A stretch of DNA of 64,000 nucleotides from Vulgatibacter incomptus. Lineage in GTDB: Bacteria > Myxococcota > Myxococcia > Myxococcales > Vulgatibacteraceae. Shown piece by piece: positions 1 through 64,000 of the stretch. Position numbers and translations under genes: made by a program. Under the pieces are notes generated by a model, which made no database searches, was not told where the DNA came from, and was given only the letters and a program-made list of their open reading frames with translations. The stretch covers positions 2,353,501 through 2,417,500 of the forward strand of contig NZ_CP012332.1 of NCBI RefSeq assembly GCF_001263175.1, given 5' to 3'. Within the stretch, counting starts at the first letter, position 1; the number at the start of each line of letters is the position of its first letter.

Positions 1-471
1 GCCGTAATCCCGAAGCCAGAAGCGCAGCGAGACGTCCTGGGTGTTGGCGATCGCGGGTGACGCAACCTTCTCGCCGACGAGATCCTGCGGGCCGTGGATC
101 CTCGGTTTGACCACCAGGGCCGCCCCGCCGGAGGCGGCGCCCGCGATGAGCCGCAGCGCCTTTCCATTGCTGCGGAAGTAGCCGTTCACCGCCGGGTTGG
201 GTCCGATGTAGGCAACGTCGAGGTCGCCGGCGAAGAGAGCCTCGATAACGGACGGCCCGGCCGTAAAGACCCGGTCCTTCACCACGACGTCGTTGCCGAG
301 CCGCTCGCGGAACAGCCCGCTCTGGAATCCGAGCAAGCCGGGAGCATGTGTCATGTTGGGCATGACGCCCACGCGGAAGACCCGCCTGCCATCCCGATCG
401 TGCGGATCCCGATCGCGGGTGCAGCCGGCGAAGGCGATCGCCAGCGCGACGATCCAGGCCACGATCCACAT
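1..471 (-). CDS. ABC transporter substrate-binding lipoprotein, NitT/TauT-like (3' part outside window)
   Basis: The 157 visible codons run off the left edge without a stop. The N-terminus is a lipoprotein signal (MWIVAWIVALAIAFAGC) with lipobox Cys17. A typical periplasmic-binding fold start follows: a VFRVGVMPN strand, a GLFRERLGNDVVVKD segment, and then FAGDLDVAYIGPNPAVNGYF. These are characteristic of SsuA/NMT1-like proteins that present small organic or nitrogenous solutes to ABC permeases. The ATG at 471 gives the signal peptide directly; no strong Shine-Dalgarno is seen. Upstream on the same strand are nitrilase, DUF302 and NTF2-like genes, so the ligand could be related to the nitrilase substrate, which is inference. 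A degraded copy of its 5' end lies at 2770..2930. Confidence 0.75.
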   Translation of the reverse strand, partial: MWIVAWIVALAIAFAGCTRDRDPHDRDGRRVFRVGVMPNMTHAPGLLGFQSGLFRERLGNDVVVKDRVFTAGPSVIEALFAGDLDVAYIGPNPAVNGYFRSNGKALRLIAGAASGGAALVVKPRIHGPQDLVGEKVASPAIANTQDVSLRFWLRDYG

Positions 472-570
472 GCCGGGGAAGCTGACGACGCCAGGCCCCG
501 ATAGCAATGCCCCCGGGCGAAGCGCGGCGACCGAACGCCATTCTCTGCGGTCCGCGTCGAGCCCCGTCCA

Positions 571-1545
571 TCAATGTACGGTCGAAGCGCCGTGCGTCTC
601 GACGTTCTCGACCGTTCGCTCATGAACGCAAGCGGCGGGCGTTCGGTCGATCAACAGACTCAAGAGCTCTGGGCGACTGTAGTGCCCGACCGAATCCATC
701 ATCTGTTTGCGTCTGTCGATCAAAGATAAATCGAGCTCGGCAACGACGGCGCCTTCGCCGGAACGTAGAGGGTCACCCATCAATTGTCCGTCCGGATCGA
801 CGATCGAAGTGAAGCATCCACCTGAGATCGGGCCGATGCTGCACCCCGAGTCCTCCATGATGCGCGCTTGCTGCTCGTCGGTCAGCCACGCGGAGGCGCT
901 CAGGACGAAGCAAGCGGCTTCGAGGGCATGTTGGCGAATATTGACCTCGATCTGCGAGGTGAAGAGGTCGCCGAAGATCGAACCTGGAAACATCGCCGAA
1001 TGAATCTGTTCGCCATCGGCCATCAATGCGAAGCGTGCGAGCGGATTGTAATGTTCCCAGCACACCAATTGACCGATCCGCCCGACCTCGCTGTCGACGG
1101 CTCTCAGCCCGGAACCGTCGCCTTGTCCCCAGATCATGCGCTCGTGATGCGTCGGCATGATCTTGCGGCGACGCTGGAGCAGAGTGCCGTCGGCATCGAA
1201 CAGCAGTTGCGTGTCGTAGAGGGTGCCGCCGTCGCGTTCGTTGATGCCGATGGATACCACCATTTCGGCTTGCCTGCAGGCGTCCGCGATCGCGTGAGTG
1301 GCGGCCGACGGTACGGTCACAGCCTGCTCGAACAGCCGCTGCTGGTCCTCCCCTCTCCTCATTTCACTCCCCGACTGCACAAAGGAGAAATAGGGGTAAT
1401 AGGGTACGACCGCCTCCGGGAACGTGGCGAATTGAACACCCCGCCGCCCGAGCTCGACGATCCTCCGGGTGACCTTCTCTACGGTGCCCTCTCGGCTGTA
1501 GAGGACCGGAGCGATCTGTACGGCAGCCGCTTTGACGACGGTCAT
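571..1545 (-). CDS. nitrilase family carbon-nitrogen hydrolase
   Basis: The 324-residue protein has the nitrilase superfamily Glu-Lys-Cys triad: Glu44 in TFPEAVVPYY, Lys128 in QRRRKIMPT and Cys162 in LVCWEHYNPL. The VCWEHYNPL context and the PYYPYF motif resemble true nitrilases and cyanide-degrading enzymes (nitrile to carboxylic acid plus ammonia) rather than amidases. Substrate cannot be told from sequence. The ATG at 1545 has GGAGG seven bases upstream. It is the third gene of a co-oriented group (NTF2-like, DUF302, nitrilase) with gaps of about 40 to 50 bases, likely one transcript. Codon and base use look less GC-biased than the core genes further right, consistent with acquired DNA. 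Confidence 0.85.
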   Translation of the reverse strand: MTVVKAAAVQIAPVLYSREGTVEKVTRRIVELGRRGVQFATFPEAVVPYYPYFSFVQSGSEMRRGEDQQRLFEQAVTVPSAATHAIADACRQAEMVVSIGINERDGGTLYDTQLLFDADGTLLQRRRKIMPTHHERMIWGQGDGSGLRAVDSEVGRIGQLVCWEHYNPLARFALMADGEQIHSAMFPGSIFGDLFTSQIEVNIRQHALEAACFVLSASAWLTDEQQARIMEDSGCSIGPISGGCFTSIVDPDGQLMGDPLRSGEGAVVAELDLSLIDRRKQMMDSVGHYSRPELLSLLIDRTPAACVHERTVENVETHGASTVH

Positions 1546-1585
1546 CGGATGGCCTCCATGCCTTCGTCGTTGGAAGACAGCTCCT

Positions 1586-2131
1586 CTACGGCGAAGTAGA
1601 GTCCTGGCCCTCCATCGATGCTGCGTGCGTGCGCTCGATGGTCTCTTTGAGCAGCCGTGCGACCTTCTCGTCGAGCGACCGCGCGACGGCGTCGATCTCG
1701 GGCGAGGCGAACTGCGCCATGGTCGCCGACGGCAGGTCGTAGGTCACCAACACGCGCCGGTGTTCGATTTCGTGCACGAAGATCCGCAATGGAACGTAGA
1801 GGCCAGCGCGGGCGTCATGCTTCGTCATCTGAACGGCGATCAGCGCGTTGCCGAAGACGTAGGTGGTAGCGCGCACCGCCCTGCCGGTGAAGGCTGTGAG
1901 GAGAGCGCCATGTTCGAGCTTCTGAAACAACGTGAAGTCGAGTGGCCCAACGAACGCCGAGAGCTTCTCCTTTGCGGCTCGCGGCGACAGCGACGCGAGA
2001 TCGTCGAGCGCGGCGGGGTCCATCCGTCCCATCAGCCCTTCGAGGGCGCTCGTAAACTCTCCGTGCGAAACGTCGAGTGTGATCTCGAGACGAGACCCTT
2101 CGTATGCGGAAACATAGGGTGGCATTGGCAT
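1586..2131 (-). CDS. DUF302 domain protein
   Basis: The 181-residue protein has no signal peptide. Its middle section (about residues 60 to 150) shows the DUF302 pattern: FTLFQKLEHGALL, then YVFGNALIAVQMTKHDARAGLYVPLRIFVHE, then VLVTYDLPSATMAQF. The biochemical role of DUF302 is not established; members are often found beside redox or detoxification genes. The ATG at 2131 has GGAGG seven bases upstream. The gene lies 40 bases before the nitrilase and 47 bases after the NTF2-like gene, all on the minus strand, suggesting co-transcription. The N-terminal 30 residues are not clearly part of the domain. Confidence 0.75.
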   Translation of the reverse strand: MPMPPYVSAYEGSRLEITLDVSHGEFTSALEGLMGRMDPAALDDLASLSPRAAKEKLSAFVGPLDFTLFQKLEHGALLTAFTGRAVRATTYVFGNALIAVQMTKHDARAGLYVPLRIFVHEIEHRRVLVTYDLPSATMAQFASPEIDAVARSLDEKVARLLKETIERTHAASMEGQDSTSP

Positions 2132-2178
2132 TCGCGGGCCTCCACTGATCGGTTCCCGAAACTGAGGGCAGGTATGCT

Positions 2179-2607
2179 TCAGGGCTCCTTGCCTGCGAAT
2201 TGATCGCCGAATGGAGTACCGGCGAATTTCTCTCGCAGCAGGCGGGACAAGAGCAGGAGCGAGCTGCGAGGCCGGTAGCTCGCGACGACCCGCTGTGTCT
2301 CCCGATCGGCGTTGCGGGTGACCAGTACGACACAGCCAATAGGCTCACCCCGTACTACGGCGATGTATTCCTCGAGGAAGCCGTTGTCGCCGCAGGGGCC
2401 GGCGAACTTGTGTTCCTGACGTTCATAGAGGGAGCGGATGGCGACCACGATTGATCGGACGGCCTCCGCGCCCTGCACGGCGCCGTCGAGCAGCGAGCCC
2501 TCCAGCGTGGCATCGACGGCCAGTTCGTCCAACCATGCTGGGTAGTAGTCTTTTAGAGCGGGAGGGCCCCATTCCAGATATGCGGCGCGGGCGTGGCCCT
2601 TGGCCAT
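2179..2607 (-). CDS. NTF2/SnoaL-like small protein
   Basis: The 142-residue protein has the length and pattern of the NTF2/SnoaL fold. A helical N-terminus (YYPAWLDELAVDATLEGSLLDGAVQGAEAVRSIVVAIRSLY) is followed by strands (HKFAGPCGDNGFLEEYIAVVRGEPIGCVVLVTRNADRETQRVVASYRP). Such domains act as small enzymes (isomerases, cyclases, hydrolases) or binding scaffolds; no catalytic set is diagnostic here. A longer reading frame begins at 2691, but the ATG at 2607 has a strong GGGAGGAA site just upstream and is preferred. It is probably the first gene of the minus-strand accessory operon that continues into DUF302 and nitrilase. Confidence 0.6.
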   Translation of the reverse strand: MAKGHARAAYLEWGPPALKDYYPAWLDELAVDATLEGSLLDGAVQGAEAVRSIVVAIRSLYERQEHKFAGPCGDNGFLEEYIAVVRGEPIGCVVLVTRNADRETQRVVASYRPRSSLLLLSRLLREKFAGTPFGDQFAGKEP

Positions 2608-2769
2608 GAGACATTCCTCCCCTGCTGAGACCACATCCAATAGGGTTGTGCTCGGCGCGATGAAGGTCAAGTCCGCCTCGCGTGTGTTCAAGGACTCCTC
2701 CCCGAGCTCAGGCGACGGTCGCTTCCTCGTTCGTGAACTTGCTCGTGACGAGCTCTCGAGCCGGAAAGG

Positions 2770-2930
2770 TCAAATCCGCGCGTTGAGCAGGCCGAGCTCA
2801 ATTGCGCTCGGAAATCGAAGGAGCAATCGCTCGATCGCTCCCCCGTTGCTCCGGAAGTTGCCGTTCAAGGCTCGCGGGTGCAGCCCGCGGCGGCGACCGC
2901 CAACGCGACGATCCAGGCGAAGATCCACAT
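2770..2930 (-). pseudogene. decayed 5' duplicate of the substrate-binding lipoprotein gene
   Basis: Read on the minus strand from 2930, this begins MWIFAWIVALAVAAAGCTREP and then stops. It closely matches the signal peptide of the gene at 1..471 (MWIVAWIVALAIAFAGCTRDR). The 45 bases upstream of the start are also similar. After the stop, in another frame, comes NGNFRSNGGAIERLL, which matches NGYFRSNGKALRLIA about 75 residues into the intact gene. The fragment is thus a duplicate with an internal deletion of roughly 215 bases and a frame change. No functional product is expected. Confidence 0.75.
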
Positions 2931-2997
2931 GTGGGGGGAGCTGACGTCGCCCGGACCCGGTAGCACCGACCCTGGCGAAGCGTGCGTGGCTCGGAGG

Positions 2998-3030
2998 CAG
3001 GAGGGCAGCCCTTGAAGGCATGCCCTCCTG
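2998..3030 (-). terminator. hairpin downstream of tRNA-Thr
   Basis: CAGGAGGGCA (2998..3007) and TGCCCTCCTG (3021..3030) form a perfect 10-bp stem around a 13-base loop, ten bases beyond the tRNA 3' end on the minus strand. There is no T-tract after it, so termination or 3' processing is an inference. Confidence 0.5.
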
Positions 3031-3039
3031 CCCGACGAG

Positions 3040-3115
3040 TGGTGCCGACGGAGGGAATCGAACCCGCGACCTGCGCATTACGAATGCGCTGCTCTACCAA
3101 CTGAGCTACGTCGGC
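3040..3115 (-). tRNA. tRNA-Thr (anticodon CGT)
   Basis: A 76-base cloverleaf on the minus strand. Acceptor arm GCCGACG (3109..3115 complement) pairs with CGTCGGC. The D-arm contains AGCTCAGTTGGTAGAGC. The anticodon stem GCGCA/TGCGC encloses the loop TTCGTAA, giving anticodon CGT, which reads the threonine codon ACG. The T-arm contains GGTTCGAATCC and the CCA end is encoded. The 3' end faces the accessory region to the left, a common arrangement for tRNA-associated integration. Confidence 0.95.
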
Positions 3116-3296
3116 CCAACGTGCCGAGGATCGCAAGCGATCGTCGACGGCGCGGGTTTGTGCCATCCTCGACCGCGAACGTCAAGCGGTGAGTTGAGCT
3201 TTCGACCGCCGGCGCCGGGTGGAAGGCTTGAACGAGCCTCCCCGGAGACGTATAGCATCCGGACCGTGTGCCCTGCCGTACGGGGCCGGAGGATGG

Positions 3297-3875
3297 ATGA
3301 AGTCACTCACGAAACGTGCGCACCTCGCGATTCTGGCTCCCTTGGCCGTTCTCGTGGTGCTCGCCGGTCCCGCCCACGCTACGGTCGTCCGCTACCTGGA
3401 GCTCAAGGAACAGGTGGACCTCTCACGGCTGGTCGTGCGCGCCAGGACCGGCAAGACGGCCACCACCTTCGTCGGGAAGGACGGCAGGCCCCGCACCGAC
3501 CGCCCCTTCGAGATCCTCGAGACGTACAAGGGCGATCGGAAGGCCGGCGAGACCGTCCGGGTTCGCCAGCTCCTCGGCGAGACCGGCGAGGAGCGGCTGT
3601 CGATTCCGGGCGACGCGGTCTTCGTCGACGGCGAGGAGGTGGTGCTGCTGCTCGACGTGGACGAGACCGGGACGGCGTATCTGACGGCGCTCGGGCAGTC
3701 GATGTACACGGTGAAGCCCGGAGAGTTCGGCCCGACCCTTGAGCGGAGCCTCGGCGAGCTCGCCTTCTACCAGGGCGGCCAGCTGATCCCAGGCGGCGCC
3801 GAGGCGCCGATCCCCCTCGACGTGTTCGCGAAGCTGGTCCGCGAGTACGTGCGGCAGGGCGAGGACGCGCGATGA
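3297..3875 (+). CDS. exported protein of unknown function, paired with matrixin protease
   Basis: The 192-residue protein starts with a signal peptide (MKSLTKRAHLAILAPLAVLVVLAGPAHA). A mature region follows with little to identify it, apart from beta-rich stretches (LSRLVVRARTGKTATTFVGKD, DAVFVDGEEVVLLLDVDETG). An upstream ATG exists at 3219, but the ATG at 3297 has GGAGG six bases before it and leads straight into the signal peptide. The stop codon overlaps the start of the next gene (ATGA at 3872), so the two are translationally coupled. It may be a secreted partner, chaperone or inhibitor of the protease, which is inference from context only. I do not recognise the family. Confidence 0.7.
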   Translation: MKSLTKRAHLAILAPLAVLVVLAGPAHATVVRYLELKEQVDLSRLVVRARTGKTATTFVGKDGRPRTDRPFEILETYKGDRKAGETVRVRQLLGETGEERLSIPGDAVFVDGEEVVLLLDVDETGTAYLTALGQSMYTVKPGEFGPTLERSLGELAFYQGGQLIPGGAEAPIPLDVFAKLVREYVRQGEDAR

Positions 3876-5680
3876 AGCCCGGGATCCTCGCGGCCATCGC
3901 CGCCACCGCGCTCGCGCTCCTCCCCTCCTCCGAGGCCCGCGCCTACACCTTCATCTCCCAATCGGGATGCGCCGCCGGTCGCGGCGCGGCCTGGATGGCG
4001 CCGACCCCCTGGCGCATCCAGGACATCGGCTACTCCCGGCTTCCCTTCGAGACCGTCGAGACGGTCCTGAAGGCGTCGATGGAGACCTGGAGCGCCCCCT
4101 GCTGCTCCGGCTTCAAGAGCGTGTACATGGGGACCGCCACCCAGGACGGCCTCTCGGGCAGCAGGAAGAACGTCGTCTCCTTCGTCGAGAGCAACTGGCC
4201 GAGGGAGTTCGGGAGCCGGAATTCGACCATCGCCGTGACCCTGCCCCAGCCGAACTGGGCGTGTGCGATCTCCTACAGCGACATGGTCTTCAACGCGGTC
4301 GGCTTCACCTTCCGAACGAACGGCTCGGACACGGATCTCCAGTCGATCGCCACCCACGAGTTCGGACACTGGGCCGGCCTCGACCACACCAACCTTCCCG
4401 GCAACACCATGCAGCCCTTCTACATGGGCGGCACGGTGGGTCGCACCCTCGGCCCCGACGACACGGACGGGATCTGCGCGCTCTATCCGAGCTGGTGCGA
4501 GTCGTGCGTGGTGGACGAGGACTGCCCCTCGGGACAGGTCTGCAAGGACGGCACCTGCGAGACCCCGAGCTGCAAGAACCACGACGACTGCGCACCCGGG
4601 ATGTTCTGCTCGGTCGACACCTGCGTCCCCGGTTGCCGCACCCACCTCGAGTGCGGGGACGGAGAGTTTTGCCAGGACGGAGTCTGTTCTCCTCTGCAGA
4701 GCAGATGCACGATCTGCTCGACGTGCACACAGGACAGCGACTGCGGCCCCGGCAACGCTTACCTCTGCCTGGACATGGATGGCACCGGCGTCGGCAGTTG
4801 CACGAAGACGTGTACGACGGATGCGGGCTGCGACGGCGACTCGAGGTGCTGGGCGCTCCAGAACGGGCCGGGAGTCATTCACCTCTGCGCCACGCCGGAC
4901 GTCAGGGCCGAGTTCCTATGCCCTCCCGATTACGTCTGCGCAGACTCCGACGGACCGTCGTGCCCCGGGCTATGGAGGACCTGCGGGGCCGGCGCGGACG
5001 GCTGCGGCGGGCTCTCTGACTACTGCGTCTCGAATGGAAGCTCGGCCCGGTGCTCTTGCACCTGCCGCGCCGACGCGGATTGCGGCGAAGGCGCCTACTG
5101 CCTGGCCGATCCCGCCACCGGGACGCCCGCGTGCTACCCCGGGTCGGTGACCGCGCTTTGCGGCGATACCCGGTGCGCGCCGGGCCATGTCTGCGTCGAC
5201 GGCGCATGCCAGGCGCCCTGTACGGCCGGCTCCTGCGGCGAGGGCGAGATCTGCGACCCTTCCGGGGCGTGCATCCCGGCCTGCGGGACCTGCCCCGCAG
5301 GCCAGAAGTGCGACGTGCCCACGCGGACCTGCGTCTCCGACGGGTGCAACGGGGTCGTCTGCGAGGACGGCTCGACCTGCATCGACGGCGAGTGCGTGAA
5401 GCCCGATCCTTGCGAAGGGATCGAGTGTCCGGAGGGCAAGGCCTGCGTCCATGGCGAGTGCTTCGGTGGCGATCCCTGTGCGGACGCCGTCTGCGCCCCG
5501 GGAACGGCCTGCGTCGAGGGCACCTGCCAGGTGCCGGTCCAGCCAGGGACCGGCGTGACCGAGGGCGCCGGGAGCTCCAAGAAGCCGGGTTGCTCGGGCT
5601 GCGGAGCCGGCGGTGGCGACCTTGCCCTCGTCGGGTTCCTGGCCATCGGCGGAATGGTGCTCCGCCGCCGGCGGGCCTGA
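3872..5680 (+). CDS. secreted matrixin-type zinc metalloprotease with Cys-rich repeats and MYXO-CTERM tail
   Basis: The 602-residue protein has a signal peptide (residues 1 to 24) and a matrixin-like catalytic domain. The zinc site is H162-E-F-G-H166-W-A-G-L-D-H172, followed by Met180 as a candidate Met-turn. From about residue 205 to 560 it carries many short Cys-rich units of the type CVVDEDCPSGQVCKDGTC, resembling EGF- or Dickkopf-like repeats. The end (PGCSGCGAGGGDLALVGFLAIGGMVLRRRRA) has the Cys, helix and Arg arrangement of MYXO-CTERM sorting tails, implying cell-surface anchoring by a dedicated sorting system. It likely cleaves external proteins at the surface. It is coupled to the exported protein upstream. 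Confidence 0.88.
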   Translation: MKPGILAAIAATALALLPSSEARAYTFISQSGCAAGRGAAWMAPTPWRIQDIGYSRLPFETVETVLKASMETWSAPCCSGFKSVYMGTATQDGLSGSRKNVVSFVESNWPREFGSRNSTIAVTLPQPNWACAISYSDMVFNAVGFTFRTNGSDTDLQSIATHEFGHWAGLDHTNLPGNTMQPFYMGGTVGRTLGPDDTDGICALYPSWCESCVVDEDCPSGQVCKDGTCETPSCKNHDDCAPGMFCSVDTCVPGCRTHLECGDGEFCQDGVCSPLQSRCTICSTCTQDSDCGPGNAYLCLDMDGTGVGSCTKTCTTDAGCDGDSRCWALQNGPGVIHLCATPDVRAEFLCPPDYVCADSDGPSCPGLWRTCGAGADGCGGLSDYCVSNGSSARCSCTCRADADCGEGAYCLADPATGTPACYPGSVTALCGDTRCAPGHVCVDGACQAPCTAGSCGEGEICDPSGACIPACGTCPAGQKCDVPTRTCVSDGCNGVVCEDGSTCIDGECVKPDPCEGIECPEGKACVHGECFGGDPCADAVCAPGTACVEGTCQVPVQPGTGVTEGAGSSKKPGCSGCGAGGGDLALVGFLAIGGMVLRRRRA

Positions 5681-5695
5681 CGCGAAGCCGCGACT

Positions 5696-5724
5696 CCTCC
5701 ACCCGCTCCGATCGCGGGTGGAGG
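5696..5724 (+). terminator. hairpin after the matrixin gene
   Basis: CCTCCACCCGC (5696..5706) and GCGGGTGGAGG (5714..5724) form a perfect 11-bp stem with a 7-base loop, 16 bases after the stop codon. No T-run follows. Confidence 0.55.
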
Positions 5725-5771
5725 ACGATCGCGAAGCCGAAGGGTGAGCAACGCCCTGATACGCCGCATTG

Positions 5772-5809
5772 AAGCCGCTCACGCCGCGCTGCGGCGTTCC
5801 GAGCGGCTT
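5772..5809. terminator. second long hairpin between matrixin and glutamate dehydrogenase genes
   Basis: AAGCCGCTC (5772..5780) pairs with GAGCGGCTT (5801..5809). Inside it ACGCCGC (5781..5787) pairs with GCGGCGT (5791..5797), leaving a three-base bulge and a three-base loop. It may back up the preceding hairpin or lie in the 5' region of the dehydrogenase transcript. Confidence 0.45.
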
Positions 5810-5904
5810 GATCCCCCCCACAGGCGGGCCTAGGATGCCGCCGCGTCCATTCGGGGTCGGCCCGAAGGCGCGCGGAAGTTCTTCACTCCGAGGTTCGTCC
5901 CGTC

Positions 5905-7434
5905 ATGAAAGTCTCGTCTCCCGAGCATCGCAAGAATGTCTACACGGAAGCGATGGAGGTATTCCACGCAGCCGCCGACCTCGTCGGTCTCAATGGTCGT
6001 GTTCGTCTGGAGCTCGAGGAGCCCGACTACGAGCACATCTTCTACGTCACTGCCGACCTGAACGACCGCCTCGCTCCGATCGCGCCGGCCGAGGGCGCTC
6101 GCTATGCGAAGCTGGCCGCGTCGTCGCTCCGGCAGGACGCGCTGATCCCGCTCTTCGACGGCAAGTTCAGCCTCCGCCCGGACGGCCTTCGCGGCGCCGA
6201 TCTCCACGTGGAAAACGGAGTGATCCGCCTCGGGGAGAAGGGCCTCTTCCACATCGAGGAGGGGAAGTCCCGCCGGTTCAAGGCCTATCGGGTCCAGCAC
6301 AACCAGGCCCGCGGCCCCTACAAGGGTGGAACGCGCTACCACAACGCGGTCTCGCTCGACGTCTTCAAGATGCTCGCGGCGGAGATGACCTGGAAGACCG
6401 CGATCGCGGACGTCCCTTTCGGCGGCGGCAAGGGCGGCATCAAGCTCGACCCCCGCGAGTACAGCAAGGACGAGCTCGAGGCGATCTCGCTGCGCTACAT
6501 GTACAAGCTCAAGCCGATGATCGGCCCCGACATCGACATCCCCGCGCCGGACGTCGGCACCAACGGGGAAGTCATGGCGTGGATGTTCCGCCAGTTCAGC
6601 GACGGTGAGCGTGAGCGGCACACGATGCGCGGCATCGTGACCGGCAAGGACGTCAAGATCGGCGGTTCCGAGGGCCGGGTGAAGGCCACCGGGCAGGGCC
6701 TCGCGTTCTGCGTGGAGGAGTGGTTCCAGGATCAGGGCCTCTCCCTCGAGGGCTCCCGCTTCATCCTCCAGGGCTTCGGCAACGTCGGCTCCTGCGCCGC
6801 GGAGATCCTCTGCGCGATGGGCGCGCGACTCATCGCGGTCAACGACGCGGATGGGACCGTCTACAACCCGGACGGCCTCGACGTCGCGGCGCTGGTCGCC
6901 CACGTCCACCAGAACAGGGAGAACCTGAAGCGCTCGGTGGCGGGCTTCGCCGGCGGCCAGGCGATCTCGAAGAACGACTTCTGGGAGATCGAGGCGGACT
7001 TCCTCCTCCCCTGCGCTCTCGGCGACGAGATCACGGGCGACGTGGCGAGCAGGATCAAGGTGAAGCTGGTGGCGGAAGGCGCGAACCACCCCACCACGCC
7101 CGAGGGCGACGAGGTGCTCGCGGCCCGGAAAATCGACCTGATCCCGGACATCATCGCCAACTCCGGCGGTGTCACCGTGTCGTACTACGAGTGGATCCAG
7201 AACAAGCGGATGGAGCACTGGACCGAGGCGGAGGTCAACGCCCGGCTCGAGAAGGCGATCAAGTCCAACTACCGGATCATCAAGGACATCTCCCTTGACC
7301 GTCCGCGCCGTACGCCGGAGTTCAACTCCACGCCGTTCATGATCGGGCGCAAGATCCCGACCCGGACCGCGGCCATGGTCCTCGCGCTCAAGCGGATCGA
7401 GGCGCACTACCTCATCGAGGGCTTCTCCCAGTAA
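5905..7434 (+). CDS. gdhA: NAD(P)-dependent glutamate dehydrogenase (Glu/Leu/Phe/Val dehydrogenase family)
   Basis: The 509-residue enzyme interconverts glutamate and 2-oxoglutarate plus ammonia. The substrate domain has K140 in ARGPYKGGTRYH, the catalytic K176 in PFGGGKGGIKLDP and D216 in DIPAPDVGTN. The cofactor domain has the Rossmann motif G290-F-G-N-V-G295. The protein is longer than common bacterial enzymes (about 420 to 450 residues) because of roughly 90 extra N-terminal residues, preserved in frame and not low-complexity. The ATG at 5905 has GAGG ten bases upstream. It stands alone between terminator-like hairpins. Given the histidine, tryptophan and lysine catabolic genes nearby, an ammonia-releasing catabolic role is plausible, though direction and cofactor are not readable. 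Confidence 0.92.
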   Translation: MKVSSPEHRKNVYTEAMEVFHAAADLVGLNGRVRLELEEPDYEHIFYVTADLNDRLAPIAPAEGARYAKLAASSLRQDALIPLFDGKFSLRPDGLRGADLHVENGVIRLGEKGLFHIEEGKSRRFKAYRVQHNQARGPYKGGTRYHNAVSLDVFKMLAAEMTWKTAIADVPFGGGKGGIKLDPREYSKDELEAISLRYMYKLKPMIGPDIDIPAPDVGTNGEVMAWMFRQFSDGERERHTMRGIVTGKDVKIGGSEGRVKATGQGLAFCVEEWFQDQGLSLEGSRFILQGFGNVGSCAAEILCAMGARLIAVNDADGTVYNPDGLDVAALVAHVHQNRENLKRSVAGFAGGQAISKNDFWEIEADFLLPCALGDEITGDVASRIKVKLVAEGANHPTTPEGDEVLAARKIDLIPDIIANSGGVTVSYYEWIQNKRMEHWTEAEVNARLEKAIKSNYRIIKDISLDRPRRTPEFNSTPFMIGRKIPTRTAAMVLALKRIEAHYLIEGFSQ

Positions 7435-7461
7435 GCAACCTCGCTGGGTAGAATTCCGGTG

Positions 7462-7501
7462 CGAGCCCCGCTCCGATGCCTTGGGCGTCGAGCGGGGCTC
7501 G
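7462..7501. terminator. bidirectional terminator between convergent genes
   Basis: CGAGCCCCGCTC (7462..7473) and GAGCGGGGCTCG (7490..7501) form a perfect 12-bp stem. On the plus strand it is followed by TTCGTTTCT. It sits between gdhA and the convergent gene ending at 7516 and could serve both. Confidence 0.75.
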
Positions 7502-7515
7502 TTCGTTTCTATCGG

Positions 7516-8031
7516 TCACTGGAGGTTCCCGAGGGACGCGACGACGGCCTCGACCACGCCGACGACGCGGCTACCCAGGGGCTCCCGGTCTTTCGCGAAG
7601 GCGGGCACGAGGCGGAGCGAGCACGTCGTCGCCACGAGAACCCACTCGCCCCTTTCGGCGGGTCGAGCTCCCACGAGGAGGAGGGCACCTGAGGCGATGC
7701 TCCGATCGCCCACCCTGCCCGACCGGGCCACGCGGTAGAGGGAGACGCCGGCGACGCCCTCGTCGAATCCCGCGAGGCTCCCTGGCGCCGGCTCCACCGA
7801 AGGCGAGCCCGCGGACTCGACCTGCAGGACCTCGGTGGGACTGCCTGCGCCGACCTGGATCGTCCGCCTGGTCCGAGGCCTCCTCGGGGCGGGAGGGGCC
7901 GCGAGGATCAGGGCCTGGGCGAAGGCGGTCCCCGGATCGCTCCCCGGATCGCTCCCAGCTGACGCGGCGCCCACGAGGGCGCGGAAGGCCTGCGACGCGG
8001 CGGATGAAGGGGTCGAGAGGCTCTGCTGCAT
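7516..8031 (-). CDS. hypothetical protein
   Basis: The 171-residue protein is not recognised. An Ala-rich N-terminal section (SSAASQAFRALVGAASAG) precedes a proline/arginine linker (APPAPRRPRTRRT). The C-terminal half has a beta-rich pattern (SIASGALLLVGARPAERGEWVLVATTCSLRLVPAF) ending in a hydrophobic helix (GSRVVGVVEAVVASLGNL). There is no signal peptide. The ATG at 8031 has AAGGAG seven bases upstream, and codon positions show the GC3 bias of neighbouring genes, so it is likely real. It is convergent with gdhA. Confidence 0.6.
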   Translation of the reverse strand: MQQSLSTPSSAASQAFRALVGAASAGSDPGSDPGTAFAQALILAAPPAPRRPRTRRTIQVGAGSPTEVLQVESAGSPSVEPAPGSLAGFDEGVAGVSLYRVARSGRVGDRSIASGALLLVGARPAERGEWVLVATTCSLRLVPAFAKDREPLGSRVVGVVEAVVASLGNLQ

Positions 8032-8214
8032 GTCGGCGCTCCTTGCCGGCTCTCCGGCGTGCCACGCTCGCCTCGATGGGGCGACGGGATGATGGGAGCC
8101 TACCGCAGGGGTCCGACATCGCCTCCGGCTGGATCCTCCCCCGCCGTCAGGCGGCGAGGGGGAGGGAGCCGGAACAGCCGAGATCGAGCGGCCTCAGGCC
8201 GCCCGACCGGAGCG

Positions 8215-8580
8215 TCAGTGCATGGTCCAGTTGACGGAGGCGACGGCGTGGATCGGGTCGTCCGCCTCGACCTCGATGAAGCGGACGCCCACCCCGCGAA
8301 GCGCGGTCGCGCCCTCCCTGCCGCCGTATTCGAGGACGCACTGGTAGCGAACCTCTCCGACCAGGGAGAGCTCGACGCCCGACAGCGGATCCGCGAAGCA
8401 GATGGAGAGGCGGCCGCCGAGCGGCTGGAGCTGGGAGGTCTCGATGAACATGCCTCCGGCCGAGATGTTGCGTGCGACTCCCCGGGAAATTCCGCTGAAC
8501 GAGGTGAGATAGACGGGGAAGGCCTTGTCGAACCTCGACGCGCCGCGCCGATCCCTGCCCTGTGCCTGCTGTCCCATCAT
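8215..8580 (-). CDS. PilZ domain protein (c-di-GMP binding candidate)
   Basis: The 121-residue protein is a single PilZ domain. The N-terminal Arg-containing stretch RDRRGASRFDKAFPVYL fits the RxxxR part of the c-di-GMP motif, and ARNISAGGMFIET supplies the D/NxSxxG part. Beta strands follow (GRLSICFADP, VELSLVGEVRYQ, GVGVRFIEV). Stand-alone PilZ proteins bind c-di-GMP and act on motility, exopolysaccharide or regulatory partners; the partner here is unknown. A longer frame extends to 9084, but the ATG at 8580 has GGAGAGG five bases upstream and starts right at the domain. It is a monocistronic minus-strand gene. Confidence 0.85.
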   Translation of the reverse strand: MMGQQAQGRDRRGASRFDKAFPVYLTSFSGISRGVARNISAGGMFIETSQLQPLGGRLSICFADPLSGVELSLVGEVRYQCVLEYGGREGATALRGVGVRFIEVEADDPIHAVASVNWTMH

Positions 8581-8815
8581 CCTTGCCTCTCCACCTGGCG
8601 GGCGACCGCGCCCTCTCAACGGCAAGGTACGGATGTAGGACAAGGTGGGCAAAATAACGACCCGACCCCACCTGTGAAGATCTGCCAAACGCTCGGTCGC
8701 CCGGCTGGGACGCGTCGCCCAGCGGGCGATGCATACGTTGATCGAAGGGGGAGCGCCCGCTCCCCCTGGGGGCTCCATCATCGGGGGCCCCGGAGGGGAG
8801 CGGGTCACCGGAACG

Positions 8816-9163
8816 ATGGCCGTGTTTCGACTGATGGGGGGAACGGTTGCAGGGCTCGCGCTCTGCGGCCTCGCGTCGTGGGGATCGCCGGGCTCCGCGC
8901 CTGAAGGGCCGACCCCTATGGAGGCGCCATGCCCCTCGTCGAGCCCGGGAATCGCGGCCACGACCGGCCACGCGGCCGGGCCCCGGTGCGACCCCCAGGA
9001 CGAGGCACAGGAGCGGAATCCTGACTCCCAGGTGGAGGGGGGGCGGGATCCCGGCACGCTGGATCGAAAGAACGAGCCGTCCACTCCGAGGCAGCGGGAT
9101 CCGGAGCAGTTCTACAAGAAGCCGCCCCGCAAGCCCCGGGAGATCCGGAAGATCCCCGCATAG
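8816..9163 (+). CDS. hypothetical exported protein
   Basis: This 115-residue frame starts with a hydrophobic segment (MAVFRLMGGTVAGLALCGLASWGS) that could be a signal peptide. A disordered, proline- and charge-rich tail follows, ending DPEQFYKKPPRKPREIRKIPA. No known family is recognised. The start is uncertain: an in-frame ATG at 8729 also exists, and the purine-rich GGAGGGGAG lies 16 bases before 8816, further than usual. Its reality rests mainly on the signal-like start, the absence of another gene here and acceptable codon use. Confidence 0.4.
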   Translation: MAVFRLMGGTVAGLALCGLASWGSPGSAPEGPTPMEAPCPSSSPGIAATTGHAAGPRCDPQDEAQERNPDSQVEGGRDPGTLDRKNEPSTPRQRDPEQFYKKPPRKPREIRKIPA

Positions 9164-9188
9164 ATGGGGCGCCGCGTGGCGCAGGACG

Positions 9189-10718
9189 TCAGCCTGGACG
9201 AACGGCGAGGTAGATCGCGCTGTCGCCCCGCTGGATGCGTAGGAGAATCATCTCGCCGGAGCCGATCGAGCGAACCGCGTCGCGGTATTCCGGCAGGCTC
9301 CGGACCGGCCGGCGGTTGACCTCGAGGAGCACGTCGTTCGCGGCGACGCCTGCCCGCGCGGCGGCGCTGCCCGGCTGGACGTCGGTGACGACGACGCCGC
9401 CGCCTCGCGCGATCCCGAGGGAGCGCGCGGTCTCGGCGGTGACCTCGCCGACGGTCAGGCCGAGGAGGGGATCCGCCTCGCCCGCAGGCGACTTCGACCT
9501 GGGTCGCGCCGCCATCTCGTCGTCCGTGCGCTCCGAGATGGTGACGTCGAGCCGCTGCTGCTTGCCCTCCCGCATCACGCCGAGGGCGATCCGGGTCCCG
9601 GGGCTGAGGAAGGCGACCGTCCTCGAGAGCTGGGCGTAGGTCTCAATGGTCCGACCGTCCACGGAGACGATCACGTCGCCGGGACGCACGCCCGCCGCCT
9701 CGGCGGGGCTGCCCGGGACGACGTCGGCGACGAGGGCGCCGTGCTGCTTCCCCAGCGAGAGGCCCTTCGCGAGCTCGGCGGTGAGATCCTGCGTCGCGAC
9801 CCCCAGCCAACCGCGGGAGACGTGCCCCTTGCCCTCGAGCTGGGGCACGAGGGCCTTGACCAGATTGATCGGGACGGCGAAGCCGATCCCCTGCCCCTGG
9901 GCCACGATGGCGGTGTTGATGCCGATGACCTCGCCGCGGGAGTTGAAGAGGGGTCCGCCCGAGTTGCCGGGGTTGATGGCGGCGTCGGTCTGGATGAAAT
10001 CGTCGTAGGGCCCGGCGCCGATGAACCGCTCCTTGGCGGAGACGATGCCCATCGAGACGGAGTGCGAGAGGCCGAAGGGGTTTCCGATGGCGACGACCCA
10101 ATCGCCGACCTCGGCCGCGTCGGAGTCGCCGAGCATCACCGCCGGGAGATCCTTGGCGTTCTCGAGCCGCAGGAGCGCCACGTCGGTCTTCGGATCGCTG
10201 CCGACGACCTGGGCCTTGAACTCGCGACCGTCGGCGAGCTTGACCTCGATCTGATCGGCGCCGTCGATGACGTGGTTGTTGGTGAGGACGAGGCCGCTCT
10301 CGTGGAGGATGAAGCCGGAGCCCATGGAGCGGGGCATGATCCGCTCGCCCTGCCCTCTCGGCGCGGGCGCGGGCCCGGCGCCATCGCGCTGGCCCTGCTC
10401 CCCCATGAACCGCCGGAAGAACTCCTCGAAGGGATCGGGGCCTCCCCTGCGGCGCGACCGGACCACGCTCGCGGTGGAGACGCTCACCACCGCGGGCTTC
10501 AGGGTCTTCACCAGGGGTGCGAGAGAGGGGAGCGGCGAGAAGCCGTTGGGGATCGCGGGAGAGGGACGCCCGTCGCCGTACTCGTGCCAGAGCTCGCTCC
10601 GGCCCTTCGCGTGCGCGGTCGATCCCTCGAAGGAGATGGGGCTGACGACAGCGAGCGATGCGGCGAGGGCGGCGCAGCCGGCGGCGCCGATGAAGAGACC
10701 ACGAGCGAAGGAGGACAT
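9189..10718 (-). CDS. DegP/HtrA-family periplasmic serine protease
   Basis: The 509-residue Do-family protease has a signal or anchor segment (residues 5 to 27) and a trypsin-like domain with triad H149 (LTNNHVID), D179 (KTDVALL) and S253 (GNSGGPLF). Two PDZ domains follow, at about residues 290 to 385 and 415 to 505. It degrades or refolds damaged envelope proteins. A disordered, basic and Gly/Pro-rich insert (residues 86 to 130) precedes the catalytic core. It lies just downstream of grpE on the same strand with a 265-base gap, so it probably has its own promoter, in a run of protein-quality genes (htrA, grpE, ftsH). Confidence 0.92.
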   Translation of the reverse strand: MSSFARGLFIGAAGCAALAASLAVVSPISFEGSTAHAKGRSELWHEYGDGRPSPAIPNGFSPLPSLAPLVKTLKPAVVSVSTASVVRSRRRGGPDPFEEFFRRFMGEQGQRDGAGPAPAPRGQGERIMPRSMGSGFILHESGLVLTNNHVIDGADQIEVKLADGREFKAQVVGSDPKTDVALLRLENAKDLPAVMLGDSDAAEVGDWVVAIGNPFGLSHSVSMGIVSAKERFIGAGPYDDFIQTDAAINPGNSGGPLFNSRGEVIGINTAIVAQGQGIGFAVPINLVKALVPQLEGKGHVSRGWLGVATQDLTAELAKGLSLGKQHGALVADVVPGSPAEAAGVRPGDVIVSVDGRTIETYAQLSRTVAFLSPGTRIALGVMREGKQQRLDVTISERTDDEMAARPRSKSPAGEADPLLGLTVGEVTAETARSLGIARGGGVVVTDVQPGSAAARAGVAANDVLLEVNRRPVRSLPEYRDAVRSIGSGEMILLRIQRGDSAIYLAVRPG

Positions 10719-10983
10719 GGATACCCCGACGACAGTCCAGAGCGACCGAGGGCGCTCATACGTTCTCTGCCGGAGAGCCGAGGCGTAGCCAAGCGCGGAA
10801 GGCGGTTCGTTGGGACGCCGTGGCCGCTCGGCCGGCCCGGACGGTCGGCTGCCCGATCAACGATCACCTGGCGTGGCCATTCCCGTCGATCGCCCGCTCG
10901 CTTCGGAATCGATCGGGGACGTACCGGCGGCCCCGACGGGGCGGGTCCGGGCATCGGCCGTCGAACCTGCTCGGATTGTTGCT

Positions 10984-11544
10984 TCAGGCCGCCCCTTCGG
11001 GGCCGGGTACATAGCGCGCGACCCGCACCCGAACCGGACGGATCACCTTCTCGCCGATCTTCCAGCCCCCGCGGATCTCCTCGATCACCACGCCGTCGCT
11101 CTCGCGATCGTTGGTCGGGACCATGTCCACCGCTTCGTGGACGAGAGGATCGAAGACCTGGCCCTCGGCGTGGACGGGGACGACGCCGACGCCCTCCAGG
11201 CGGCGCTGCAGCGCGTCGGCGATCAGGCGGACTCCCTCGGCGAGGGCGGCGGCGTCCTTCGTCGAGCTCGCGAGGGCTCGGCGCAGATCGTCCATGGCGT
11301 CGAGCAGGAGCGTGGCCGAGTCGGCCTGGGCGCGCTCGACCTGGCGGTCCTTCTCGCGCTCCATGCGGCGCTTGAACGACTCGCGGTCGTTGAGCGCATC
11401 GGCGTAGGCGCGGGAGAGCTCGTCGATCCGCTTGGACTTCGCGTCGAGCTGCCCGCGCAACGAGTCGAGCTCGTCGCTCGAGGCTTCGGCCACTCGCTCT
11501 TCGCTGGTCTCGGTCGGCTTCTGGGTCTCTTCGGGGTTCTCCAT
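10984..11544 (-). CDS. grpE: GrpE nucleotide exchange factor
   Basis: The 186-residue protein has the GrpE layout: an acidic disordered N-terminus, a long coiled coil (about residues 24 to 110), and the C-terminal beta domain with the signature FDPLVHEAVDMVPTND and GGWKIGEKVIRPVRVRVA. It releases ADP from DnaK during protein refolding. No dnaK or dnaJ is in the window. A TTGACA box with 16-base spacing to TAGGTT sits just upstream. Translation from ATG 11544 fits the normal length. Confidence 0.93.
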   Translation of the reverse strand: MENPEETQKPTETSEERVAEASSDELDSLRGQLDAKSKRIDELSRAYADALNDRESFKRRMEREKDRQVERAQADSATLLLDAMDDLRRALASSTKDAAALAEGVRLIADALQRRLEGVGVVPVHAEGQVFDPLVHEAVDMVPTNDRESDGVVIEEIRGGWKIGEKVIRPVRVRVARYVPGPEGAA

Positions 11545-11554
11545 GGTGGCGCGA

Positions 11555-11582
11555 AACCTAGCGACCGGCTTCCACTTGTCAA
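11555..11582 (-). promoter_or_regulatory. candidate promoter of grpE
   Basis: On the minus strand TTGACA (11577..11582) is separated by 16 bases from TAGGTT (11555..11560), ten bases before the start codon. The -35 is perfect and the -10 weak. If used, the leader would be only a few bases long. No CIRCE element is seen. Confidence 0.35.
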
Positions 11583-11599
11583 CCTTCGAAAGGCCGAGG

Positions 11600-11839
11600 T
11601 CAGCGCGGCTCGCCGGCCTCCTCCTCCAAGCCCGTCAGCCCCAGGGCGTCGGAGGGATCGCCGACGATCTCGATCTCCGCCGCCCGCAGCGAGTAGTAGA
11701 GCAGCCATCGCTCGGCGGAGGTCAGGCTCCCCGGAGGGAGCGCCTCCTCGATCTCCTCGACCGAGAGGGATCGCTGCTGGACGCCCCGGCGGAAGAGCGC
11801 CTTTCGCGCCAGGTGGCTCTTGCCGATCTTCACGTCCAT
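11600..11839 (-). CDS. small protein resembling sigma-70 region 1.1
   Basis: The 79-residue acidic protein reads MDVKIGKSHLARKALFRRG, then SLSVEEIEEALPPG, then LTSAERWLLYYSLRAAEIEIVGD. The pattern of hydrophobics, a GxxxxxLSxEEIxxALP helix and a short second helical pair ending in IEIV resembles region 1.1 of primary sigma factors, which occludes the RNA polymerase channel. Here it stands alone, with no other sigma regions. The start at 11839 has GGAGGAG upstream; an alternative ATG at 11869 adds ten residues. It lies between ftsH (upstream) and grpE (downstream) on the same strand. A role as an RNA polymerase or sigma modulator is inference. Confidence 0.55.
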   Translation of the reverse strand: MDVKIGKSHLARKALFRRGVQQRSLSVEEIEEALPPGSLTSAERWLLYYSLRAAEIEIVGDPSDALGLTGLEEEAGEPR

Positions 11840-11929
11840 CGTCGCGCTCCTCCGCCCTCCGCTCGCCATTCCCCTCTCCAGGGAAGTTAAGGCCGACGAC
11901 GGACTACCGCTTCCAAAGATGAGCGCGGG

Positions 11930-13948
11930 CTACTCGTCGCCGGTGGCCGCCTTGCCCGATCCCATCAGCGATGGGGGAGCGAGGATCTCGCCGCCGCTTC
12001 GCACCGGGGTGTACTGGTCGGAGGCCTTTGCCCCGAGGATCCGCTCGATCTCCTCCTCTTCGACCACCTCCTGCTGGAGGAGGCGGGCCGCCAGCGACTC
12101 GAGCTTCGTGCGGTGCGCGCGGATCAGGTGCCGGGCCGTCTCGAGCCCCTCCTGGATGATCCGCTGGATCTCGGAGTCCACCAGCCGATGCAGTTGCTCC
12201 GAGTAACCGCGCATCTCACTCGGATTGCCGGTCTGCTGGAGGAAGGCGGCGCGGCGCCGATCCCCCAGGGACACGGGGCCGATCGACTCGCTCATCCCGT
12301 ACTCACGGACCATCGCCGCGGCGATGTCGGTGGCCTGCTGGAGATCGTTGGCTGCGCCTGTGGAGATCTCCCCGACGATCAGCTCTTCCGCCGCCCGGCC
12401 TCCCAGCAACGCCGCGATCTTGTCGCGCAGCTCGGGGACGGTCATGAGGTATCGGTCCTCGAGGGGCATCTGCATGGTGTAGCCGAGGGCTGCGACGCCG
12501 CGAGGGATGATCGAGACCTTCTGCACCCGCTCGGTGCGTGGGAGGAACCAGCCCACGATGGTGTGGCCGGACTCGTGGTAGGCGACGATCTCCTTCTCGC
12601 GCTCGTTGAGCCGCCGGCTCTTCTTCTCCAGGCCGGCGACCACCCGCTCGATCGCCTCCTCGAGCTCGGACCGCGTGACCTCGTCCTTCCCACGCCGAGC
12701 CGCGAGGAGCGCCGCCTCGTTCACGATGTTGGCCAGGTCGGCGCCCGCGAAACCGGGGGTGCGCGAGGCGATGACCTTCAGGTCGACGTCGCGGGAGAGC
12801 TTCACATCCCTTGCGTGGATCTCGAGGATCCGCTCGCGCCCGCGCTTGTCGGGCCGATCCACGAGCACCTGGCGGTCGAAGCGTCCGGGCCGCATCAGGG
12901 CGGGATCGAGGATCTCGGGCCGGTTGGTGGCGGCGAGGATGATGAGCCCCACCCGGCTGTCGAAGCCGTCCATCTCGGCGAGGAGCTGGTTGAGCGTCTG
13001 CTCCCGCTCGTCGTGGCCCATGATCCCCGAATTGCGGCTCTTGCCGATCGCGTCGAGCTCGTCGATGAAGATGATGCACGGCGCCCGGGTCTGGGCCTGC
13101 TGGAAGAGGTCGCGGACCCGCGCGGCGCCGACGCCGACGAACATCTCGACGAACTCGGAGCCCGAGAGGCTGAAGAAGGGCACGCCCGCCTCGCCTGCAA
13201 CCGCGCGAGCGAGGAGGGTCTTGCCGGTGCCGGGCGGGCCGACGAGCATCACGCCCTTGGGGATCTTGCCGCCGAGGCGCCGGAACTTCTCCGGCATCTT
13301 GAGGAAGTCGACGATCTCCTTGAGCTCTTCGACGGCCTCATCGATGCCGGCCACGTCCTTGAAGCCGACGCCGGTGTCGGACTCCATGTGGAGCTTCGCC
13401 CGGGACTTGCCGAAGGTCATGACGCCCGGCGGGCCCTGGCCCATCTGCGTGCCGACCCGCCGCATCATCCAGCTCCAGAAGAGGATCGCGAGGACGATCG
13501 GGACGATCCAGATCAGGATCAGCTCGCCGAAGTTGGAGGAGCGGACCGCTTCGTACTCGACGCCCTTGGACTGGAGCTTGTCGACGAGCTGAGGCTGAGC
13601 GCCCTGTATGGTGTTCGCCATCCAGGGAAGGGCCCCGGCATCACGGCCGAGGACCGGCTTGTCGGGCTTCGGCGGCGCACGTCCGGGCTGTGCGGCGACG
13701 TAGCCTTTCACCCAGGAGTCGCCGATCACGACGCGCTGGAAGCGGCCCGCGTCGATCGCCGTGAGGAACTCCGAGTAGGGAACGCGGGTGACGCCGACGT
13801 TCTCGAAGAAGCCGCGGAAGAGGAAGAAGCCTACGATCAGGAGGAGGATGATCCCGAGCGGGGAGCCGAGCTTGAGCTTAGGTGAGTCCTGGCCCGACCC
13901 CTGAGGCTGCTTCTTGCCGCCAGGGTTCTGTGCCGGCTGCGTCGACAT
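11930..13948 (-). CDS. ftsH: ATP-dependent zinc metalloprotease FtsH (first of two)
   Basis: The 672-residue membrane protease has helix 1 (residues 30 to 46), a periplasmic domain, and helix 2 (141 to 160). The AAA+ domain has Walker A G237-PPGTGKT-244, Walker [10 protein letters not shown] and the SRH region. The M41 peptidase has zinc site H458-ESG-H462. It degrades membrane and regulatory proteins. The frame is open to 14104, but the ATG at 13948 has AAGGAG eight bases upstream and gives the usual start. The periplasmic part differs clearly from the second FtsH (41104..43020), including a Pro-rich insert ([10 protein letters not shown]), so the two are not recent duplicates. Confidence 0.95.
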
Positions 13949-14158
13949 CCGCCGCGCTCCTTTCCATCCGCCTCCCTTCCTGCGGGCCAGTTGCACGATG
14001 GCGAACCCGACGGATGCGCGCACGACGCGTCTGCATGCGCGCGCGAAGGACACCGGCAAGCTATGGAGCCGATCGGGTGGACCGCAAGCCGTGCCCCCGA
14101 GCACCGGGCCCCGGGCGGGTTTGATGGGATGGCGTGCCTCCGAACTGCGCGCAGCCGA

Positions 14159-14980
14159 TCAGCCGGCCGCCCGGATGCCCCAGTCCCGAAGATCGAAGCG
14201 GTGCAGCCGGAAGGAGGAGTCGATCCCGACCATCTCCTCCTCCGGCGTCGGCTCCCAGAGGTGGTCGTCGCCCGGGTCCTCTGACGCGATCAGGAGGCGG
14301 GGAACGGTGGCTCCCGCGACCTCGTGTCCCGACTCCGCCCGGAGCCTCGTCGCGTGGAAGAGCGTGCGCCCGCGCCTGCATGCGAGCATCGACCGTCCGT
14401 TGCCGACGAGGAAGTTGGTCGCGGAGGGCCGATAGCCCGGGGCGTCGGCGATTCCCGCGACGATCGCGACGGTCTCGCCGAGGGCCTGCGCGATCGCGGC
14501 CATCGGAGGATCGTGCTCCGGCGCAGCGAGCTTCGAGAGGCGGGTGAGGAAGAGCGCGAAGCAGCGGGAGCTGTCGGTCTCACCGGACGCGACCGAACGA
14601 AACGCCGGCGCCAGCTCTGCCTCGACGGCGCCGCGCACCTCGGAGAATCGCGGGATCGTCCCGTTGTGCGCGAAGAGCCAGGATCCCCAGGTGAACGGAT
14701 GGGCGTTGCCCAGGCTCACGCGGCCTACGCTCGCCTCGCGGGCGTGGGCGATCGCCGCGGGGGCCTCCACCGACTCGGCGAGGCTCGAGAATCCGGGATC
14801 GGCCGCCGCCCCGCGAGCGCTCCGGACCAGGCGGGGCTCGTCCTGCCGGGGCTCCCACCAGCCGATACCCCATCCGTGGCGGTGTGCGCCGCTCTGGTGG
14901 AGGAGCGAGTTGGAGGAATGGAGGAGCGGCTGCCGGAGGGCCAGCGGCTGGGCGGAGCGGAATCCGAAGAGGCGGCACAT
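14159..14980 (-). CDS. class II glutamine amidotransferase (YafJ/EgtC-like)
   Basis: The 273-residue protein is an Ntn-hydrolase. The start is fixed by chemistry: MCRLFGFRS places the nucleophile Cys2 directly after the initiator Met, so the 12 upstream residues of the longer frame are excluded. Other hallmarks are HRHGWGIGWWE, AIAHAREASVG and NAHPFTWGSWLFAHNGTI (glutamine-binding and oxyanion region). Such proteins hydrolyse glutamine or act on gamma-glutamyl compounds; EgtC removes glutamate in ergothioneine synthesis, but no egt genes are nearby. The stand-alone YafJ type has no assigned substrate. The neighbouring hutI starts on the same strand upstream, 49 bases away. Confidence 0.85.
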   Translation of the reverse strand: MCRLFGFRSAQPLALRQPLLHSSNSLLHQSGAHRHGWGIGWWEPRQDEPRLVRSARGAAADPGFSSLAESVEAPAAIAHAREASVGRVSLGNAHPFTWGSWLFAHNGTIPRFSEVRGAVEAELAPAFRSVASGETDSSRCFALFLTRLSKLAAPEHDPPMAAIAQALGETVAIVAGIADAPGYRPSATNFLVGNGRSMLACRRGRTLFHATRLRAESGHEVAGATVPRLLIASEDPGDDHLWEPTPEEEMVGIDSSFRLHRFDLRDWGIRAAG

Positions 14981-15029
14981 CGTCGTGCCAGAGAACCTGG
15001 CACGGACGGTCCGCATTCGCCGGAGCGGG

Positions 15030-16301
15030 TCATGCGCAAAGGGGTGGGAGCTCCCGGTCCTCGTGGACGAGCTCCCCGCCGATGATCACGGCCCGGGCGT
15101 GGCGGGCGGCGAGGTGATAGGCGAGGTGCTCGACGCTCGGCGCGCCGTGGAGGACGAGATCGGCGCGCAGGCCCACCTCGAGCCGGCCGCGATCGCCGAG
15201 GCCGAGCGCCGCGGCGCCGCCGGCGGTCGCGGCAAGGAATGCCTCGGAGGCCGTCAGGCCGTTGCCCAGGCAGGCGAGCGACAAAGCGAGCGAGAAGCTC
15301 TCCGTCATGGCGCTCCCGGGGTTGCAGTTGCTGCCAAGGGCGAGCCGAACCCCCGCATCGGCGAGGACGCGACCAGGTGCATACGACGGACACTTCAAGT
15401 AAAGGGTCGAGATCGGCAGCAGCGTCGCGGCGACCCCCGCCTTCGCCAGGGCCTCGACGCCCTCGGGCGTGATGGTCTCGAGGTGATCGGCGGTGACCGC
15501 GCCGAGCTCCGCCGCGAGCTCCGCGCCCCTGCCCGCCGTGAGCTGATCGACGTGGAGGCGGACGCCGAGCCCATGGGCCTTCGCCGCAGCGGCGAGCATC
15601 CGGGCCTCTTCGTGGGTGAAGGCGCCCTGCTCCACGAAGACGTCCGCGAAGCGCGCGAGCCCCTCTCCCGCCACCACGGGGAGGAGCTCGTCGATCATGC
15701 GGGCGACCCATGCGTCCCGGTCGCCAGCGTCCGGAGGCAGCGCGTGGAGGGGGAGGAGGGTCCCGACGACCTCGACCGGAGACTCCTGCCCCAGGCGGCG
15801 AACGGCCCGCAGGATCTTGAGCTCGTCCTCGATCGTGAGACCGTAGCCGCTCTTGACCTCCACGGTGGTGACGCCCTCCGAGACGAGGCGCCGGACGCGG
15901 GGAAGCGCGAGCTCCACCAGCTCGTCCTCCGAAGCTGCCCGGGTGGCGCGAACCGTCGCGAGGATCCCGCCACCGGCTGCCAGGAGCTCCTGGTAGCTCG
16001 CGCCGCCGCAGCGCAGGGAGAACTCCCGCGCGCGATCGCCGGCGAAGACGAGGTGGGTGTGCGCGTCGACGTAGCCTGGCGCCACGAGGCCCCCGGCGGC
16101 GTCGATGGTGACCGCGGACGGAAGCGGAAGCACCTCCCGTGAGAGACTCTCCTGGGGGCCGACCCAAACGATCCAGCCGGCGCGCGCGGCGATCGCCCCG
16201 CCCTTCAGGATCCCGAGCGCAGCTTCGGGGCCGGCGGACGGATCGCCGGCGCAGGTGACGACGGCACCGGCGGAATGGATGATCAGGTCGGCTTCGATCA
16301 C
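15030..16301 (-). CDS. hutI: imidazolonepropionase
   Basis: The 423-residue amidohydrolase performs the third step of histidine degradation, opening imidazolone propionate to formiminoglutamate. The metal motif is H81-T-H83 in VDAHTHLVFAGDR. Family signatures include GGGILATVRATR, EVKSGYGL, TADHLETI and ALGSNCNPGS. The N-terminal part has no ATG close to the domain; the GTG at 16301 gives MIEADLIIHS and a normal length and is preferred over the much longer open frame. It is separated by 13 kb from hutU, so the hut genes are split; hutH and hutG are not in the window. Confidence 0.93.
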   Translation of the reverse strand: MIEADLIIHSAGAVVTCAGDPSAGPEAALGILKGGAIAARAGWIVWVGPQESLSREVLPLPSAVTIDAAGGLVAPGYVDAHTHLVFAGDRAREFSLRCGGASYQELLAAGGGILATVRATRAASEDELVELALPRVRRLVSEGVTTVEVKSGYGLTIEDELKILRAVRRLGQESPVEVVGTLLPLHALPPDAGDRDAWVARMIDELLPVVAGEGLARFADVFVEQGAFTHEEARMLAAAAKAHGLGVRLHVDQLTAGRGAELAAELGAVTADHLETITPEGVEALAKAGVAATLLPISTLYLKCPSYAPGRVLADAGVRLALGSNCNPGSAMTESFSLALSLACLGNGLTASEAFLAATAGGAAALGLGDRGRLEVGLRADLVLHGAPSVEHLAYHLAARHARAVIIGGELVHEDRELPPLCA

Positions 16302-16361
16302 GGGAGATCCCCATCGGGCGCGCAAAGGGCACGCGAGGTCGCCGTTTGTATCAGAGCCCGC

Positions 16362-16399
16362 GAAGAAATCGGCCCTGCGGGAGCGGGACCGATTCCTTC
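16362..16399. repeat. palindromic repeat family, partial copy 1
   Basis: GAAGAAATCGG (16362..16372) is almost complementary to CCGATTCCTTC (16389..16399), with a GC-rich loop. The same arms occur at 37865..37902, 46732..46768 and 63766..63795. This copy lies in the intergenic region between divergent hutI and the next gene. Confidence 0.6.
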
Positions 16400-16565
16400 G
16401 GTGCGCTTCGCGCAATGGTGCTCCTCCGTTGCTCCGCCCCCTCGTGAAGCTCTTCGCGAGCTCTCCACAGCCCCGAGTTCGACCGAACGCCCGCGGGCAG
16501 GTAGCTTGCGGCGCTGGGGCCTTCCTCGAGCGCAGTCGAGCCCCGATGTTCTCCTGGAGCCGACC

Positions 16566-17183
16566 GTGTCCCTTCGACGATTCGCCGCCCTCTCCCTCCT
16601 CCTGATGCCCCTCTTCGCCCACGGCCAGGGCGCCATCTCGCGGACCGAGGTTCGTCCGGCGAAGGATGGCTTCGTCTACGTGGGCACCGCGCCCGGCGTG
16701 AACTTCGGCGGCCAGTCGATGCCGCGGGCCCTCTACATGGACTTCGTCCACGGCGGCTACGTCACTTCCTCCGGCGTGGATATCTCGCTGGCCCTCTCGG
16801 GCATGAACTGGTTCCCCAGCGACAAAGAGTACTCGGTCTCGATGGGGCGGTTCAGCCTCGGTTGGCGGCCGTTCCTCAGGGACCCGCTCCCCATGATCCA
16901 GCCCTACGGCTTCGCGGGCTTCGGCGTCGGCGGCGAGGGCCGCTACCTCTGCAAGGAGGAGTCCGAGTGTGATCCGACCAAGGACTCGTGCCGTACGGTC
17001 TGCAGCCGGTCGCATTGGGTCGCGTCGGGCTTCCTCGGCGCGGGCGTCGACTTCAACTCCTTCCTCTTCTTCATCGGCCAGCAGCAGCTCCTCTTCTACG
17101 CGGGCGTGCAGGCTCGATACGAGTTCCTCGGCCGCTACAACATGCCGGTGATCACGATCCCGGTCGGCCTCCGGCTCCAGTAG
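16566..17183 (+). CDS. exported beta-barrel-like protein of unknown function
   Basis: The 205-residue protein has a signal peptide (MSLRRFAALSLLLMPLFAHGQG). The mature chain is rich in alternating aromatic and small residues typical of outer-membrane barrels (GYVTSSGVDISLALSGMNWF, YSVSMGRFSLGWRPF, FAGFGVGGEG) and ends in a YEFLGRYNMPVITIPVGLRLQ strand. A four-Cys loop (CKEESECDPTKDSCRTVC) is unusual for a barrel. The GTG at 16566 has TGGAG nine bases upstream and starts exactly at the signal peptide. It is followed by a terminator hairpin. No family is recognised. Confidence 0.65.
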   Translation: MSLRRFAALSLLLMPLFAHGQGAISRTEVRPAKDGFVYVGTAPGVNFGGQSMPRALYMDFVHGGYVTSSGVDISLALSGMNWFPSDKEYSVSMGRFSLGWRPFLRDPLPMIQPYGFAGFGVGGEGRYLCKEESECDPTKDSCRTVCSRSHWVASGFLGAGVDFNSFLFFIGQQQLLFYAGVQARYEFLGRYNMPVITIPVGLRLQ

Positions 17184-17227
17184 AGGGGCGCCCAGCCCTC
17201 ACCTCCACCTACATCCACGGACGAGCC

Positions 17228-17252
17228 ACACCCCTTGTCTTACATGGGGTGT
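17228..17252 (+). terminator. terminator after the exported protein gene
   Basis: ACACCCC (17228..17234) and GGGGTGT (17246..17252) form a 7-bp stem with an 11-base loop, followed by TTCTGTGT on the plus strand. It lies 45 bases after the stop codon. Confidence 0.6.
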
Positions 17253-17376
17253 TTCTGTGTGCGCACATTTACACTTGATTGCAGGAGCTTGGCACCGGTA
17301 CCGTCGCGCCGTTCCAAAAGTAACGAATCAGAAGCCAGTTCCGACGCCCAGAGGGGCGTAGAATCGAGGAGTCAAC

Positions 17377-19113
17377 GTGCGCGAGACGAGCCTTGATTGC
17401 GTGAAATCAGCATTGCAGCGGCTCGGGGTGGCCGCAATGGCCGCCGCCGGGATCCTGCTGGTCCCATGGGCCGGGCAGGCGAAGGCCAGTACTCCGGTCC
17501 CCCTGGCCCTCGAGATCGATAACGGCGAGGGGAAGCCGATCGATCTGGCGAAGGGTCGGACGTATTACCTGGACACGCTCGATATTCGGGCCGCGATCGG
17601 GGCCTACGCCGACGAGGGGGTCGACGGGCTCAAGTTCCAGGGCGATTTCCGGAACCTCGACTGGCGCGGCGTCTCCAAGGCCGAGCAGGAGTTCGTCCTC
17701 CTGGCCAACGCCGACGGCACCTACACCCGGCGCGCTTTCTACCGCAACGCCGCGTGGATGAACCAGAACGGCTTCATCATGCTCGACCAGGTGGACGCGC
17801 GGGGCCGCGTGACGGGAGAGGGAGCGGTGCTGCTCACCGGCGACTCCGGCTCCCGCTCGATCACGGACGCCTTCTTCATCCGGCGGATGCGGGCGATCCA
17901 GTGGACCTATGACTGCCCGACCGCGACGGATTGCACCGGCGCGCGCAGCTTCGAGGAGGAGGCCCTCGTCGAGCTCCGGAACGCCACCACGCTCGTGGGC
18001 GCCTCCCAGACCTTCAAGCTCCACCCCCAGACCGCGGCAATCCGGGTGACCTGGAGCCAGAACCTCCTCCGCCCCTATTTCGTGCCGATCCGGCAGATCG
18101 ACAAGCCCGCCTACGCCTACGGCTTCCAGATCGGCGTGCAGGCGATCACGCCCGCGCGGAAGGACGGCACCTACGCCGCGGGAACCGACGTCTCGTTCCG
18201 GGTGACCCTCCGTGACGGCGAGGGCAAGGCCCTCCACGCGCCCGGGACGCTCCCGAGCTACATGGACACCGTGCTGAACGAGGACCCCGCCGGGATCCGC
18301 TACTACACCGCGTTCTTCGATCCGACGACGACCTACTACCGCCGCAAGCACCGCGAGCGGATGCTGATGGCACAGATCATCGGACCGGCGCAGAGGATCC
18401 AGCCGATCCGGTCCATCCTCGCCCTGGAAGACTTCCTGCAGCCCGGCACGCAGAACCCCGGTCAGCTTCCGCGAGACGGCGTCTACTCCGAGGTGCAGAC
18501 CCTCCCCCAGGGCTCCGATCTCTTCGGCGGCGCCTTCGACCCCACCGCATACGGCTGGACGGTGCCGGTGAGCGACATCGTCACCTTCCACGTCCCCGCC
18601 GACGCTCCTGCCGGCACGTACTTCGTCACCCTCAAGGGACGCCGCGTGTACATGGGCGAGGACATCCCGGCCACGACGAACGTCCAGATCCAGATCGGGA
18701 CTCCCGTGGTCACCCAGGCCAACCTCGGCGTCGGGAACTGCCAGACCTGTCACACGAACGGCGGCGAGCTCTCGAAGGTGCTGCACGGCAACACCAACGT
18801 CGCGGCCTGCGCCGGCTGCCACGCGCCCCTGAGCTTCGAGCTCGAAGGACCCATCGCGGTTCGCCTCCACTTCATCCACTCGAGGTCGGGACGCCTGAAC
18901 ACGTCGGTGCAGAACTGCTCCACCTGCCACACCTCGGTCGCGAGCATCCAGCGCACGAGCAAGGCCGCGTGCCTCTCCTGCCACACGTCGTACCCTGCGT
19001 GGCACGAGACGCAGTTCGGCAAGATCGAGAGCATGTACGTCGGGGGCGGAGCAGAGTCGTTCGCGAACTGCACCACCTCTTGCCACACGAACCACCCCGG
19101 CAGCCGCCTCTAA
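17377..19113 (+). CDS. multiheme c-type cytochrome (MtrC/OmcA-like arrangement)
   Basis: The 578-residue exported protein has a signal peptide (to about residue 37), a large beta-rich N-terminal region, and a C-terminal heme region. Four CxxCH sites are at Cys455 (CQTCH), Cys478 (CAGCH), Cys514 (CSTCH) and Cys532 (CLSCH). A fifth, atypical CTTSCH (CX3CH) is at Cys565. Free His residues between them (HSRSGRLN, LHFIH, HETQF) can serve as distal ligands. The layout recalls outer-surface cytochromes used for extracellular electron transfer, but heme number is low and the electron partner is unknown. The GTG at 17377 has GAGGAG upstream. It is monocistronic and ends in a strong terminator. Confidence 0.8.
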   Translation: MRETSLDCVKSALQRLGVAAMAAAGILLVPWAGQAKASTPVPLALEIDNGEGKPIDLAKGRTYYLDTLDIRAAIGAYADEGVDGLKFQGDFRNLDWRGVSKAEQEFVLLANADGTYTRRAFYRNAAWMNQNGFIMLDQVDARGRVTGEGAVLLTGDSGSRSITDAFFIRRMRAIQWTYDCPTATDCTGARSFEEEALVELRNATTLVGASQTFKLHPQTAAIRVTWSQNLLRPYFVPIRQIDKPAYAYGFQIGVQAITPARKDGTYAAGTDVSFRVTLRDGEGKALHAPGTLPSYMDTVLNEDPAGIRYYTAFFDPTTTYYRRKHRERMLMAQIIGPAQRIQPIRSILALEDFLQPGTQNPGQLPRDGVYSEVQTLPQGSDLFGGAFDPTAYGWTVPVSDIVTFHVPADAPAGTYFVTLKGRRVYMGEDIPATTNVQIQIGTPVVTQANLGVGNCQTCHTNGGELSKVLHGNTNVAACAGCHAPLSFELEGPIAVRLHFIHSRSGRLNTSVQNCSTCHTSVASIQRTSKAACLSCHTSYPAWHETQFGKIESMYVGGGAESFANCTTSCHTNHPGSRL

Positions 19114-19134
19114 TCCAACAAATCGAAAATCCAT

Positions 19135-19163
19135 GAAGCGCGCCCGACCCACGGGCGCGCTTC
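19135..19163 (+). terminator. strong terminator after the multiheme cytochrome gene
   Basis: GAAGCGCGCCCG (19135..19146) and CGGGCGCGCTTC (19152..19163) form a perfect 12-bp stem with a 5-base loop, followed by TTCATCA. It separates the cytochrome from the FIST gene and overlaps an upstream ATG (19133), which argues for the later FIST start. Confidence 0.85.
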
Positions 19164-19183
19164 TTCATCATCCGAGAGAAAAA

Positions 19184-20341
19184 ATGGCTCAGGTCAGTCT
19201 CCACAGGGCGCGGACCACGATCGTCGACGCCGAAGCGGCGGCAGAAGATCTCCTCCAGCAGCTCGGCTCCGCACAGCCCAAGCTCGTGGTCTTCTTCTCC
19301 GACCGGGATCGGGATCAGGTCGCGCTGAACCGGGCGATCCGGAAGCGTCTCGCCGCCGGCGTGCGAGTGGTGGGCGCGACCTCCGCAGGTGAGGTGGACA
19401 ACGAGGGATTTCACACCGGGAGCGTGGTGCTCTCCGCCCTCTCCGGCGACTTCGAGGTCGGCATCGGCCTGGGCGCCGGCCTGAGCCACGACGCGGTCGA
19501 GGCGGGTGCCCGCGCGGTGAGCCACGCTTGCGACGAGCTCGGGATCCGGCCGCACCAGCTCGACTCCCGGCGGCACGTCGGCCTCGTCATCGACGACGGC
19601 TTCCGCTACAAGAAGGAGGAGCTCCTCCTCGGTGTGCTCGACCGGAACCAGTCGCTGATCCTCGTTGGCGGCGGTGCCTCGGATTCCAACGACAGCCGCC
19701 AGTCCGCGATCCTCCACGTGGACGGCGAGGTCGCCACCGACGCGGCGATCGTCGCGCTCATCCAGACGGACGCGCCCTGGGCCGCCCTTCGCTCGCATTG
19801 GTACCAGCCGACCGGCGACACGGTGCGGATCACCAAGGTGGACGACACGGCCACCCGGATCCTCGAGATCGACGGCAAGCCCGCCGCCAAGCGCTACGCC
19901 GACATCCTCGGCGTGACGCCCGACGATCTCGAGTTCGGCAAGCCCAACGGCTTCGCCGCCCGGCCGCTCGCGATGAAGGTCGGCCGCGAGCACTTCATCC
20001 GCGCCCCCTGGAAGGTGATGGATGACGGCTCGATCCTCTGCGCCAACCTCCTTCAGGAGGACTCCGACCTCGAGCTGATGCGGATGAGCGACATCGTGGA
20101 GAGCACCCGCCGCTTCTTCGAGGAGGAGGTGCCGCAGCGTGTGAAGTCGCCTCAGGCGGCGCTGCTCTTCCACTGCGCCGGACGCGCCTGGTTCGCCGAG
20201 TCGATGGGCAAGACCCCTGCCCTCGCGAAGACTTTCGCCTCGGCTCCTCCTGCCGTCGGCCTCCACTGCCACTTCGAGATCTTCTCGGGCTTCCACATCA
20301 ACACCACCCTCACGGCCCTGGTCTTCGGAGCGAACGATTGA
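19184..20341 (+). CDS. FIST domain sensory protein
   Basis: The 385-residue soluble protein has FIST N and C domains. Signatures include LVVFFSDRDRDQVALNRAIRKRL, VVGATSAGEVDNEGFHTGSVVLSALSG, LILVGGGASDS and the C-terminal ALLFHCAGRAWF and GLHCHFEIFSGFHINTTL. FIST modules are thought to bind small ligands, possibly amino acids, and usually sit beside signalling genes. The ATG at 19184 follows a GAGAG stretch; the earlier ATG at 19133 lies inside the terminator of the preceding gene. Its stop (20339..20341) overlaps the TTG start of the downstream histidine kinase, so sensor and kinase are made together and probably act in one pathway. Confidence 0.88.
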   Translation: MAQVSLHRARTTIVDAEAAAEDLLQQLGSAQPKLVVFFSDRDRDQVALNRAIRKRLAAGVRVVGATSAGEVDNEGFHTGSVVLSALSGDFEVGIGLGAGLSHDAVEAGARAVSHACDELGIRPHQLDSRRHVGLVIDDGFRYKKEELLLGVLDRNQSLILVGGGASDSNDSRQSAILHVDGEVATDAAIVALIQTDAPWAALRSHWYQPTGDTVRITKVDDTATRILEIDGKPAAKRYADILGVTPDDLEFGKPNGFAARPLAMKVGREHFIRAPWKVMDDGSILCANLLQEDSDLELMRMSDIVESTRRFFEEEVPQRVKSPQAALLFHCAGRAWFAESMGKTPALAKTFASAPPAVGLHCHFEIFSGFHINTTLTALVFGAND

Positions 20342-22425
20342 GCAATCTCGCTGCGATGGAGGCCGAGCTCGTCGACTTGCGCCGCAAGGTCTGGCTCTAC
20401 GAGAACATCGTCGACAACCTGCCCTTCGTCCTCTTCGTGAAGGATGCGAAGGAGCTACGGCTCGAGATCGTCAACGAGACGTTCGCGAGCGCGTTCAACA
20501 CGACCAAGGAGACCCTCCTCGGGAAGCTCGATCACGATTACTTCCCGGCCGAACAGGCGGAGTCCTTCGTCGAGATCGATCGCGAGGTGCTGGCGCGCAA
20601 GGCGGCGCAGACCTTCGAGGAGGTCGCCAGGACCGGCGTCGGCGAGGGCGAGAACCGGATCTATTCGACCCGGAAGGTCCCGCTCCTGGACGAGAACGGA
20701 GAGGCCACCTATCTCCTCGGAGTGACGGAGGACATCACGGTTCGTCGCGCCGGTGAGGACGAGCTCCGTGCGTCGAAGATCAAACTCGAGGAGCAGCTCC
20801 GCGAGATCGAGCGCAACCGCGCCGTCTCCGCGCGCTCCCTCGCCAGCTACCAGAACCGCGCCCTGCAGATGGAGATCATCCGTCAGCAGAACGAGGATCT
20901 GGACAAGCTCGCGATCGACCTCGCCTCCGCCAAGCGCGTGGCCGAGGAGAACGCCCGGGAGCTCGAGACCGCCGCGCGGCTGAAGAGCGAGTTCCTCGCC
21001 AACTTCTCCCACGAGATCCGCACGCCGCTGAACGGCATCCTCGGCTACTGCGAGCTCCTCGGACGAGAGGAGGGATCCCGCCTCACGCCCCATGGCCGCC
21101 GCGATCTCAACGTGATCAAGGCCAACGCCCGGACGCTCCTCGCGCTCATCAACGACATCCTCGATCTCTCGAAGATCGAGGCCGGTCACATGGAGACGGT
21201 GCAGGAGACGGTGGACCTCGAGTCGATGGCCGGCGAGTGCGCCGCCACCGTGCAGGAGTACCTGAAGGGCAAGAACGTCCTGCTCTCGCACAAGGTCGAT
21301 CCCAGGGCGCACGCCATCCGCTCGGACGGCCTCAAGCTCCGGCAGGTGATGCTCAACCTCCTCTCCAACGCCGCCAAGTTCACCGACGAGGGCGAGATCG
21401 TCCTCGACGTCCAGGCGGAAGGGAGCGGGATCGTCATCACCGTCGAGGACACCGGTAGCGGGATCCCGCCGGATCAGCTCGGCGCGATCTTCGAGAAGTT
21501 CCGCCAGGTGGACGGCACCAGCACCCGGATGAAGGGCGGCACCGGCCTGGGACTCGCGATCGTGAAGGAGCTCTCCCGCCTCCTCGGCGGAAGCATCGAC
21601 GTCGCCAGCGTCCACGGCAGGGGCTCCACCTTCACCGTGCGCCTGCCCGGCGTCCTCGAGGGCGTCGAGGTCCATACGCCCGCGGCCCCGGCTCACGGCG
21701 AGGAGAGCACCATCAGGCACCGGGTGCTGGTCGTCGATGACGACCCCCTCGTGCACCAGCTCCTCCGCAGCGACCTCGAGGCCGAGGGCTTCGACGTCCT
21801 CCTCGCCATGGACGGCGTGGAGGCCCTCTCCGTCGCCCGGCAGCAGACGGTCTCGGCCATCGTCCTCGACATCCACCTGCCCAAGCTCGACGGCTGGCAG
21901 GTGCTCTCCGCCCTCAAGTCCGATCCGGCCCTCTCCCGGATCCCGGTGGTGCTCCTCTCGGTCGAGGAGCAGCGCGCCAAGGGCTTCTCCCTCGGCGCCT
22001 GCGAGTACCTCGTGAAGCCGGTGGAGCCGGAGCGCCTCCTCTCCGTGGTGAACAAGGCGATCCAGCCCCAGGCTGGAGAGGTCCTCGTCGTCGACGACGA
22101 CGCGATGACCCGGCAGATGGTCTCGCGGTCGCTGCGCCACGCCGGCTTCTCCACCGTGGAGGCGGCCAACGGAGACGAGGCCCTGCTCCGGATGCGCATC
22201 GCCAAGCCCGCGCTCCTGATGCTCGACCTCGCCATGCCCGGCATGGACGGCTTCGAGGTCCTACGGCGCATCCGCGCCGAAGGCAGCGAGATCCCCGTGG
22301 TGGTCCTCACCGGCAAGACCCTCGACGAGCAGGAGAGGCGCCTGCTCCAGGAGGGGATGGCCGGCGTCGTCCAGAAGGGGGCATCGCCCTCGACAAGGTG
22401 GTGGCCGAGGCCAAACGGCTCGTGA
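20338..22425 (+). CDS. PAS hybrid histidine kinase, copy 1, frameshifted before its last receiver domain
   Basis: The 695-residue product has a PAS-type sensor (about 20 to 137), a coiled coil (142 to 215), HisKA with H225 (FSHEIRTPLNG), and HATPase_c (LRQVMLNLLSNAAKF, DTGSGIPPD, GGTGLGLAIVK). Two receivers follow (RVLVVDDDPLVHQLL with VLDIHLP; EVLVVDDDAMTRQMV with LDLAMPG). The paralogue at 23373 continues into a third receiver. Here a run of five Gs near 22376..22381, where the paralogue has six, shifts the frame and ends the protein after 19 foreign residues. The TTG start overlaps the FIST stop (TTGA) and has CGGAG nine bases upstream; the ATG at 20356 lacks such a site. Truncation, slippage or a base-calling error are all possible. 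Confidence 0.85.
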   Translation: MSNLAAMEAELVDLRRKVWLYENIVDNLPFVLFVKDAKELRLEIVNETFASAFNTTKETLLGKLDHDYFPAEQAESFVEIDREVLARKAAQTFEEVARTGVGEGENRIYSTRKVPLLDENGEATYLLGVTEDITVRRAGEDELRASKIKLEEQLREIERNRAVSARSLASYQNRALQMEIIRQQNEDLDKLAIDLASAKRVAEENARELETAARLKSEFLANFSHEIRTPLNGILGYCELLGREEGSRLTPHGRRDLNVIKANARTLLALINDILDLSKIEAGHMETVQETVDLESMAGECAATVQEYLKGKNVLLSHKVDPRAHAIRSDGLKLRQVMLNLLSNAAKFTDEGEIVLDVQAEGSGIVITVEDTGSGIPPDQLGAIFEKFRQVDGTSTRMKGGTGLGLAIVKELSRLLGGSIDVASVHGRGSTFTVRLPGVLEGVEVHTPAAPAHGEESTIRHRVLVVDDDPLVHQLLRSDLEAEGFDVLLAMDGVEALSVARQQTVSAIVLDIHLPKLDGWQVLSALKSDPALSRIPVVLLSVEEQRAKGFSLGACEYLVKPVEPERLLSVVNKAIQPQAGEVLVVDDDAMTRQMVSRSLRHAGFSTVEAANGDEALLRMRIAKPALLMLDLAMPGMDGFEVLRRIRAEGSEIPVVVLTGKTLDEQERRLLQEGMAGVVQKGASPSTRWWPRPNGS

Positions 22426-23174
22426 TGGATCACCGCGACCAGGCGGCGACGAAGCTCCCCCGCGTCCTCTACGTGGAAGACTCCCCGCAGAACCGCGACG
22501 TGGTCCGCCGCTACCTCCACGGCCTCTTCGACGTGATCGAGGCAGAGGACGGAGAGCACGGCCTCGAGAGGGCCGCGAGCGATTCCCCCGAGCTGATCCT
22601 CATGGATCTCTCCCTCCCCCGCCTCGACGGCTGGGAGGCGACCCGCCGGCTCAAGGCGAACCAGGCCCTCGCCGGCATTCCGGTGATCGCCCTCACCGCC
22701 CACGCCAGCCGCGAGGATCAGGTCCGCGCCCGCTCCGCCGGATGCGACGACTTCCTCACCAAGCCGGTGGACTGCGATCTCCTGATCGGCACGATCCGCC
22801 GGCACCTCAACGGGAAGGCCAATGTCTGAGACGATCAAGGTCGTGGTGATCGACGACGATCCGCTCCAGCTCGAGCTGGTCTCGAGGCTGATCGGGCCCC
22901 TCGGCTTCGAGGTGATCACCATCGAGTCGCCGATCGGCGCGACGAACATCGTGCGCCGCGCGGCGCCCGACGTCGTGCTCCTCGACGTGAACATCCCCAC
23001 GCTTCCTGGCGAGCAGCTCATGGAGCTAATGCGGAACCACGCGCCCAAGCACACCAAGTTCGCGTTCTACTCCTCCGCCGATGAGCTCGAGCTGCGCCGC
23101 CTGGCCATGGCGGTGGGCGCCGACGGATGGATTCAGAAGACCGTCCCCGTCGACGAGCTGGTGAGGAAGCTGCG
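20770..23174 (+). repeat. tandem duplication, left copy (kinase core plus receiver gene)
   Basis: From the end of the PAS domain to near the end of the single-domain receiver, this stretch repeats at 23802..26207 with a constant offset of 3032 bases, becoming 3033 after a one-base loss near 22380. Differences seen by eye are sparse and mostly at third codon positions. The PAS-coding parts before it are clearly divergent. Confidence 0.9.
22398..22829 (+). CDS. receiver domain fragment, frameshifted C-terminal part of kinase copy 1
   Basis: The frame encodes residues equivalent to the third receiver domain of the intact paralogue: RVLYVEDSPQNRDVVRR, acidic pocket E-D, phospho-acceptor Asp in LMDLSLPRLDGWEA, Thr in ALTAHAS and Lys in FLTKPVD. 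It overlaps the truncated kinase frame by 28 bases. The GTG at 22398 has no clear ribosome site, so independent translation is doubtful. Expression could come from -1 slippage on the G-run or, if the missing base is a sequencing error, as part of one 829-residue kinase. The domain itself looks intact and unmutated. Confidence 0.7.
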   Translation: MVAEAKRLVMDHRDQAATKLPRVLYVEDSPQNRDVVRRYLHGLFDVIEAEDGEHGLERAASDSPELILMDLSLPRLDGWEATRRLKANQALAGIPVIALTAHASREDQVRARSAGCDDFLTKPVDCDLLIGTIRRHLNGKANV

Positions 23175-23211
23175 TGCCCTGGTCGCCGGGGAGAAGACTG
23201 CGATCGCCTGA
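22822..23211 (+). CDS. single-domain response regulator, copy 1
   Basis: The 129-residue protein is a bare receiver domain: VVVIDDDPLQLEL supplies the acidic pocket, VVLLDVNIPTLPGEQ the phospho-acceptor Asp, FAFYSSAD the switch Ser/Thr and IQKTVPVDELV the Lys. It has no output domain, so it likely acts as a phosphate shuttle or through protein contacts (CheY- or Spo0F-like). The start overlaps the end of the kinase frame (ATGTCTGA at 22822), so it is translationally coupled. A second, nearly identical copy lies at 25855; only the last dozen residues differ (ALVAGEKTAIA here). Confidence 0.88.
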   Translation: MSETIKVVVIDDDPLQLELVSRLIGPLGFEVITIESPIGATNIVRRAAPDVVLLDVNIPTLPGEQLMELMRNHAPKHTKFAFYSSADELELRRLAMAVGADGWIQKTVPVDELVRKLRALVAGEKTAIA

Positions 23212-23268
23212 CGAGCGCGGACGATCCGATCGCGCCGCCTGCGCGCTTCGCCGCTCGATTTGATTCAC

Positions 23269-23300
23269 GGGGCGGATCCGGACCTCTCCGGGTCCGCCCC
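23269..23300 (+). terminator. terminator between the two kinase units
   Basis: GGGGCGGATCCGG (23269..23281) pairs with CCGGGTCCGCCCC (23288..23300) with one G-T wobble and a 6-base loop, followed by GCGCTTGTGT. It suggests that the second kinase unit is transcribed separately. Confidence 0.6.
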
Positions 23301-23372
23301 GCGCTTGTGTCGCGAGTCACGCTGGGACGACCGCGCGAGTGCATCACGTGTCAGTAGTCTTGGAGAGAATGG

Positions 23373-25862
23373 ATGAACGCGAAACCGATGAGTGACACGG
23401 AAGTCGACGAGCTGCGCCGCAAGGTCTGGCTCTACGAGAAGATCTTCGACACCTTCCCCTTCTTCCTCTACGTGAAGGACCCGGAGGAGCTGCGGATCCA
23501 GGTTGCCAACAAGACCTGGGCCGACGCCTTCGGGACCACGAAGGAGGCTCTCCTCGGGCAGACCGACTACGCCTACTTCCCGAAGGAGCACGCGGACGCG
23601 ACGGTCGCGTTCGATCGGGAGGTGCTCGCCAGCGGTGAGGCCCGCTCCATCGAGGAGGTCAAGCGGGCGGGCGACGAAGGGGAGGATCGCTGGTACCTGA
23701 CGCGCAAGACCCTCCTGCGGGACGACGACGGCAACGTCGTTTGTCTGCTCGGCGCGACCGAGGACATCACGGCGAAGCGGGTCGCGGAGGAGGAGCTTCG
23801 CGCCTCGAAGATCAAGCTCGAGGAGCAGCTCCGCGAGATCGAGCGCAACCGCGCCGTCTCCGCGCGATCGCTGGCCAGCTATCAGAACCGCGCCCTGCAG
23901 ATGGAGATCATCCGTCAGCAGAACGAGGATCTCGACAAGCTCGCGATCGACCTCGCCTCCGCCAAGCGCGTGGCCGAGGAGAACGCCCGGGAGCTCGAGA
24001 CCGCCGCGCGGCTGAAGAGCGAGTTCCTCGCCAACTTCTCCCACGAGATCCGCACGCCGCTGAACGGCATCCTCGGCTACTGCGAGCTCCTCGGACGAGA
24101 GGAGGGATCCCGCCTCACGCCCCACGGCCGCCGCGATCTCAACGTGATCAAGGCCAACGCCCGCACGCTCCTCGCGCTCATCAACGACATCCTCGATCTC
24201 TCGAAGATCGAGGCCGGTCACATGGAGACGGTGCAGGAGACGGTGGACCTCGAGTCGATGGCCGGCGAGTGCGCCGCCACCGTGCAGGAGTACCTGAAGG
24301 GCAAGAACGTCCTGCTCTCGCACAAGGTCGATCCCAGGGCGCACGCCATCCGCTCGGACGGCCTCAAGCTCCGGCAGGTGATGCTCAACCTCCTCTCCAA
24401 CGCCGCCAAGTTCACCGACGAGGGCGAGATCGTCCTCGACGTCCAGGCGGAAGGGAGCGGGATCGTCATCACCGTCGAGGACACCGGAAGCGGGATCCCG
24501 CCGGATCAGCTCGGCGCGATCTTCGAGAAGTTCCGCCAGGTGGACGGCACCAGCACCCGGATGAAGGGCGGCACCGGCCTGGGACTCGCGATCGTGAAGG
24601 AGCTCTCCCACCTCCTCGGCGGAAGCATCGACGTCGCCAGCGTCCACGGCAGGGGCTCCACCTTCACCGTGCGCCTGCCCGGCGTCCTCGAGGGCGTCGA
24701 GGTCCATACGCCCGCGGCTCCGGCTCACGGTGAGGAGAGCACCATCAGGCACCGGGTGCTGGTCGTCGACGACGACCCCCTCGTGCACCAGCTCCTCCGC
24801 AGCGACCTCGAGGCCGAGGGCTTCGACGTCCTCCTCGCCATGGACGGCGTGGAGGCCCTCTCCGTCGCCCGGCAGCAGACGGTCTCGGCCATCGTCCTCG
24901 ACATCCACCTGCCCAAGCTCGACGGCTGGCAGGTGCTCTCCGCCCTCAAGTCCGATCCGGCTCTCGCCAGGATCCCGGTGGTGCTCCTCTCGGTCGAGGA
25001 GCAGCGCGCCAAGGGCTTCTCTCTCGGCGCCTGCGAGTACCTCGTGAAGCCGGTGGAGCCGGAGCGCCTCCTCTCCGTGGTGAACAAGGCGATCCAGCCC
25101 CAGGCTGGCGAGGTCCTCGTCGTCGACGACGACGCGATGACCCGGCAGATGGTCTCCCGATCCCTGCGCCACGCCGGCTTCTCCACCGTGGAGGCGGCCA
25201 ACGGAGACGAGGCCCTGCTCCGGATGCGCATCGCCAAGCCGGCGCTCCTGATGCTCGACCTCGCCATGCCCGGCATGGACGGCTTCGAGGTCCTACGGCG
25301 CATCCGCGCCGAGGGCAGCGAGATCCCCGTGGTGGTCCTCACCGGCAAGACCCTCGACGAGCAGGACAAGCGCCTGCTCCAGGAGGGGATGGCCGGCGTC
25401 GTCCAGAAGGGGGGCATCGCCCTCGACAAGGTGGTGGCCGAGGCCAAACGGCTCGTGATGGATCACCGCGACCAGGCGGCGACGAAGCTCCCCCGCATCC
25501 TCTACGTGGAAGATTCCCCGCAGAACCGCGACGTGGTCCGCCGCTACCTCCACGGCCTCTTCGACGTGATCGAGGCCGAGGACGGAGAGCACGGCCTCGA
25601 GAGGGCCGCGAGCGATTCCCCCGAGCTGATCCTCATGGATCTCTCCCTCCCCCGACTCGACGGCTGGGAGGCGACCCGCCGGCTCAAGGCGAACCAGGCG
25701 CTGGCCGGCATTCCGGTGATCGCCCTCACCGCCCACGCCAGCCGCGAGGATCAGGTCCGCGCCCGCTCCGCCGGATGCGACGACTTCCTCACCAAGCCGG
25801 TGGACTGCGACCTCCTGATCGGCACGATCCGCCGGCACCTCAACGGGAAGGCCAATGTCTGA
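23373..25862 (+). CDS. PAS hybrid histidine kinase, copy 2 (intact, three receiver domains)
   Basis: The 829-residue cytoplasmic kinase has PAS (about 18 to 137), a coiled coil, HisKA with H224 (FSHEIRTPLNG), HATPase_c, and three receivers. The receivers start near VLVVDDDPLVHQ, EVLVVDDDAMTRQ and ILYVEDSPQNRD, with acceptor Asp in VLDIHLP, LDLAMPG and LMDLSLP. There is no membrane segment. From residue 141 on it is almost identical to copy 1, while the PAS domain (RIQVANKTWADAFGTTKEALLG) is divergent, so the two kinases should read different signals and feed similar outputs. The ATG at 23373 has GGAGAG six bases upstream. The start of the following receiver gene overlaps its stop. Confidence 0.93.
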   Translation: MNAKPMSDTEVDELRRKVWLYEKIFDTFPFFLYVKDPEELRIQVANKTWADAFGTTKEALLGQTDYAYFPKEHADATVAFDREVLASGEARSIEEVKRAGDEGEDRWYLTRKTLLRDDDGNVVCLLGATEDITAKRVAEEELRASKIKLEEQLREIERNRAVSARSLASYQNRALQMEIIRQQNEDLDKLAIDLASAKRVAEENARELETAARLKSEFLANFSHEIRTPLNGILGYCELLGREEGSRLTPHGRRDLNVIKANARTLLALINDILDLSKIEAGHMETVQETVDLESMAGECAATVQEYLKGKNVLLSHKVDPRAHAIRSDGLKLRQVMLNLLSNAAKFTDEGEIVLDVQAEGSGIVITVEDTGSGIPPDQLGAIFEKFRQVDGTSTRMKGGTGLGLAIVKELSHLLGGSIDVASVHGRGSTFTVRLPGVLEGVEVHTPAAPAHGEESTIRHRVLVVDDDPLVHQLLRSDLEAEGFDVLLAMDGVEALSVARQQTVSAIVLDIHLPKLDGWQVLSALKSDPALARIPVVLLSVEEQRAKGFSLGACEYLVKPVEPERLLSVVNKAIQPQAGEVLVVDDDAMTRQMVSRSLRHAGFSTVEAANGDEALLRMRIAKPALLMLDLAMPGMDGFEVLRRIRAEGSEIPVVVLTGKTLDEQDKRLLQEGMAGVVQKGGIALDKVVAEAKRLVMDHRDQAATKLPRILYVEDSPQNRDVVRRYLHGLFDVIEAEDGEHGLERAASDSPELILMDLSLPRLDGWEATRRLKANQALAGIPVIALTAHASREDQVRARSAGCDDFLTKPVDCDLLIGTIRRHLNGKANV

Positions 25863-26207
25863 GACGATCAAGGTCGTGGTGATCGACGACGATCCGCTCC
25901 AGCTCGAGCTGGTCTCGAGGCTGATCGGGCCCCTCGGCTTCGAGGTGATCACCATCGAGTCGCCGATCGGCGCCACGAACATCGTGCGCCGTGCGGCGCC
26001 CGACGTCGTTCTGCTCGACGTGAACATCCCCACGCTTCCGGGCGAGCAGCTCATGGAGCTGATGCGGAACCACGCGCCCAAGCACACGAAGTTCGCGTTC
26101 TACTCCTCCGCCGACGAGCTCGAGCTGCGCCGCCTGGCCATGGCGGTAGGCGCCGACGGATGGATCCAGAAGACCGTCCCCGTCGACGAGCTGGTGAGGA
26201 AGCTGCG
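23802..26207 (+). repeat. tandem duplication, right copy
   Basis: Right copy of the kinase-core plus receiver duplication (left copy 20770..23174). It retains six Gs at the run where the left copy has five, keeping the kinase frame open. Confidence 0.9.
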
Positions 26208-26244
26208 CGAGCTGGCCGCGAGGCCTGTGGGCGCCGTCGCCTAG
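25855..26244 (+). CDS. single-domain response regulator, copy 2
   Basis: The 129-residue bare receiver is identical to copy 1 (22822..23211) through VPVDELVRKLR and then diverges (ELAARPVGAVA). All phosphorylation residues are present: the IDDD pocket, LLDVNIP acceptor, YSSAD and QKTVP. It is coupled to kinase copy 2 by an eight-base overlap and ends before a terminator. Because the two receivers are nearly identical in the part that contacts kinases, crosstalk between the two units is expected, which is inference. Confidence 0.88.
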   Translation: MSETIKVVVIDDDPLQLELVSRLIGPLGFEVITIESPIGATNIVRRAAPDVVLLDVNIPTLPGEQLMELMRNHAPKHTKFAFYSSADELELRRLAMAVGADGWIQKTVPVDELVRKLRELAARPVGAVA

Positions 26245-26259
26245 CCTCGGTGCACGACC

Positions 26260-26288
26260 GGCTGCCTCCCCGTTCGAGGGAGGCAGCC
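26260..26288. terminator. bidirectional terminator between convergent operons
   Basis: GGCTGCCTCCC (26260..26270) and GGGAGGCAGCC (26278..26288) form a perfect 11-bp stem with a 7-base loop between the receiver gene and the convergent methyltransferase gene. Confidence 0.75.
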
Positions 26289-26301
26289 TCGGTCGCTTGC
26301 G

Positions 26302-27324
26302 TCAGCGCACGGCGGACACGATCTCGAAGGGTCCCGGGAGCACTTCCACCTGCCGGAAGCCCAGGTCGCGAAGCGCGTCGAGATAGAACTCGACCTCCCG
26401 CAAACGGCTCGTGCAGCGGTCGACTCCCATCAGGAAGTAGGACCAGAAGAACTGAGCCGCGAGGCGGTCGGCGGTGCGGAACTCCTCGCAGATCAACAGC
26501 CGCCCGCCCGGCGCCAGCGCCTCGCTCGCGCTGCGGAGCAGGTCGCGCGAGACCGCCGCCGGCCAGTCGTGGAGCACGCGGACGAAGGAGATGGCGTCGT
26601 AGCCCCGCGGGAGCGGCTCGTCGAGGAAGCTCCCTCCCACGAAGCCCAACCGCTCCCCGACGCCGCGGCGGGCAGCCGTCGCGCGGACGAGGGGCTCCGT
26701 GGCTGGCAGGTTGTAGACGTCCGCCTCCAGCCGCGGGTGCGCCTCGAGCAGGTGGGCCGCCAGGCTGCCGTCGCCGCCGCCCACGTCGAGGAGGCGGGTG
26801 CCGGCCGGGAAGAGGCTGGCACCGTGGGTGACAAATGACTCCACGATGGGTCCGAGCCCTGCCGCCATGCTCCGCTCGAAGGACTCGATCTGCTCGTCGG
26901 ACGACGGAGGCCAGTCGAAGGACTCGGCGGGGATGCTCCGCTCCCCGGTGAGGACCTCGGGGAGCGCGCCGTGGATCGCTCGCCAGTCGAATTTCTCGCG
27001 ATCGCGCTCGAGCGAGGACGACCCCAACACCGTCTCCGCCGCGGCCCTCGCGCCGGCGACGGCGCGATAGCGCGCGAGGACGAGCTCGTCCGAGTCCTGC
27101 TCGCGCCGGACGAGGCCCAGGCTCTCGAGGCAGTCCAGGAACTTGTAGAGCCTGCCCGGATCCGCGCCGAGCCGCTCGCTCAGTGCGCCGAGCGTGGCGG
27201 GGCCTGGATCCAGCGCCTCGAAGATCCCCAGCTCGCGGGCCGAGCCCACGACGTCGATCGCCCGGGCGCCGTTGAAGAGAAGGTGGAGGAGCGCCCGCGG
27301 CGACAACGAGATGACATCAGACAT
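26302..27324 (-). CDS. SAM-dependent O-methyltransferase-like protein in the kynurenine operon
   Basis: The 340-residue protein resembles the methyltransferase_2 group (plant-type and hydroxyneurosporene-like). An N-terminal winged-helix dimerisation domain (ALLHLLFNGARAIDVVGSARELGIFEAL) precedes the Rossmann core with SAM motif D180-VGGGDGS. A VRVLHDWP segment carries the His commonly used as base, followed by GGRLLICEEF. It likely methylates a hydroxyl or amine on an aromatic substrate. It is the last gene of an operon with tryptophan dioxygenase and kynureninase and overlaps kynU by 8 bases. A substrate derived from kynurenine or anthranilate is therefore likely, but this is inference. Confidence 0.8.
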   Translation of the reverse strand: MSDVISLSPRALLHLLFNGARAIDVVGSARELGIFEALDPGPATLGALSERLGADPGRLYKFLDCLESLGLVRREQDSDELVLARYRAVAGARAAAETVLGSSSLERDREKFDWRAIHGALPEVLTGERSIPAESFDWPPSSDEQIESFERSMAAGLGPIVESFVTHGASLFPAGTRLLDVGGGDGSLAAHLLEAHPRLEADVYNLPATEPLVRATAARRGVGERLGFVGGSFLDEPLPRGYDAISFVRVLHDWPAAVSRDLLRSASEALAPGGRLLICEEFRTADRLAAQFFWSYFLMGVDRCTSRLREVEFYLDALRDLGFRQVEVLPGPFEIVSAVR

Positions 27325-28450
27325 CGTGTGCCTCGCGAGTCAGCTCGTCCATGAACCTCTCCACCTCTTCGAGCGAGTTGTAGAAATGCGGCGCGACCCG
27401 CAGCGCACCGCGGTAGCTGCACACGAAGCCCCGCTCCACGAGCCGCCGGGTCACCGCGGCGTCTCCGGCGAATCGCAGGGCCACCACTCCACCCCGCTGC
27501 TCCGGCGGGCGAGGCGTGAGCACCTGGAACCCGGCTTCGTCCGCCCGCTCCATGATCCGGGTCGTGCACCGCAGCGAGTGCGCCCGGATTGCGTCCACGC
27601 CGACGCCGGCGAGGAGGTCGAGGCCGGGCCGGGAGAGAAGCGCCGGGAGCACCGCTGGCGTCCCGCTCGCGAAGCGGCCGATGCCCGGGGCGTAGTCCTC
27701 CGTGGGACCGAACGAGAGGGGATTGGCGCCCGCCATCCAGCCGGTGGCGGCGGGGCTCAGCGACGGCAGGAGCTCGGGCCGCACGTAGAGGAAGGCGCTC
27801 TCGATGCCGCCACAGAGCCACTTGTGCGCGCCCGCCAGCAGGAAGTCGACGCCCAGCTCCTGGACGTCGATGGGGACGATTCCGACCGACTGGTACGCGT
27901 CCACCGCGAGGAGCGCGCCCGTCGCCCGGCAGCGCTCGGCCACCGGCCGGAGGTCGAGGAGCGCGCCGGTGGCGAAGCTCGCGTGGGACACGCAGACGAG
28001 GAGCGTGCGCTCGTCGATGGCGGCGCAGAGGCGCTCCTCGTCGATCCGTCCGTTCTCCGACCGGACGATGACCGTCTCGGCGCCGTAGCGCTCGAAGCCC
28101 TTCCAGATGAACGGGACCGTGGGGAACTCGAGGTCCGTGATCACCACGCGGTTCCGGGGCGCCCCGTACTCGAAGCAGGTCGCCAGCCGGCCCAGGAGCA
28201 CCGAGAGGTTGGAGTCGGTGATCACCGTGCCGGGGCGCCCGCCCACCAGGGCCGCCAGGCCATCGGCGTAGGCTCCGACCGCCGGAATCCACTCGGCCCA
28301 GGCCTCGTCGCGCCAGGACGCGAGGGTCTTCCAGTAGCGCTGGAGGACAGCCTCCGCCCCTCGCGGGATCGCGCCGGTGGAGTTGCTGTTGAGGTAGGTG
28401 CAGGTCTCGAGGAGGGGGAACTCGGCGCGAAGCTCGCCGAGCGGCCTCAT
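27317..28450 (-). CDS. kynU: kynureninase-like PLP enzyme (class V aminotransferase fold)
   Basis: The 377-residue fold-type I PLP enzyme has YLNSNSTGAIPRGA near the N-terminus, substrate and PLP-binding residues in VITDSNLS and AVDAYQSVG (D184), and the Schiff-base lysine K210 in LLAGAHKWLCGG. The pattern matches kynureninases, which cleave kynurenine to anthranilate and alanine, though isopenicillin-epimerase-like relatives share it. The operon decides the call: the start ATG overlaps the stop of tryptophan dioxygenase (28447..28450), and the methyltransferase overlaps its end. It is somewhat short for the family (about 400 to 420 residues). The longer open frame is not coding. Confidence 0.82.
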   Translation of the reverse strand: MRPLGELRAEFPLLETCTYLNSNSTGAIPRGAEAVLQRYWKTLASWRDEAWAEWIPAVGAYADGLAALVGGRPGTVITDSNLSVLLGRLATCFEYGAPRNRVVITDLEFPTVPFIWKGFERYGAETVIVRSENGRIDEERLCAAIDERTLLVCVSHASFATGALLDLRPVAERCRATGALLAVDAYQSVGIVPIDVQELGVDFLLAGAHKWLCGGIESAFLYVRPELLPSLSPAATGWMAGANPLSFGPTEDYAPGIGRFASGTPAVLPALLSRPGLDLLAGVGVDAIRAHSLRCTTRIMERADEAGFQVLTPRPPEQRGGVVALRFAGDAAVTRRLVERGFVCSYRGALRVAPHFYNSLEEVERFMDELTREAHDV

Positions 28451-29244
28451 CGACCGACCTCGGGGAGCGGCCGGCTCGGGCCGTCCTCGCGCTTCCAGCT
28501 GGCGGTGAGCGCCACCTTCACGTCCCAGAGGGCGCGGAAGAGCGGGAGCGACATCCGGGCGGAGAGCACCTGGGTGGGGATGCCGTCGAGGGCCTTCACC
28601 GAGCGGTCCACGCCGATGGTGCGGCGCACGAGCTGGAAGTGACCGTAGAGCCAGCCCTGGAAGGCCTCGTCCACGTCCACGAGCTGCTCGCAGATCCGCT
28701 CGAGGTCCGGGTGCTCGCCGCTCGAATAGACCTCCTCGAGCCGGAGACCGCGGCGGGCCAGGAGCCTCTCGAGCGCCTCCTCCACCCCCTTGCCAGCGAT
28801 CCGCATGGCGTTGTAGCCGGGGGACTCCTGGCCGCTGCCGTTGCCGAGGGTCCGCCGGATCACCTGGTAGGTGGCGGGCGTAAGCGTCTCCAGGATGGCG
28901 AGCTCGTTTCGCACGCAAGTCAGCGTCCGGGCGATCCGCTCGAGCCGGGCCGATCCCTCCCAGAGGCGATCGGCGTCGAGGTCGCCCACGAGCTCGATGG
29001 ACTCGTGGGCGGCGAGCTTGAGCCAGAGCTCTTGCGCCTGGTGGATCACCTGGAAGAGGAGCTCGTCGAAGACGACCCGCTCGTCCGTAGGCGTCTGCAG
29101 CGACAGGAGCTCGGGCGTGCGCAGGTATCGCTCGTAGTCGAGCTCCCCCTTGCCGACCCACTTCTCGATGATGGAGTTGTAGATTGGCGCTTCGAGCTGC
29201 TGGCGAAGGTCTTCACGAGCAGTGCGGGAAGGCGTGTGCTCCAC
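28447..29244 (-). CDS. kynA: tryptophan 2,3-dioxygenase
   Basis: The 265-residue heme enzyme oxidises L-tryptophan to N-formylkynurenine. Hallmarks are FDELLFQVIHQAQELW with the active-site H68, the loop GNGSGQESPGYN, and WLYGHFQLVRRTIG with H202 as the expected proximal heme ligand. Length is slightly short of the common 280 to 290. The GTG at 29244 has GGAG eight bases upstream. It is the first gene of kynA-kynU-methyltransferase with four-base and eight-base overlaps. A formamidase gene, needed between the dioxygenase and kynureninase steps, is not present in this window. Confidence 0.92.
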   Translation of the reverse strand: MEHTPSRTAREDLRQQLEAPIYNSIIEKWVGKGELDYERYLRTPELLSLQTPTDERVVFDELLFQVIHQAQELWLKLAAHESIELVGDLDADRLWEGSARLERIARTLTCVRNELAILETLTPATYQVIRRTLGNGSGQESPGYNAMRIAGKGVEEALERLLARRGLRLEEVYSSGEHPDLERICEQLVDVDEAFQGWLYGHFQLVRRTIGVDRSVKALDGIPTQVLSARMSLPLFRALWDVKVALTASWKREDGPSRPLPEVGR

Positions 29245-29274
29245 TGTAGGCTCCGGGGGTTCGTAGGAGCCAAG

Positions 29275-29303
29275 ATGTTAGAGTGTCGAGTACCTCTGCA
29301 CAA
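29275..29303 (-). promoter_or_regulatory. candidate promoter of the kynA operon
   Basis: On the minus strand TTGTGC (29298..29303) and TAACAT (29275..29280) are separated by 17 bases, about 30 bases before the GTG start. The match is partial, and the region is AT-rich for this genome. Confidence 0.4.
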
Positions 29304-29314
29304 TGTATACGCTT

Positions 29315-29339
29315 GACCACCCTGTGGGACAGGGTGGTC
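29315..29339 (-). terminator. terminator of hutU
   Basis: GACCACCCTG (29315..29324) and CAGGGTGGTC (29330..29339) form a perfect 10-bp stem with a 5-base loop, just after the hutU stop. No T-run follows. Confidence 0.65.
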
Positions 29340-29348
29340 GGGTGTGTA

Positions 29349-31004
29349 CTACCGCGTGACGCCGGGGATGGAGACGCCGCGCTCCCTGGCGACGTCGAGC
29401 GCCTCCGTGTAGCCCGCGTCGGCGTGGCGGAGGACGCCCATCCCGGGGTCGCTCGCCAGGACGCGGGAGAGCCGCTTCGCCGCGGCCTCGGTCCCGTCGG
29501 CGACGATCACCTGCCCCGCGTGGAGCGAGTAGCCGATGCCGACGCCGCCGCCGTTGTGGACGCTCACCCACGACGCGCCGTTCACCGCGTTCACCATCGC
29601 GTTGAGGATCGGCCAGTCGGCGACCGCATCGGAGCCGTCCTTCATGGCCTCGGTCTCGCGGTTGGGAGAGGCGACGCTGCCGCAGTCGAGGTGGTCACGG
29701 CCGATGACGATGGGCGCCTTCACCTCGCCCTTCCGCACCAGCTCGTTGAAGGCGAGGCCAGCCTTCTCCCGCTCGCCGTAGCCGAGCCAGCAGATCCGCG
29801 CGGGCAGGCCCTGGAAGGCGATCCGCTCCCGCGCGAGCTTCAGCCAGCGCTGGAGGCCCGTCTTCTCCGGGAAGAGCTTCGCCACCACCTCGTCCGTCTT
29901 GTAGATGTCCGCCGGATCGCCGGAGAGCGCCACCCAGCGGAACGGCCCCATCCCCTCGCAGAAGAGCGGCCGGATGTAGGCCGGCACGAAGCCGGGGTAG
30001 TCGAAAGCGTCGGCCACGCCGACGTCCTTGGCGCCCTGGCGCAGGTTGTTGCCGTAGTCGAAGACGTGGCTTCCCGCCCGCTGCATGGCGAGCATCGCCT
30101 CCACCTGCGCCGCCATCGAGCGCTTGGAGCGCTCGATCACCGCCTGGGGATCCCGCTGGCGGAGCGCCGCGAGATCCTGCGGAGAGATGTCCGTGGGCGC
30201 GTAGCCGTTGAGCGGGTCGTGGGCGGAGGTCTGGTCGGTGACGAGGTCGAAGTGGACGCCCCGCCGCACGAGCTCGGGGAAGATCTCCGCGGCGTTTCCG
30301 ATCACGGCGACGGAGAGCCCGCGCTTCTCCCTCTTCGCCCCCTCGACCAGCCGGATGCCCTCGTCCAGGTCCTTGGCGATCACGTCGAGGTAGCGGGTCT
30401 CGAGCCGGCGCTCGGCGCGCCAGCGATCGATCTCGACCCCGAGGAAAGCGGCGCCGGCCATCGCCGCGGCGAGGGGCTGCGCTCCGCCCATGCCACCCAG
30501 GCCACCCGAGAGGATCGAGCGGCCCGCGAGGTCCTCGGTGCCGAAGTGCTTGCGGCCAGCGGCGATGAAGGTCTCGAAGGTGCCCTGCACGATCCCCTGG
30601 GTGCCGATGTAGATCCAGGAGCCAGCGGTCATCTGGCCGTACATCATCAGGCCGGCCTTCTCGAGCTCCCAGAAGTGCGGCCAGTCGGACCACTTCCCGA
30701 CGAGGTTCGAGTTGGCGAGGAGCACCCGCGGCGCGTCCGCGTGGGTCCGGAGCACGCCCACCGGCTTTCCGCTCTGGACCAGGAGGGTCTCGTCGTCGCC
30801 GAGGTTGCGCAGCGTCGCCACGATCCGGTCGAAGGACGGCCAGTCGCGGGCCGCCTTGCCGGTCCCTCCGTAGACGACCAGGTCCTGAGGCCTCTCGGCC
30901 ACGTCCGGATCGAGGTTGTTCATGAGCATCCGGAGGGCGGCCTCCTGCACCCAACCCTTGCAGGAGAGCTCGGTGCCGGTGGGGGCTCGGACGATGCGTT
31001 CCAT
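29349..31004 (-). CDS. hutU: urocanate hydratase
   Basis: The 551-residue NAD-dependent enzyme converts urocanate to imidazolonepropionate, the substrate of hutI (15030..16301). Typical urocanase stretches are present: [63 protein letters not shown], the conserved FDYGNN and [10 protein letters not shown], and [11 protein letters not shown] near the end. Length is normal. A separate promoter is likely, since the preceding gene (tsaE) ends 98 bases before its start. The two hut genes here are 13 kb apart. Confidence 0.96.
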
Positions 31005-31101
31005 TGCGCGGCTCCTGGTGTCGCGAGAGCGCCGCTGTTCGCCGGCGGCGGCTCGAAATCGCGCGCAGCATAGGGGAGGCTCGCGGGCTCGTCGACCGGA
31101 T

Positions 31102-31563
31102 CTAACTCGGGGCGAGGGCCCGGGCGAGCTCCTCGCCCCTGGGGCCGAAGCCGGTGATCCGCGCGCTCCGTGCCTGCGGGGAGACGTGCTCGAGCTCGAT
31201 CCGCAGCCACTCGGCGGGAGCGGCTTCGGGGATCCGATCGATCCACTCCACGATCAGCGCCGAGCCCTCGCTCACGAGGTCCAGGAAACCGGTGGCGTAG
31301 AGCTCGTCGTAGTCCTCCACCCGGTAGAGGTCGGCGTGATGGATCGGGATGCGGCCGCCATCGTACGGATGGACGATGGCGAAGGTGGGCGAAGCGATCC
31401 GCTCGCGGGGCACGCCCAGGGCCTCGCAGATCGAGCGCGAGAGGAGGGTCTTCCCCGCGCCGAGCTCGCCGACGAGCCCGACGAAGTCGCCGGGACGGAG
31501 GAGGTCGGCGATCCGCCGCCCCAAGGCGCGGGTGCGGGCGGAGCCCTCCAGGTTGACGGTCAC
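31102..31563 (-). CDS. tsaE: tRNA threonylcarbamoyladenosine biosynthesis ATPase TsaE
   Basis: The 153-residue P-loop protein has Walker A G32-ELGAGKT, followed by the family segments [23 protein letters not shown] and ALIVEWIDR. It works with TsaB and TsaD to make t6A37 in tRNAs that read ANN codons. The GTG at 31563 overlaps the stop of nnr (GTGA), as in many genomes where nnr and tsaE are fused or coupled. GGAG lies four bases before it. The C-terminal tail ([25 protein letters not shown]) varies in the family. Confidence 0.93.
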
Positions 31564-33092
31564 AGGCTCCAAGACGACCAGACCTCCACGATTCCCGAGA
31601 GGAGCTCGGAGGCCACGAGCCCCGACATCCCCGTGGCCTTCACACGGCGGTCGCCGGCGAGGCCGTGGACGAAGACGCCCGCGCGCGCCGCCGCGGGCCC
31701 CGAGAGGCCCTGGCCGAGCAGGGCCGCGACGAACCCGCCGAGGACGTCGCCGCTGCCGGCCGTCGCCATGCCGGCGTTTCCGGTGGGCGAGATCGCCACC
31801 TCCCCGTCCGCTTCGGCGATCACGGTCCCCGAGCCCTTGAGCACCACCGTGCAGCGGTGCTCCTGCGCGAAGCGCCTGGCGATGCCGATCCGATCCGCCT
31901 GGATTTCGGCTGCGGTCGTGCCGACGAGGCGCGCCAGCTCGCCGGGATGAGGCGTCAGGACGACGTCCGTCGCGGCTCCCTCGAGCAGCGACGTCTGCCC
32001 CTCGAGCGCGTTCAGCGCATCGGCGTCGAGGACCACGGGGCACTCCGCCTCGGCGAGGATCCGTCCGACGAGCGCGCCCGTCTCCTCCCCTCGCCAGATC
32101 CCCGGGCCCATCAGGAGCGCGGACTTCCCTCGCGCCGCCGCGACCAGCGCGGGCGCATCCCGCAACGAGAGCGGCCCCTCGCCGTCGAGGGCGACGCCCA
32201 TCAGCTCCATGGCGTGGCCGAGGATCTGGGGGATGGCTCCGGGCCTGGCCGCGACCGAGACCAGGCCCGCGCCTCCCCGGAGCGCGCCCTGGCCCGCGAG
32301 GGCCGCGGCGCCGGTCTTGCCCTCCGATCCCGCCACGACCAGGCAATGGCCGTAGGTCCCCTTGTGGGACTCGGCCGTGCGCCGGGGCAGGAGCCCGCGA
32401 ATCTCGCCCTCGGAGAGGAGCCGGGTACCGGGGCTCACGCGACGAAGGGCATCGGGCGGCCATCCGATGGACGCGACCTTCACCTCGCCAGCGAGCTCCG
32501 CCCCCGGATGGAGGACGAGGCCCGGCTTGAGCGCGCCGAAGGTGACGGTCGCGTTGGCCCGGACCACGTCCCCGGGGGCGCGACCGGTGTCGGCGGAGAG
32601 CCCGCTGGGCAGATCTACGGCGACGACGCGGGCGCCACGGCCCGAGGCCGCGTTCATCGCCTCGATCGCCCGTGCGAAGAGGCCCTCCGGCGGGCGCGAG
32701 AGGCCGGTCCCGAGGAGGGAATCGACGACCACGTCGCCCTCCACGGCGTCGGCGAGGAGCTCCGGAGAGAACGAATGCGTGCGGCCGCCGAAGCGGTCCC
32801 AGAGCGCCGCGTTGGCCGCAGCGTCGCCCTTGAGCCGGTCCTTCGGGAAGACCGCGAGCACCGACGCCTCGCGGCCTTCGGCGAGCAGGAGCCTGGCAGC
32901 GGCGTAGCCGTCGCCCCCGTTGTTCCCCGGGCCGGTGACGACGAAGACGCGTCCGCCCGGACGCAGCCGCGAGAGGACGACGTCGGTGACCGCGCGGGCC
33001 GCGTGCTCCATGAGCAGGAGGCCCGGCACGCCGAACTCGTCGATCGCCGCGCGATCGACCGCCTGCGTCTCCGCTGCCGTGAGGATCCGCAT
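31560..33092 (-). CDS. nnr: bifunctional NAD(P)H-hydrate epimerase / ADP-dependent NAD(P)H-hydrate dehydratase
   Basis: The 510-residue fusion repairs hydrated NADH and NADPH. The N-terminal YjeF epimerase domain (about 1 to 215) has VTGPGNNGGDGYAAARLL and DSLLGTGLSRPP. The C-terminal ribokinase-like dehydratase (about 225 to 505) has GSEGKTGAAALAGQGALRGGAGLV, LLMGPGIWRG, VLDADALNAL, TPHPGELARL and the catalytic NAGMATAGSGDVLGG. Its stop overlaps the tsaE start. It belongs to the minus-strand pdxJ-nnr-tsaE series; no acpS gene, which often sits between pdxJ and nnr, is seen. Confidence 0.95.
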   Translation of the reverse strand: MRILTAAETQAVDRAAIDEFGVPGLLLMEHAARAVTDVVLSRLRPGGRVFVVTGPGNNGGDGYAAARLLLAEGREASVLAVFPKDRLKGDAAANAALWDRFGGRTHSFSPELLADAVEGDVVVDSLLGTGLSRPPEGLFARAIEAMNAASGRGARVVAVDLPSGLSADTGRAPGDVVRANATVTFGALKPGLVLHPGAELAGEVKVASIGWPPDALRRVSPGTRLLSEGEIRGLLPRRTAESHKGTYGHCLVVAGSEGKTGAAALAGQGALRGGAGLVSVAARPGAIPQILGHAMELMGVALDGEGPLSLRDAPALVAAARGKSALLMGPGIWRGEETGALVGRILAEAECPVVLDADALNALEGQTSLLEGAATDVVLTPHPGELARLVGTTAAEIQADRIGIARRFAQEHRCTVVLKGSGTVIAEADGEVAISPTGNAGMATAGSGDVLGGFVAALLGQGLSGPAAARAGVFVHGLAGDRRVKATGMSGLVASELLSGIVEVWSSWSL

Positions 33093-33126
33093 CGTCGCCC
33101 CTCCAAGAACCCCGGGTGCCCGTAGG

Positions 33127-33864
33127 CTAGGCGCGCGCCCTCGCGATCAGCGCGACCATCTCGTGGACGGCTCGCTCCATGCCGACGAGCACCGCCCGCG
33201 CCACGATCGCGTGCCCGATGTTGAGCTCGTCGATCTCGGGGATCGCCGCGATGGGCTCCACGTTGAAGTAGTTCAGGCCGTGGCCCGCGGCGACGCCCAG
33301 GTCCAGCTGCGCTGCGTGGCGCGCGGCCTCCACAACCCGGGCGAGCTCCTTGGCGCGGGCGGAGTCAACGGCGCTCTCACAGTACGTGCCCGTGTGGATC
33401 TCGACACGCTGGGCCCCGAGGGACCGGGCGGCCTCGAGCTGCGCGACCTCCGGATCCAGGAAGAGCGAGACCTCGATTCCAGCATCCCGCAGCTCGCGCA
33501 CCGCGGGGCGAAGGGAGTCCATGTTTCCCGCCGCGTCCAGGCCGCCTTCGGTGGTGAGCTCCGCGCGCTTCTCGGGAACCAGCGTCACGGTGTCGGGGCG
33601 AATGGCGACCGCGATCGAGAGCATCTCCCGGGTCGCGGCCATCTCGAGGTTCAGCCGGGACTGGACCGTCTCCCGCATGAGCCGAAGATCCCGATCCTGG
33701 ATGTGACGGCGATCCTCGCGGAGGTGGATCGTGATCTGGTCCGCGCCCGCGAGCTCGCAGAGCGAGGCCGCGGTCACCGGATCCGGGTAGGTGGCGCGAC
33801 GCGCCTGGCGCAGGGTGGCGACGTGGTCGACGTTGACGCCGAGACGGCAGGTGGGAAGGGGCAT
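33127..33864 (-). CDS. pdxJ: pyridoxine 5'-phosphate synthase
   Basis: The 245-residue TIM-barrel enzyme condenses 1-deoxyxylulose 5-phosphate with 3-amino-2-oxopropyl phosphate in the DXP-dependent vitamin B6 route. Family motifs are [15 protein letters not shown] (His15), [33 protein letters not shown] and [14 protein letters not shown]. Length is typical. It is followed by nnr on the same strand after 34 bases. PLP made here serves several enzymes in the window (kynU, ilvE, kamDE). Confidence 0.96.
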
Positions 33865-33988
33865 GTCTCGCTCTTTCTCGCCGCGGATCCCTCTCGCGGC
33901 GGGCTCTTCGTGATGTCTGGTTCGGAGGATCGGCTCGTCGCAGGCCCTCGCGTGGGTGCCGGCGTTGAACGGGCGGCGCTACGATTGC

Positions 33989-35038
33989 CTAGTGCAGGCT
34001 TTCCTTGCGCCGTTTGCCTCCCCGTCCCTTCGAGGAAGGCTCGGCGGGTGCCGCCGTCGCACCGACGGACGCTGGGACCGCGGCCGGCTCCGCGGCGACG
34101 GCCCCGGGCACGTGACCCTTCCCGTTTCCGTTGGCGCGGGCGGCGCTCATCAAGACGGGTCGAGGCAGCCTGGGACCCCGCCGCGCGAAGAAGTCCACGA
34201 GGTGCGCGGCGACCTCGGCCGGCCGCTCCTCGGGCGCGCAGTGGCCACAGTCCTCGAGCACGTGGAGCTCGGCGTCGGGAAGCGAGCGCTGGAGCTCCTC
34301 GCCCAGCGGCAGCGGACAGACGGGATCGTGCCGGCCCCAGAGCAGCACCGCGGGGTGCTTGAGCGTGCGGATCCGGCTCGCCAGATCCGCGGTGTTTCCG
34401 AGGTGCTGGATCATCGCGAACATCGCGCGCTGATAGCCCGCGTCGGCGGACGCGGCGTAGGTCTCCACGAGGTCGTCGGTCACCGCGCTGGGATCGGCGA
34501 AGATCCGCTTGAGATACATCCGCGCGAAGAAGCGCCGGGGCGCCGCCGGGCTGAGAGCCGTCACGCTGGAGGCTAGGGTCCCGACGATCGGCGTCACCGG
34601 CGCCGCCGCCTGCAGGATCCACGGGGCAGAGATCACGCCCTGCCCGTCTACCACCGCCACCAGATCGAGGCGCTCGGGCCTGGACGCGGCGATCTCCAGG
34701 GCGATTGCGCCGCCCATCGAGTGGCCGACCACCGCCCGGGCCCGCCGGATCCCGAGGTTGTCCATGAAGCCGCAGACCAGGGAGGCGAGGGCCTTGCGGG
34801 AGTAGTCGCCAGGGGGCCGGGCCGATAGGCCGCAGCCCTTGAGATCGAGCGCGAGCACCCGGTAGCCCGCCTCGGCGAGGAAGGGCGCGAGCCGACGCCA
34901 CGACGCAGCGGAGGCGCCGAGGCCGTGAACGAGCACCACGGGATTCCCTGCCCCGTAGGCCTCGTAGTGGATCCGTACGCCCCCGACGGCCGTGAAGCCG
35001 TCTTCCCGAACGACATCGACCTCGTGATCGGGCGTCAC
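33989..35038 (-). CDS. alpha/beta-hydrolase
   Basis: The 349-residue hydrolase has the oxyanion HG in VVLVHGLGASAASW, nucleophile S107 in VVGHSMGGAIAL, acid D238 in LLWGRHDPVCPL and H266 in LEDCGHCAPEERP. A helical cap lies between about residues 135 and 205. Beyond the catalytic domain it has a disordered tail of about 60 residues rich in Ala, Pro and Gly and ending in a basic patch (SKGRGGKRRKESLH), which is unusual. The GTG at 35038 has AGGAG eight bases upstream. It lies between glmM and pdxJ on the same strand. Substrate unknown. Confidence 0.8.
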   Translation of the reverse strand: MTPDHEVDVVREDGFTAVGGVRIHYEAYGAGNPVVLVHGLGASAASWRRLAPFLAEAGYRVLALDLKGCGLSARPPGDYSRKALASLVCGFMDNLGIRRARAVVGHSMGGAIALEIAASRPERLDLVAVVDGQGVISAPWILQAAAPVTPIVGTLASSVTALSPAAPRRFFARMYLKRIFADPSAVTDDLVETYAASADAGYQRAMFAMIQHLGNTADLASRIRTLKHPAVLLWGRHDPVCPLPLGEELQRSLPDAELHVLEDCGHCAPEERPAEVAAHLVDFFARRGPRLPRPVLMSAARANGNGKGHVPGAVAAEPAAVPASVGATAAPAEPSSKGRGGKRRKESLH

Positions 35039-35177
35039 GTCTCGCGCTCCTGGTTCGGCATCCACCTCGGTTATAGGGTCTTCTCCCGCGGATCGGCAAA
35101 CGATTCGGTCCCTGGCGGCGGGGAAGCGGCCGGGGGTTCGCCCGCCAACATTTGCCCGGAGGAACCGCTTCGAGTGG

Positions 35178-36548
35178 TCAGCGAAGGGCCTGGGTGAGCG
35201 CCTCGCTGATCTCGCGAGCGTAGGTCTCGTTGCTCCGGGCGTCCGGCCCCTCGACCAGGACCCGCGCCTTCGCCTCGGTCCCGGAGAAGCGCACGAGCAC
35301 GCGGCCATCCTTGCCGAGCTTGAGCTCGACGCCGCGGATGGTCTTCAGCACGGTCGGGAGCTCGTCGAGGTCCCGGCGCTGCTTCACCGGCACGTTCAGC
35401 AGGGTCTGGGGAACCGGCACGAAGACGTGGCTCAGCTCCGAGAGGGGCTTGCCCGTCTCCAGCATCACCGCGAGCAGCGAGAGGGCCGCGACGATGCCGT
35501 CGCCGGTGGTGGCGTGATCGAGAAAGACGAGGTGCCCGGACTGCTCGCCTCCGAAGTTGAGGCCGTCCCGGCGCATCCTCTCGACGACGTAGCGATCGCC
35601 GACCTGGGTGCGGACCACCTTGCCGCCGACCTCGGCCATCGCGAGGTCGAGCCCCATGTTGCTCATCACGGTCGCGACGACGGTCTTCTTCGCCAGGTGC
35701 TTCTTGGCGAGGAGGTGCCGGCCGCAGATCGCCATGATCGCATCGCCGTCGATCACCTCGCCCTTCTCGTCCGCCACGATCACGCGATCCGCGTCGCCGT
35801 CGAGGGCGATCCCGATCTGGGCCTTGTGCCGGACCACGGCCTTGCACATGCGCTCGGGGTGGAGCGCGCCCGCGCCATTGTTGATGTTCTTGCCGTCGGG
35901 CTCGACGCCGAGGCGGATCACCTTCGCGCCCAGCTCCTCGAAGACCATCGGCGCCACCTTGTAGGCAGCGCCGTTGCCGCAGTCGATCACCACGGTCATG
36001 CCCTCGAGCGTCAGCGAGCGAGGGAAGATCGCCTTGAGGTGGACCACGTAGCGCGCCCCGGCGTCGTCGATGCGGAAGGCCTTTCCGACCTTGGTGGCCG
36101 TGGGCCGGAGGTGCTCGATCTTGTTGTCGAAGATCAGCGACTCGAGCCTGGCCTCGGTCTCGTCGGGGAGCTTGAAGCCGTCCCTCGCGAAGAACTTGAT
36201 CCCGTTGTCCTGGTAGGGGTTGTGCGAGGCGCTGATCACCGCGCCGGCGTCGGCACGCATCGACTCGACGAGGAAGGAGATCCCCGGCGTGGGGATCGGC
36301 CCGACCAGCACCGCGTCCACGCCCATCGAGCAGACGCCGGACATCAGCGCGCCCTCCAGCATGTATCCCGAGAGGCGCGTATCCTTGCCGATCACGATCT
36401 TGTGCCGATGGCTGCCGTTCCGGATCAGGAAGGCGAGCGCCCGCCCGAGCTGGAGCGCCATCTCGGCCGTCATCGGATGGATGTTTGCGACGCCGCGGAC
36501 GCCGTCGGTCCCAAAGAGCTTGCGGCTCGCCGGTTTTGCCTCGTTCAT
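35178..36548 (-). CDS. glmM: phosphoglucosamine mutase
   Basis: The 456-residue enzyme interconverts glucosamine 6-phosphate and 1-phosphate for peptidoglycan and LPS precursors. It has [12 protein letters not shown] at the N-terminus, phospho-serine S108 in [12 protein letters not shown], the metal loop [13 protein letters not shown], the sugar loop [10 protein letters not shown] and the C-terminal phosphate loop [15 protein letters not shown]. In other bacteria glmM follows cdaA and cdaR and its product is inhibited by that complex. Here it lies on the same strand, but an ilvE gene on the opposite strand separates them, so glmM needs its own promoter. Confidence 0.96.
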
Positions 36549-36779
36549 GGATCGTCTTCCCCTACCCGTTCACGCCGGCATCGAAGCCCGGCGTCGCAAA
36601 GAATGGGGTCGCTCTACCGCCGAACGGCTCCTTCGTCCAGAGGCCACGCCGCTCGGACGGGGTCCCATCGCCTCGCGACGCGACCGTTCGACACCGGCCA
36701 TCGAAAGCGAGATCGCGGGTTGACCAAATTTCGATCGAGTCGGAACATGCGCCCTCCCCATTCCGACGAGGAGTCAGCG

Positions 36780-37844
36780 ATGAGCCACATCCAGTTCGTG
36801 CCCGCGGCGACGCGCAAGCCCAAGCCGGACGAGGGGGGCCTGGGATTCGGGCGCATTTTCACCGACCACATGTTGCTGGCGGACTACGACGTCGACAAGG
36901 GCTGGCACGGCGCGCGGATCGTCCCCTACGGGCCGCTCTCCCTCGATCCCGCCGCCGCGGTCCTCCACTACGGCCAGGAGCTCTTCGAGGGGATCAAGGC
37001 CTTCCGCGGCGGCGACGGGAAGGTCCGCCTCTTCCGCACGGAGAAGAACTGCGAGCGGATGGCGGCGGGCGCGGCGCGGCTCTGCATCCCGCCGATCGAT
37101 CCGGCCTTCATGCTCGAGATGATCACCGAGCTCGTCCGGGTGGAGCAGGACTGGGTGCCCCGCGCCCCCGGCACCGCGCTCTACATCCGGCCGACGCTGA
37201 TCGCCACCGAGCCCTTCCTGGGCGTCCGTCCGGCGAAGACCTATACCTTCTTCGTCGTGCTGAGCCCCGTTGGCGCGTACTACGCCGAGGGGATCGATCC
37301 GGTGCGGATCTGGGTCGAGGCGAAGTACGTTCGCGCAGCCAGGGGCGGCCTCGGCGCCGTGAAGGCGGGCGCGAACTACGCGGCCAGCCTGCTCGCCGGC
37401 GAGGAGGCGAAGAAGAAGGGATACGCCCAGGTGCTCTGGCTCGACGCCATCGAGCACCGTTGGTTCGAGGAGGTGGGGACCATGAACCTCTTCCTCCGGA
37501 TCGGCGACGAGGTCGTCACCCCTCCCCTCGGAGGGAGCATCCTCGACGGCGTCACCCGCGACACGGCCATCACCCTGCTCAGGGAGTGGGGCGCCAAGGT
37601 GTCGGAGCGGCCGGTCTCCATCGACGAGGTGAGGGAGGCCCACGCCCGCGGCGAGCTTCGCGAGGTCTTCGGCACCGGCACGGCTGCGGTGATCTCGCCC
37701 GTGAAGGAGCTCTGCTACCACGGGGAGTCCCTGGTGGTCGGCGACGGCAAGATGGGAGAGCTCTCCCGCCGCCTCTACGACACCATCACCGGGATCCAGT
37801 ACGGCAAGCTCCCGGACACCCGCGGCTGGCTCCGCGCGGTCTGA
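36780..37844 (+). CDS. ilvE: branched-chain amino acid aminotransferase
   Basis: The 354-residue fold-type IV PLP enzyme transaminates leucine, isoleucine and valine. Key segments are HYGQELFEGIKAFR, RTEKNCERMAAGAARL, LYIRPTLIATEP, K195 in GAVKAGANYAAS (Schiff base), WLDAIEHRWFEEVGTMN and FGTGTAAVISPV. The ATG at 36780 has GAGGAG upstream; the longer open frame to the left is antisense to glmM. It is the only plus-strand gene in a 13-kb minus-strand series and splits the usual cdaR-glmM neighbourhood. Confidence 0.95.
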   Translation: MSHIQFVPAATRKPKPDEGGLGFGRIFTDHMLLADYDVDKGWHGARIVPYGPLSLDPAAAVLHYGQELFEGIKAFRGGDGKVRLFRTEKNCERMAAGAARLCIPPIDPAFMLEMITELVRVEQDWVPRAPGTALYIRPTLIATEPFLGVRPAKTYTFFVVLSPVGAYYAEGIDPVRIWVEAKYVRAARGGLGAVKAGANYAASLLAGEEAKKKGYAQVLWLDAIEHRWFEEVGTMNLFLRIGDEVVTPPLGGSILDGVTRDTAITLLREWGAKVSERPVSIDEVREAHARGELREVFGTGTAAVISPVKELCYHGESLVVGDGKMGELSRRLYDTITGIQYGKLPDTRGWLRAV

Positions 37845-37864
37845 GGCGAAGAATAGCGCGAGCT

Positions 37865-37902
37865 GAGGAGATCGGGCCCGCTTCTGCGGGACCGATTCCT
37901 TC
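37865..37902. repeat. palindromic repeat family, partial copy 2 (likely terminator)
   Basis: GAGGAGATCGG (37865..37875) pairs imperfectly with CCGATTCCTTC (37892..37902), with an inner CCCGC/GCGGG stem. It lies between the convergent ends of ilvE and ybbR and could end both transcripts. Confidence 0.6.
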
Positions 37903-38815
37903 ACCGGCGACGGCTGCGCGGCGGCGACGCGGGAGCGGGAAGGACCACCGTCGGATGGGGCTCCAGGAGCTCCACGCCCTCGGGGAGGTTCTCGATCTTC
38001 ACCGGAAGCGGGAGCCGCGCGTCGACCTTCGATGGCTCGCCCGCTGACGCCCGCAGGCGGTTCTCGTCGAGCGCATCCAGGACGAGCTTCGGCCCGCGCA
38101 GCCTCGCCTGGGCGAAGAACGCGCCTCCACCCAGCCCCTGGATCGGTACGCGGACGGTCTTCTCGATCCGCTCGGGCACGATCGTGATCCGCACCTCGGG
38201 CTTCTCCGTACCACCCAGCCGGCAGTGCGGGCCCGGAGGCTCGATCCCGGTCGTGACGACGAGCTGATCGACGGCGCCGGCGAGGTCCACCGGGATCGTC
38301 CGGGCGGCGCGCACCTCGCGAAGCTCCCGCTGCGGCCCCTCGACCTCGACCTCGGTCGGCTTCACCTCGACCTTGTCGATGACGTATCCCGGCGCGACGC
38401 TCCCCTGCAGCGCCACCTTGAGCGGAAGCCGCCTCCGCTCCTTGGCTTCCAGCTTGAGGCTCACGGCCGAGGGGGAGATCGCGACGACCTTGAGGTCCGG
38501 GGGAACGCCGAGCTGCTCCTCCCGGATTCGGACGAGGCTCACGCCCCGCTCGAAGGTAGAGAGGTCGAGGACGACGGGCCCCAGGGCGGTCGGGTCGAGG
38601 GCGCGGACCCGACCGGACGGGCCGGCTACACGCACCGTGACCTCGGATGGCACTTCCCCGGTGTTGATCAGACCGTCCGGCTCGCGGAGCATCAGTCGCA
38701 CCGCCACGGAGGTGGTCACCTCCTGCTCGTTCCGGACGGCGAGGAAGATCACGAGGCCCAGGACGAGGGAGAAGAGCTTGAGGCCCAGGTTCTCGGCGAA
38801 GATGTCGCGGATCAT
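37901..38815 (-). CDS. YbbR-domain protein, likely regulator of diadenylate cyclase
   Basis: The 304-residue protein has one N-terminal membrane helix (LGLKLFSLVLGLVIFLAV). About three YbbR repeats follow outside the membrane, each with the typical pattern such as VTVRVAGPSGRVRALDP, VDKVEVKPTEVEVEGPQREL and RVPIQGLGGG. In Firmicutes the orthologue CdaR binds and modulates CdaA. The ATG at 38815 is chosen because the helix begins a few residues later; the frame upstream is Arg-rich shadow. It starts 58 bases after cdaA on the same strand, so the pair is probably co-expressed. Confidence 0.85.
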   Translation of the reverse strand: MIRDIFAENLGLKLFSLVLGLVIFLAVRNEQEVTTSVAVRLMLREPDGLINTGEVPSEVTVRVAGPSGRVRALDPTALGPVVLDLSTFERGVSLVRIREEQLGVPPDLKVVAISPSAVSLKLEAKERRRLPLKVALQGSVAPGYVIDKVEVKPTEVEVEGPQRELREVRAARTIPVDLAGAVDQLVVTTGIEPPGPHCRLGGTEKPEVRITIVPERIEKTVRVPIQGLGGGAFFAQARLRGPKLVLDALDENRLRASAGEPSKVDARLPLPVKIENLPEGVELLEPHPTVVLPAPASPPRSRRR

Positions 38816-38873
38816 GCCGCCACCGCCCCGGTGCGCGCGATCCCGACGCCGTTCGCGGCTCGCCGCGCCCGCA

Positions 38874-39689
38874 TCACGCGGCCACCTTTCTCTGGCGCTG
38901 CGGCAAGGAGCCGCGACGCGGCGGCGCATAGAGCCGCAGCAGGAACTTGCGCAGGACCTCCGGGTCCATGTCCCGGTGGATCTTCCCTCCCACTGCGAGT
39001 GAGATCCTCCCCCGCTCCTCCGAGACCACGATCACCGCGGCGTCGACGTCCTCCGTGAGGCCGATCGCGGAGCGATGACGCGTGCCGAGGTCGTGGTCGA
39101 CGGTGGGATTCGCCGACAGCGGGAGCACGCACTTGGCGGCGGCGATCCGCCCCTTCGAGATCACCACCGCGCCGTCGTGGAGCGGCGTGCCCGGCTGGAA
39201 CATCGAGAGGAGGATCTCGTCGGAGATCTCGGCGTCGACGCGGATGCCCTGGTGGATCAGCTCGTCCAGCTCCGCGGTGCGCTCCAGGACGATTAGCGCG
39301 CCGTGCCGCCGCTGCGCCAGCTTCACCGCCGCCTGCACGAGCTCCTCGATCCGCGAGGCCTCGCCGGCGCGGTCGTAGCCGAGGCTCCAGCCCTGGCCCA
39401 GCCTCGCGAGGCCGCGGCGGATGTCCCCCTGGAAGAGGACGATGATCCCGAAGATGAACGAGTAGGAGAGGAACTGGCTCACCAGCCAGTGGAAGGTGTG
39501 GAGGCCGAGCCACTTCGAGGCGAAGAAGGCGACGGTGATCATGCCCAGGCCCACGAGCATGGGCACCGCGGTCGTCCCCTTGATCAGCAGCAGGACGCGG
39601 TAGATGACGTAGGAGACGATGAGGACGTCGGCGATCGCCATCGCGACCTGCCAGCTTCCACCGAGCCCGAAGAGCCCGTTCAGGTCCAT
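38874..39689 (-). CDS. cdaA: membrane diadenylate cyclase CdaA (c-di-AMP synthase)
   Basis: The 271-residue protein has three N-terminal membrane helices (about 13 to 88) and a DAC domain with the catalytic D172-GA (PLHDGAVVI) and R204-HR (LGTRHRSAIGL). It makes c-di-AMP from two ATP. c-di-AMP controls osmolyte and potassium balance and wall turnover in many bacteria. The ATG at 39689 overlaps the end of folP by ten bases and has GAGG seven to eight bases upstream. With ybbR and glmM nearby it forms the conserved cda locus. Confidence 0.93.
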   Translation of the reverse strand: MDLNGLFGLGGSWQVAMAIADVLIVSYVIYRVLLLIKGTTAVPMLVGLGMITVAFFASKWLGLHTFHWLVSQFLSYSFIFGIIVLFQGDIRRGLARLGQGWSLGYDRAGEASRIEELVQAAVKLAQRRHGALIVLERTAELDELIHQGIRVDAEISDEILLSMFQPGTPLHDGAVVISKGRIAAAKCVLPLSANPTVDHDLGTRHRSAIGLTEDVDAAVIVVSEERGRISLAVGGKIHRDMDPEVLRKFLLRLYAPPRRGSLPQRQRKVAA

Positions 39690-40933
39690 CCGTCGTCCTC
39701 GGCGGCGAAGAAGTCGCCGCCCTCCTCGCCAAGGGCGATCGCGTCCGCCACCCGGACCGCGTCGCGGCATGCCGCCACGTCGTGGACCCGCACCACCGCG
39801 GCCCCGCCCAGGATGGCGGCGACGACGCTGGCGGCGGTCGCCGGATCCCGCTCCTCGACCGGGCGGCCGGTGACGTGGCCCAGGAAGCCCTTCCGGCTGG
39901 TGCCGACCATGACCGGCCTTCCGACCGCGGCCTCCAGCAGGGCGAGCTGCCGAAGCAGGAACAGGCTCTGGCCGAAGGTCTTCCCGAAACCGATGCCGGG
40001 ATCGACGAGCAGGCGGCCGGGCGGAACGCCCCTCGCCTCGGCGTGATCCACCAGATCGCAGAGCGCCTCGCCGACCTGGCCCACCACGTCCTCGTAGGAG
40101 GTGTGCTCGGCCATCTCCCCGGGCTCCGCCGGCATGTGCATCACGCAGGCCGCGACCCGATTCCGGCGCACGACGTCGGCGAGGGCGTCGTCCCGGAGGC
40201 CGCGCACGTCGTTGATCATCACTGCCCCCGCGCCGATGGCGGCCTCCGCCACCTCGGCGCTGGAGGTGTCGACTGAGATCGCAACGCCGGGCAGCTCCGA
40301 GGCGAGCAGGCGCACCACCGGCTCCACCCGGGAGCGCTCCTCGGCGGCCGTGAGCCGGCGCGCGCCCTCGCCGTAGAGCCCCTTGGGCCTCGTGGATTCT
40401 CCGCCGACGTCGAGGAGGTCGGCGCCCGCCTCCACCAGCGCCATGGCGCGGGAGAGAGCGGCCTTCGGATCCAGGAAGCGGCCGCCGTCCGAGAAGGAAT
40501 CCGGCGTGACGTTCAGGATCCCCATCACCAGCGTGCGGCCCGCTCCCGCCTTGAGGCTGCCAATCTCGACCGGCTCCATCCGCCCGGCGTGGAAACAGGC
40601 GCGCTGGATCAGGCCGCCGGCCATCGGGGCCTGATCCACGTCCAGGCGCGCCTGCACCTTGAGGCCCAGGTACTTGATCTCGGAGAGCCTGCCGGAGACG
40701 AGGATGGCGCCGGAGCGAATCCCCTCGAGAATGCGGGGCATCCCCGGCACCTCGGCGACGAGGCGGCGCACCAAGGTGGCGCAAGGGGCCTCGAGACCCG
40801 AGACGAGGAGGTGCCCCTGGGGAAGCGAGCCGGCCAGGAACTCCACGGCTCCGCCGGGGAAACCCAGGGTGCGCAAGGCCAGCCGCAGGTCGGAGTTTCG
40901 ATCGAGGCTGAGGAAGCGCGCGCGGATCGTCAT
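39680..40933 (-). CDS. folP: dihydropteroate synthase with N-terminal extension
   Basis: The C-terminal part (about residues 134 to 415) is a normal DHPS TIM barrel: MGILNVTPDSFSDGG, DVGGESTRPKG, DVRGLRDD, VDPGIGFGKT and VGTSRKGFLG. It joins p-aminobenzoate to the pterin pyrophosphate. About 130 residues precede it (MTIRARFLSLDRNSDLRLAL to FHAGRMEPVEIGSLK), which most DHPS proteins lack. They contain a region like LEAPCATLVRRLVAEVPGMPRILEG and GAILVSGRLSEIKYLGLKVQ and look folded. Function of the extension is unknown. It overlaps cdaA by ten bases. A hairpin after ftsH suggests its own transcript start. Confidence 0.93.
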   Translation of the reverse strand: MTIRARFLSLDRNSDLRLALRTLGFPGGAVEFLAGSLPQGHLLVSGLEAPCATLVRRLVAEVPGMPRILEGIRSGAILVSGRLSEIKYLGLKVQARLDVDQAPMAGGLIQRACFHAGRMEPVEIGSLKAGAGRTLVMGILNVTPDSFSDGGRFLDPKAALSRAMALVEAGADLLDVGGESTRPKGLYGEGARRLTAAEERSRVEPVVRLLASELPGVAISVDTSSAEVAEAAIGAGAVMINDVRGLRDDALADVVRRNRVAACVMHMPAEPGEMAEHTSYEDVVGQVGEALCDLVDHAEARGVPPGRLLVDPGIGFGKTFGQSLFLLRQLALLEAAVGRPVMVGTSRKGFLGHVTGRPVEERDPATAASVVAAILGGAAVVRVHDVAACRDAVRVADAIALGEEGGDFFAAEDDGWT

Positions 40934-41041
40934 GGCCTGCCGTTGGAACGAGTTGGGCGAGCATAACAGCGCCGGGTCCGGCGCCGCCGCCGAATCCACC
41001 GGTTCCGGCGGCGAATTCCGGGGGGAAGGCACCTTAAACGG

Positions 41042-41078
41042 CGAAGCGGCCGTCGGGAGCTCCCGTACGGCCGCTTCG
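41042..41078 (-). terminator. terminator-like hairpin after ftsH
   Basis: CGAAGCGGCCGT (41042..41053) pairs with ACGGCCGCTTCG (41067..41078). The loop itself folds as CGGGA/TCCCG. It lies 26 bases after the ftsH stop on the minus strand; no clear T-run follows. Confidence 0.6.
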
Positions 41079-41103
41079 TTCGTTCCGCCCCGTGGGGGAG
41101 GGA

Positions 41104-43020
41104 TCAGGCCTTGCCCACCTCGAGCTTCGGCAGAGGCTCCAGGCCGGGGAGGAGGTTCTTCTTCTCCTTCTTCTCCTTCTCGGGCTGGCGCGCCGCCGCC
41201 GGAGGGATAGGCTTCTCGCGCTGGATCTTGCCGCCGCCGATGAGCACGTCGAGGTCGGGGCCGTCGAGGGTCTCGTACTCCATCAGGGCGTCGCCGATGG
41301 TCATCAGGGTGTCGTAGTTGTCCTCGAGGATCTTTCGGGCCACAGCGTACTGCTGCGTGACGATCTCGCGGACCTCCTGGTCGATGTCGCGGGCGGTCTG
41401 CTCCGAGTAGTCGGGGCTGGTGCCCATCTCGCGGCCGAGGAAGACCTCGCCCTGCTTCTTGCCGAAGGCGAGAGGCCCGAGCTTGTCGCTCATGCCCCAC
41501 TCGCAGACCATGCTGCGCGCCATGTCGGTGGCGACCTCGATGTCGTTGCCGGCGCCGGTGGTCTTCTGGCCGTTGAAGGCCAGCTCCTCGGCGATGCGGC
41601 CGCCCATGAGCACCGCGATGCGATCGAGGGCGTAGTCCCTCGAGAGGTTCAGGCGATCCTCAACCGGGAGCTGCTGGGTGACGCCCAGCGCGCGGCCGCG
41701 GGGGATGATCGTGACCTTGTGGACCGGGTCGGCGTCGGCGAGGAGCTTGGCCACGAGGGCATGACCCGCCTCGTGCACCGCGGTGGTCCGCTTCTCCTTC
41801 TCGCTCATCACGAGGGAGCGACGCTCCGTGCCCATGATGACCTTGTCCTTCGCCGCCTCGAAGTCGGAGAGGTCCACGCGGTCCTTGTTCATGCGGGCCG
41901 CGAGGAGGGCCGACTCGTTCACCAGGTTCTCGAGGTCCGCGCCGGAGAAGCCGGGGGTGCCGCGGGCGATCACGGAGAGATCGACGTCCGGTGCAATCGG
42001 GGTCTTCCGGGTGTGGACCTTGAGGATGCCCTCACGTCCGTTGACGTCGGGCCTCGGCACCACGATCCGGCGATCGAAGCGGCCGGGGCGCAGCAGCGCG
42101 GGGTCGAGGACGTCCGGCCGGTTCGTCGCGGCGATCAGGATCACGCCCTCGTTCGACTCGAAGCCGTCCATCTCCACGAGGAGCTGGTTGAGGGTCTGCT
42201 CGCGCTCGTCGTGGCCACCGCCGAGGCCCGCGCCGCGGTGTCGGCCGACGGCATCGATCTCGTCGATGAAGATGATGCAGGGGGCGTTCTTCTTGCCCTG
42301 CTCGAAGAGGTCGCGCACGCGGCTGGCGCCGACGCCCACGAACATCTCCACGAAGTCCGAGCCGGAGATGGAGAAGAACGGGACGCCCGCCTCGCCGGCC
42401 ACCGCCCGGGCGAGGAGCGTCTTGCCCGTGCCCGGAGGGCCCATGAGCAGCACGCCCTTGGGGATGCGGCCGCCGAGCCGGGTGAACTTCTTGGGATCCT
42501 TGAGGAAGGAGACGATCTCCTCGAGCTCGTCCTTGGACTCGTCGATGCCGGCCACGTCGGAGAAGGTGATCCGATTCTGGACCTCCGACAGCAGCTTGGC
42601 CTTCGACTTCCCGAAGGCCATCGCCTTGCCGCCGCTGCCCTGGAGCTGCCGCATGAAGAGCAGGAAGAGCACGAAGAGGATGACGATCGGCAGGCCCTGG
42701 AGCAGCACCTGGAGCCAGATCGACCCCTGTTCCTCCCGCTCGAACTTGAAGTTGACGCCGTTATGGTCGAGCTTCTCGATCAACTTCTCGCCGGCGGGGC
42801 CCGAGGTCCGGTACTCGGTCTTGTCCCCCTTGAGCACGTAGGTCTGGGTCGTGCCCTTGATGGCCACGGACTCCACCTGCTGCTGCTCCACCTTCGACAG
42901 GTAGTCGGAGTAGTCGGTTTCTTTGAGCTCGGTGCCGTTGTGGTTGAAGAAGGAGTAGAAGCTGACGAACATCACGATCAGCACCACCCACAGCAGCACG
43001 GTCTTGTAAGACTGTCTCAC
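41104..43020 (-). CDS. ftsH: ATP-dependent zinc metalloprotease FtsH (second of two)
   Basis: The 638-residue protease has helices at about 8 to 25 and 102 to 123, Walker A G194-PPGTGKT-201, [33 protein letters not shown], and the zinc site H416-EAG-H420. The C-terminus is Lys/Glu-rich ([14 protein letters not shown]). This is the copy in the conserved tilS-ftsH-folP order and is closer to standard housekeeping FtsH than the copy at 11930..13948. The start is a GTG at 43020 with GAGGG about ten bases upstream. It is followed by a hairpin before folP. Confidence 0.95.
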
Positions 43021-43249
43021 GAGCTATCGTCCCTCGGCTCTCAAGGTTCCCTAACCGTAACCAGAGACCGCGCGCTTTCTCAAGGAAAGCGGCGGCGCTG
43101 GCCCGAGCGGCCCCGGGAACTCGAGGGCCCGCTCCATCGGCAACGACGCCGACTCCACCCCAACCATCCGGGTCGACCTCGCCTTCCTGGTGGCTCGTCG
43201 AGGCCGGAGATCGGGGCCTATTAGCAGATGCACGCGAGTCCCGTTCGGT

Positions 43250-44239
43250 TCATCGCCTCCGCCCCGTGAGCCCTGGCGCGGCTGCGAGGATCCCACGATC
43301 GACCGTTACGCGGATTCCGGCGGGGAGGTGGAGCTCGCCGCCTTCCCCGCGCGCGATCGAGAGGACTTCGGCCACCCGCGCCTCGCTCGGGACCCTGCCC
43401 CCGGCGTCTTCCACCAGGCGGCGGATCACCCGTCCCCGCAGCGCCTCGGGGAGGCGGACCAGGCTTTCGGTGTCCAGGCCGTCGCCGCGCCGCAGCCGGC
43501 CGAGGGCGCGCGTCGCCAGGCTCTCGAGGAGGCGCTCGTCGGCCGTCGCCAGCCGCGCCGCCCGCGCGAGCCTCGCGGACGCGCCGGGGAGCGCGGCCTC
43601 GAGCGCCGGCAACACCTCGTGCCGCAGGCGGTTCCTTGCGAACCTGAGGCTCCGGTTCGAGGGATCCTCGACCACTGGCAGCGAGAGGAGCCGCACGGTC
43701 TCGTGCAGGAGCGCCCGCTCGACCTCGAGGAGGGGGCGAAGCACCGTGCCGCCGGCGATCCGCACCCTCGGCCGGATCCCGGCGAGGCCACGGGTGCCCG
43801 TCCCTCTGGCGAGCCGGTAGAGGACGGTCTCCGCCTGGTCGTCTGCCGTGTGCGCGGTGAGGATCGGCCTGCCCGCCGCGGCTGCAGCCAGGGCGGCGTA
43901 TCGGCCACGCCGGGCCACGGCCTCGAGGCCGCCCTTGCCCGACGCCTCGATGGTCACGACGCGGCAGGCCGTGCCGAGCGTCCGGGCGGCCTCCATCGCC
44001 CGTCGAGCGTCGTCCGCCGATTCCGGGCGGAGTCCGTGATCGACGTGGACCGCCTCGAGCTCGAGCCGTCGCCCCCTCGGCAAGCTCGTGAGGAGGGCGA
44101 GGAGCGCCGCCGAGTCGGCTCCGCCGCTGAATGCTACGACGACCGGTTGCCCGCCGCGGACCTCCAGGCGGTCGAGTCCGGACGCGAGGCGCTCCAGCGC
44201 GATCCGGAGCTTTGGGGATCCCAGGACGGTTTTCCTCAC
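43250..44239 (-). CDS. tilS: tRNA(Ile)-lysidine synthase
   Basis: The 329-residue ATP-pyrophosphatase converts C34 of the CAU-anticodon tRNA-Ile to lysidine. The PP-loop is S38-GGADS in VVAFSGGADSAAL, followed by VHVDHGLRPES, LTAHTADDQAETVL, LARGTGTRGLAG and VEDPSNRSLRFARNRLRHEVLP. The C-terminal part is short compared with E. coli TilS. The start is uncertain: GTG at 44239 gives 37 residues before the P-loop and is preferred, since the bases upstream become AT-rich and promoter-like. The longer open frame overlaps the divergent RNA candidate. Confidence 0.9.
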   Translation of the reverse strand: MRKTVLGSPKLRIALERLASGLDRLEVRGGQPVVVAFSGGADSAALLALLTSLPRGRRLELEAVHVDHGLRPESADDARRAMEAARTLGTACRVVTIEASGKGGLEAVARRGRYAALAAAAAGRPILTAHTADDQAETVLYRLARGTGTRGLAGIRPRVRIAGGTVLRPLLEVERALLHETVRLLSLPVVEDPSNRSLRFARNRLRHEVLPALEAALPGASARLARAARLATADERLLESLATRALGRLRRGDGLDTESLVRLPEALRGRVIRRLVEDAGGRVPSEARVAEVLSIARGEGGELHLPAGIRVTVDRGILAAAPGLTGRRR

Positions 44240-44258
44240 GACGATTGGCGTTCGAATG

Positions 44259-44287
44259 TTGTGGGCATTGGTGCGCAGAGGTATATT
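44259..44287 (+). promoter_or_regulatory. candidate promoter of a plus-strand RNA
   Basis: TTGTGG (44259..44264), a 17-base spacer and TATATT (44282..44287) match the sigma-70 layout, with a good -10. The local sequence is the most AT-rich for several kb. It faces away from tilS and points to a stretch with no gene. Confidence 0.5.
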
Positions 44288-44293
44288 CTGAAT

Positions 44294-44559
44294 CAAAGCA
44301 GCGCGGAAACCCGGACGGGATCCCGCGGACGGAATGAGAAGTAGACGAGGCAGGTTGGAGGGAACGAAACGCGACGAGGAACCTCGGAGCGAATCTTCTG
44401 CGAGCGTCTTCTGCGAGCGAACCTGACGCCTCGCAACGCGCCTGTAGCGCGAACGAACTACGGGGGGCACGCCCTCCCGACAGCGGTCGGATCCAGGGGT
44501 CCCCCCCCTCCCCCTCTGGGTCCACTAGGGCCGCCGGGTCAAACCGGCGGCCCGTTTTT
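44294..44559 (+). ncRNA. candidate non-coding RNA between tilS and a lipoprotein gene
   Basis: This stretch of about 265 bases has no convincing gene on either strand, yet it lies between a promoter-like sequence and an excellent intrinsic terminator, both on the plus strand. It contains a 13-base tandem repeat (TCTTCTGCGAGCG at 44394..44406 and 44407..44419) and several GC-rich self-complementary parts, for example CCAGGGG near 44492 with CCCCTCTGG downstream. The longest early frame is a 30-codon ORF (MRSRRGRLEG...) without a clear ribosome site. It lacks the hallmarks of tmRNA, RNase P RNA and SRP RNA. A short leader peptide or a 5' region of a lost gene is the main alternative. Confidence 0.4.
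44528..44559 (+). terminator. textbook intrinsic terminator on the plus strand
   Basis: GGGCCGCCGG (44528..44537) and CCGGCGGCCC (44544..44553) form a perfect 10-bp stem with a 6-base loop, followed by GTTTTTCTT. The T-run is on the plus strand, while the flanking genes are on the minus strand. Confidence 0.9.
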
Positions 44560-44564
44560 CTTGC

Positions 44565-46319
44565 TCAATCCTGCACGCACTGACCGCCAACGGGCTGCCC
44601 GTCCACGTAGACGGCGTCCGTCGGGAGCACGTCCACCGCCCCGCCCGGCGTGCTTCGCCAGCGAACGCCGCCCAGCAGCCAGGTGTCGCACGGACCCTCG
44701 AAGCGAGTGGCGCCGGGGAGGCCGAAGCTCTCCTCGCCTTCGATGAAGAGGCGAGCCTGCACGTCCACGGGCGGCATGCACTTGCCTGCCGAGCAGACCC
44801 TGCCGGCGCCGCAAGACGAACTGTCCGTACACCTAGGCGCCGAGTCCCGCCCCCGCCGGTCCTCGAAGAAGTGCGCGAAGACCCAGTACGTCTCGCCGGA
44901 CTCGGGCCGGTTGAGCCAGACGGTCTCGAGGAGGCTCCCGTCGCCCTGGTCGTCGATGGCGAGCTTCGGGCTCGTGACCGGCGGGCTGTTGCCCCAGGGC
45001 GGCATGGGGTTCCGCCAGGAGCAATCGTCCGTGGTGTCCCAGAGCTTGTCCGGGCTGCCGCGCACCAGGTGCACGTCGAGGTCCACGAAGGGCGAATCGG
45101 GCCAGCGGATCTCCACGGCGATGGCCTGCTGCGGTCTCACCTCGAAGCTCACCACCGCCGGCACGCCGTCCTCGTCGGTTGAAGACGTGAGCCCGACTCG
45201 ATCGACCGCCGTCAGACCAACGGTGTAGGTACCGATCACCTCCGCCCGGAAGAAGCGGCGCAGCTTCGCGCCGGACACGGGCTCGAGGCGGGCGAAGGCG
45301 TCGGGGCCGTCCAGGGACCACTGCGTGTCGATGTCCTCGCCGTCCTCGGGGTCCGCCGTGCAGCCCGGCCGAACCGCGGCGTCGAACACGAGCTCGTCGA
45401 GCGGGCCGATGACCACCGGCCCCGGCCCGGGGGGCTCGGGATCGCGGCCCTGGCGACGCACCTCGCGGATCGTCAGACAGGCGTTCGGCGGTCGGTTCGG
45501 AGCGACGAGCGCCACTACCGGCAGCTCCACGGTCGGGACCTGAGGGTCGCTCGAGGCGATCACGATCGTGGTGCCCACCTCGCCCTCGAGCCCGACGGGC
45601 GGATCGAAGGTCGGATGGAAGGTGACGCCGGCTCCCGGCGGGATGACCTCGACGCGGGTCGCCTCCTCACCGAGGCCGAACCCGACGGCTGCCGCAGCGG
45701 CCCCGTCGGCGAAGGCGATCGACCGGACCTCGAGGGTGTCGTAGCCGACGTTCCTCACCTTGACCCGCGCCTTGACGTGCCGCCCCGCGATCACCTCGCC
45801 CAGGTCGAGGGAGGACGGCGCCTCCACTTCGGGGCCGACGCAGGTGTCGTTCTTGTCGTCGGCGCGACAGGCGAGGACGCGGATCGCTCCCTTGATCCCC
45901 TCGCCCCGAACCGGCAGGCGAATCGACGCCTGCTTGGGATCGTTCGTGGCGAGCACCAGCTCGGCGACGTAGGGCCGGACCTCTGTCGGACGGAAGCCGA
46001 TCGACACGGTCGTCTGCCGGTTTCCCGGAACCGAGAAATCACCGGCCGGATCCGCCGAAAAGGCCGCCGCCGAGACCCCGTCCTCGGACTCGAAGTGGAG
46101 GCTCGCGATCTCGACCGACGTGACGGTGAGGCTGTGGAGCACGAGAGAGAGCGTCCGGCTCTGCTCGATGGGGACCTTGCCGAAGGCGAGATCGTCCAGC
46201 TTCTTTCCGTCGTCGGCCTCGACGGAGATCGCCGGCGGCAGGGTGACGGTCCGCTGGTTCCCGCACGCCACCAGGCCGCAGGCAAAGAGTGCCAGACAGA
46301 GACGATAGAGGCGTCGCAT
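44565..46319 (-). CDS. large surface lipoprotein with ASH/choice-of-anchor-D-like domains
   Basis: The 584-residue protein has a lipoprotein signal (LALFACGLVACG). Two Ig-like domains of the ASPM-SPD-2-Hydin type follow: VPIEQSRTLSLVLHSL with VSIGFRPTEVRPYVAELVLATNDPK, then VIAGRHVKARVKVRNVGYDTLEVRSIAF with VEVIPPGAGVTFHPTFDPP. A PKD-like section (PNACLTIREV, GTYTVGLTAVDRVGLTS) comes next. The C-terminal region resembles pre-peptidase-like domains (VEIRWPDSPFVDLDVHLVRG, GETYWVFAHFFED) with a six-Cys insert. It probably binds or displays something at the cell surface; no enzyme motif is seen. It is monocistronic. Confidence 0.75.
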   Translation of the reverse strand: MRRLYRLCLALFACGLVACGNQRTVTLPPAISVEADDGKKLDDLAFGKVPIEQSRTLSLVLHSLTVTSVEIASLHFESEDGVSAAAFSADPAGDFSVPGNRQTTVSIGFRPTEVRPYVAELVLATNDPKQASIRLPVRGEGIKGAIRVLACRADDKNDTCVGPEVEAPSSLDLGEVIAGRHVKARVKVRNVGYDTLEVRSIAFADGAAAAAVGFGLGEEATRVEVIPPGAGVTFHPTFDPPVGLEGEVGTTIVIASSDPQVPTVELPVVALVAPNRPPNACLTIREVRRQGRDPEPPGPGPVVIGPLDELVFDAAVRPGCTADPEDGEDIDTQWSLDGPDAFARLEPVSGAKLRRFFRAEVIGTYTVGLTAVDRVGLTSSTDEDGVPAVVSFEVRPQQAIAVEIRWPDSPFVDLDVHLVRGSPDKLWDTTDDCSWRNPMPPWGNSPPVTSPKLAIDDQGDGSLLETVWLNRPESGETYWVFAHFFEDRRGRDSAPRCTDSSSCGAGRVCSAGKCMPPVDVQARLFIEGEESFGLPGATRFEGPCDTWLLGGVRWRSTPGGAVDVLPTDAVYVDGQPVGGQCVQD

Positions 46320-46460
46320 GGGGTTCCCCGACGGTTGGCCGTTCGAACCCAGTCTAGCGAGCGGTCACTTGGCTGCCAAATCGAGAGCTTCGCGTTGACT
46401 TGTGGCCCCACAACGTGTCGAATCGCAAGAAATCCTACATCCGACATAGGAGCGCGAAGA

Positions 46461-46676
46461 ATGGCAGGGACCGACAAGCGCAAGCAGAGCCTTTATTTCC
46501 CCGAGGAGATGCTCCAGGAGATCCAGGTCGAGGCAAATCGGCAGGATCGCTCCCTCTCGTGGATCGTGCAGCAGGCCTGGCGGATCGCGCGCGCGGAGAT
46601 CACCCGGTTCCCGTCGGTGAACGACGTGATCGGCGATCCTCCCCTGCCGGATCGTCGCGAAGAGCAGGGCTACTAA
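46461..46676 (+). CDS. TIGR04563-like small protein (ribbon-helix-helix type)
   Basis: The 71-residue protein reads MAGTDKRKQSLYFPEEML, then EIQVEANRQDRSLSWIVQQAWRIARAEI. The KQSLYFPEEMLQEI strand-helix and the SLSWIVQQAW second helix match a family of short proteins frequent in myxobacteria and resemble ribbon-helix-helix DNA-binding folds. A regulatory or antitoxin-like role is possible, but no partner gene is adjacent. AGGAG lies nine bases before the ATG at 46461. It is followed by a terminator hairpin and a repeat element. Confidence 0.8.
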   Translation: MAGTDKRKQSLYFPEEMLQEIQVEANRQDRSLSWIVQQAWRIARAEITRFPSVNDVIGDPPLPDRREEQGY

Positions 46677-46685
46677 TTCGAAAAC

Positions 46686-46708
46686 GGGGCCGCCGATCGG
46701 ACGGCCCC
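46686..46708 (+). terminator. terminator after the small RHH-like gene
   Basis: GGGGCCG (46686..46692) and CGGCCCC (46702..46708) form a 7-bp stem with a 9-base loop, ten bases after the stop codon. Confidence 0.6.
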
Positions 46709-46723
46709 GGGTACGTGCCTCGC

Positions 46724-46825
46724 GAGCGTGTGAAGAAATCACCCCCGCGGCGCGGGAGCGATTTCTTCATCTCGCGCTACGCGCGAGAAGCGCTCTTTTT
46801 CGTTTGCTCGCCTCTGGCTCGCGCG
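46724..46825. repeat. palindromic repeat family, full copy (two hairpins plus tail)
   Basis: GAGCGTGTGAAGAA leads into hairpin 1 (GAAGAAATC 46732..46740 with GATTTCTTC 46760..46768) and hairpin 2 (CTCGCGC 46771..46777 with GCGCGAG 46781..46787). A tail AGCGCTCTTTTTCGTTTGCTC and a GGCTCGCGCG end follow. The same order of parts recurs at 63758..63854. The element fills the gap between the RHH-like gene and convergent kce. Confidence 0.75.
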
Positions 46826-46845
46826 AGGCACGATCGGTTGCGCGG

Positions 46846-47679
46846 TCAGCGAGGGGGGACGCGCAGGAGGCCGCGGGCCTGGTCGGGCGTCGCAACGGCG
46901 CGTCCCTTGGCGGCGGCCAGCTCTGCGACCCTGGCGACCAGCTCGTACGAGCCCTTCGCCAGCACCCCCTTCGACAGGTAGATGTTGTCCTCGAGGCCCA
47001 CGCGGACGTTGCCGCCCTTCTCGAGGGCGAGCTCGGCCATCGGGAGCTGGTGCCGCCCGACGCCGGCCACGGTCCAGGTCGAGCCCTCGGGGATCTGCGA
47101 GCGCATGAAGTCGAGCGCCGCCTCCTTGGCCGCGAGCGCGCCGGGCACGCCCAGGACGAAGTCAAAGTGCGCAGGGAAGTCGAGGAGACCCTCCTTCTGC
47201 AGCGCGAAGGCCTCGTCGATCATACCGGCGTCGAAGCACTCGATCTCGGGGACGATGCCGCCGGCGCGGATCCGCTTCGCGATCTCGCGCACCAGCGAGC
47301 GCGGGTTCCAGAAGACGTCGTTGCCGAAGTTGACCGTGCCGGTGGTGACGGTGGCCATCTCGGGCTTCGCGGCCCCGGTGAGGGTGAGGGGCTGCGCCCG
47401 CTCGTCCACGTCCATTCCCACGGCGCCGCCGGTAGAGGTCTGGCAGATCAGATCGGGCGCCAGCACCCGGATGCGCTCGATGGTCTCGCGAAAGAGCGCC
47501 GCGCTCTGCGAGGGCTTCCCGTCCGGCTCCCGGACGTGGAGGTGGACGATGGACGCGCCGGCATCGCGGCACCTCTTCGCTTCCTGGGCAATCTCCTCGG
47601 GGGAGATCGGCAGGTAGGGAGTCTGCTCGCGGGTGGTTTCGGCGCCGACGAGGGCGGCGGTGATCACGACGGGGTTCAT
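46846..47679 (-). CDS. kce: 3-keto-5-aminohexanoate cleavage enzyme (BKACE family)
   Basis: The 277-residue TIM-barrel protein has the BKACE (DUF849) features: ASIVHLHVREPDGKPSQ (metal His residues), LICQTSTGGAVGM, PEMATVTTGTVNFG, PEIECFDAGMI and TWTVAGVGRHQLPMAELAL. It condenses a beta-keto acid with acetyl-CoA and splits it; for lysine fermentation the products are acetoacetate and 3-aminobutyryl-CoA. Substrate choice within BKACE is hard to read from sequence, but kamD, kamE and kal in the same window strongly favour this role. GGAGG lies seven bases before the ATG at 47679. It stands alone and is divergent from the next gene. Confidence 0.85.
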   Translation of the reverse strand: MNPVVITAALVGAETTREQTPYLPISPEEIAQEAKRCRDAGASIVHLHVREPDGKPSQSAALFRETIERIRVLAPDLICQTSTGGAVGMDVDERAQPLTLTGAAKPEMATVTTGTVNFGNDVFWNPRSLVREIAKRIRAGGIVPEIECFDAGMIDEAFALQKEGLLDFPAHFDFVLGVPGALAAKEAALDFMRSQIPEGSTWTVAGVGRHQLPMAELALEKGGNVRVGLEDNIYLSKGVLAKGSYELVARVAELAAAKGRAVATPDQARGLLRVPPR

Positions 47680-47852
47680 GCTGTCGTCCTCCTTTGCGGC
47701 CGGACGTTGCCAAGGGAAGGCCTGTGAGGCAAGCGACTTGGCAGCGGGGGTCCGTCGATCTGGCGGGAGCCGTCACTCCCAAGGAGCTCGGCAGGCGCTA
47801 CATGTAGGGGACAACGAGCGCACGAAACCACCCGCGCTCGAGGACGAAGGAC

Positions 47853-48779
47853 ATGAAGACTCTCCGAACGACGATTCGACTCGCGGTGCTCCTCGGGATG
47901 GCCGCGGCCTGCGGCTGCGGCGCCCATCGGCCAGCAGAAGCGCGGTTTCACGGCGATGTCGCGGCTTGGAACGGCGAGGCGCCTGGCGAGGTGGAGGTGA
48001 TCCCCATGGTCACCGGCGAGATCGAGGTCGACCGCAGCCTCCTCGTGGACCTCTCCCACCCCGAGATGGCGGGGCGAAAGGACGACAAGGTCTGGGTGCC
48101 GGTGATGGCCTACCTGGTTCGGCATCCGACCAAGGGCGACGTGCTGATCGACAGCGGCTTCGACTCGAGCTTCGCGGCGTCCGGACACGGGAACTTCGGC
48201 GGCCTCGCCAAGCTGCTGAACATCGCCCGCCAGAAGCCCGGCCACGACACGGCGAGCCTCCTGCGCCAGCTCGGCGTCGAGCCCGCGTCGCTGAAGATGA
48301 TCCTCCTCTCGCACATGCACCCGGATCACACCGCGGGCCTCCCCGAGCTCCCGACGTCGGTCCCCGTGATCGCAGGTCCCGGCGCGATGGCGAGCTACGA
48401 GGTCCTCTGGTACGCGCCGCAGGATCATCTCGCTGGGCGTGAGACGATCGAGAACCTCGACATCGCGCCAGGGGAGATGCGCGACCTCTTCGGCGATGGA
48501 TCCCTAGTCGTCGTCTCAACGCCGGGCCACGCCGCGGGGAACCTCTCTTTCCTCGTCCACACCGCCCGCGGCGCGACGCTCCTCACCTGTGACGCCTCCC
48601 ACACCCGCGAGGGGCTCGACCACGGCGTCGCGCCCGGCAAGAACTCGGATGCGAACGCGTCGAACGAGAGCATCGGAAGGCTGCGTCGCTTCCTCGCCGA
48701 TCACCCGGAGGTGAAGGTGAAGGCGGGCCACGACGCCGCCGACTGGGATCTCGAGCGGGGCATCCAGGATCCGCTGTAG
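47853..48779 (+). CDS. metallo-beta-lactamase-fold lipoprotein (AHL-lactonase-like)
   Basis: The 308-residue protein has a lipoprotein signal (LLGMAAACGC, Cys20 or Cys22). The metallo-hydrolase core shows H154-M-H156-P-D158-H159 in LLSHMHPDHTAG, a later His in STPGHAAGNLSF, the metal Asp in LLTCDASHTR and a final His in VKAGHDAADW. The YLVRHPTKGDVLIDSGFD start and the spacing resemble N-acyl-homoserine lactonases and related lactonases. Substrate is unknown; quorum quenching is only a possibility. It is divergent from kce and convergent with the AraC-type regulator. Confidence 0.8.
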   Translation: MKTLRTTIRLAVLLGMAAACGCGAHRPAEARFHGDVAAWNGEAPGEVEVIPMVTGEIEVDRSLLVDLSHPEMAGRKDDKVWVPVMAYLVRHPTKGDVLIDSGFDSSFAASGHGNFGGLAKLLNIARQKPGHDTASLLRQLGVEPASLKMILLSHMHPDHTAGLPELPTSVPVIAGPGAMASYEVLWYAPQDHLAGRETIENLDIAPGEMRDLFGDGSLVVVSTPGHAAGNLSFLVHTARGATLLTCDASHTREGLDHGVAPGKNSDANASNESIGRLRRFLADHPEVKVKAGHDAADWDLERGIQDPL

Positions 48780-48789
48780 GCGTCTCTGC

Positions 48790-49818
48790 TCAGTGCGGCA
48801 GGTGGCGTTCGCGCCAGGCCCCGGGAGTCCCGCCCGTCCACGACTTGAACGCACGGTGGAAGGCGCTGGCCTCCGAGTAGCCGAGGAGGAAGGCGACCTC
48901 CGCGATCTGGAGCCGGGGATCCTCCAGGTAGCGGTAGGCGAGGCCCTGCCGGAGCGAGTCCACTTCGTCTCCGAAGCGCAGGCCCTCCTCGGCGAGGCGC
49001 CGGTGGAGGGTCCGCTCGCTCATGTGGAGGCGGGCCGCCACCGTGCCGGCCGTCGGCGTCCCGCTGCGCAGCTCGCCGGCGATGAGCTCGCGGACCCGGG
49101 CGCCGAAGCTCTCCACCTTCGGGAGCGCGGTGAGGAGCGCGTCGGCGTGTCGCTCGAGGACGGCGCAGAGGCCGGGGTCCGCCGCGATCAGCGGAAGGTC
49201 GAGATCGGCCCGGCGAAGGACGAGGGCGCTCTCCTTCGCGCCGAAGCCGATGTGCGTCGTACCGAAGAAATCCGCGAGCTCTCGCACGTCTCCGGGGTCG
49301 GGGTGCATGAAGTCCACGCGGACCGCGGACAAGGGCTTCCCGGTCCAGAGCCGCGCCGCGAAGAACGCCGACGCGAGGGTGAACTCGGCCGCCTCGCGGA
49401 CGGGCCCCGCGAGCTCCCCGCGAAAGCGGTGGATCACCCTCGCCTCTCGCTCCGACTCCTCCAGCCGGAACTCGGCGATGTCGTGGAGCAGGCGGTTGTA
49501 GCGCGCCACGCGCTCGATGGCGGCCCGGAGGCTGCCTGCGCTGCGGCAGACGTATTCTAGGACGTCGAACTGACCGGGCCGCCAGGCCTGGGCGGCGTGG
49601 AGGCCGAAGAGCGGATCGCCCGTGCGGCGCGCCGCCTCGCTCCAGAGCGCGAGCTCCGCCTCCAGGGGGATGCGCGCGTCGGGACGCTCGAGCTCTTCGA
49701 TGCGCAGCCCCGCGGCGTCGGCGAGCTCCTGGCGGGGAACGCCCCGCGCATTCGCGACGGCGAGGACGAAGAGGGGGATCCTCGCGGAGACCTGGGCGAT
49801 CGGACGTTCGGCGGACAC
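48790..49818 (-). CDS. AraC-family transcriptional regulator
   Basis: The 342-residue regulator has an N-terminal ligand-sensing domain of the Arabinose_bd/OruR type (VPRQELADAAGL, EAELALWSEAARRTGDPLFGLHAAQAW, LEYVCRSAGSLRAAIERVARYNRLLHD). Its C-terminal AraC double helix-turn-helix reads TVAARLHMSERTLHRRLAEEGLRF and IAEVAFLLGYSEASAFHRAFKSWTGGTPGAWR. The GTG at 49818 has GGAG nine bases upstream and starts right at the sensing domain. It is divergent from an outer-membrane-like protein and serine hydrolase pair, its most likely targets. Confidence 0.9.
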   Translation of the reverse strand: MSAERPIAQVSARIPLFVLAVANARGVPRQELADAAGLRIEELERPDARIPLEAELALWSEAARRTGDPLFGLHAAQAWRPGQFDVLEYVCRSAGSLRAAIERVARYNRLLHDIAEFRLEESEREARVIHRFRGELAGPVREAAEFTLASAFFAARLWTGKPLSAVRVDFMHPDPGDVRELADFFGTTHIGFGAKESALVLRRADLDLPLIAADPGLCAVLERHADALLTALPKVESFGARVRELIAGELRSGTPTAGTVAARLHMSERTLHRRLAEEGLRFGDEVDSLRQGLAYRYLEDPRLQIAEVAFLLGYSEASAFHRAFKSWTGGTPGAWRERHLPH

Positions 49819-49937
49819 TCGAAAAGCTCCACGCCGGAGATGCGGCGACACGTCGTGTGGCGACGGACGATCCGCGCCGAATTGACTCCGAAAGCAGCCT
49901 ACGCCAAAAGACGCGGACCACCTACCGGGAGCACGTC

Positions 49938-50705
49938 TTGCGCCTCGCCGCGTTGATCGGCGTCCTCGTCCTGACCTTTGCCCAGGCGAGCGCCGCCGCT
50001 TCGGACCACCTCGCTGTCGGTGTCGGGCCCTCGCACCTCCAGCTTCGAGACGAGCTCCTGCGGCCCTTCCGCTGGGACGGCTTCGGCGCCGCTCTCCGGT
50101 TCGGCTACGAGCGGCGTGGCGAGGACGTTCGGCACGAGGCGGACCTGAAGCTCCCCATCGCCTTCGTCTCCAACCGCTACGGCGCGGGCGGTGCGGATCT
50201 CGACCTGCGCCTGCGCTACGATCTCCGCTTCTCCATCGACGGGCTCGGCGAGGCGGGCCTGCTCCTCGTCGGCGCCCGGGCCCAGTGGAACCAGGCGATG
50301 CAGGTCTACTACGACTGGGACGAGGAGCACCTCTACTGGATGAACGCCTACGAGCTCGGCCCGAGCGCGGCGTACGAATGGCAGGCGTCTCCCGCCCATC
50401 GCCTCTCGGCATCGCTCGCCCTGCCCGTCGTCGCCCTCGCCTCGCGCCCCGAGCTCCGCCGGTACAACAAGATCGACGACTTCGAGAACGTCGGCTTCTA
50501 CTTCGCGGCGCCGAACCGGGGGCTGCGCCTCACCTCCCTCCACGAGTACGTCTCGCTCGAGGCCGCGATCGCCTGGTCCTGGCGCATCTCGGACGGGACC
50601 CGCCTCGACCTCGCGTACGAGCTCGCCTACCGGCGCTACGCCCGGCCCGAGGTCTTCGAGTCGCTGGGAAGCACCTTGGCGACCTCCCTCTCCTGGGAGC
50701 TCTGA
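49938..50705 (+). CDS. exported outer-membrane-like protein of unknown function
   Basis: The 255-residue protein has a signal peptide (MRLAALIGVLVLTFAQASAAA). Long amphipathic strands follow (LAVGVGPSHLQLRDELL, FGAALRFGYERRG, LDLRLRYDLRFSIDGLG, YVSLEAAIAWSWRIS, RLDLAYELAYRRYARP) and a terminal SLSWEL, typical of a beta-barrel. The TTG at 49938 has GGGAG upstream and gives the signal peptide at once; a GTG at 49857 would add 27 charged residues. The next gene begins one base after its stop, so the two form an operon, divergent from the AraC regulator. Confidence 0.65.
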   Translation: MRLAALIGVLVLTFAQASAAASDHLAVGVGPSHLQLRDELLRPFRWDGFGAALRFGYERRGEDVRHEADLKLPIAFVSNRYGAGGADLDLRLRYDLRFSIDGLGEAGLLLVGARAQWNQAMQVYYDWDEEHLYWMNAYELGPSAAYEWQASPAHRLSASLALPVVALASRPELRRYNKIDDFENVGFYFAAPNRGLRLTSLHEYVSLEAAIAWSWRISDGTRLDLAYELAYRRYARPEVFESLGSTLATSLSWEL

Positions 50706-50706
50706 C

Positions 50707-51786
50707 ATGCGCCTCCTGACCCTCGCCTCGCTCGCTCTGCTACTCGGCGGCTGCCTCGCCGCCGGCCCAGTGAAGATCGGCTACGACGATCGCCCGCGGG
50801 ACATCGCCGACGGATGGACCATCGGCACGCCGGAATCGCAGGGCTTCGATCCGGAGCCTCTGCGCGCCGCCTACCGACGCTTCTTCTCCGAGGACGAGTA
50901 CGTGCCCGCGAGGAGCCTCCTCGTCGTGCGCAACGGCGTCCTCGTGGCGGAGGGCTATTGCCGGGATCGCGGCGACATCGGCGTGAAGAGCGCGCTCATG
51001 TCGGCCACCAAGAGCGTGACCTCCCTCGCCGTGGGGATCGCGGTCGAGCAGGGGCTCGTTTCGGTCGAGCGTCCGATCTCCGACGCGATCGGCTTGGGGC
51101 ATGGTGCCGTTGCCGGATCCATCCGCCTCCGGGATCTCCTCACCATGCGCTCGGGCCTGGAGTACTCCAACGATCGATTCTCGCTAGACATGGCCAACGA
51201 CGTGCGCGGTGACAGCCTGCGCTACATCCTGTCACGACCCAGGATCCACGAGCCGGGGAGCCGCTTCGATTACAAGGACGCCGATCCGCACCTGGTCTCG
51301 GGGGTCTTGGCGGCCGCGACCGGAGCGAGCCTCGACGCCTTCACCGACGAGCATCTCCTGCGCCCCCTCGGGATCACCGACTGGCTGTGGCTCCGCCAGC
51401 GCGACGGCGTCACCTACGGTGCATACGGCCTCTACCTGACGCCGCGCGACTTCGCCCGATTGGGCCAGCTCGCCGTCCAGGGAGGTGCATGGGAGGGGCG
51501 GCAGCTCGTCTCCCGGGAGTGGCTCGTCGAGTCCACCCGGCCCTGGGTCGAGGATACCGAGCTGCCCGGCCTTCCGGGTCTCCCCTACGGCTACTACTGG
51601 TGGTCGTCCACGGGGCGTGCCGGCTTCTTCGCCTGGGGCCACGGGGGCCAGTATCTCTACGTGCTCCCGGAGAAGCAGCTCGTGATCGCGCTGACCGCCG
51701 AGCCGGACACCTCGCCCGACGGGGGAGCCATCATGCCTCCCGCCTTCCTCGAGCTCGTCGATCTCATCGCCGGGGCCGCAGACTGA
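50707..51786 (+). CDS. serine hydrolase of the beta-lactamase class C family, lipoprotein
   Basis: The 359-residue protein has a lipobox (LLLGGC, Cys16) and the penicillin-binding fold with the S99-AT-K102 catalytic motif (LMSATKSVTSLAVG), the DLLTMRSGLEYSN segment, a Tyr motif in FDYKDADPHLVSG, and a C-terminal GHGGQYLYV in place of KTG. These features fit the beta-lactamase-like esterase and peptidase group rather than true beta-lactamases. It probably acts in the periplasm on esters, D-peptides or wall fragments. It is coupled to the outer-membrane-like protein upstream. Confidence 0.85.
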   Translation: MRLLTLASLALLLGGCLAAGPVKIGYDDRPRDIADGWTIGTPESQGFDPEPLRAAYRRFFSEDEYVPARSLLVVRNGVLVAEGYCRDRGDIGVKSALMSATKSVTSLAVGIAVEQGLVSVERPISDAIGLGHGAVAGSIRLRDLLTMRSGLEYSNDRFSLDMANDVRGDSLRYILSRPRIHEPGSRFDYKDADPHLVSGVLAAATGASLDAFTDEHLLRPLGITDWLWLRQRDGVTYGAYGLYLTPRDFARLGQLAVQGGAWEGRQLVSREWLVESTRPWVEDTELPGLPGLPYGYYWWSSTGRAGFFAWGHGGQYLYVLPEKQLVIALTAEPDTSPDGGAIMPPAFLELVDLIAGAAD

Positions 51787-51822
51787 CGCGCCTGCCGCCC
51801 CGGTCGGGCCCGCGGGCGGCGA

Positions 51823-52218
51823 TCAGCGGGCGAAGCGCTGCTTGTCCTTCGGCGTGACGCAGGTCCCGGACGCCCGGCAGACCACGACCGGCGGATCGAG
51901 GACCTCGCACGCGGAGTCGCTGCCCGGCATCGGGCGGATCACCTTGCGGGCCTCGAAGCGCATCTTGCGCGAGGTGTTGCCCATCTCGACGATCTCGCCG
52001 ATGGCCTCGACGTAGTCGCCGGCATAGACCGGCGCGAGGAACTCCACCGCATCGTAGGCGCGGAAGAGGCCCTCGTCGCCGTCGTGGCGGATCAGGAGCT
52101 CGGTCGCGACGTCGCCGAAGAGCGCGAGCATCCGCGCGCCGTCGACCAGGTTCCCGCCATAGTGCGCGTCGGCCTGGCTCATCCGCAGGCGAATCACGAC
52201 CTTCTCTCCGACCGGCAT
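51823..52218 (-). CDS. kal: 3-aminobutyryl-CoA ammonia lyase (hotdog fold)
   Basis: The 131-residue hotdog-fold protein contains [34 protein letters not shown], then [26 protein letters not shown] and [14 protein letters not shown], and ends [16 protein letters not shown]. From recollection this is close to the characterised Kal proteins of lysine fermenters, which remove ammonia from 3-aminobutyryl-CoA to give crotonyl-CoA, rather than to general thioesterases. The presence of kce and kamDE supports this. AAGGAG lies upstream of the ATG at 52218. It is monocistronic. Confidence 0.82.
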
Positions 52219-52323
52219 CCTTCGTCTCCTTGCGCCCGTTCGAGGCGCGGCAGGTGGCTCACCGCCATACCACGCCCGCGGTCCGAGTTCATCGACACGC
52301 GACGACTCCGGTCGAGCGCGCCC

Positions 52324-52787
52324 TCACGACTTCCATAGCCTCCCGTCGAAGGTGAAGGGCAAGGGCTCGTGTACTTCCACGCGGGCGAACTCGGGATGGG
52401 CCGGATTGATCAGGACGCATCGCTCGACCGGGATGATGGCGGACGAAACCACGAGCAGGAGGCTCTTGCGGCCGCGGATCCACTCCGATCCCAGGTCCTT
52501 CACCTCGTTGGGCGCGGGCATCCGATTCCAATCCCGAGGGAGATCGGCGTCTTCGAGCCGGACCACCGAGGCGTCGTCAGGGATCGACGCGGAGACGGCG
52601 ACCAGGTCGTCGGGAACCAGCGCAGGATCCACGTGGACGAAGGTCTCGAGGGCGGCGAGCGCGAGGCTATCCGCGGTGTAGACCATGCGGTCGCCCCGAT
52701 GATTCCATCGCCCCCCGCGATCCGCGCGCCGTCTCCGTCGAAACCGCGGTTCGCCCACCGGACCTTGGAGATCCGCCAGACCCTCAT
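52324..52787 (-). pseudogene. RES-domain toxin, frameshifted in a G-run
   Basis: The first 26 residues (MRVWRISKVRWANRGFDGDG...) are in one frame, and the rest (GRWNHRGDRMVYTADSLALAALE onward to GRLWKS) is in another. Together they give a normal RES domain of about 154 residues, the NAD-degrading toxin of Res-Xre systems. The break is at a run of six Cs on the plus strand (52711..52716); seven would restore one frame. The ATG overlaps the antitoxin stop by one base (TGATG). The gene may be inactivated, phase-variable, or intact with a base-calling error. The residues on both sides of the break are well conserved, which suggests a recent event. Confidence 0.85.
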
Positions 52788-53224
52788 CAGCTGAAGACGC
52801 CGTGGTCCAGCCGAGTGAGCTCATCCAGGACGCCCTGGGTTCCGACATCCGTGTCGAGGAGCTCGAGCGGAGCTTCACCCCCGAGACCACGGTTCGGCGC
52901 TCGAAGCCAACGGACGGCTCGATTCGCGTCGCCGAGAACGTCGATGGCACGCGTGCCGACGCGGGCGAGCCGAAGGACTCGCTCCGATTCCGCGGCGCGG
53001 AGCCGGCCCTGCTCGAGCTTGCGCCTGGAAAGGGTGCGACGCGGAAACCCCAGGGCCTCCCGCGCTTCCTCCTCCGTCATCCCCAAGGATCGGACGGCGG
53101 ACTGGAACGAGGAGAACGGAAGCCCTTCGCGTACGATCTCGACGAAATCGCGGTCGCTGTCTGGCCGCTTCCCGAGGATCCGAGCGCCCCCGAGCATCCG
53201 CGTGATCTGCTCGAGCTGTTCCAT
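52787..53224 (-). CDS. Xre/MbcA/ParS-type antitoxin
   Basis: The 145-residue protein has an N-terminal HTH-like part (VREGLPFSSFQSAVRSLGMTEEEAREALGFPRRTLSRRK). The C-terminal toxin-binding domain (DUF2384-like) reads LRAAESERVLRLARVGTRAIDVLGDANRAVRWLRAPNRGLGGEAPLELLDTDVGTQGVLDELTRLDHG. It neutralises the RES toxin encoded next. The ATG at 53224 has GGAGGAG about four bases upstream; an earlier ATG at 53242 lacks one and lies inside the operator. It likely represses its own promoter, where an 11-bp inverted repeat is present. Confidence 0.9.
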   Translation of the reverse strand: MEQLEQITRMLGGARILGKRPDSDRDFVEIVREGLPFSSFQSAVRSLGMTEEEAREALGFPRRTLSRRKLEQGRLRAAESERVLRLARVGTRAIDVLGDANRAVRWLRAPNRGLGGEAPLELLDTDVGTQGVLDELTRLDHGVFS

Positions 53225-53243
53225 TCGGCTCCTCCGGGCCATG

Positions 53244-53285
53244 GGCCACTTGGCAATGAATATCCCGCCAAGTGGCCATCTGCAA
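53244..53285 (-). promoter_or_regulatory. promoter and operator of the xre-res operon
   Basis: GGCCACTTGGC (53244..53254) and GCCAAGTGGCC (53267..53277) are a perfect 11-bp inverted repeat. They overlap a promoter on the minus strand with TTGCAG (53280..53285), a 17-base spacer and TATTCA (53257..53262). A third partial site, GCCAAGTGG, lies at 53343..53351. The layout fits autorepression by the antitoxin. Confidence 0.6.
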
Positions 53286-53361
53286 GGCGAGGCCCGAGAC
53301 GCGGACCTGCCTGGGCTGACGACGGTTCTCGAAGGGGCGTCAGCCAAGTGGTCCCCGAAAC

Positions 53362-54021
53362 TCAGAGCAGGCGGAGCTGACCGGGCGAGCCGCCAGGTTC
53401 GCGATAGGGCTCGAGGAGGCTCGGATCGTCGTTGGCCGGAGAGTTGAGCCGTGGCGAGACGGGCGTCGGCTCGAGGAGATCGACGGGGGCCGGCTCGAGG
53501 CGCTCCGGCTCCTGGAGCCAGCGGCCGAGCCGATCCGCGGGGATGACGGCGGGCATCCGATCGTGGACCTCGGCGACCCGCTCGTTCGCGGCGGTGGTGA
53601 GGATCACGAAGCGCGGCCGATCGTCGGACTTCGAGTCGTCGAAGATCCCCGCGAGGAGGAGCAATCCGCCGTCCGGAGGATGGAACCAGATCGGGCGCCG
53701 ATCCTTGGGCGGGCCCTTCCACTCGAAGAAGCCGTCGGTGGGGACGACGCAGCGGCGCCCCTTCCATGCGTCGCGGAACTTGAAGGCGGCGCTCTCGGAG
53801 CGGGCGTTGATCACGAAGTGACCGGTGGGCGTGGTCAGGCCCCAGGTGGCAGGGACGAGGAGCCGGCGCTCGCCCTCCTCGCGGACGATCCAGTGCCGGT
53901 TGGTCGGCGCCACGTTGTAGCGCGGGCGGTAGAGCGCCTCGTCCTCTGGCAGGAGATCGGCCTCGAGCATGCGCGCGAGGTCGGAGGCGCTGGTGACGCC
54001 GAGGCTGAATCGTCCACACAT
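53362..54021 (-). CDS. SRAP domain protein (YedK/HMCES-like abasic-site protection)
   Basis: The 219-residue protein has the SRAP set: C2 (MCGRFS, which fixes the start), N72 in VINARSES, E100 in GFFEWKG and H153 in VAEVHDRMP. By analogy with YedK and HMCES it forms a covalent thiazolidine link with abasic sites in single-stranded DNA. The C-terminal 35 residues (ERLEPAPVDLLEPTPVSPRLNSPAND...) are normal for the family. Five codons upstream of the Met are excluded because Cys2 must follow the initiator. It lies upstream of the toxin-antitoxin operon on the same strand and shares no obvious function with it. Confidence 0.92.
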   Translation of the reverse strand: MCGRFSLGVTSASDLARMLEADLLPEDEALYRPRYNVAPTNRHWIVREEGERRLLVPATWGLTTPTGHFVINARSESAAFKFRDAWKGRRCVVPTDGFFEWKGPPKDRRPIWFHPPDGGLLLLAGIFDDSKSDDRPRFVILTTAANERVAEVHDRMPAVIPADRLGRWLQEPERLEPAPVDLLEPTPVSPRLNSPANDDPSLLEPYREPGGSPGQLRLL

Positions 54022-54143
54022 GCGACCAGCTTGCAACGAACGCGGACCGCGATCCAGGCCCCCGGGGCGGCGACGTCGAGGGCCCGGCCTCGCCTTGCGG
54101 GGCGCCCTATCCGGTCCCTACCTCTCGAAAGAGAGGAGATCGC

Positions 54144-55040
54144 ATGGCCAACAAAGATCGGCTGATCCTGGTCACGGGCGCGAGCGGCCAGCAGGGAGGC
54201 GCGGTGGCGCGGCACCTCCTCGCCCACGGTTTCTCGATCCGCGCCTTCGTCCACGCCGGGAGCACCCACCGGACCGGCGTGAGCGTGCTCGCCGATGCGG
54301 GCGCCCAGGTGGTCGAGGGTGACTTCGATCACGCCCAGTCCCTCGACTCGGCCATGGCCGATGTCTATGGCGTGTTCTCCGTCCAGCCGTCGACCGACGT
54401 GGAGGCGGAGATCCGCCAGGGCTTCGCCGTCGCCGACGCGGCGAAGAAGATGGGCGTTCTCCACTTCGTCTACAGCTCGGTGGGCGGCGCCGAGCGCGAC
54501 ACCGGCATTCCCGAGTTCGACAGCAAGTGGGGAATCGAGGAGCACATCCGGGCCATCCAGCTGCCGCACACGATCTTCCGGCCGGTGAGCTTCTATTACA
54601 ACTACGACATGCCGGTGTATCGCACGGGAATCCTCGAGGGCACCCTGGCCACGCCGCTCTCGCCCGAGACCACGCTGCAGCAGATCTCCGAGGAGGACTA
54701 CGGCGAGATGGTGGCGGCCGCCTTCGAGTCGCCGGAGCGCTTCCTCGATCGATCGCTGGAGGTCGCGAGCTCCGAGCCGTCGATGCTCGAGGTCGCGGAG
54801 ATCTTCACCCGGGTCCTCGGCCGCGAGGTGAAGTACCGCCGCCTGGATTTTCAGACGGTCAACGACAAGCTGGGTCCGGGTCTCGCCCGCATGCTCCGAT
54901 GGTTCGAGGACGTGGGCTACGACGCTGACATCGAGGCCCTGCGCAAGGAGTTCGGCACGCTCACGAGCCTCGAGACCTACCTGCGCTCCCACGGCTGGAC
55001 GGGGCTCGAGGCGGGGGCCGAGGTCCACGCCCCCGGCTGA
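54144..55040 (+). CDS. NmrA-like NAD(P)-binding protein
   Basis: The 298-residue atypical short-chain dehydrogenase begins with LILVTGASGQQGGAVARHLLAHGF, the NmrA-type GxxGxxG site. It continues with VEGDFDHAQSLDSAMADVYGVFSVQPS and FVYSSVGGAERDTGIPEFDSKWGIEEHIRAIQLPHTIFRP. The usual catalytic YxxxK is replaced (FDSKW), as in NmrA and HSCARG redox sensors and in some quinone or isoflavone reductases. It may sense the NADP(H) state or reduce a quinone-like compound. GAGAGGAGA lies before the ATG at 54144. No operon partner is visible. Confidence 0.85.
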   Translation: MANKDRLILVTGASGQQGGAVARHLLAHGFSIRAFVHAGSTHRTGVSVLADAGAQVVEGDFDHAQSLDSAMADVYGVFSVQPSTDVEAEIRQGFAVADAAKKMGVLHFVYSSVGGAERDTGIPEFDSKWGIEEHIRAIQLPHTIFRPVSFYYNYDMPVYRTGILEGTLATPLSPETTLQQISEEDYGEMVAAAFESPERFLDRSLEVASSEPSMLEVAEIFTRVLGREVKYRRLDFQTVNDKLGPGLARMLRWFEDVGYDADIEALRKEFGTLTSLETYLRSHGWTGLEAGAEVHAPG

Positions 55041-55158
55041 CGGGGCTCGCTACCACCGGAAGCGCGCCCCATGGCCCGTGGGCTCTGGGTCGTACGATAG
55101 AAGTGTCGTCCTCTGCTTCTCGAGCCTGCCGTGGGGCGGACCGGCTAGACTGCTCGTT

Positions 55159-55731
55159 GTGAACGAGCTGCTTCGCGGGGTGATGGAGGATGCGCGGGCG
55201 TGGTGCGCCGGACGGAGCTGGCTGGTGCGCGCGCCCGTCCTCGCGTGGGGCGTTTGGATGCTCCTGGGCAGCCTCCGCTCCTCGGCCTACGCCTCGCTCT
55301 TCGCCGGGCTCGACCTCGGGATCCACGAGCTGGGCCACATCATTTTCGCGCCCTTCGGCCGATTCGTCGGCGTGCTCGGCGGATCGCTCGCGCAGGTGAT
55401 GGCGCCGCTGGCGTCGGTCGCGGTCTTCCTGCGGCAACGCGACTACTTCGGGATCTCCTTCTGCTTCCTCTGGCTGGGTGCGAGCCTTCACGAGCTCGCC
55501 CGCTACGTGGGCGACGCCCGGGCCCAGGAGCTCCCGCTGGTTTCACCGTTCGGCGGCGAGCCCATCCACGACTGGCACTACCTATTGGCCACGGTCGGGG
55601 CCCTACGCTTGGACACTGCGCTCGCGGCTCTCCTCCGGCTCGGCGCGGTCGGGTCGATCGCGACCTTCCTCGTCGCCGGGGGATGGCTGCTCGTGCAGAT
55701 GCGCGCCGCGAGCCAGACGCAGCCCTCCTGA
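55159..55731 (+). CDS. membrane protein with HELGH zinc-protease motif
   Basis: The protein of about 190 residues has four to five hydrophobic helices and a HELGH motif in LDLGIHELGHIIFAPFG near the end of a helix, like M50-type or YgjD-like membrane metallopeptidases. A later DWHYLLATVGAL section may offer a third ligand. The start is uncertain; the frame is open from 55078, and GTG at 55159 or ATG at 55183 are possible. An intramembrane or membrane-bound protease is likely, but only the HExxH-type site supports it. Confidence 0.6.
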   Translation: MNELLRGVMEDARAWCAGRSWLVRAPVLAWGVWMLLGSLRSSAYASLFAGLDLGIHELGHIIFAPFGRFVGVLGGSLAQVMAPLASVAVFLRQRDYFGISFCFLWLGASLHELARYVGDARAQELPLVSPFGGEPIHDWHYLLATVGALRLDTALAALLRLGAVGSIATFLVAGGWLLVQMRAASQTQPS

Positions 55732-55786
55732 GCCGACGCCAGCTCGGCGATTCGTCGCGCTCGGCCTGAGTTGAGCCGCTTTCCGA

Positions 55787-56137
55787 TCAGCGCTCGAAGA
55801 AGGACACCTGCTGGAACCTGAGGCCCGCCAGGATCTGCTCCACTCGCCCTTCCGACAGCGACCCGATCCGCAGCCCGAGCCGATCCTTCTCCACCGAAGA
55901 GATCTGCGAGACGACGACGACGCTCTGCTTTGGGAGGTCTCCTTCGCCGGCCTCGAGGAGCACGTTCCCAGGCTCGTTCGCCCGGTGCAGGTTCGACGTC
56001 AGGGCGCACACGACCACGGTCGTGATTCGCGAGTGGTTGAAGAGGTCGTCCTGCACCACCACGTGTGGATGCGAATAGTTCGCATCGGGCGAGTCCGGCC
56101 CGATCCAGAACAGATCTCCTCGGTTGATCTGCGTCAC
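55787..56137 (-). CDS. MazF/PemK-type endoribonuclease toxin without visible antitoxin
   Basis: The 116-residue protein has the MazF pattern: INRGDLFWIGPDS, HPHVVVQDDLFNHSRITTVVVCALTSN, NVLLEAGEGDLPKQSVVVVSQISSVEKDRLG and LSEGRVEQILAGL. MazF toxins cut mRNA at short sequences. The GTG start at 56137 overlaps the stop of the upstream lipoprotein gene (GTGA), so it is translated with that gene rather than with an antitoxin. No mazE-like gene lies on either side. The plus-strand region to its left is empty up to 55731. Confidence 0.85.
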   Translation of the reverse strand: MTQINRGDLFWIGPDSPDANYSHPHVVVQDDLFNHSRITTVVVCALTSNLHRANEPGNVLLEAGEGDLPKQSVVVVSQISSVEKDRLGLRIGSLSEGRVEQILAGLRFQQVSFFER

Positions 56138-57537
56138 CAACTGCAGCGAGAGTGGAAAATCGCCGGCTGACCGTTGATCCAGGACGAGTACCAGAGCCGG
56201 TATCCATCATCCTCGACCACTGCGTTGGGATTCGTGACCCAGAAGCCGCCGATTGGCTGAAACAAGAGCGGATGAGTTGCCCGAGTCCACTTCACGCCGT
56301 CGTGAGACGTCGCCATCGCGAGAACCGAATTCGAAGGAACCCGCTCGACCCCGCCGTAAATCGCTGTGTACCAGAGGACGAAGTGTCCGTCTCGGAAGGC
56401 GACGGTCGGCGTCGAGATCCCTTGTTCGTCGAAGGTGCCGCGCGGACCGGGCTCCAGAACAGGTGCCGATCCAACGCGCGTCCACGACAAGCCATCGTCT
56501 GACGTGGCAAGCCCCAGGCGCCCGACGTGCGCCGAATCCGTCATTCCATACCAGAGGAAAAACCTTCCCTCGTGTTCCAGCACGCTCACGGAGTCGATGG
56601 TCATTCCGTCTTCCCAGCCATTCCTCGCTGGCTCGAGAACGACCGTTTCGTCTTTCCAGTCGAGCCCGTCGGCCGACACGATCCGCCGGATGGCCGAGGT
56701 GCTCCCGAAGCCCGTGGCGTAAAACATCCAGTACCCATTCGGCCTGGGCAATACCGACGGTTTCGAGGACGCGCCGCTGGAAGGCTGCCCCGAGAACGAG
56801 AGCCGGTGAGCTTCCTCGGCGCCATCGGGTGTCCAATTGATTCCGTCACGGGACGAGGTATCGAACATCCAATTCGAATGCCCCGTGAACCACATGCGGA
56901 ATCCGCCTTCGGGCGTCGAAACTACCGCAGGCGAATCGCTCCAACCGTTGACGACTGGTCCCTCGGGCTCTCCACACGCACCCAATGTCTCGAAAGTGGG
57001 CATCCGGAAGAGGCCCTCATGAACGACGAGACGGGCCTGGTCGACCTTTGGAATCCGATACACCCGTGTATAGGACCAGACGAAAAAACCCGCGCGGATT
57101 CCGCCTGCTTCCACACAGGCGGTGGGCCTTCCGACATGGACCTCGAGAGTCCCCTCCGCGATGCGCATTCGGTACCAGCGATGCGACTGCCCTTCACCGA
57201 CGAGCGCAAGCATCTCCCGGTCCCAGTCCATCGAGTCGGGCGCGACGATATCCCGCAGGGACTGATCGCGGTCGAGCTCCTCCTGGCTGGCCACGAGGCG
57301 CACCTCGTCGGTCCAGGGCTCGCGATAAACTCCGTAGAACTGCCCGTCCTGGACCGGCTCGATCGCGAGCTCGCCTGGGCCCGCGACCGCGGCCGCCAGG
57401 ACCTGGTCCAGATCCGTCAGCGCCTCGTCGCGAAGCGGCAATCCTCCGCAAATGGACGTCGACGGAATCGCCTCCTCGCCGCTTGAGCATCCGGCGAGGA
57501 GAACGAGAAACGCCACACAGCAGGTCCATCGGAACAT
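56134..57537 (-). CDS. lipoprotein with five-bladed beta-propeller (GH43/GH32-like fold)
   Basis: The 467-residue protein has a lipoprotein signal (FLVLLAGCSSG, Cys17). The N-terminal part (to about 190) is unassigned. The rest has repeats of the type WMFDTSSRDGINWTPDG, WMFYATGFGSTSAIRRIVSADGLDWKDE, LWYGMTDSAHVGRLGLATSDDGLSWTRVG and LWYTAIYGGVERVPSNSVLAMATSHDGVKWTRA, each a blade of a GH43- or GH32-like propeller. The catalytic acids of those glycosidases cannot be assigned, so binding or hydrolysis of glycans is open. Codon use is less GC-rich than its neighbours, suggesting acquisition. It is coupled to the MazF gene. Confidence 0.65.
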   Translation of the reverse strand: MFRWTCCVAFLVLLAGCSSGEEAIPSTSICGGLPLRDEALTDLDQVLAAAVAGPGELAIEPVQDGQFYGVYREPWTDEVRLVASQEELDRDQSLRDIVAPDSMDWDREMLALVGEGQSHRWYRMRIAEGTLEVHVGRPTACVEAGGIRAGFFVWSYTRVYRIPKVDQARLVVHEGLFRMPTFETLGACGEPEGPVVNGWSDSPAVVSTPEGGFRMWFTGHSNWMFDTSSRDGINWTPDGAEEAHRLSFSGQPSSGASSKPSVLPRPNGYWMFYATGFGSTSAIRRIVSADGLDWKDETVVLEPARNGWEDGMTIDSVSVLEHEGRFFLWYGMTDSAHVGRLGLATSDDGLSWTRVGSAPVLEPGPRGTFDEQGISTPTVAFRDGHFVLWYTAIYGGVERVPSNSVLAMATSHDGVKWTRATHPLLFQPIGGFWVTNPNAVVEDDGYRLWYSSWINGQPAIFHSRCSW

Positions 57538-57572
57538 CGGGCCCCCCCAATTCCCGGCGCTCGAGCGCCTTG

Positions 57573-58328
57573 CTACGAGTCCTTGCCTGCTCGCTTCTTC
57601 ACGGCGCCGAAGAGGAAATTGGCGACGTCGGAGGGCTTGGTGCCCGGACCGAAGCCCGCATCGTAGCCCAGCTCGAGGGCGAGCTTGTGGTCGATGCGCG
57701 GGCCGCCGAGGAGGAGGAGGAAGCGGCCCTTCAGGCCCTTCTGCTCGATCAGCTCCACGAGCTGGCGCGAGTTGTCCTTGTGGACGTCACGCTGGGTGAC
57801 CACCTGCGAGACGAGGATCGCGTCGGCGCCGAGATCCAGCGCCTTGGCGAGGATGGCCTCGTTGAGCACCTGGGAACCCATGTTGAGCGCGTCGAACATG
57901 GGGTAGCGCTCCAAGCCGTAGTCGGCGGCGTAGCCCTTCATGTTCATGATCGCGTCGATGCCCACGGCGTGGGCGTCGGTGCCCGTGCAGCCGCCGACGA
58001 CGATGATCTTGCGACCGAGCTCCGCCTCGATGGCGTCGTTGAGCGCGTCGAAGCCGAGCTTGTGGATCTTCACCTCGGGCACGTCGATGGAGGCGTAGTC
58101 GAGGAAGAGCTGGGTCTTGGCGTAGCAGACGAAGAAGGTGTAGCCCTCGCCTGCCTTCTCCATCTGGGCCACGAGGACGTCGACGAAGCCCTGCTTCTGC
58201 AGGATCTGCCGGGCCGCTTCCTTGGCCTTCTCCGACGCCGCCACGGGGAGGACGAAGGAGAGCTGCATCACCCCGTCGTCCTTGCGGTCGCCGTAGGGAC
58301 GGATGATCTGCTGGACGGTGGACTTCAT
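57573..58328 (-). CDS. kamE: lysine 5,6-aminomutase beta subunit
   Basis: The 251-residue B12-binding subunit has D118-x-H120-x-x-G123 in TGTDAHAVGIDAIMN, and K131 in NMKGYAADYGLERYP, the likely PLP Schiff-base lysine that couples the two subunits. The C-terminal Rossmann part (DAILVSQVVTQRDVHKDNSRQLVELI, LLLLGGPRIDH) matches the family. It moves the terminal amino group of D-lysine or beta-lysine in lysine fermentation. The ATG overlaps the kamD stop (ATGA at 58325..58328), so the subunits are co-translated. AdoCbl and PLP are required. Confidence 0.93.
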   Translation of the reverse strand: MKSTVQQIIRPYGDRKDDGVMQLSFVLPVAASEKAKEAARQILQKQGFVDVLVAQMEKAGEGYTFFVCYAKTQLFLDYASIDVPEVKIHKLGFDALNDAIEAELGRKIIVVGGCTGTDAHAVGIDAIMNMKGYAADYGLERYPMFDALNMGSQVLNEAILAKALDLGADAILVSQVVTQRDVHKDNSRQLVELIEQKGLKGRFLLLLGGPRIDHKLALELGYDAGFGPGTKPSDVANFLFGAVKKRAGKDS

Positions 58329-59992
58329 CGCGGCACCTCCGCCTTCGCGACCCGGCGCCCATCGGGGAGGACCACGCCCGTGTCGCGCTCGAGGATCTCG
58401 AGGATGGGGTTGAAGTAGTCGTCGCCCTTCTCGATCACGCCGGCGAGGCCCTTGCCGCCGTCGATGGGGCGCTTCACGCCGGCGAAGCGGCCCTTCGCGA
58501 TGGCGTCGAACATGCCGATCTCCGCGGCCTCCTCGAGCATGGAGATCGCATTCTCCATGACCTCGCGCTGGCGCTGGGCGATGCGGCCGTTCGGGTTGAT
58601 CTGGAGCTCGTCGCCCATCCAGGCGCCGGCCCGGTAGAGGTAGTCGGCCATCTTCAGGGCCGAGTAGCGGTCCATGAGGAAGGGGTTGTGCATCGCCTCG
58701 GTCATCATGCCGAGGAGCTGGATCCCCTGTCGCGTCCAGATCGCCATCAGGTCGGCCATGGCGTCGTAGGCGTGGGCGAAGAAGATGTCGCCGTCCTTGT
58801 GCTTGGTGGGCGGCATGTACTTGAGCGGGTGCTTGGGGAAGCAGCCGCGGATCAGGTACGCCTGCGCCAGCTCCCAGAGCAGCGTGTCGGGATACGCGGT
58901 GTCGATCTCGAAGGAGTGGCCGAGACCGATCTGCTCGTCGGGGAGGCCGGCGCGGTGGGCGAAGGCCTCGTTGATAAACTGCGAGGCGATCACCTGGTGG
59001 GCCGCCTCGTAGGCGTCGGCGGTGGTGATGTAGTTGTCCTCGCCGGTGTTGATCAGGATCCCCGCGTAGGCGCAGATCCGCCGCGAGAAGTACTGGTCCA
59101 CCATCGTCCGCTGCGGGTTGATGTCACGGAAGAGGATCCCGTACATCGCGTCGTTCAGCAGGTGGTCGAGCCGCTCCCACGCCGCCATGAAGGCGATCTC
59201 CGGCATGCAGAGGCCGGAGGAGTAATTGACCAGGTGGATGTAGCGCCCGAGCTTCTTCGACTCGTCGTCGAGAGCCTCGCGCATGATCCGGAAGTTCTCC
59301 TGGGTGGCGAAGGTGCCGCCGAAGCCCTCGGTGGTGGCGCCGTGGGGCACGTAGTCCAGGAGCGACTGGGCGGTGGAGCGAATCACGGCGATGATGTCGG
59401 CGCCGTTCTGCGCGGCGCTCCTCGCCTGCTCCACGTCGTCGAAGATGTTGCCGGTGGCGACGATGAGGTACTTGAGCGGCGCGCCGTCCGGCGACGAGCC
59501 GATCTTCAGGCCCTTCTTCAGGCCCTCCCGCTGCTCGACGCGGCTCTTGAGCTCGGCCATCGCGGCCTCGGCCTCGGCCCGCATCTCCTCGCGGATCGCG
59601 GCCTCCTCGTCGGCGGCCAGGGGCGCGCGGAGCTCGTCGTTCGACAGCCGCGTGAGCTGCTCGATCATCTCCACCGGGGAGCGGCCGCCCATGCGCATCG
59701 CGCGGCCGAGCCAGTAGGCGGCGCCGCGGTGCAGCACGCCCGCCTCGAGGAGGCGATCGACCATGAGGTTCGCCAGGGGCACGCCCTGGGGTCCGGCGCC
59801 GGAGATGCCCAGGAGGCGCAGCACCGTCCGCTCGGTGGAGACGGTGGTGTGGCGCTCGATGTGCTCGAAGGTGGAGGCAGTGATCTTCCAGGCCAGCTCG
59901 CGCGCGCGATCGATCCGGTCTTTGGAGACGAAGATCTGCGGCGGAGCGTGGGGCCCGGGCGGTGGCGGAATCGTCTGGGGATGGCTGGACAT
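58325..59992 (-). CDS. kamD: lysine 5,6-aminomutase alpha subunit
   Basis: The 555-residue catalytic subunit contains the family core: FEHIERHTTVSTERTVLRLLG, DGAPLKYLIVATGNIFDDVEQARSAAQNGADIIAVIRSTAQSLLDYVPHGATTEGFGG, NYSSGLCMPEIAFMAAWERLDHLLNDAMYGILFRDINPQRTMVDQYFSRRICAYAG and GLPDEQIGLGHSFEID. It forms the AdoCbl/PLP TIM barrel with kamE. An N-terminal Pro-rich stretch precedes the conserved part. The ATG at 59992 is preferred over 60031 because a TATATA box lies only eight bases before it. Together with kce and kal it indicates lysine catabolism. Confidence 0.93.
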   Translation of the reverse strand: MSSHPQTIPPPPGPHAPPQIFVSKDRIDRARELAWKITASTFEHIERHTTVSTERTVLRLLGISGAGPQGVPLANLMVDRLLEAGVLHRGAAYWLGRAMRMGGRSPVEMIEQLTRLSNDELRAPLAADEEAAIREEMRAEAEAAMAELKSRVEQREGLKKGLKIGSSPDGAPLKYLIVATGNIFDDVEQARSAAQNGADIIAVIRSTAQSLLDYVPHGATTEGFGGTFATQENFRIMREALDDESKKLGRYIHLVNYSSGLCMPEIAFMAAWERLDHLLNDAMYGILFRDINPQRTMVDQYFSRRICAYAGILINTGEDNYITTADAYEAAHQVIASQFINEAFAHRAGLPDEQIGLGHSFEIDTAYPDTLLWELAQAYLIRGCFPKHPLKYMPPTKHKDGDIFFAHAYDAMADLMAIWTRQGIQLLGMMTEAMHNPFLMDRYSALKMADYLYRAGAWMGDELQINPNGRIAQRQREVMENAISMLEEAAEIGMFDAIAKGRFAGVKRPIDGGKGLAGVIEKGDDYFNPILEILERDTGVVLPDGRRVAKAEVPR

Positions 59993-60000
59993 AGGGCGCG

Positions 60001-60030
60001 TATATATGCCGCCGAACGCTCGTTCCTGCA
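60001..60030 (-). promoter_or_regulatory. candidate promoter and operator of kamDE
   Basis: On the minus strand TTGCAG (60025..60030) is followed after 18 bases by TATATA (60001..60006), eight bases before the kamD ATG. Transcription would start at or next to the ATG. Between the boxes lies the inverted repeat GAACG-CT-CGTTC (60014..60025), a possible regulator site. Confidence 0.4.
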
Positions 60031-60107
60031 ACCTGCGTGCAAGCGGGCGTCGTGCCGGAGGCTGCCTTTCGGCGTGGTCCCTCCGGCACCTGCCGTCACG
60101 TGGCGGG

Positions 60108-61997
60108 CTACCCGGCGAGGATGCCGAGCACCACGAGGAGCGCGACCGCGATTCCCATCAGGCTCTCGCCGGCGATGAAGCCCGAGCTGACGGGCACGAT
60201 CGTGCGCTCCGCGAGCTTGGGATTGAGGCGGCGGGTGAGCTCCGCCACGGCCGAGCCGAGGAACATGGCGATGGCGTTGCTGCCGGGCATTACCAGGGCG
60301 ATGCCCAGGCCGGAGGGCGAAGGGATCCACGCCCGGAGCCGCTTGGGCGCGAGCCTCTCCGCCAGGGCCAGCGCGATGCCGAGGAGCGCACCGGCGATCG
60401 CGGCGTTCCTCGCCGAGGGCGGGAGGGCGCCGAGACCGTCGGAGAACGCCTGGGAGACCCCCGCCCAGACGACTGCCGAGGGTGCGGGCCAGTCCTCGCC
60501 GCCGAGGGCGGAGGCGTCGGGGACGAGGAGCGAGAAGGCGGGGACCACCACCGCGGCGCCGGCGAGGACGCCGAAGAGCTGGGCGTAGAACTGCTGCCGC
60601 GGATTGGCTCCGAGGAGGAAGCCGCTCTTGAGATCGGTGAGCAGATCGGCTGCGTGGAGGCCGATGCCGCCGGTGACGTTGGCGCTCATGAGGTTGCCGG
60701 CGAGGTTGCCGGGGGTGGCGACGCCGTACACGAGCTGAGTAACCGGGCCGAGGGCCTTGGTCGGGGTCACGTCGGTCTCGCCGGTCACCCGGGCGGCGAC
60801 GAAGCCCATCACGACCGCCAAGGGGACGGCGATGACGCCGGCCCAGACCGGGATCGCGAAGAGCCACCACATCAGCACGACGACGATGGGCCCCAGGACG
60901 GCGAAGCCGAGCGGGAACCAGGCGTCGGGGCACTCCACCTCCGCCATCGGATCGTCCACCGATTCCTTCTTCTTCCGGAACAGGGCCGACAGCCCCGAGA
61001 ACGAGCGGGCGATGCTCTTCCAGTCGAAGGCGAAGCCGGTGAGACCCGACGCCACGAGCACCGCCGCGCCGGGCCAGAGCGTCCACCCGACGATCGCCTT
61101 GTAGGAGACCTCCGGGATCTGCCCGTTCGCGAGGAGCGAAGGCGCAAGGAAGACGTAGGTGAGGATCCCGCCGAGCAGGAGCGACCAGCCGGTGCGGAAG
61201 CTCATCAGCGCTCCGGCCGCGAAGGGCACCAGCTCGCACTTGAGGGTCAGGGTCCAGTCCTTCGCGGCCCGGCCCGCGATCTGGAAGGGGAGCGGGATCG
61301 AGGCGGGAATGTTGAAGGGCATGAACGCGCCCTTGGCGTCGCGGAACCAGGTGAGGGCCGCGCCGACCGCCGCCGCGATGCCGAGGAACTTCGCCTTCTC
61401 GCCGCCGGCGCCCTCCTTCGAGTGGGACGCCTCGTGGAGCGAGCGCAGCGTCTCCGCGGTGGCGGTCCCCGTGGGAAACGGGAGCTGCTCGCGGTTGATG
61501 AGCTGGCGCTTCACGGGGATCGCCGCGAAGACGCCGAGGGCCGCGATCACCGCGAACCAGATGAAGAGCGAGAACCCGCTGGGTCGGACGGCCGTGAGCA
61601 TGAGCAGCGCCGGCAGCGCCGCCATGTTCCCGCCGCCGGTCATGAAGCCGGCGGCGGAGGCCACCGAGCCCATGGCGTTGTTCTCAAGAACGGTGAAGTC
61701 CTTCTTCGCCAATCCTGTCGCCTTCATTCCGCGGAAGATCGCGAACGCAAGGATGCACGCGGTGAGGGTGACGCCGAGGCTCCAGCCCGTCTTCAGAACC
61801 ACGTAGAGGTTCGACAGGCACATCACGCCGCCGAGGAGCATCCCGGTGACCACCGCCCGCACGGTGAGCTGGCGCTCGCCGCGGCGGTAGACCGTCGCGA
61901 GCCAGCGGAGCTCCGGATCGTCCGGCAAGGGCGCCGGCGCCGGGATGGCGTGCAGCGGCTCGGGGACGACGGGGGGCTGGATGTAGGGAGCGCTCAT
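60108..61997 (-). CDS. OPT family oligopeptide transporter
   Basis: The 629-residue protein has about 14 to 16 hydrophobic helices. OPT-type segments include VTGMLLGGVMCLSNLYVVLKTGWSLGVTLTACILAF, the family loop KDFTVLENNAMGSVASAAGFMTGGGNMAALPAL, LPFPTGTATAETLRSLHEA and TGGIGLHAADLLTDLKSGFLLGANPRQQF. Such carriers import short peptides or metal complexes with protons. Given the amino-acid catabolic genes beside it (kamDE at 37 bp distance or more, same strand), peptide uptake is a reasonable guess. The start ATG at 61997 gives the normal cytoplasmic N-terminus. Confidence 0.85.
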   Translation of the reverse strand: MSAPYIQPPVVPEPLHAIPAPAPLPDDPELRWLATVYRRGERQLTVRAVVTGMLLGGVMCLSNLYVVLKTGWSLGVTLTACILAFAIFRGMKATGLAKKDFTVLENNAMGSVASAAGFMTGGGNMAALPALLMLTAVRPSGFSLFIWFAVIAALGVFAAIPVKRQLINREQLPFPTGTATAETLRSLHEASHSKEGAGGEKAKFLGIAAAVGAALTWFRDAKGAFMPFNIPASIPLPFQIAGRAAKDWTLTLKCELVPFAAGALMSFRTGWSLLLGGILTYVFLAPSLLANGQIPEVSYKAIVGWTLWPGAAVLVASGLTGFAFDWKSIARSFSGLSALFRKKKESVDDPMAEVECPDAWFPLGFAVLGPIVVVLMWWLFAIPVWAGVIAVPLAVVMGFVAARVTGETDVTPTKALGPVTQLVYGVATPGNLAGNLMSANVTGGIGLHAADLLTDLKSGFLLGANPRQQFYAQLFGVLAGAAVVVPAFSLLVPDASALGGEDWPAPSAVVWAGVSQAFSDGLGALPPSARNAAIAGALLGIALALAERLAPKRLRAWIPSPSGLGIALVMPGSNAIAMFLGSAVAELTRRLNPKLAERTIVPVSSGFIAGESLMGIAVALLVVLGILAG

Positions 61998-62091
61998 CGT
62001 TTGCGGGCCTCTTTAGGCAAAAGGCCGCGATAAGAGCACGATTCGCTCGCGATGAGGAGCCTTCGTCCCTCGGGGACCAAGCGGCGCGGCG

Positions 62092-63198
62092 CTACCGGAG
62101 CAACGCGTCCCAGTCGATGGGCTCGCCGAGCTCGTGACGGAAGGCGCGGCCGTTGCCTCGGGCGCGGAGGCTGCGAAGGCCAGCCTCGATCGCAGCCAGA
62201 GGGCTCGAGCCGGTCACGAGGGGACGCAAGGGATCATCGTCGGCGCCCACACGAGTGACGAAGCGGCCGTCGACGGGCTCCGGCAGATCGATCGACCAGG
62301 GCGTGCGGCCGCCGTCGACGACGCGAAACGCGCGCCCGGCCCGCCAACCGTCGACGAAGCCGAGGATCCCGTGGACCTCGAAGACCATTCGATCCGGAAC
62401 CTCATGCGGATTGGCGACGCCCTTCCTCGCGCCTCGGGCTCCGGGATTCGGGATCTCGTCCTCCGGCTCGAAGCGCTCGATGAGGACGCTTGGAATGCCT
62501 GCCGCCCTGGAGGCGGCGACGTCGCGGCGCCGCGAGTTCCCCACGTAGATCGCCTGGTCGGCGGAGACCCCCAGCTCCTCGCAGAGCTTCACGATCATCG
62601 CCGGATCGGGCTTTCCGACGCCCTCCTCCGCCGAGACCGTCACCGCGTCGAACCAGCCGCCCGTGCCGGAGGCCGCGAGCTTCTCTCGCTGGACCTCGGA
62701 GGCGCCGTTGGTGGCGCAGCCGACGAGCAGCGCCCGATCGCGGAGCGACTGGATGAGGCCGGGCGCCTCGGCGTAGGGCACGAACCGCTTGCGCCGCTCC
62801 ATCGCGAAGCGGGCCTCGAGCTCCCCGCCGAGCGGCGAGCGCACGCCGCACGCGGTGAGCGCGTCGGTGAAGACCTGGCGACGGAGCATGACGGCCAGCG
62901 CGCCGAGGGTCGGGATCTGCGCCTGGGAGGCCGGGCCGAACCGGCCCCAGAGGCACTCCTCCCACGTGACGCCGAAGCGGGCGTCGATCCCCGTCACGTC
63001 GAGGGCCTGCCAGCTCGCCTGCCCCACCGCCGCCACCGCCTCGCCGAGGACGCCGTTCGGTAGCCCGGCGAGCTCCTCCAGGGGGCCGCAGGCGGCGGCC
63101 AGCGCGCCGCGGATCGCCGCGGCCTCCGGGATCAGCGTGTCGTCTAGGTCGAAGAGGATGGCGCGCAGCACGGATGCACCATCGCCGAAGGCCGCCAT
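62092..63198 (-). CDS. HAD-superfamily hydrolase with C-terminal extension
   Basis: The N-terminal two thirds (to about residue 240) is a HAD phosphatase: D17-L-D19-D-T in AILFDLDDTLIP, Thr in GCATNGASEVQ, Lys in EEGVGKPDPAMI and the acidic IYVGNSRRRDVAASRAAG. The cap lies between residues 25 and 120. The remaining 125 residues (from about NPGARGARKG to WDALLR) are not HAD and include FRVVDGGRTPWSIDLPEPVDGRF and LVTGSSPLAAIEAGLRSLRARG. Function of this tail is unknown. The start is uncertain between ATG 63198, TTG 63207 and GTG 63171, none with a clear ribosome site. Confidence 0.75.
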   Translation of the reverse strand: MAAFGDGASVLRAILFDLDDTLIPEAAAIRGALAAACGPLEELAGLPNGVLGEAVAAVGQASWQALDVTGIDARFGVTWEECLWGRFGPASQAQIPTLGALAVMLRRQVFTDALTACGVRSPLGGELEARFAMERRKRFVPYAEAPGLIQSLRDRALLVGCATNGASEVQREKLAASGTGGWFDAVTVSAEEGVGKPDPAMIVKLCEELGVSADQAIYVGNSRRRDVAASRAAGIPSVLIERFEPEDEIPNPGARGARKGVANPHEVPDRMVFEVHGILGFVDGWRAGRAFRVVDGGRTPWSIDLPEPVDGRFVTRVGADDDPLRPLVTGSSPLAAIEAGLRSLRARGNGRAFRHELGEPIDWDALLR

Positions 63199-63365
63199 CG
63201 GGCTCAAGGCCGATGGTGCTCGTCCCCTTTCTTCCTCGGTTCGAAGCAGCCGGCGCGGGGCGGAAAGAGGCCCGGGGCATCGCCGCCTCCCGAAATCGGT
63301 TGCAAAGGGAACGTCGAGTCTCCTTTGTTCTCCCGACGAACAACCGACCAGGCAGGAACGCGTAC

Positions 63366-63746
63366 ATGCTCGGCAAGGCCCTCTCCATTCTCGCTCTCGA
63401 CGTCGCCATCGTCCTCGCGGTGGCGCTCAAGGTGCGTCCCGACGACGTCCTGATGGGCAATGGCCTGCTCTGGGGCGTCGGGGGCGGGCTCGTGGCCGCC
63501 CTCTCGGCGATCGGTGGAGCCTGGTATGCCGAGGCCAAGGGACTGAAGCTGAACCAGGCCCTCGCCATCGTGACCGTGGGGATGCTCTTCCGGATGCTGA
63601 TCCTGGCGGTGATCACGCTCCTGGCCGTCAAGCTGGGCACGGTGGAGCCGCTCGCCTTCATCCTCGGCTTCGGCGCGATCTACGTCGCCGGCCAGGCCCT
63701 CGAGGTGTGGATGCTCGCCCGGCTGCGGGGCAGGCAGACCTCCTGA
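63366..63746 (+). CDS. small membrane protein, unknown
   Basis: The 126-residue protein has four hydrophobic segments: ALSILALDVAIVLAVALKV, GLLWGVGGGLVAALSAIGGAWYA, ALAIVTVGMLFRMLILAVITLLAVKLG and LAFILGFGAIYVAGQALEVWML. The size and helix layout recall AtpI-like proteins near ATP synthase operons, but no atp gene is in view. The ATG at 63366 follows AGGAACG; the frame upstream is shadow. It is followed by the palindromic repeat element. Confidence 0.6.
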   Translation: MLGKALSILALDVAIVLAVALKVRPDDVLMGNGLLWGVGGGLVAALSAIGGAWYAEAKGLKLNQALAIVTVGMLFRMLILAVITLLAVKLGTVEPLAFILGFGAIYVAGQALEVWMLARLRGRQTS

Positions 63747-63757
63747 CGGCCCGCTCG

Positions 63758-63854
63758 GAGCGTGTGAAGAAGTCGGTCCCGGGCCCGACTTCTTCAGCCG
63801 CGGTTCCCGCGGAAACGCTCGTCTTTTCGTCTGCTCCGCCTTCGGCTTCGCGCG
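63758..63854. repeat. palindromic repeat family, second full copy
   Basis: GAGCGTGTGAAGAA leads into hairpin 1 (GAAGAAGTCGG 63766..63776 with CCGACTTCTTC 63785..63795, perfect 11 bp) and hairpin 2 (CCGCGG 63798..63803 with CCGCGG 63807..63812). A tail with CGTCTTTTCGTCTGCTCC and GGCTTCGCGCG follows. Order and spacing match the copy at 46724..46825. It lies just after the stop of the small membrane protein gene. Confidence 0.75.
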
Positions 63855-63924
63855 GGGGGTCCCATCTCGCTCTCCGGCTGCCTACCTTGAATGGGTAGTC
63901 CTTCGACCGAGAGGAGGTGGGCCC

Positions 63925-64000
63925 ATGAAACCGAGCGAGATCCGCGAGCTCATCCTCGCCGAGCGCGGCAAGGTGGTCGGGCTCCTCGACCAGGCGTGGC
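63925..64000 (+). CDS. start of an unidentified gene (runs off the right edge)
   Basis: The ATG at 63925 is preceded by GAGGAGG (63911..63917). The 25 visible codons read MKPSEIRELILAERGKVV then GLLDQAW, a helical, charged N-terminus. This is too little to name a family. Confidence 0.6.
   Translation, partial: MKPSEIRELILAERGKVVGLLDQAW

Follow-up and report, generated by a model that had tools for sequence, protein, structure and literature searches.

In Myxococcus, fruiting-body development is held back by the RNA Pxr, and the published primers and probe show that a hairpin with a C-rich loop comes first in this molecule (PMC5568312). A single C-to-A change in this loop abolishes Pxr function (PMC5684412). 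The search for direct targets of Pxr was still under way in 2025 (PMC11928866), and Hfq has been reported to be absent from myxobacteria (PMC5568312). B11, an RNA of mycobacteria, uses its C-rich loops to pair with G tracts located at ribosome-binding sites, as supported by mutations (PMC12395582), and mutations likewise support the finding that sX13 of Xanthomonas, an Hfq-independent RNA, represses mRNAs that carry G-rich motifs close to their start codon (PMC3771888). Pxr presumably acts in the same manner, through its C-rich loop on G-rich ribosome-binding sites. The authors of the B11 study point out that target prediction with C-rich seeds is unreliable in GC-rich genomes (PMC12395582).

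Layout of the predicted RNA gene

The original prediction placed a candidate small RNA between tilS and a lipoprotein gene, both on the minus strand, in the 64,000-nucleotide stretch of Vulgatibacter incomptus DNA analysed here (the window). The sequence of this intergenic region matches that description, and both neighbours are indeed encoded on the minus strand: the divergent tilS gene for tRNA-Ile lysidine synthetase (43250-44239) is recognised by PF01171 and PF09179 (Pfam) and TIGR02432 (NCBIfam), while the gene on the other side (44565-46319) encodes a lipoprotein-like protein of 584 residues. Beyond it, at about 46459-46674 on the plus strand, lies a gene for a ribbon-helix-helix-like protein of the TIGR04563 family, a neighbour that is conserved beside the RNA throughout the order. 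The predicted RNA spans about 44294-44559 on the plus strand and has a candidate promoter of its own and an intrinsic terminator. Its 5' leader (44294-44484) is variable, and its conserved 3' part (44485-44559) comprises a hairpin with the terminator directly 3' of it. Judging from the sequence and its homologues, positions 44294-44559 of the plus strand very probably constitute a structured small-RNA gene.

The original prediction also described a sigma-70-like promoter. The candidate, TTGTGG-N17-TATATT at 44259-44287 on the plus strand with a predicted RNA start at about 44294, is the top site in the 300 bases that precede the hairpin (score 15.3, against a best-site mean of 12.5 in shuffles), in a scoring scheme that was devised for this analysis and makes such sites supporting evidence only. 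The window copy is nevertheless weak, with 8/12 consensus matches, and goes unreported by a 9-of-12 consensus scan; at 198 bp before the hairpin it is both weaker and farther away than in relatives. Most homologous loci have clear sigma-70-type promoters in the equivalent interval. The nearest relative carries TTGAGC-N17-TATAAT 89 bp before the hairpin, and about half of the loci carry TTGAA or TTGCT-N17-TATGAT, in most cases 54-121 bp before it. Overall, the best upstream site beats its own shuffle mean in 40/41 sequences (mean 15.5 versus 12.5).

With about 190 nt, the leader is longer here than in most relatives, where it measures about 50-115 nt, and no conserved leader stem was found in an alignment of 32 relatives. 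The tandem 13-mers that had been read as a hint of structure (TCTTCTGCGAGCG twice, 44394-44419, plus strand) are real, but they sit in this variable leader, are missing from homologous leaders and are an incidental feature local to the window. A GGAAT(G) motif occurs in the 130 nt before the hairpin in 25/40 loci, compared with a mean of 4.8 and a maximum of 11 in 200 shuffles. The window copy, read from the sequence as GGAATGA (44331-44337, plus strand), lies about 154 nt upstream and is hence not counted among the 25. In those 25 loci, GGAAT(G/A) precedes the hairpin by about 45-60 nt.

At the other end, the strong plus-strand terminator with a T-run is just as described: the intrinsic terminator that forms the predicted 3' end of the RNA (44528-44559, plus strand) has 10 G-C pairs at 44528-44553 followed by GTTTTT, and a terminator scan found two overlapping sites, on the plus strand only, where 0.4 were expected from shuffles. 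Myxococcaceae loci show a second terminator-like hairpin (CGCCCCGG...CCGGGGCGTTTCC) after the first, for example at about 3575-3640 in locus L077.

The C-rich-loop hairpin

The part of the RNA that matters, missed by the original prediction, is the C-rich-loop hairpin at 44485-44525 on the plus strand. Folding gives a conserved stem of 12-13 bp, whose core pairs 44488-44499 with 44513-44524, and a 13-nt apical loop, UCCCCCCCCUCCC (44500-44512, plus strand), in which a run of eight cytosines is followed by a U and another three cytosines. This loop is the putative seed and is kept in nearly all homologues. Hairpin and terminator together fold at -46.7 kcal/mol (z = -3.9), none of 200 shuffles being as stable, and the whole 269 nt fold with z = -2.6.

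The covariance analysis that had been proposed as a check supports the small-RNA reading. In an alignment of 41 sequences, pairing is kept in 97.0% of cells, 22 of the 25 pairs have changed on both sides and 174 cells carry double changes. Shuffled controls yielded 77.8% pairing, 13.3 such pairs and 45 such cells, with 0/500 shuffles reaching any of the observed values, and slid-register controls yielded at most 60.6% pairing, 14 pairs and 37 cells. In this 41-sequence alignment, changes on both sides are seen at 9/12 pairs of the hairpin stem and at all 13 model pairs of the terminator. Since the alignment was fitted to a covariance model, we added alignment-free folding as a check and found that 40/41 sequences form a stem of 11-13 bp with the C run inside the loop; a free MAFFT alignment of the hairpin was uninformative because it left the C run ungapped, and folding without alignment was used in its place. 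The stem changes freely among homologues (UGGACCCA/UGGGUCCA, UGGUCCUA/UGGGACCA and GGGCCCUGAAG/CUUCAGGGCUC), and despite these changes the loop is kept as U-C(4-8)-U-CCC in nearly all of them.

Distribution and gene neighbourhood in myxobacteria

When 40 relatives were searched with the plain DNA sequence, most matches covered exactly the hairpin block; identity reached 97% over 31 bases, in genera that had no other intergenic match. We then relied on covariance models of the hairpin-terminator part, R1 and the broader R2, with which 195 genomes of the phylum were searched. R1 detects the RNA in 125/195 and R2 in 127/195 genomes, the latter being 126 of the 145 listed members of the window's order (with or without a match) and one genome of a sister order. 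Carriers within the order include Myxococcus, Corallococcus, Archangium and Anaeromyxobacter, and M. xanthus AM003 is among the strains with the RNA gene (L098). Each carrier has one copy, except for one genome with a tandem pair. The covariance models found no match in 19 order genomes, some of which are fragmentary drafts and others nearly complete. Scanning 84,980 species genomes with a sequence pattern yielded 52 matches, nearly all under titles of Myxococcales or their families. Of the others, one was titled Comamonas and two only Proteobacteria bacterium; at least one of the latter two is the contig of G001, from the window's own family. In the window's genome the pattern matches once.

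The neighbourhood is conserved along with the RNA. With up to 3.5 kb of flank taken, tilS lies upstream on the opposite strand in 40/40 loci, and ftsH follows behind tilS in nearly all of these 40 whose contig extends far enough. Downstream of the RNA, most of the 40 loci have the TIGR04563 gene, with or without an intervening lipoprotein gene: in the Myxococcus and Anaeromyxobacter types it lies about 100-250 bp away on the same strand, whereas in the window and many relatives an opposite-strand lipoprotein-like gene separates the two. Locus L064 has the RNA and no detected TIGR04563 gene. The original prediction had made its case depend on conservation in close relatives, and what it took for a candidate small RNA between tilS and a lipoprotein gene proves to be a conserved single-copy element with a covarying hairpin and a near-fixed loop.

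Three loci deserve separate mention. The tandem copies, in genome G002 (L063; 3493-3565 and 3591-3661), each have their own hairpin and terminator, and the pair recalls the tandem pxr paralogs reported for Cystobacter. A degenerate copy with the loop UUUCCCUUCCC occupies the same locus in a small genome of about 2.1 Mb (L070, 3457-3532), and small genomes related to this one gave no RNA match. Finally, the record titled Comamonas sp. KCTC 72670 (BNCN01000007.1, L101) shares 88.7% identity with the tilS locus of M. xanthus over 4.7 kb and has the same RNA and synteny; on this sequence evidence its title is almost certainly wrong.

Relation to described RNAs and probable mode of action

The claim that no known housekeeping RNA fits is consistent with the Rfam scan of the whole window, which returned only a tRNA (3043-3115); the models of 6S, SRP, tmRNA and RNase P had no match there. 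No family reached its gathering score in the RNA region or in 12 homologous loci, which answers the Rfam check that had also been proposed, and a known housekeeping or Rfam RNA was ruled out for lack of a match at threshold. The 6C RNA model likewise gave no gathering-score match in the window or the 12 loci, nor one at E<=10 in the region. The best sub-threshold matches were ar14 (RF02344; 26.7 bits, gathering score 58.8) and BjrC68 (RF02353; 26.3 bits, gathering score 39). These alphaproteobacterial sRNAs resemble the window RNA in having a hairpin before the terminator, with C-rich loops in ar14 (CUCCUCCUCCC), but differ in phylum, in gene context and in scoring below gathering. We found no earlier description of this RNA locus in open-licence papers. 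The RNA has a conserved single-stranded C-rich loop on a covarying stem, a promoter of its own (weak in the window), an intrinsic terminator and no coding capacity, all features of C-rich-loop antisense sRNAs. We conclude that it is undescribed in searchable papers and without an Rfam family, a new RNA family of a known kind.

Among described RNAs, Pxr (RF01812) comes from the same bacteria and has its own promoter, a first hairpin with a C-rich loop (UUCCCCCCCAC) and a 3' intrinsic terminator, so that a hairpin with a C-rich loop and then a terminator are common to both. It differs in that it lies downstream of nla19/pxrR, whereas the window RNA and its homologues lie beside tilS-ftsH in 40/40 loci; moreover, Pxr has a reported sigma-54 promoter and three stem-loops and is reported only in Cystobacterineae. 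We found pxr in five genomes, with confirmation by RF01812 in the three scanned (87-129 bits), at a place separate from the tilS-ftsH RNA of the same genomes, and did not find Pxr in the window's genome. RF01812 does not match the window RNA at its gathering score of 80 bits, nor the region at E 10, and R1 in turn gives Pxr no more than 12-17 bits, which is close to background. On the grounds of locus and of both model comparisons, identity with Pxr was ruled out. One could imagine that the window RNA is an older, order-wide C-loop regulator, and that Pxr arose later from it or converged on its loop, with the result that the two RNAs are rivals for the same G-rich ribosome-binding sites, a scenario we consider rather unlikely.

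The more distant RNAs share chiefly the loop. 6C and B11, of mycobacteria and other actinobacteria, have C-rich hairpin loops and act independently of a chaperone (PMC12395582), but they belong to another phylum, differ in sequence and have no Rfam match here, and the active C-rich loop of B11 lies within the terminator itself. sX13 has C-rich apical loops as well, yet it comprises three hairpins with 4C/5C loops, is located at polA in a gammaproteobacterium and has no known homology to the window RNA.

How, then, might the RNA act? Because it shares its arrangement with Pxr, B11 and sX13, we propose by analogy that it probably regulates in trans through the C-rich loop. The hairpin would present this single-stranded loop as a seed for pairing with several mRNAs at their G-rich (GGGAGGGG-like) Shine-Dalgarno regions, and the pairing would block translation or destabilise the target mRNAs; such regulation would act without Hfq. 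Sites of the form GGGAGGGG-N2-10-ATG number 34 in the window's genome against 14 for a reversed-pattern control, and 32 against 6 in the nearest relative, an excess that ordinary Shine-Dalgarno usage alone could explain. Several of them precede plausible genes which, named by eye from their sequence, encode a polysaccharide-export lipoprotein, a glycosyltransferase, GalU-like and mannose-1-phosphate guanylyltransferase-like proteins, LexA and MsrA. Among the candidates compared, no orthologous target was common to the window's genome and its nearest relative; the polysaccharide-export candidate, followed through 25 genomes, yielded nothing conserved, and no consistent G tract was seen around the starts of the neighbouring genes rhh and ftsH.

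This lack of a conserved target would also suit a small RNA whose C-rich hairpin binds a protein and not mRNAs, be it a sponge, a decoy or an activity-modulating RNA. A near-fixed loop in a fixed architecture is compatible with such a role, and the GGAAT(G) motif of many leaders could be a protein site. However, the loop consists almost only of C, the loops of Pxr, 6C/B11 and sX13 pair or are inferred to do so, and no candidate binding protein is known; we judge protein binding to be clearly unlikely. The proximity of the same-strand TIGR04563 gene in the Myxococcus and Anaeromyxobacter types, and its conservation as a neighbour, might instead suggest that hairpin and terminator are a cis element of that gene, an attenuator or leader. 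In the window the lipoprotein gene lies between them on the other strand, and therefore the RNA there is no simple leader of the TIGR04563 gene. With the same arrangement in many relatives, a leader was ruled out as an explanation, and the RNA of L064 and the second terminator hairpin of Myxococcaceae also speak against cis action, which we hold to be very improbable.

Could the conserved block be no RNA gene at all? The terminator is strong, and chance conservation might account for the rest, but the lipoprotein gene, ending on the other strand, needs no plus-strand terminator, and a covarying hairpin upstream, an invariant loop and conserved promoters are at odds with a terminator that stands alone, a view to which we give hardly any weight. 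Nor does the region appear to encode a small protein such as a proline-rich peptide through the C run, even if GGAATG could hold a start codon and individual species have open frames that run across the C run. These frames differ between species, no reading frame shared across homologues was found, and the variants C6, C7 and C8 shift any frame through the loop; there is no common peptide. Furthermore, the loop is constant at the nucleotide level and the stem changes are compensatory, not synonymous. A coding peptide was ruled out on the basis of the unshared frames and the C-run variants, and its probability is close to negligible.

Regulation in trans through the C-rich loop is thus the reading we favour. 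Very few regulatory RNAs have been described in myxobacteria, Pxr being the well-studied one, and an order-wide, single-copy RNA with a C-rich loop that is also present in M. xanthus would be a genetically tractable second regulator. Its conserved covariance model would make a new Rfam family. The finding also raises the question of whether C-rich-loop RNAs may form a shared, Hfq-free layer acting on G-rich ribosome-binding sites in the GC-rich myxobacteria.
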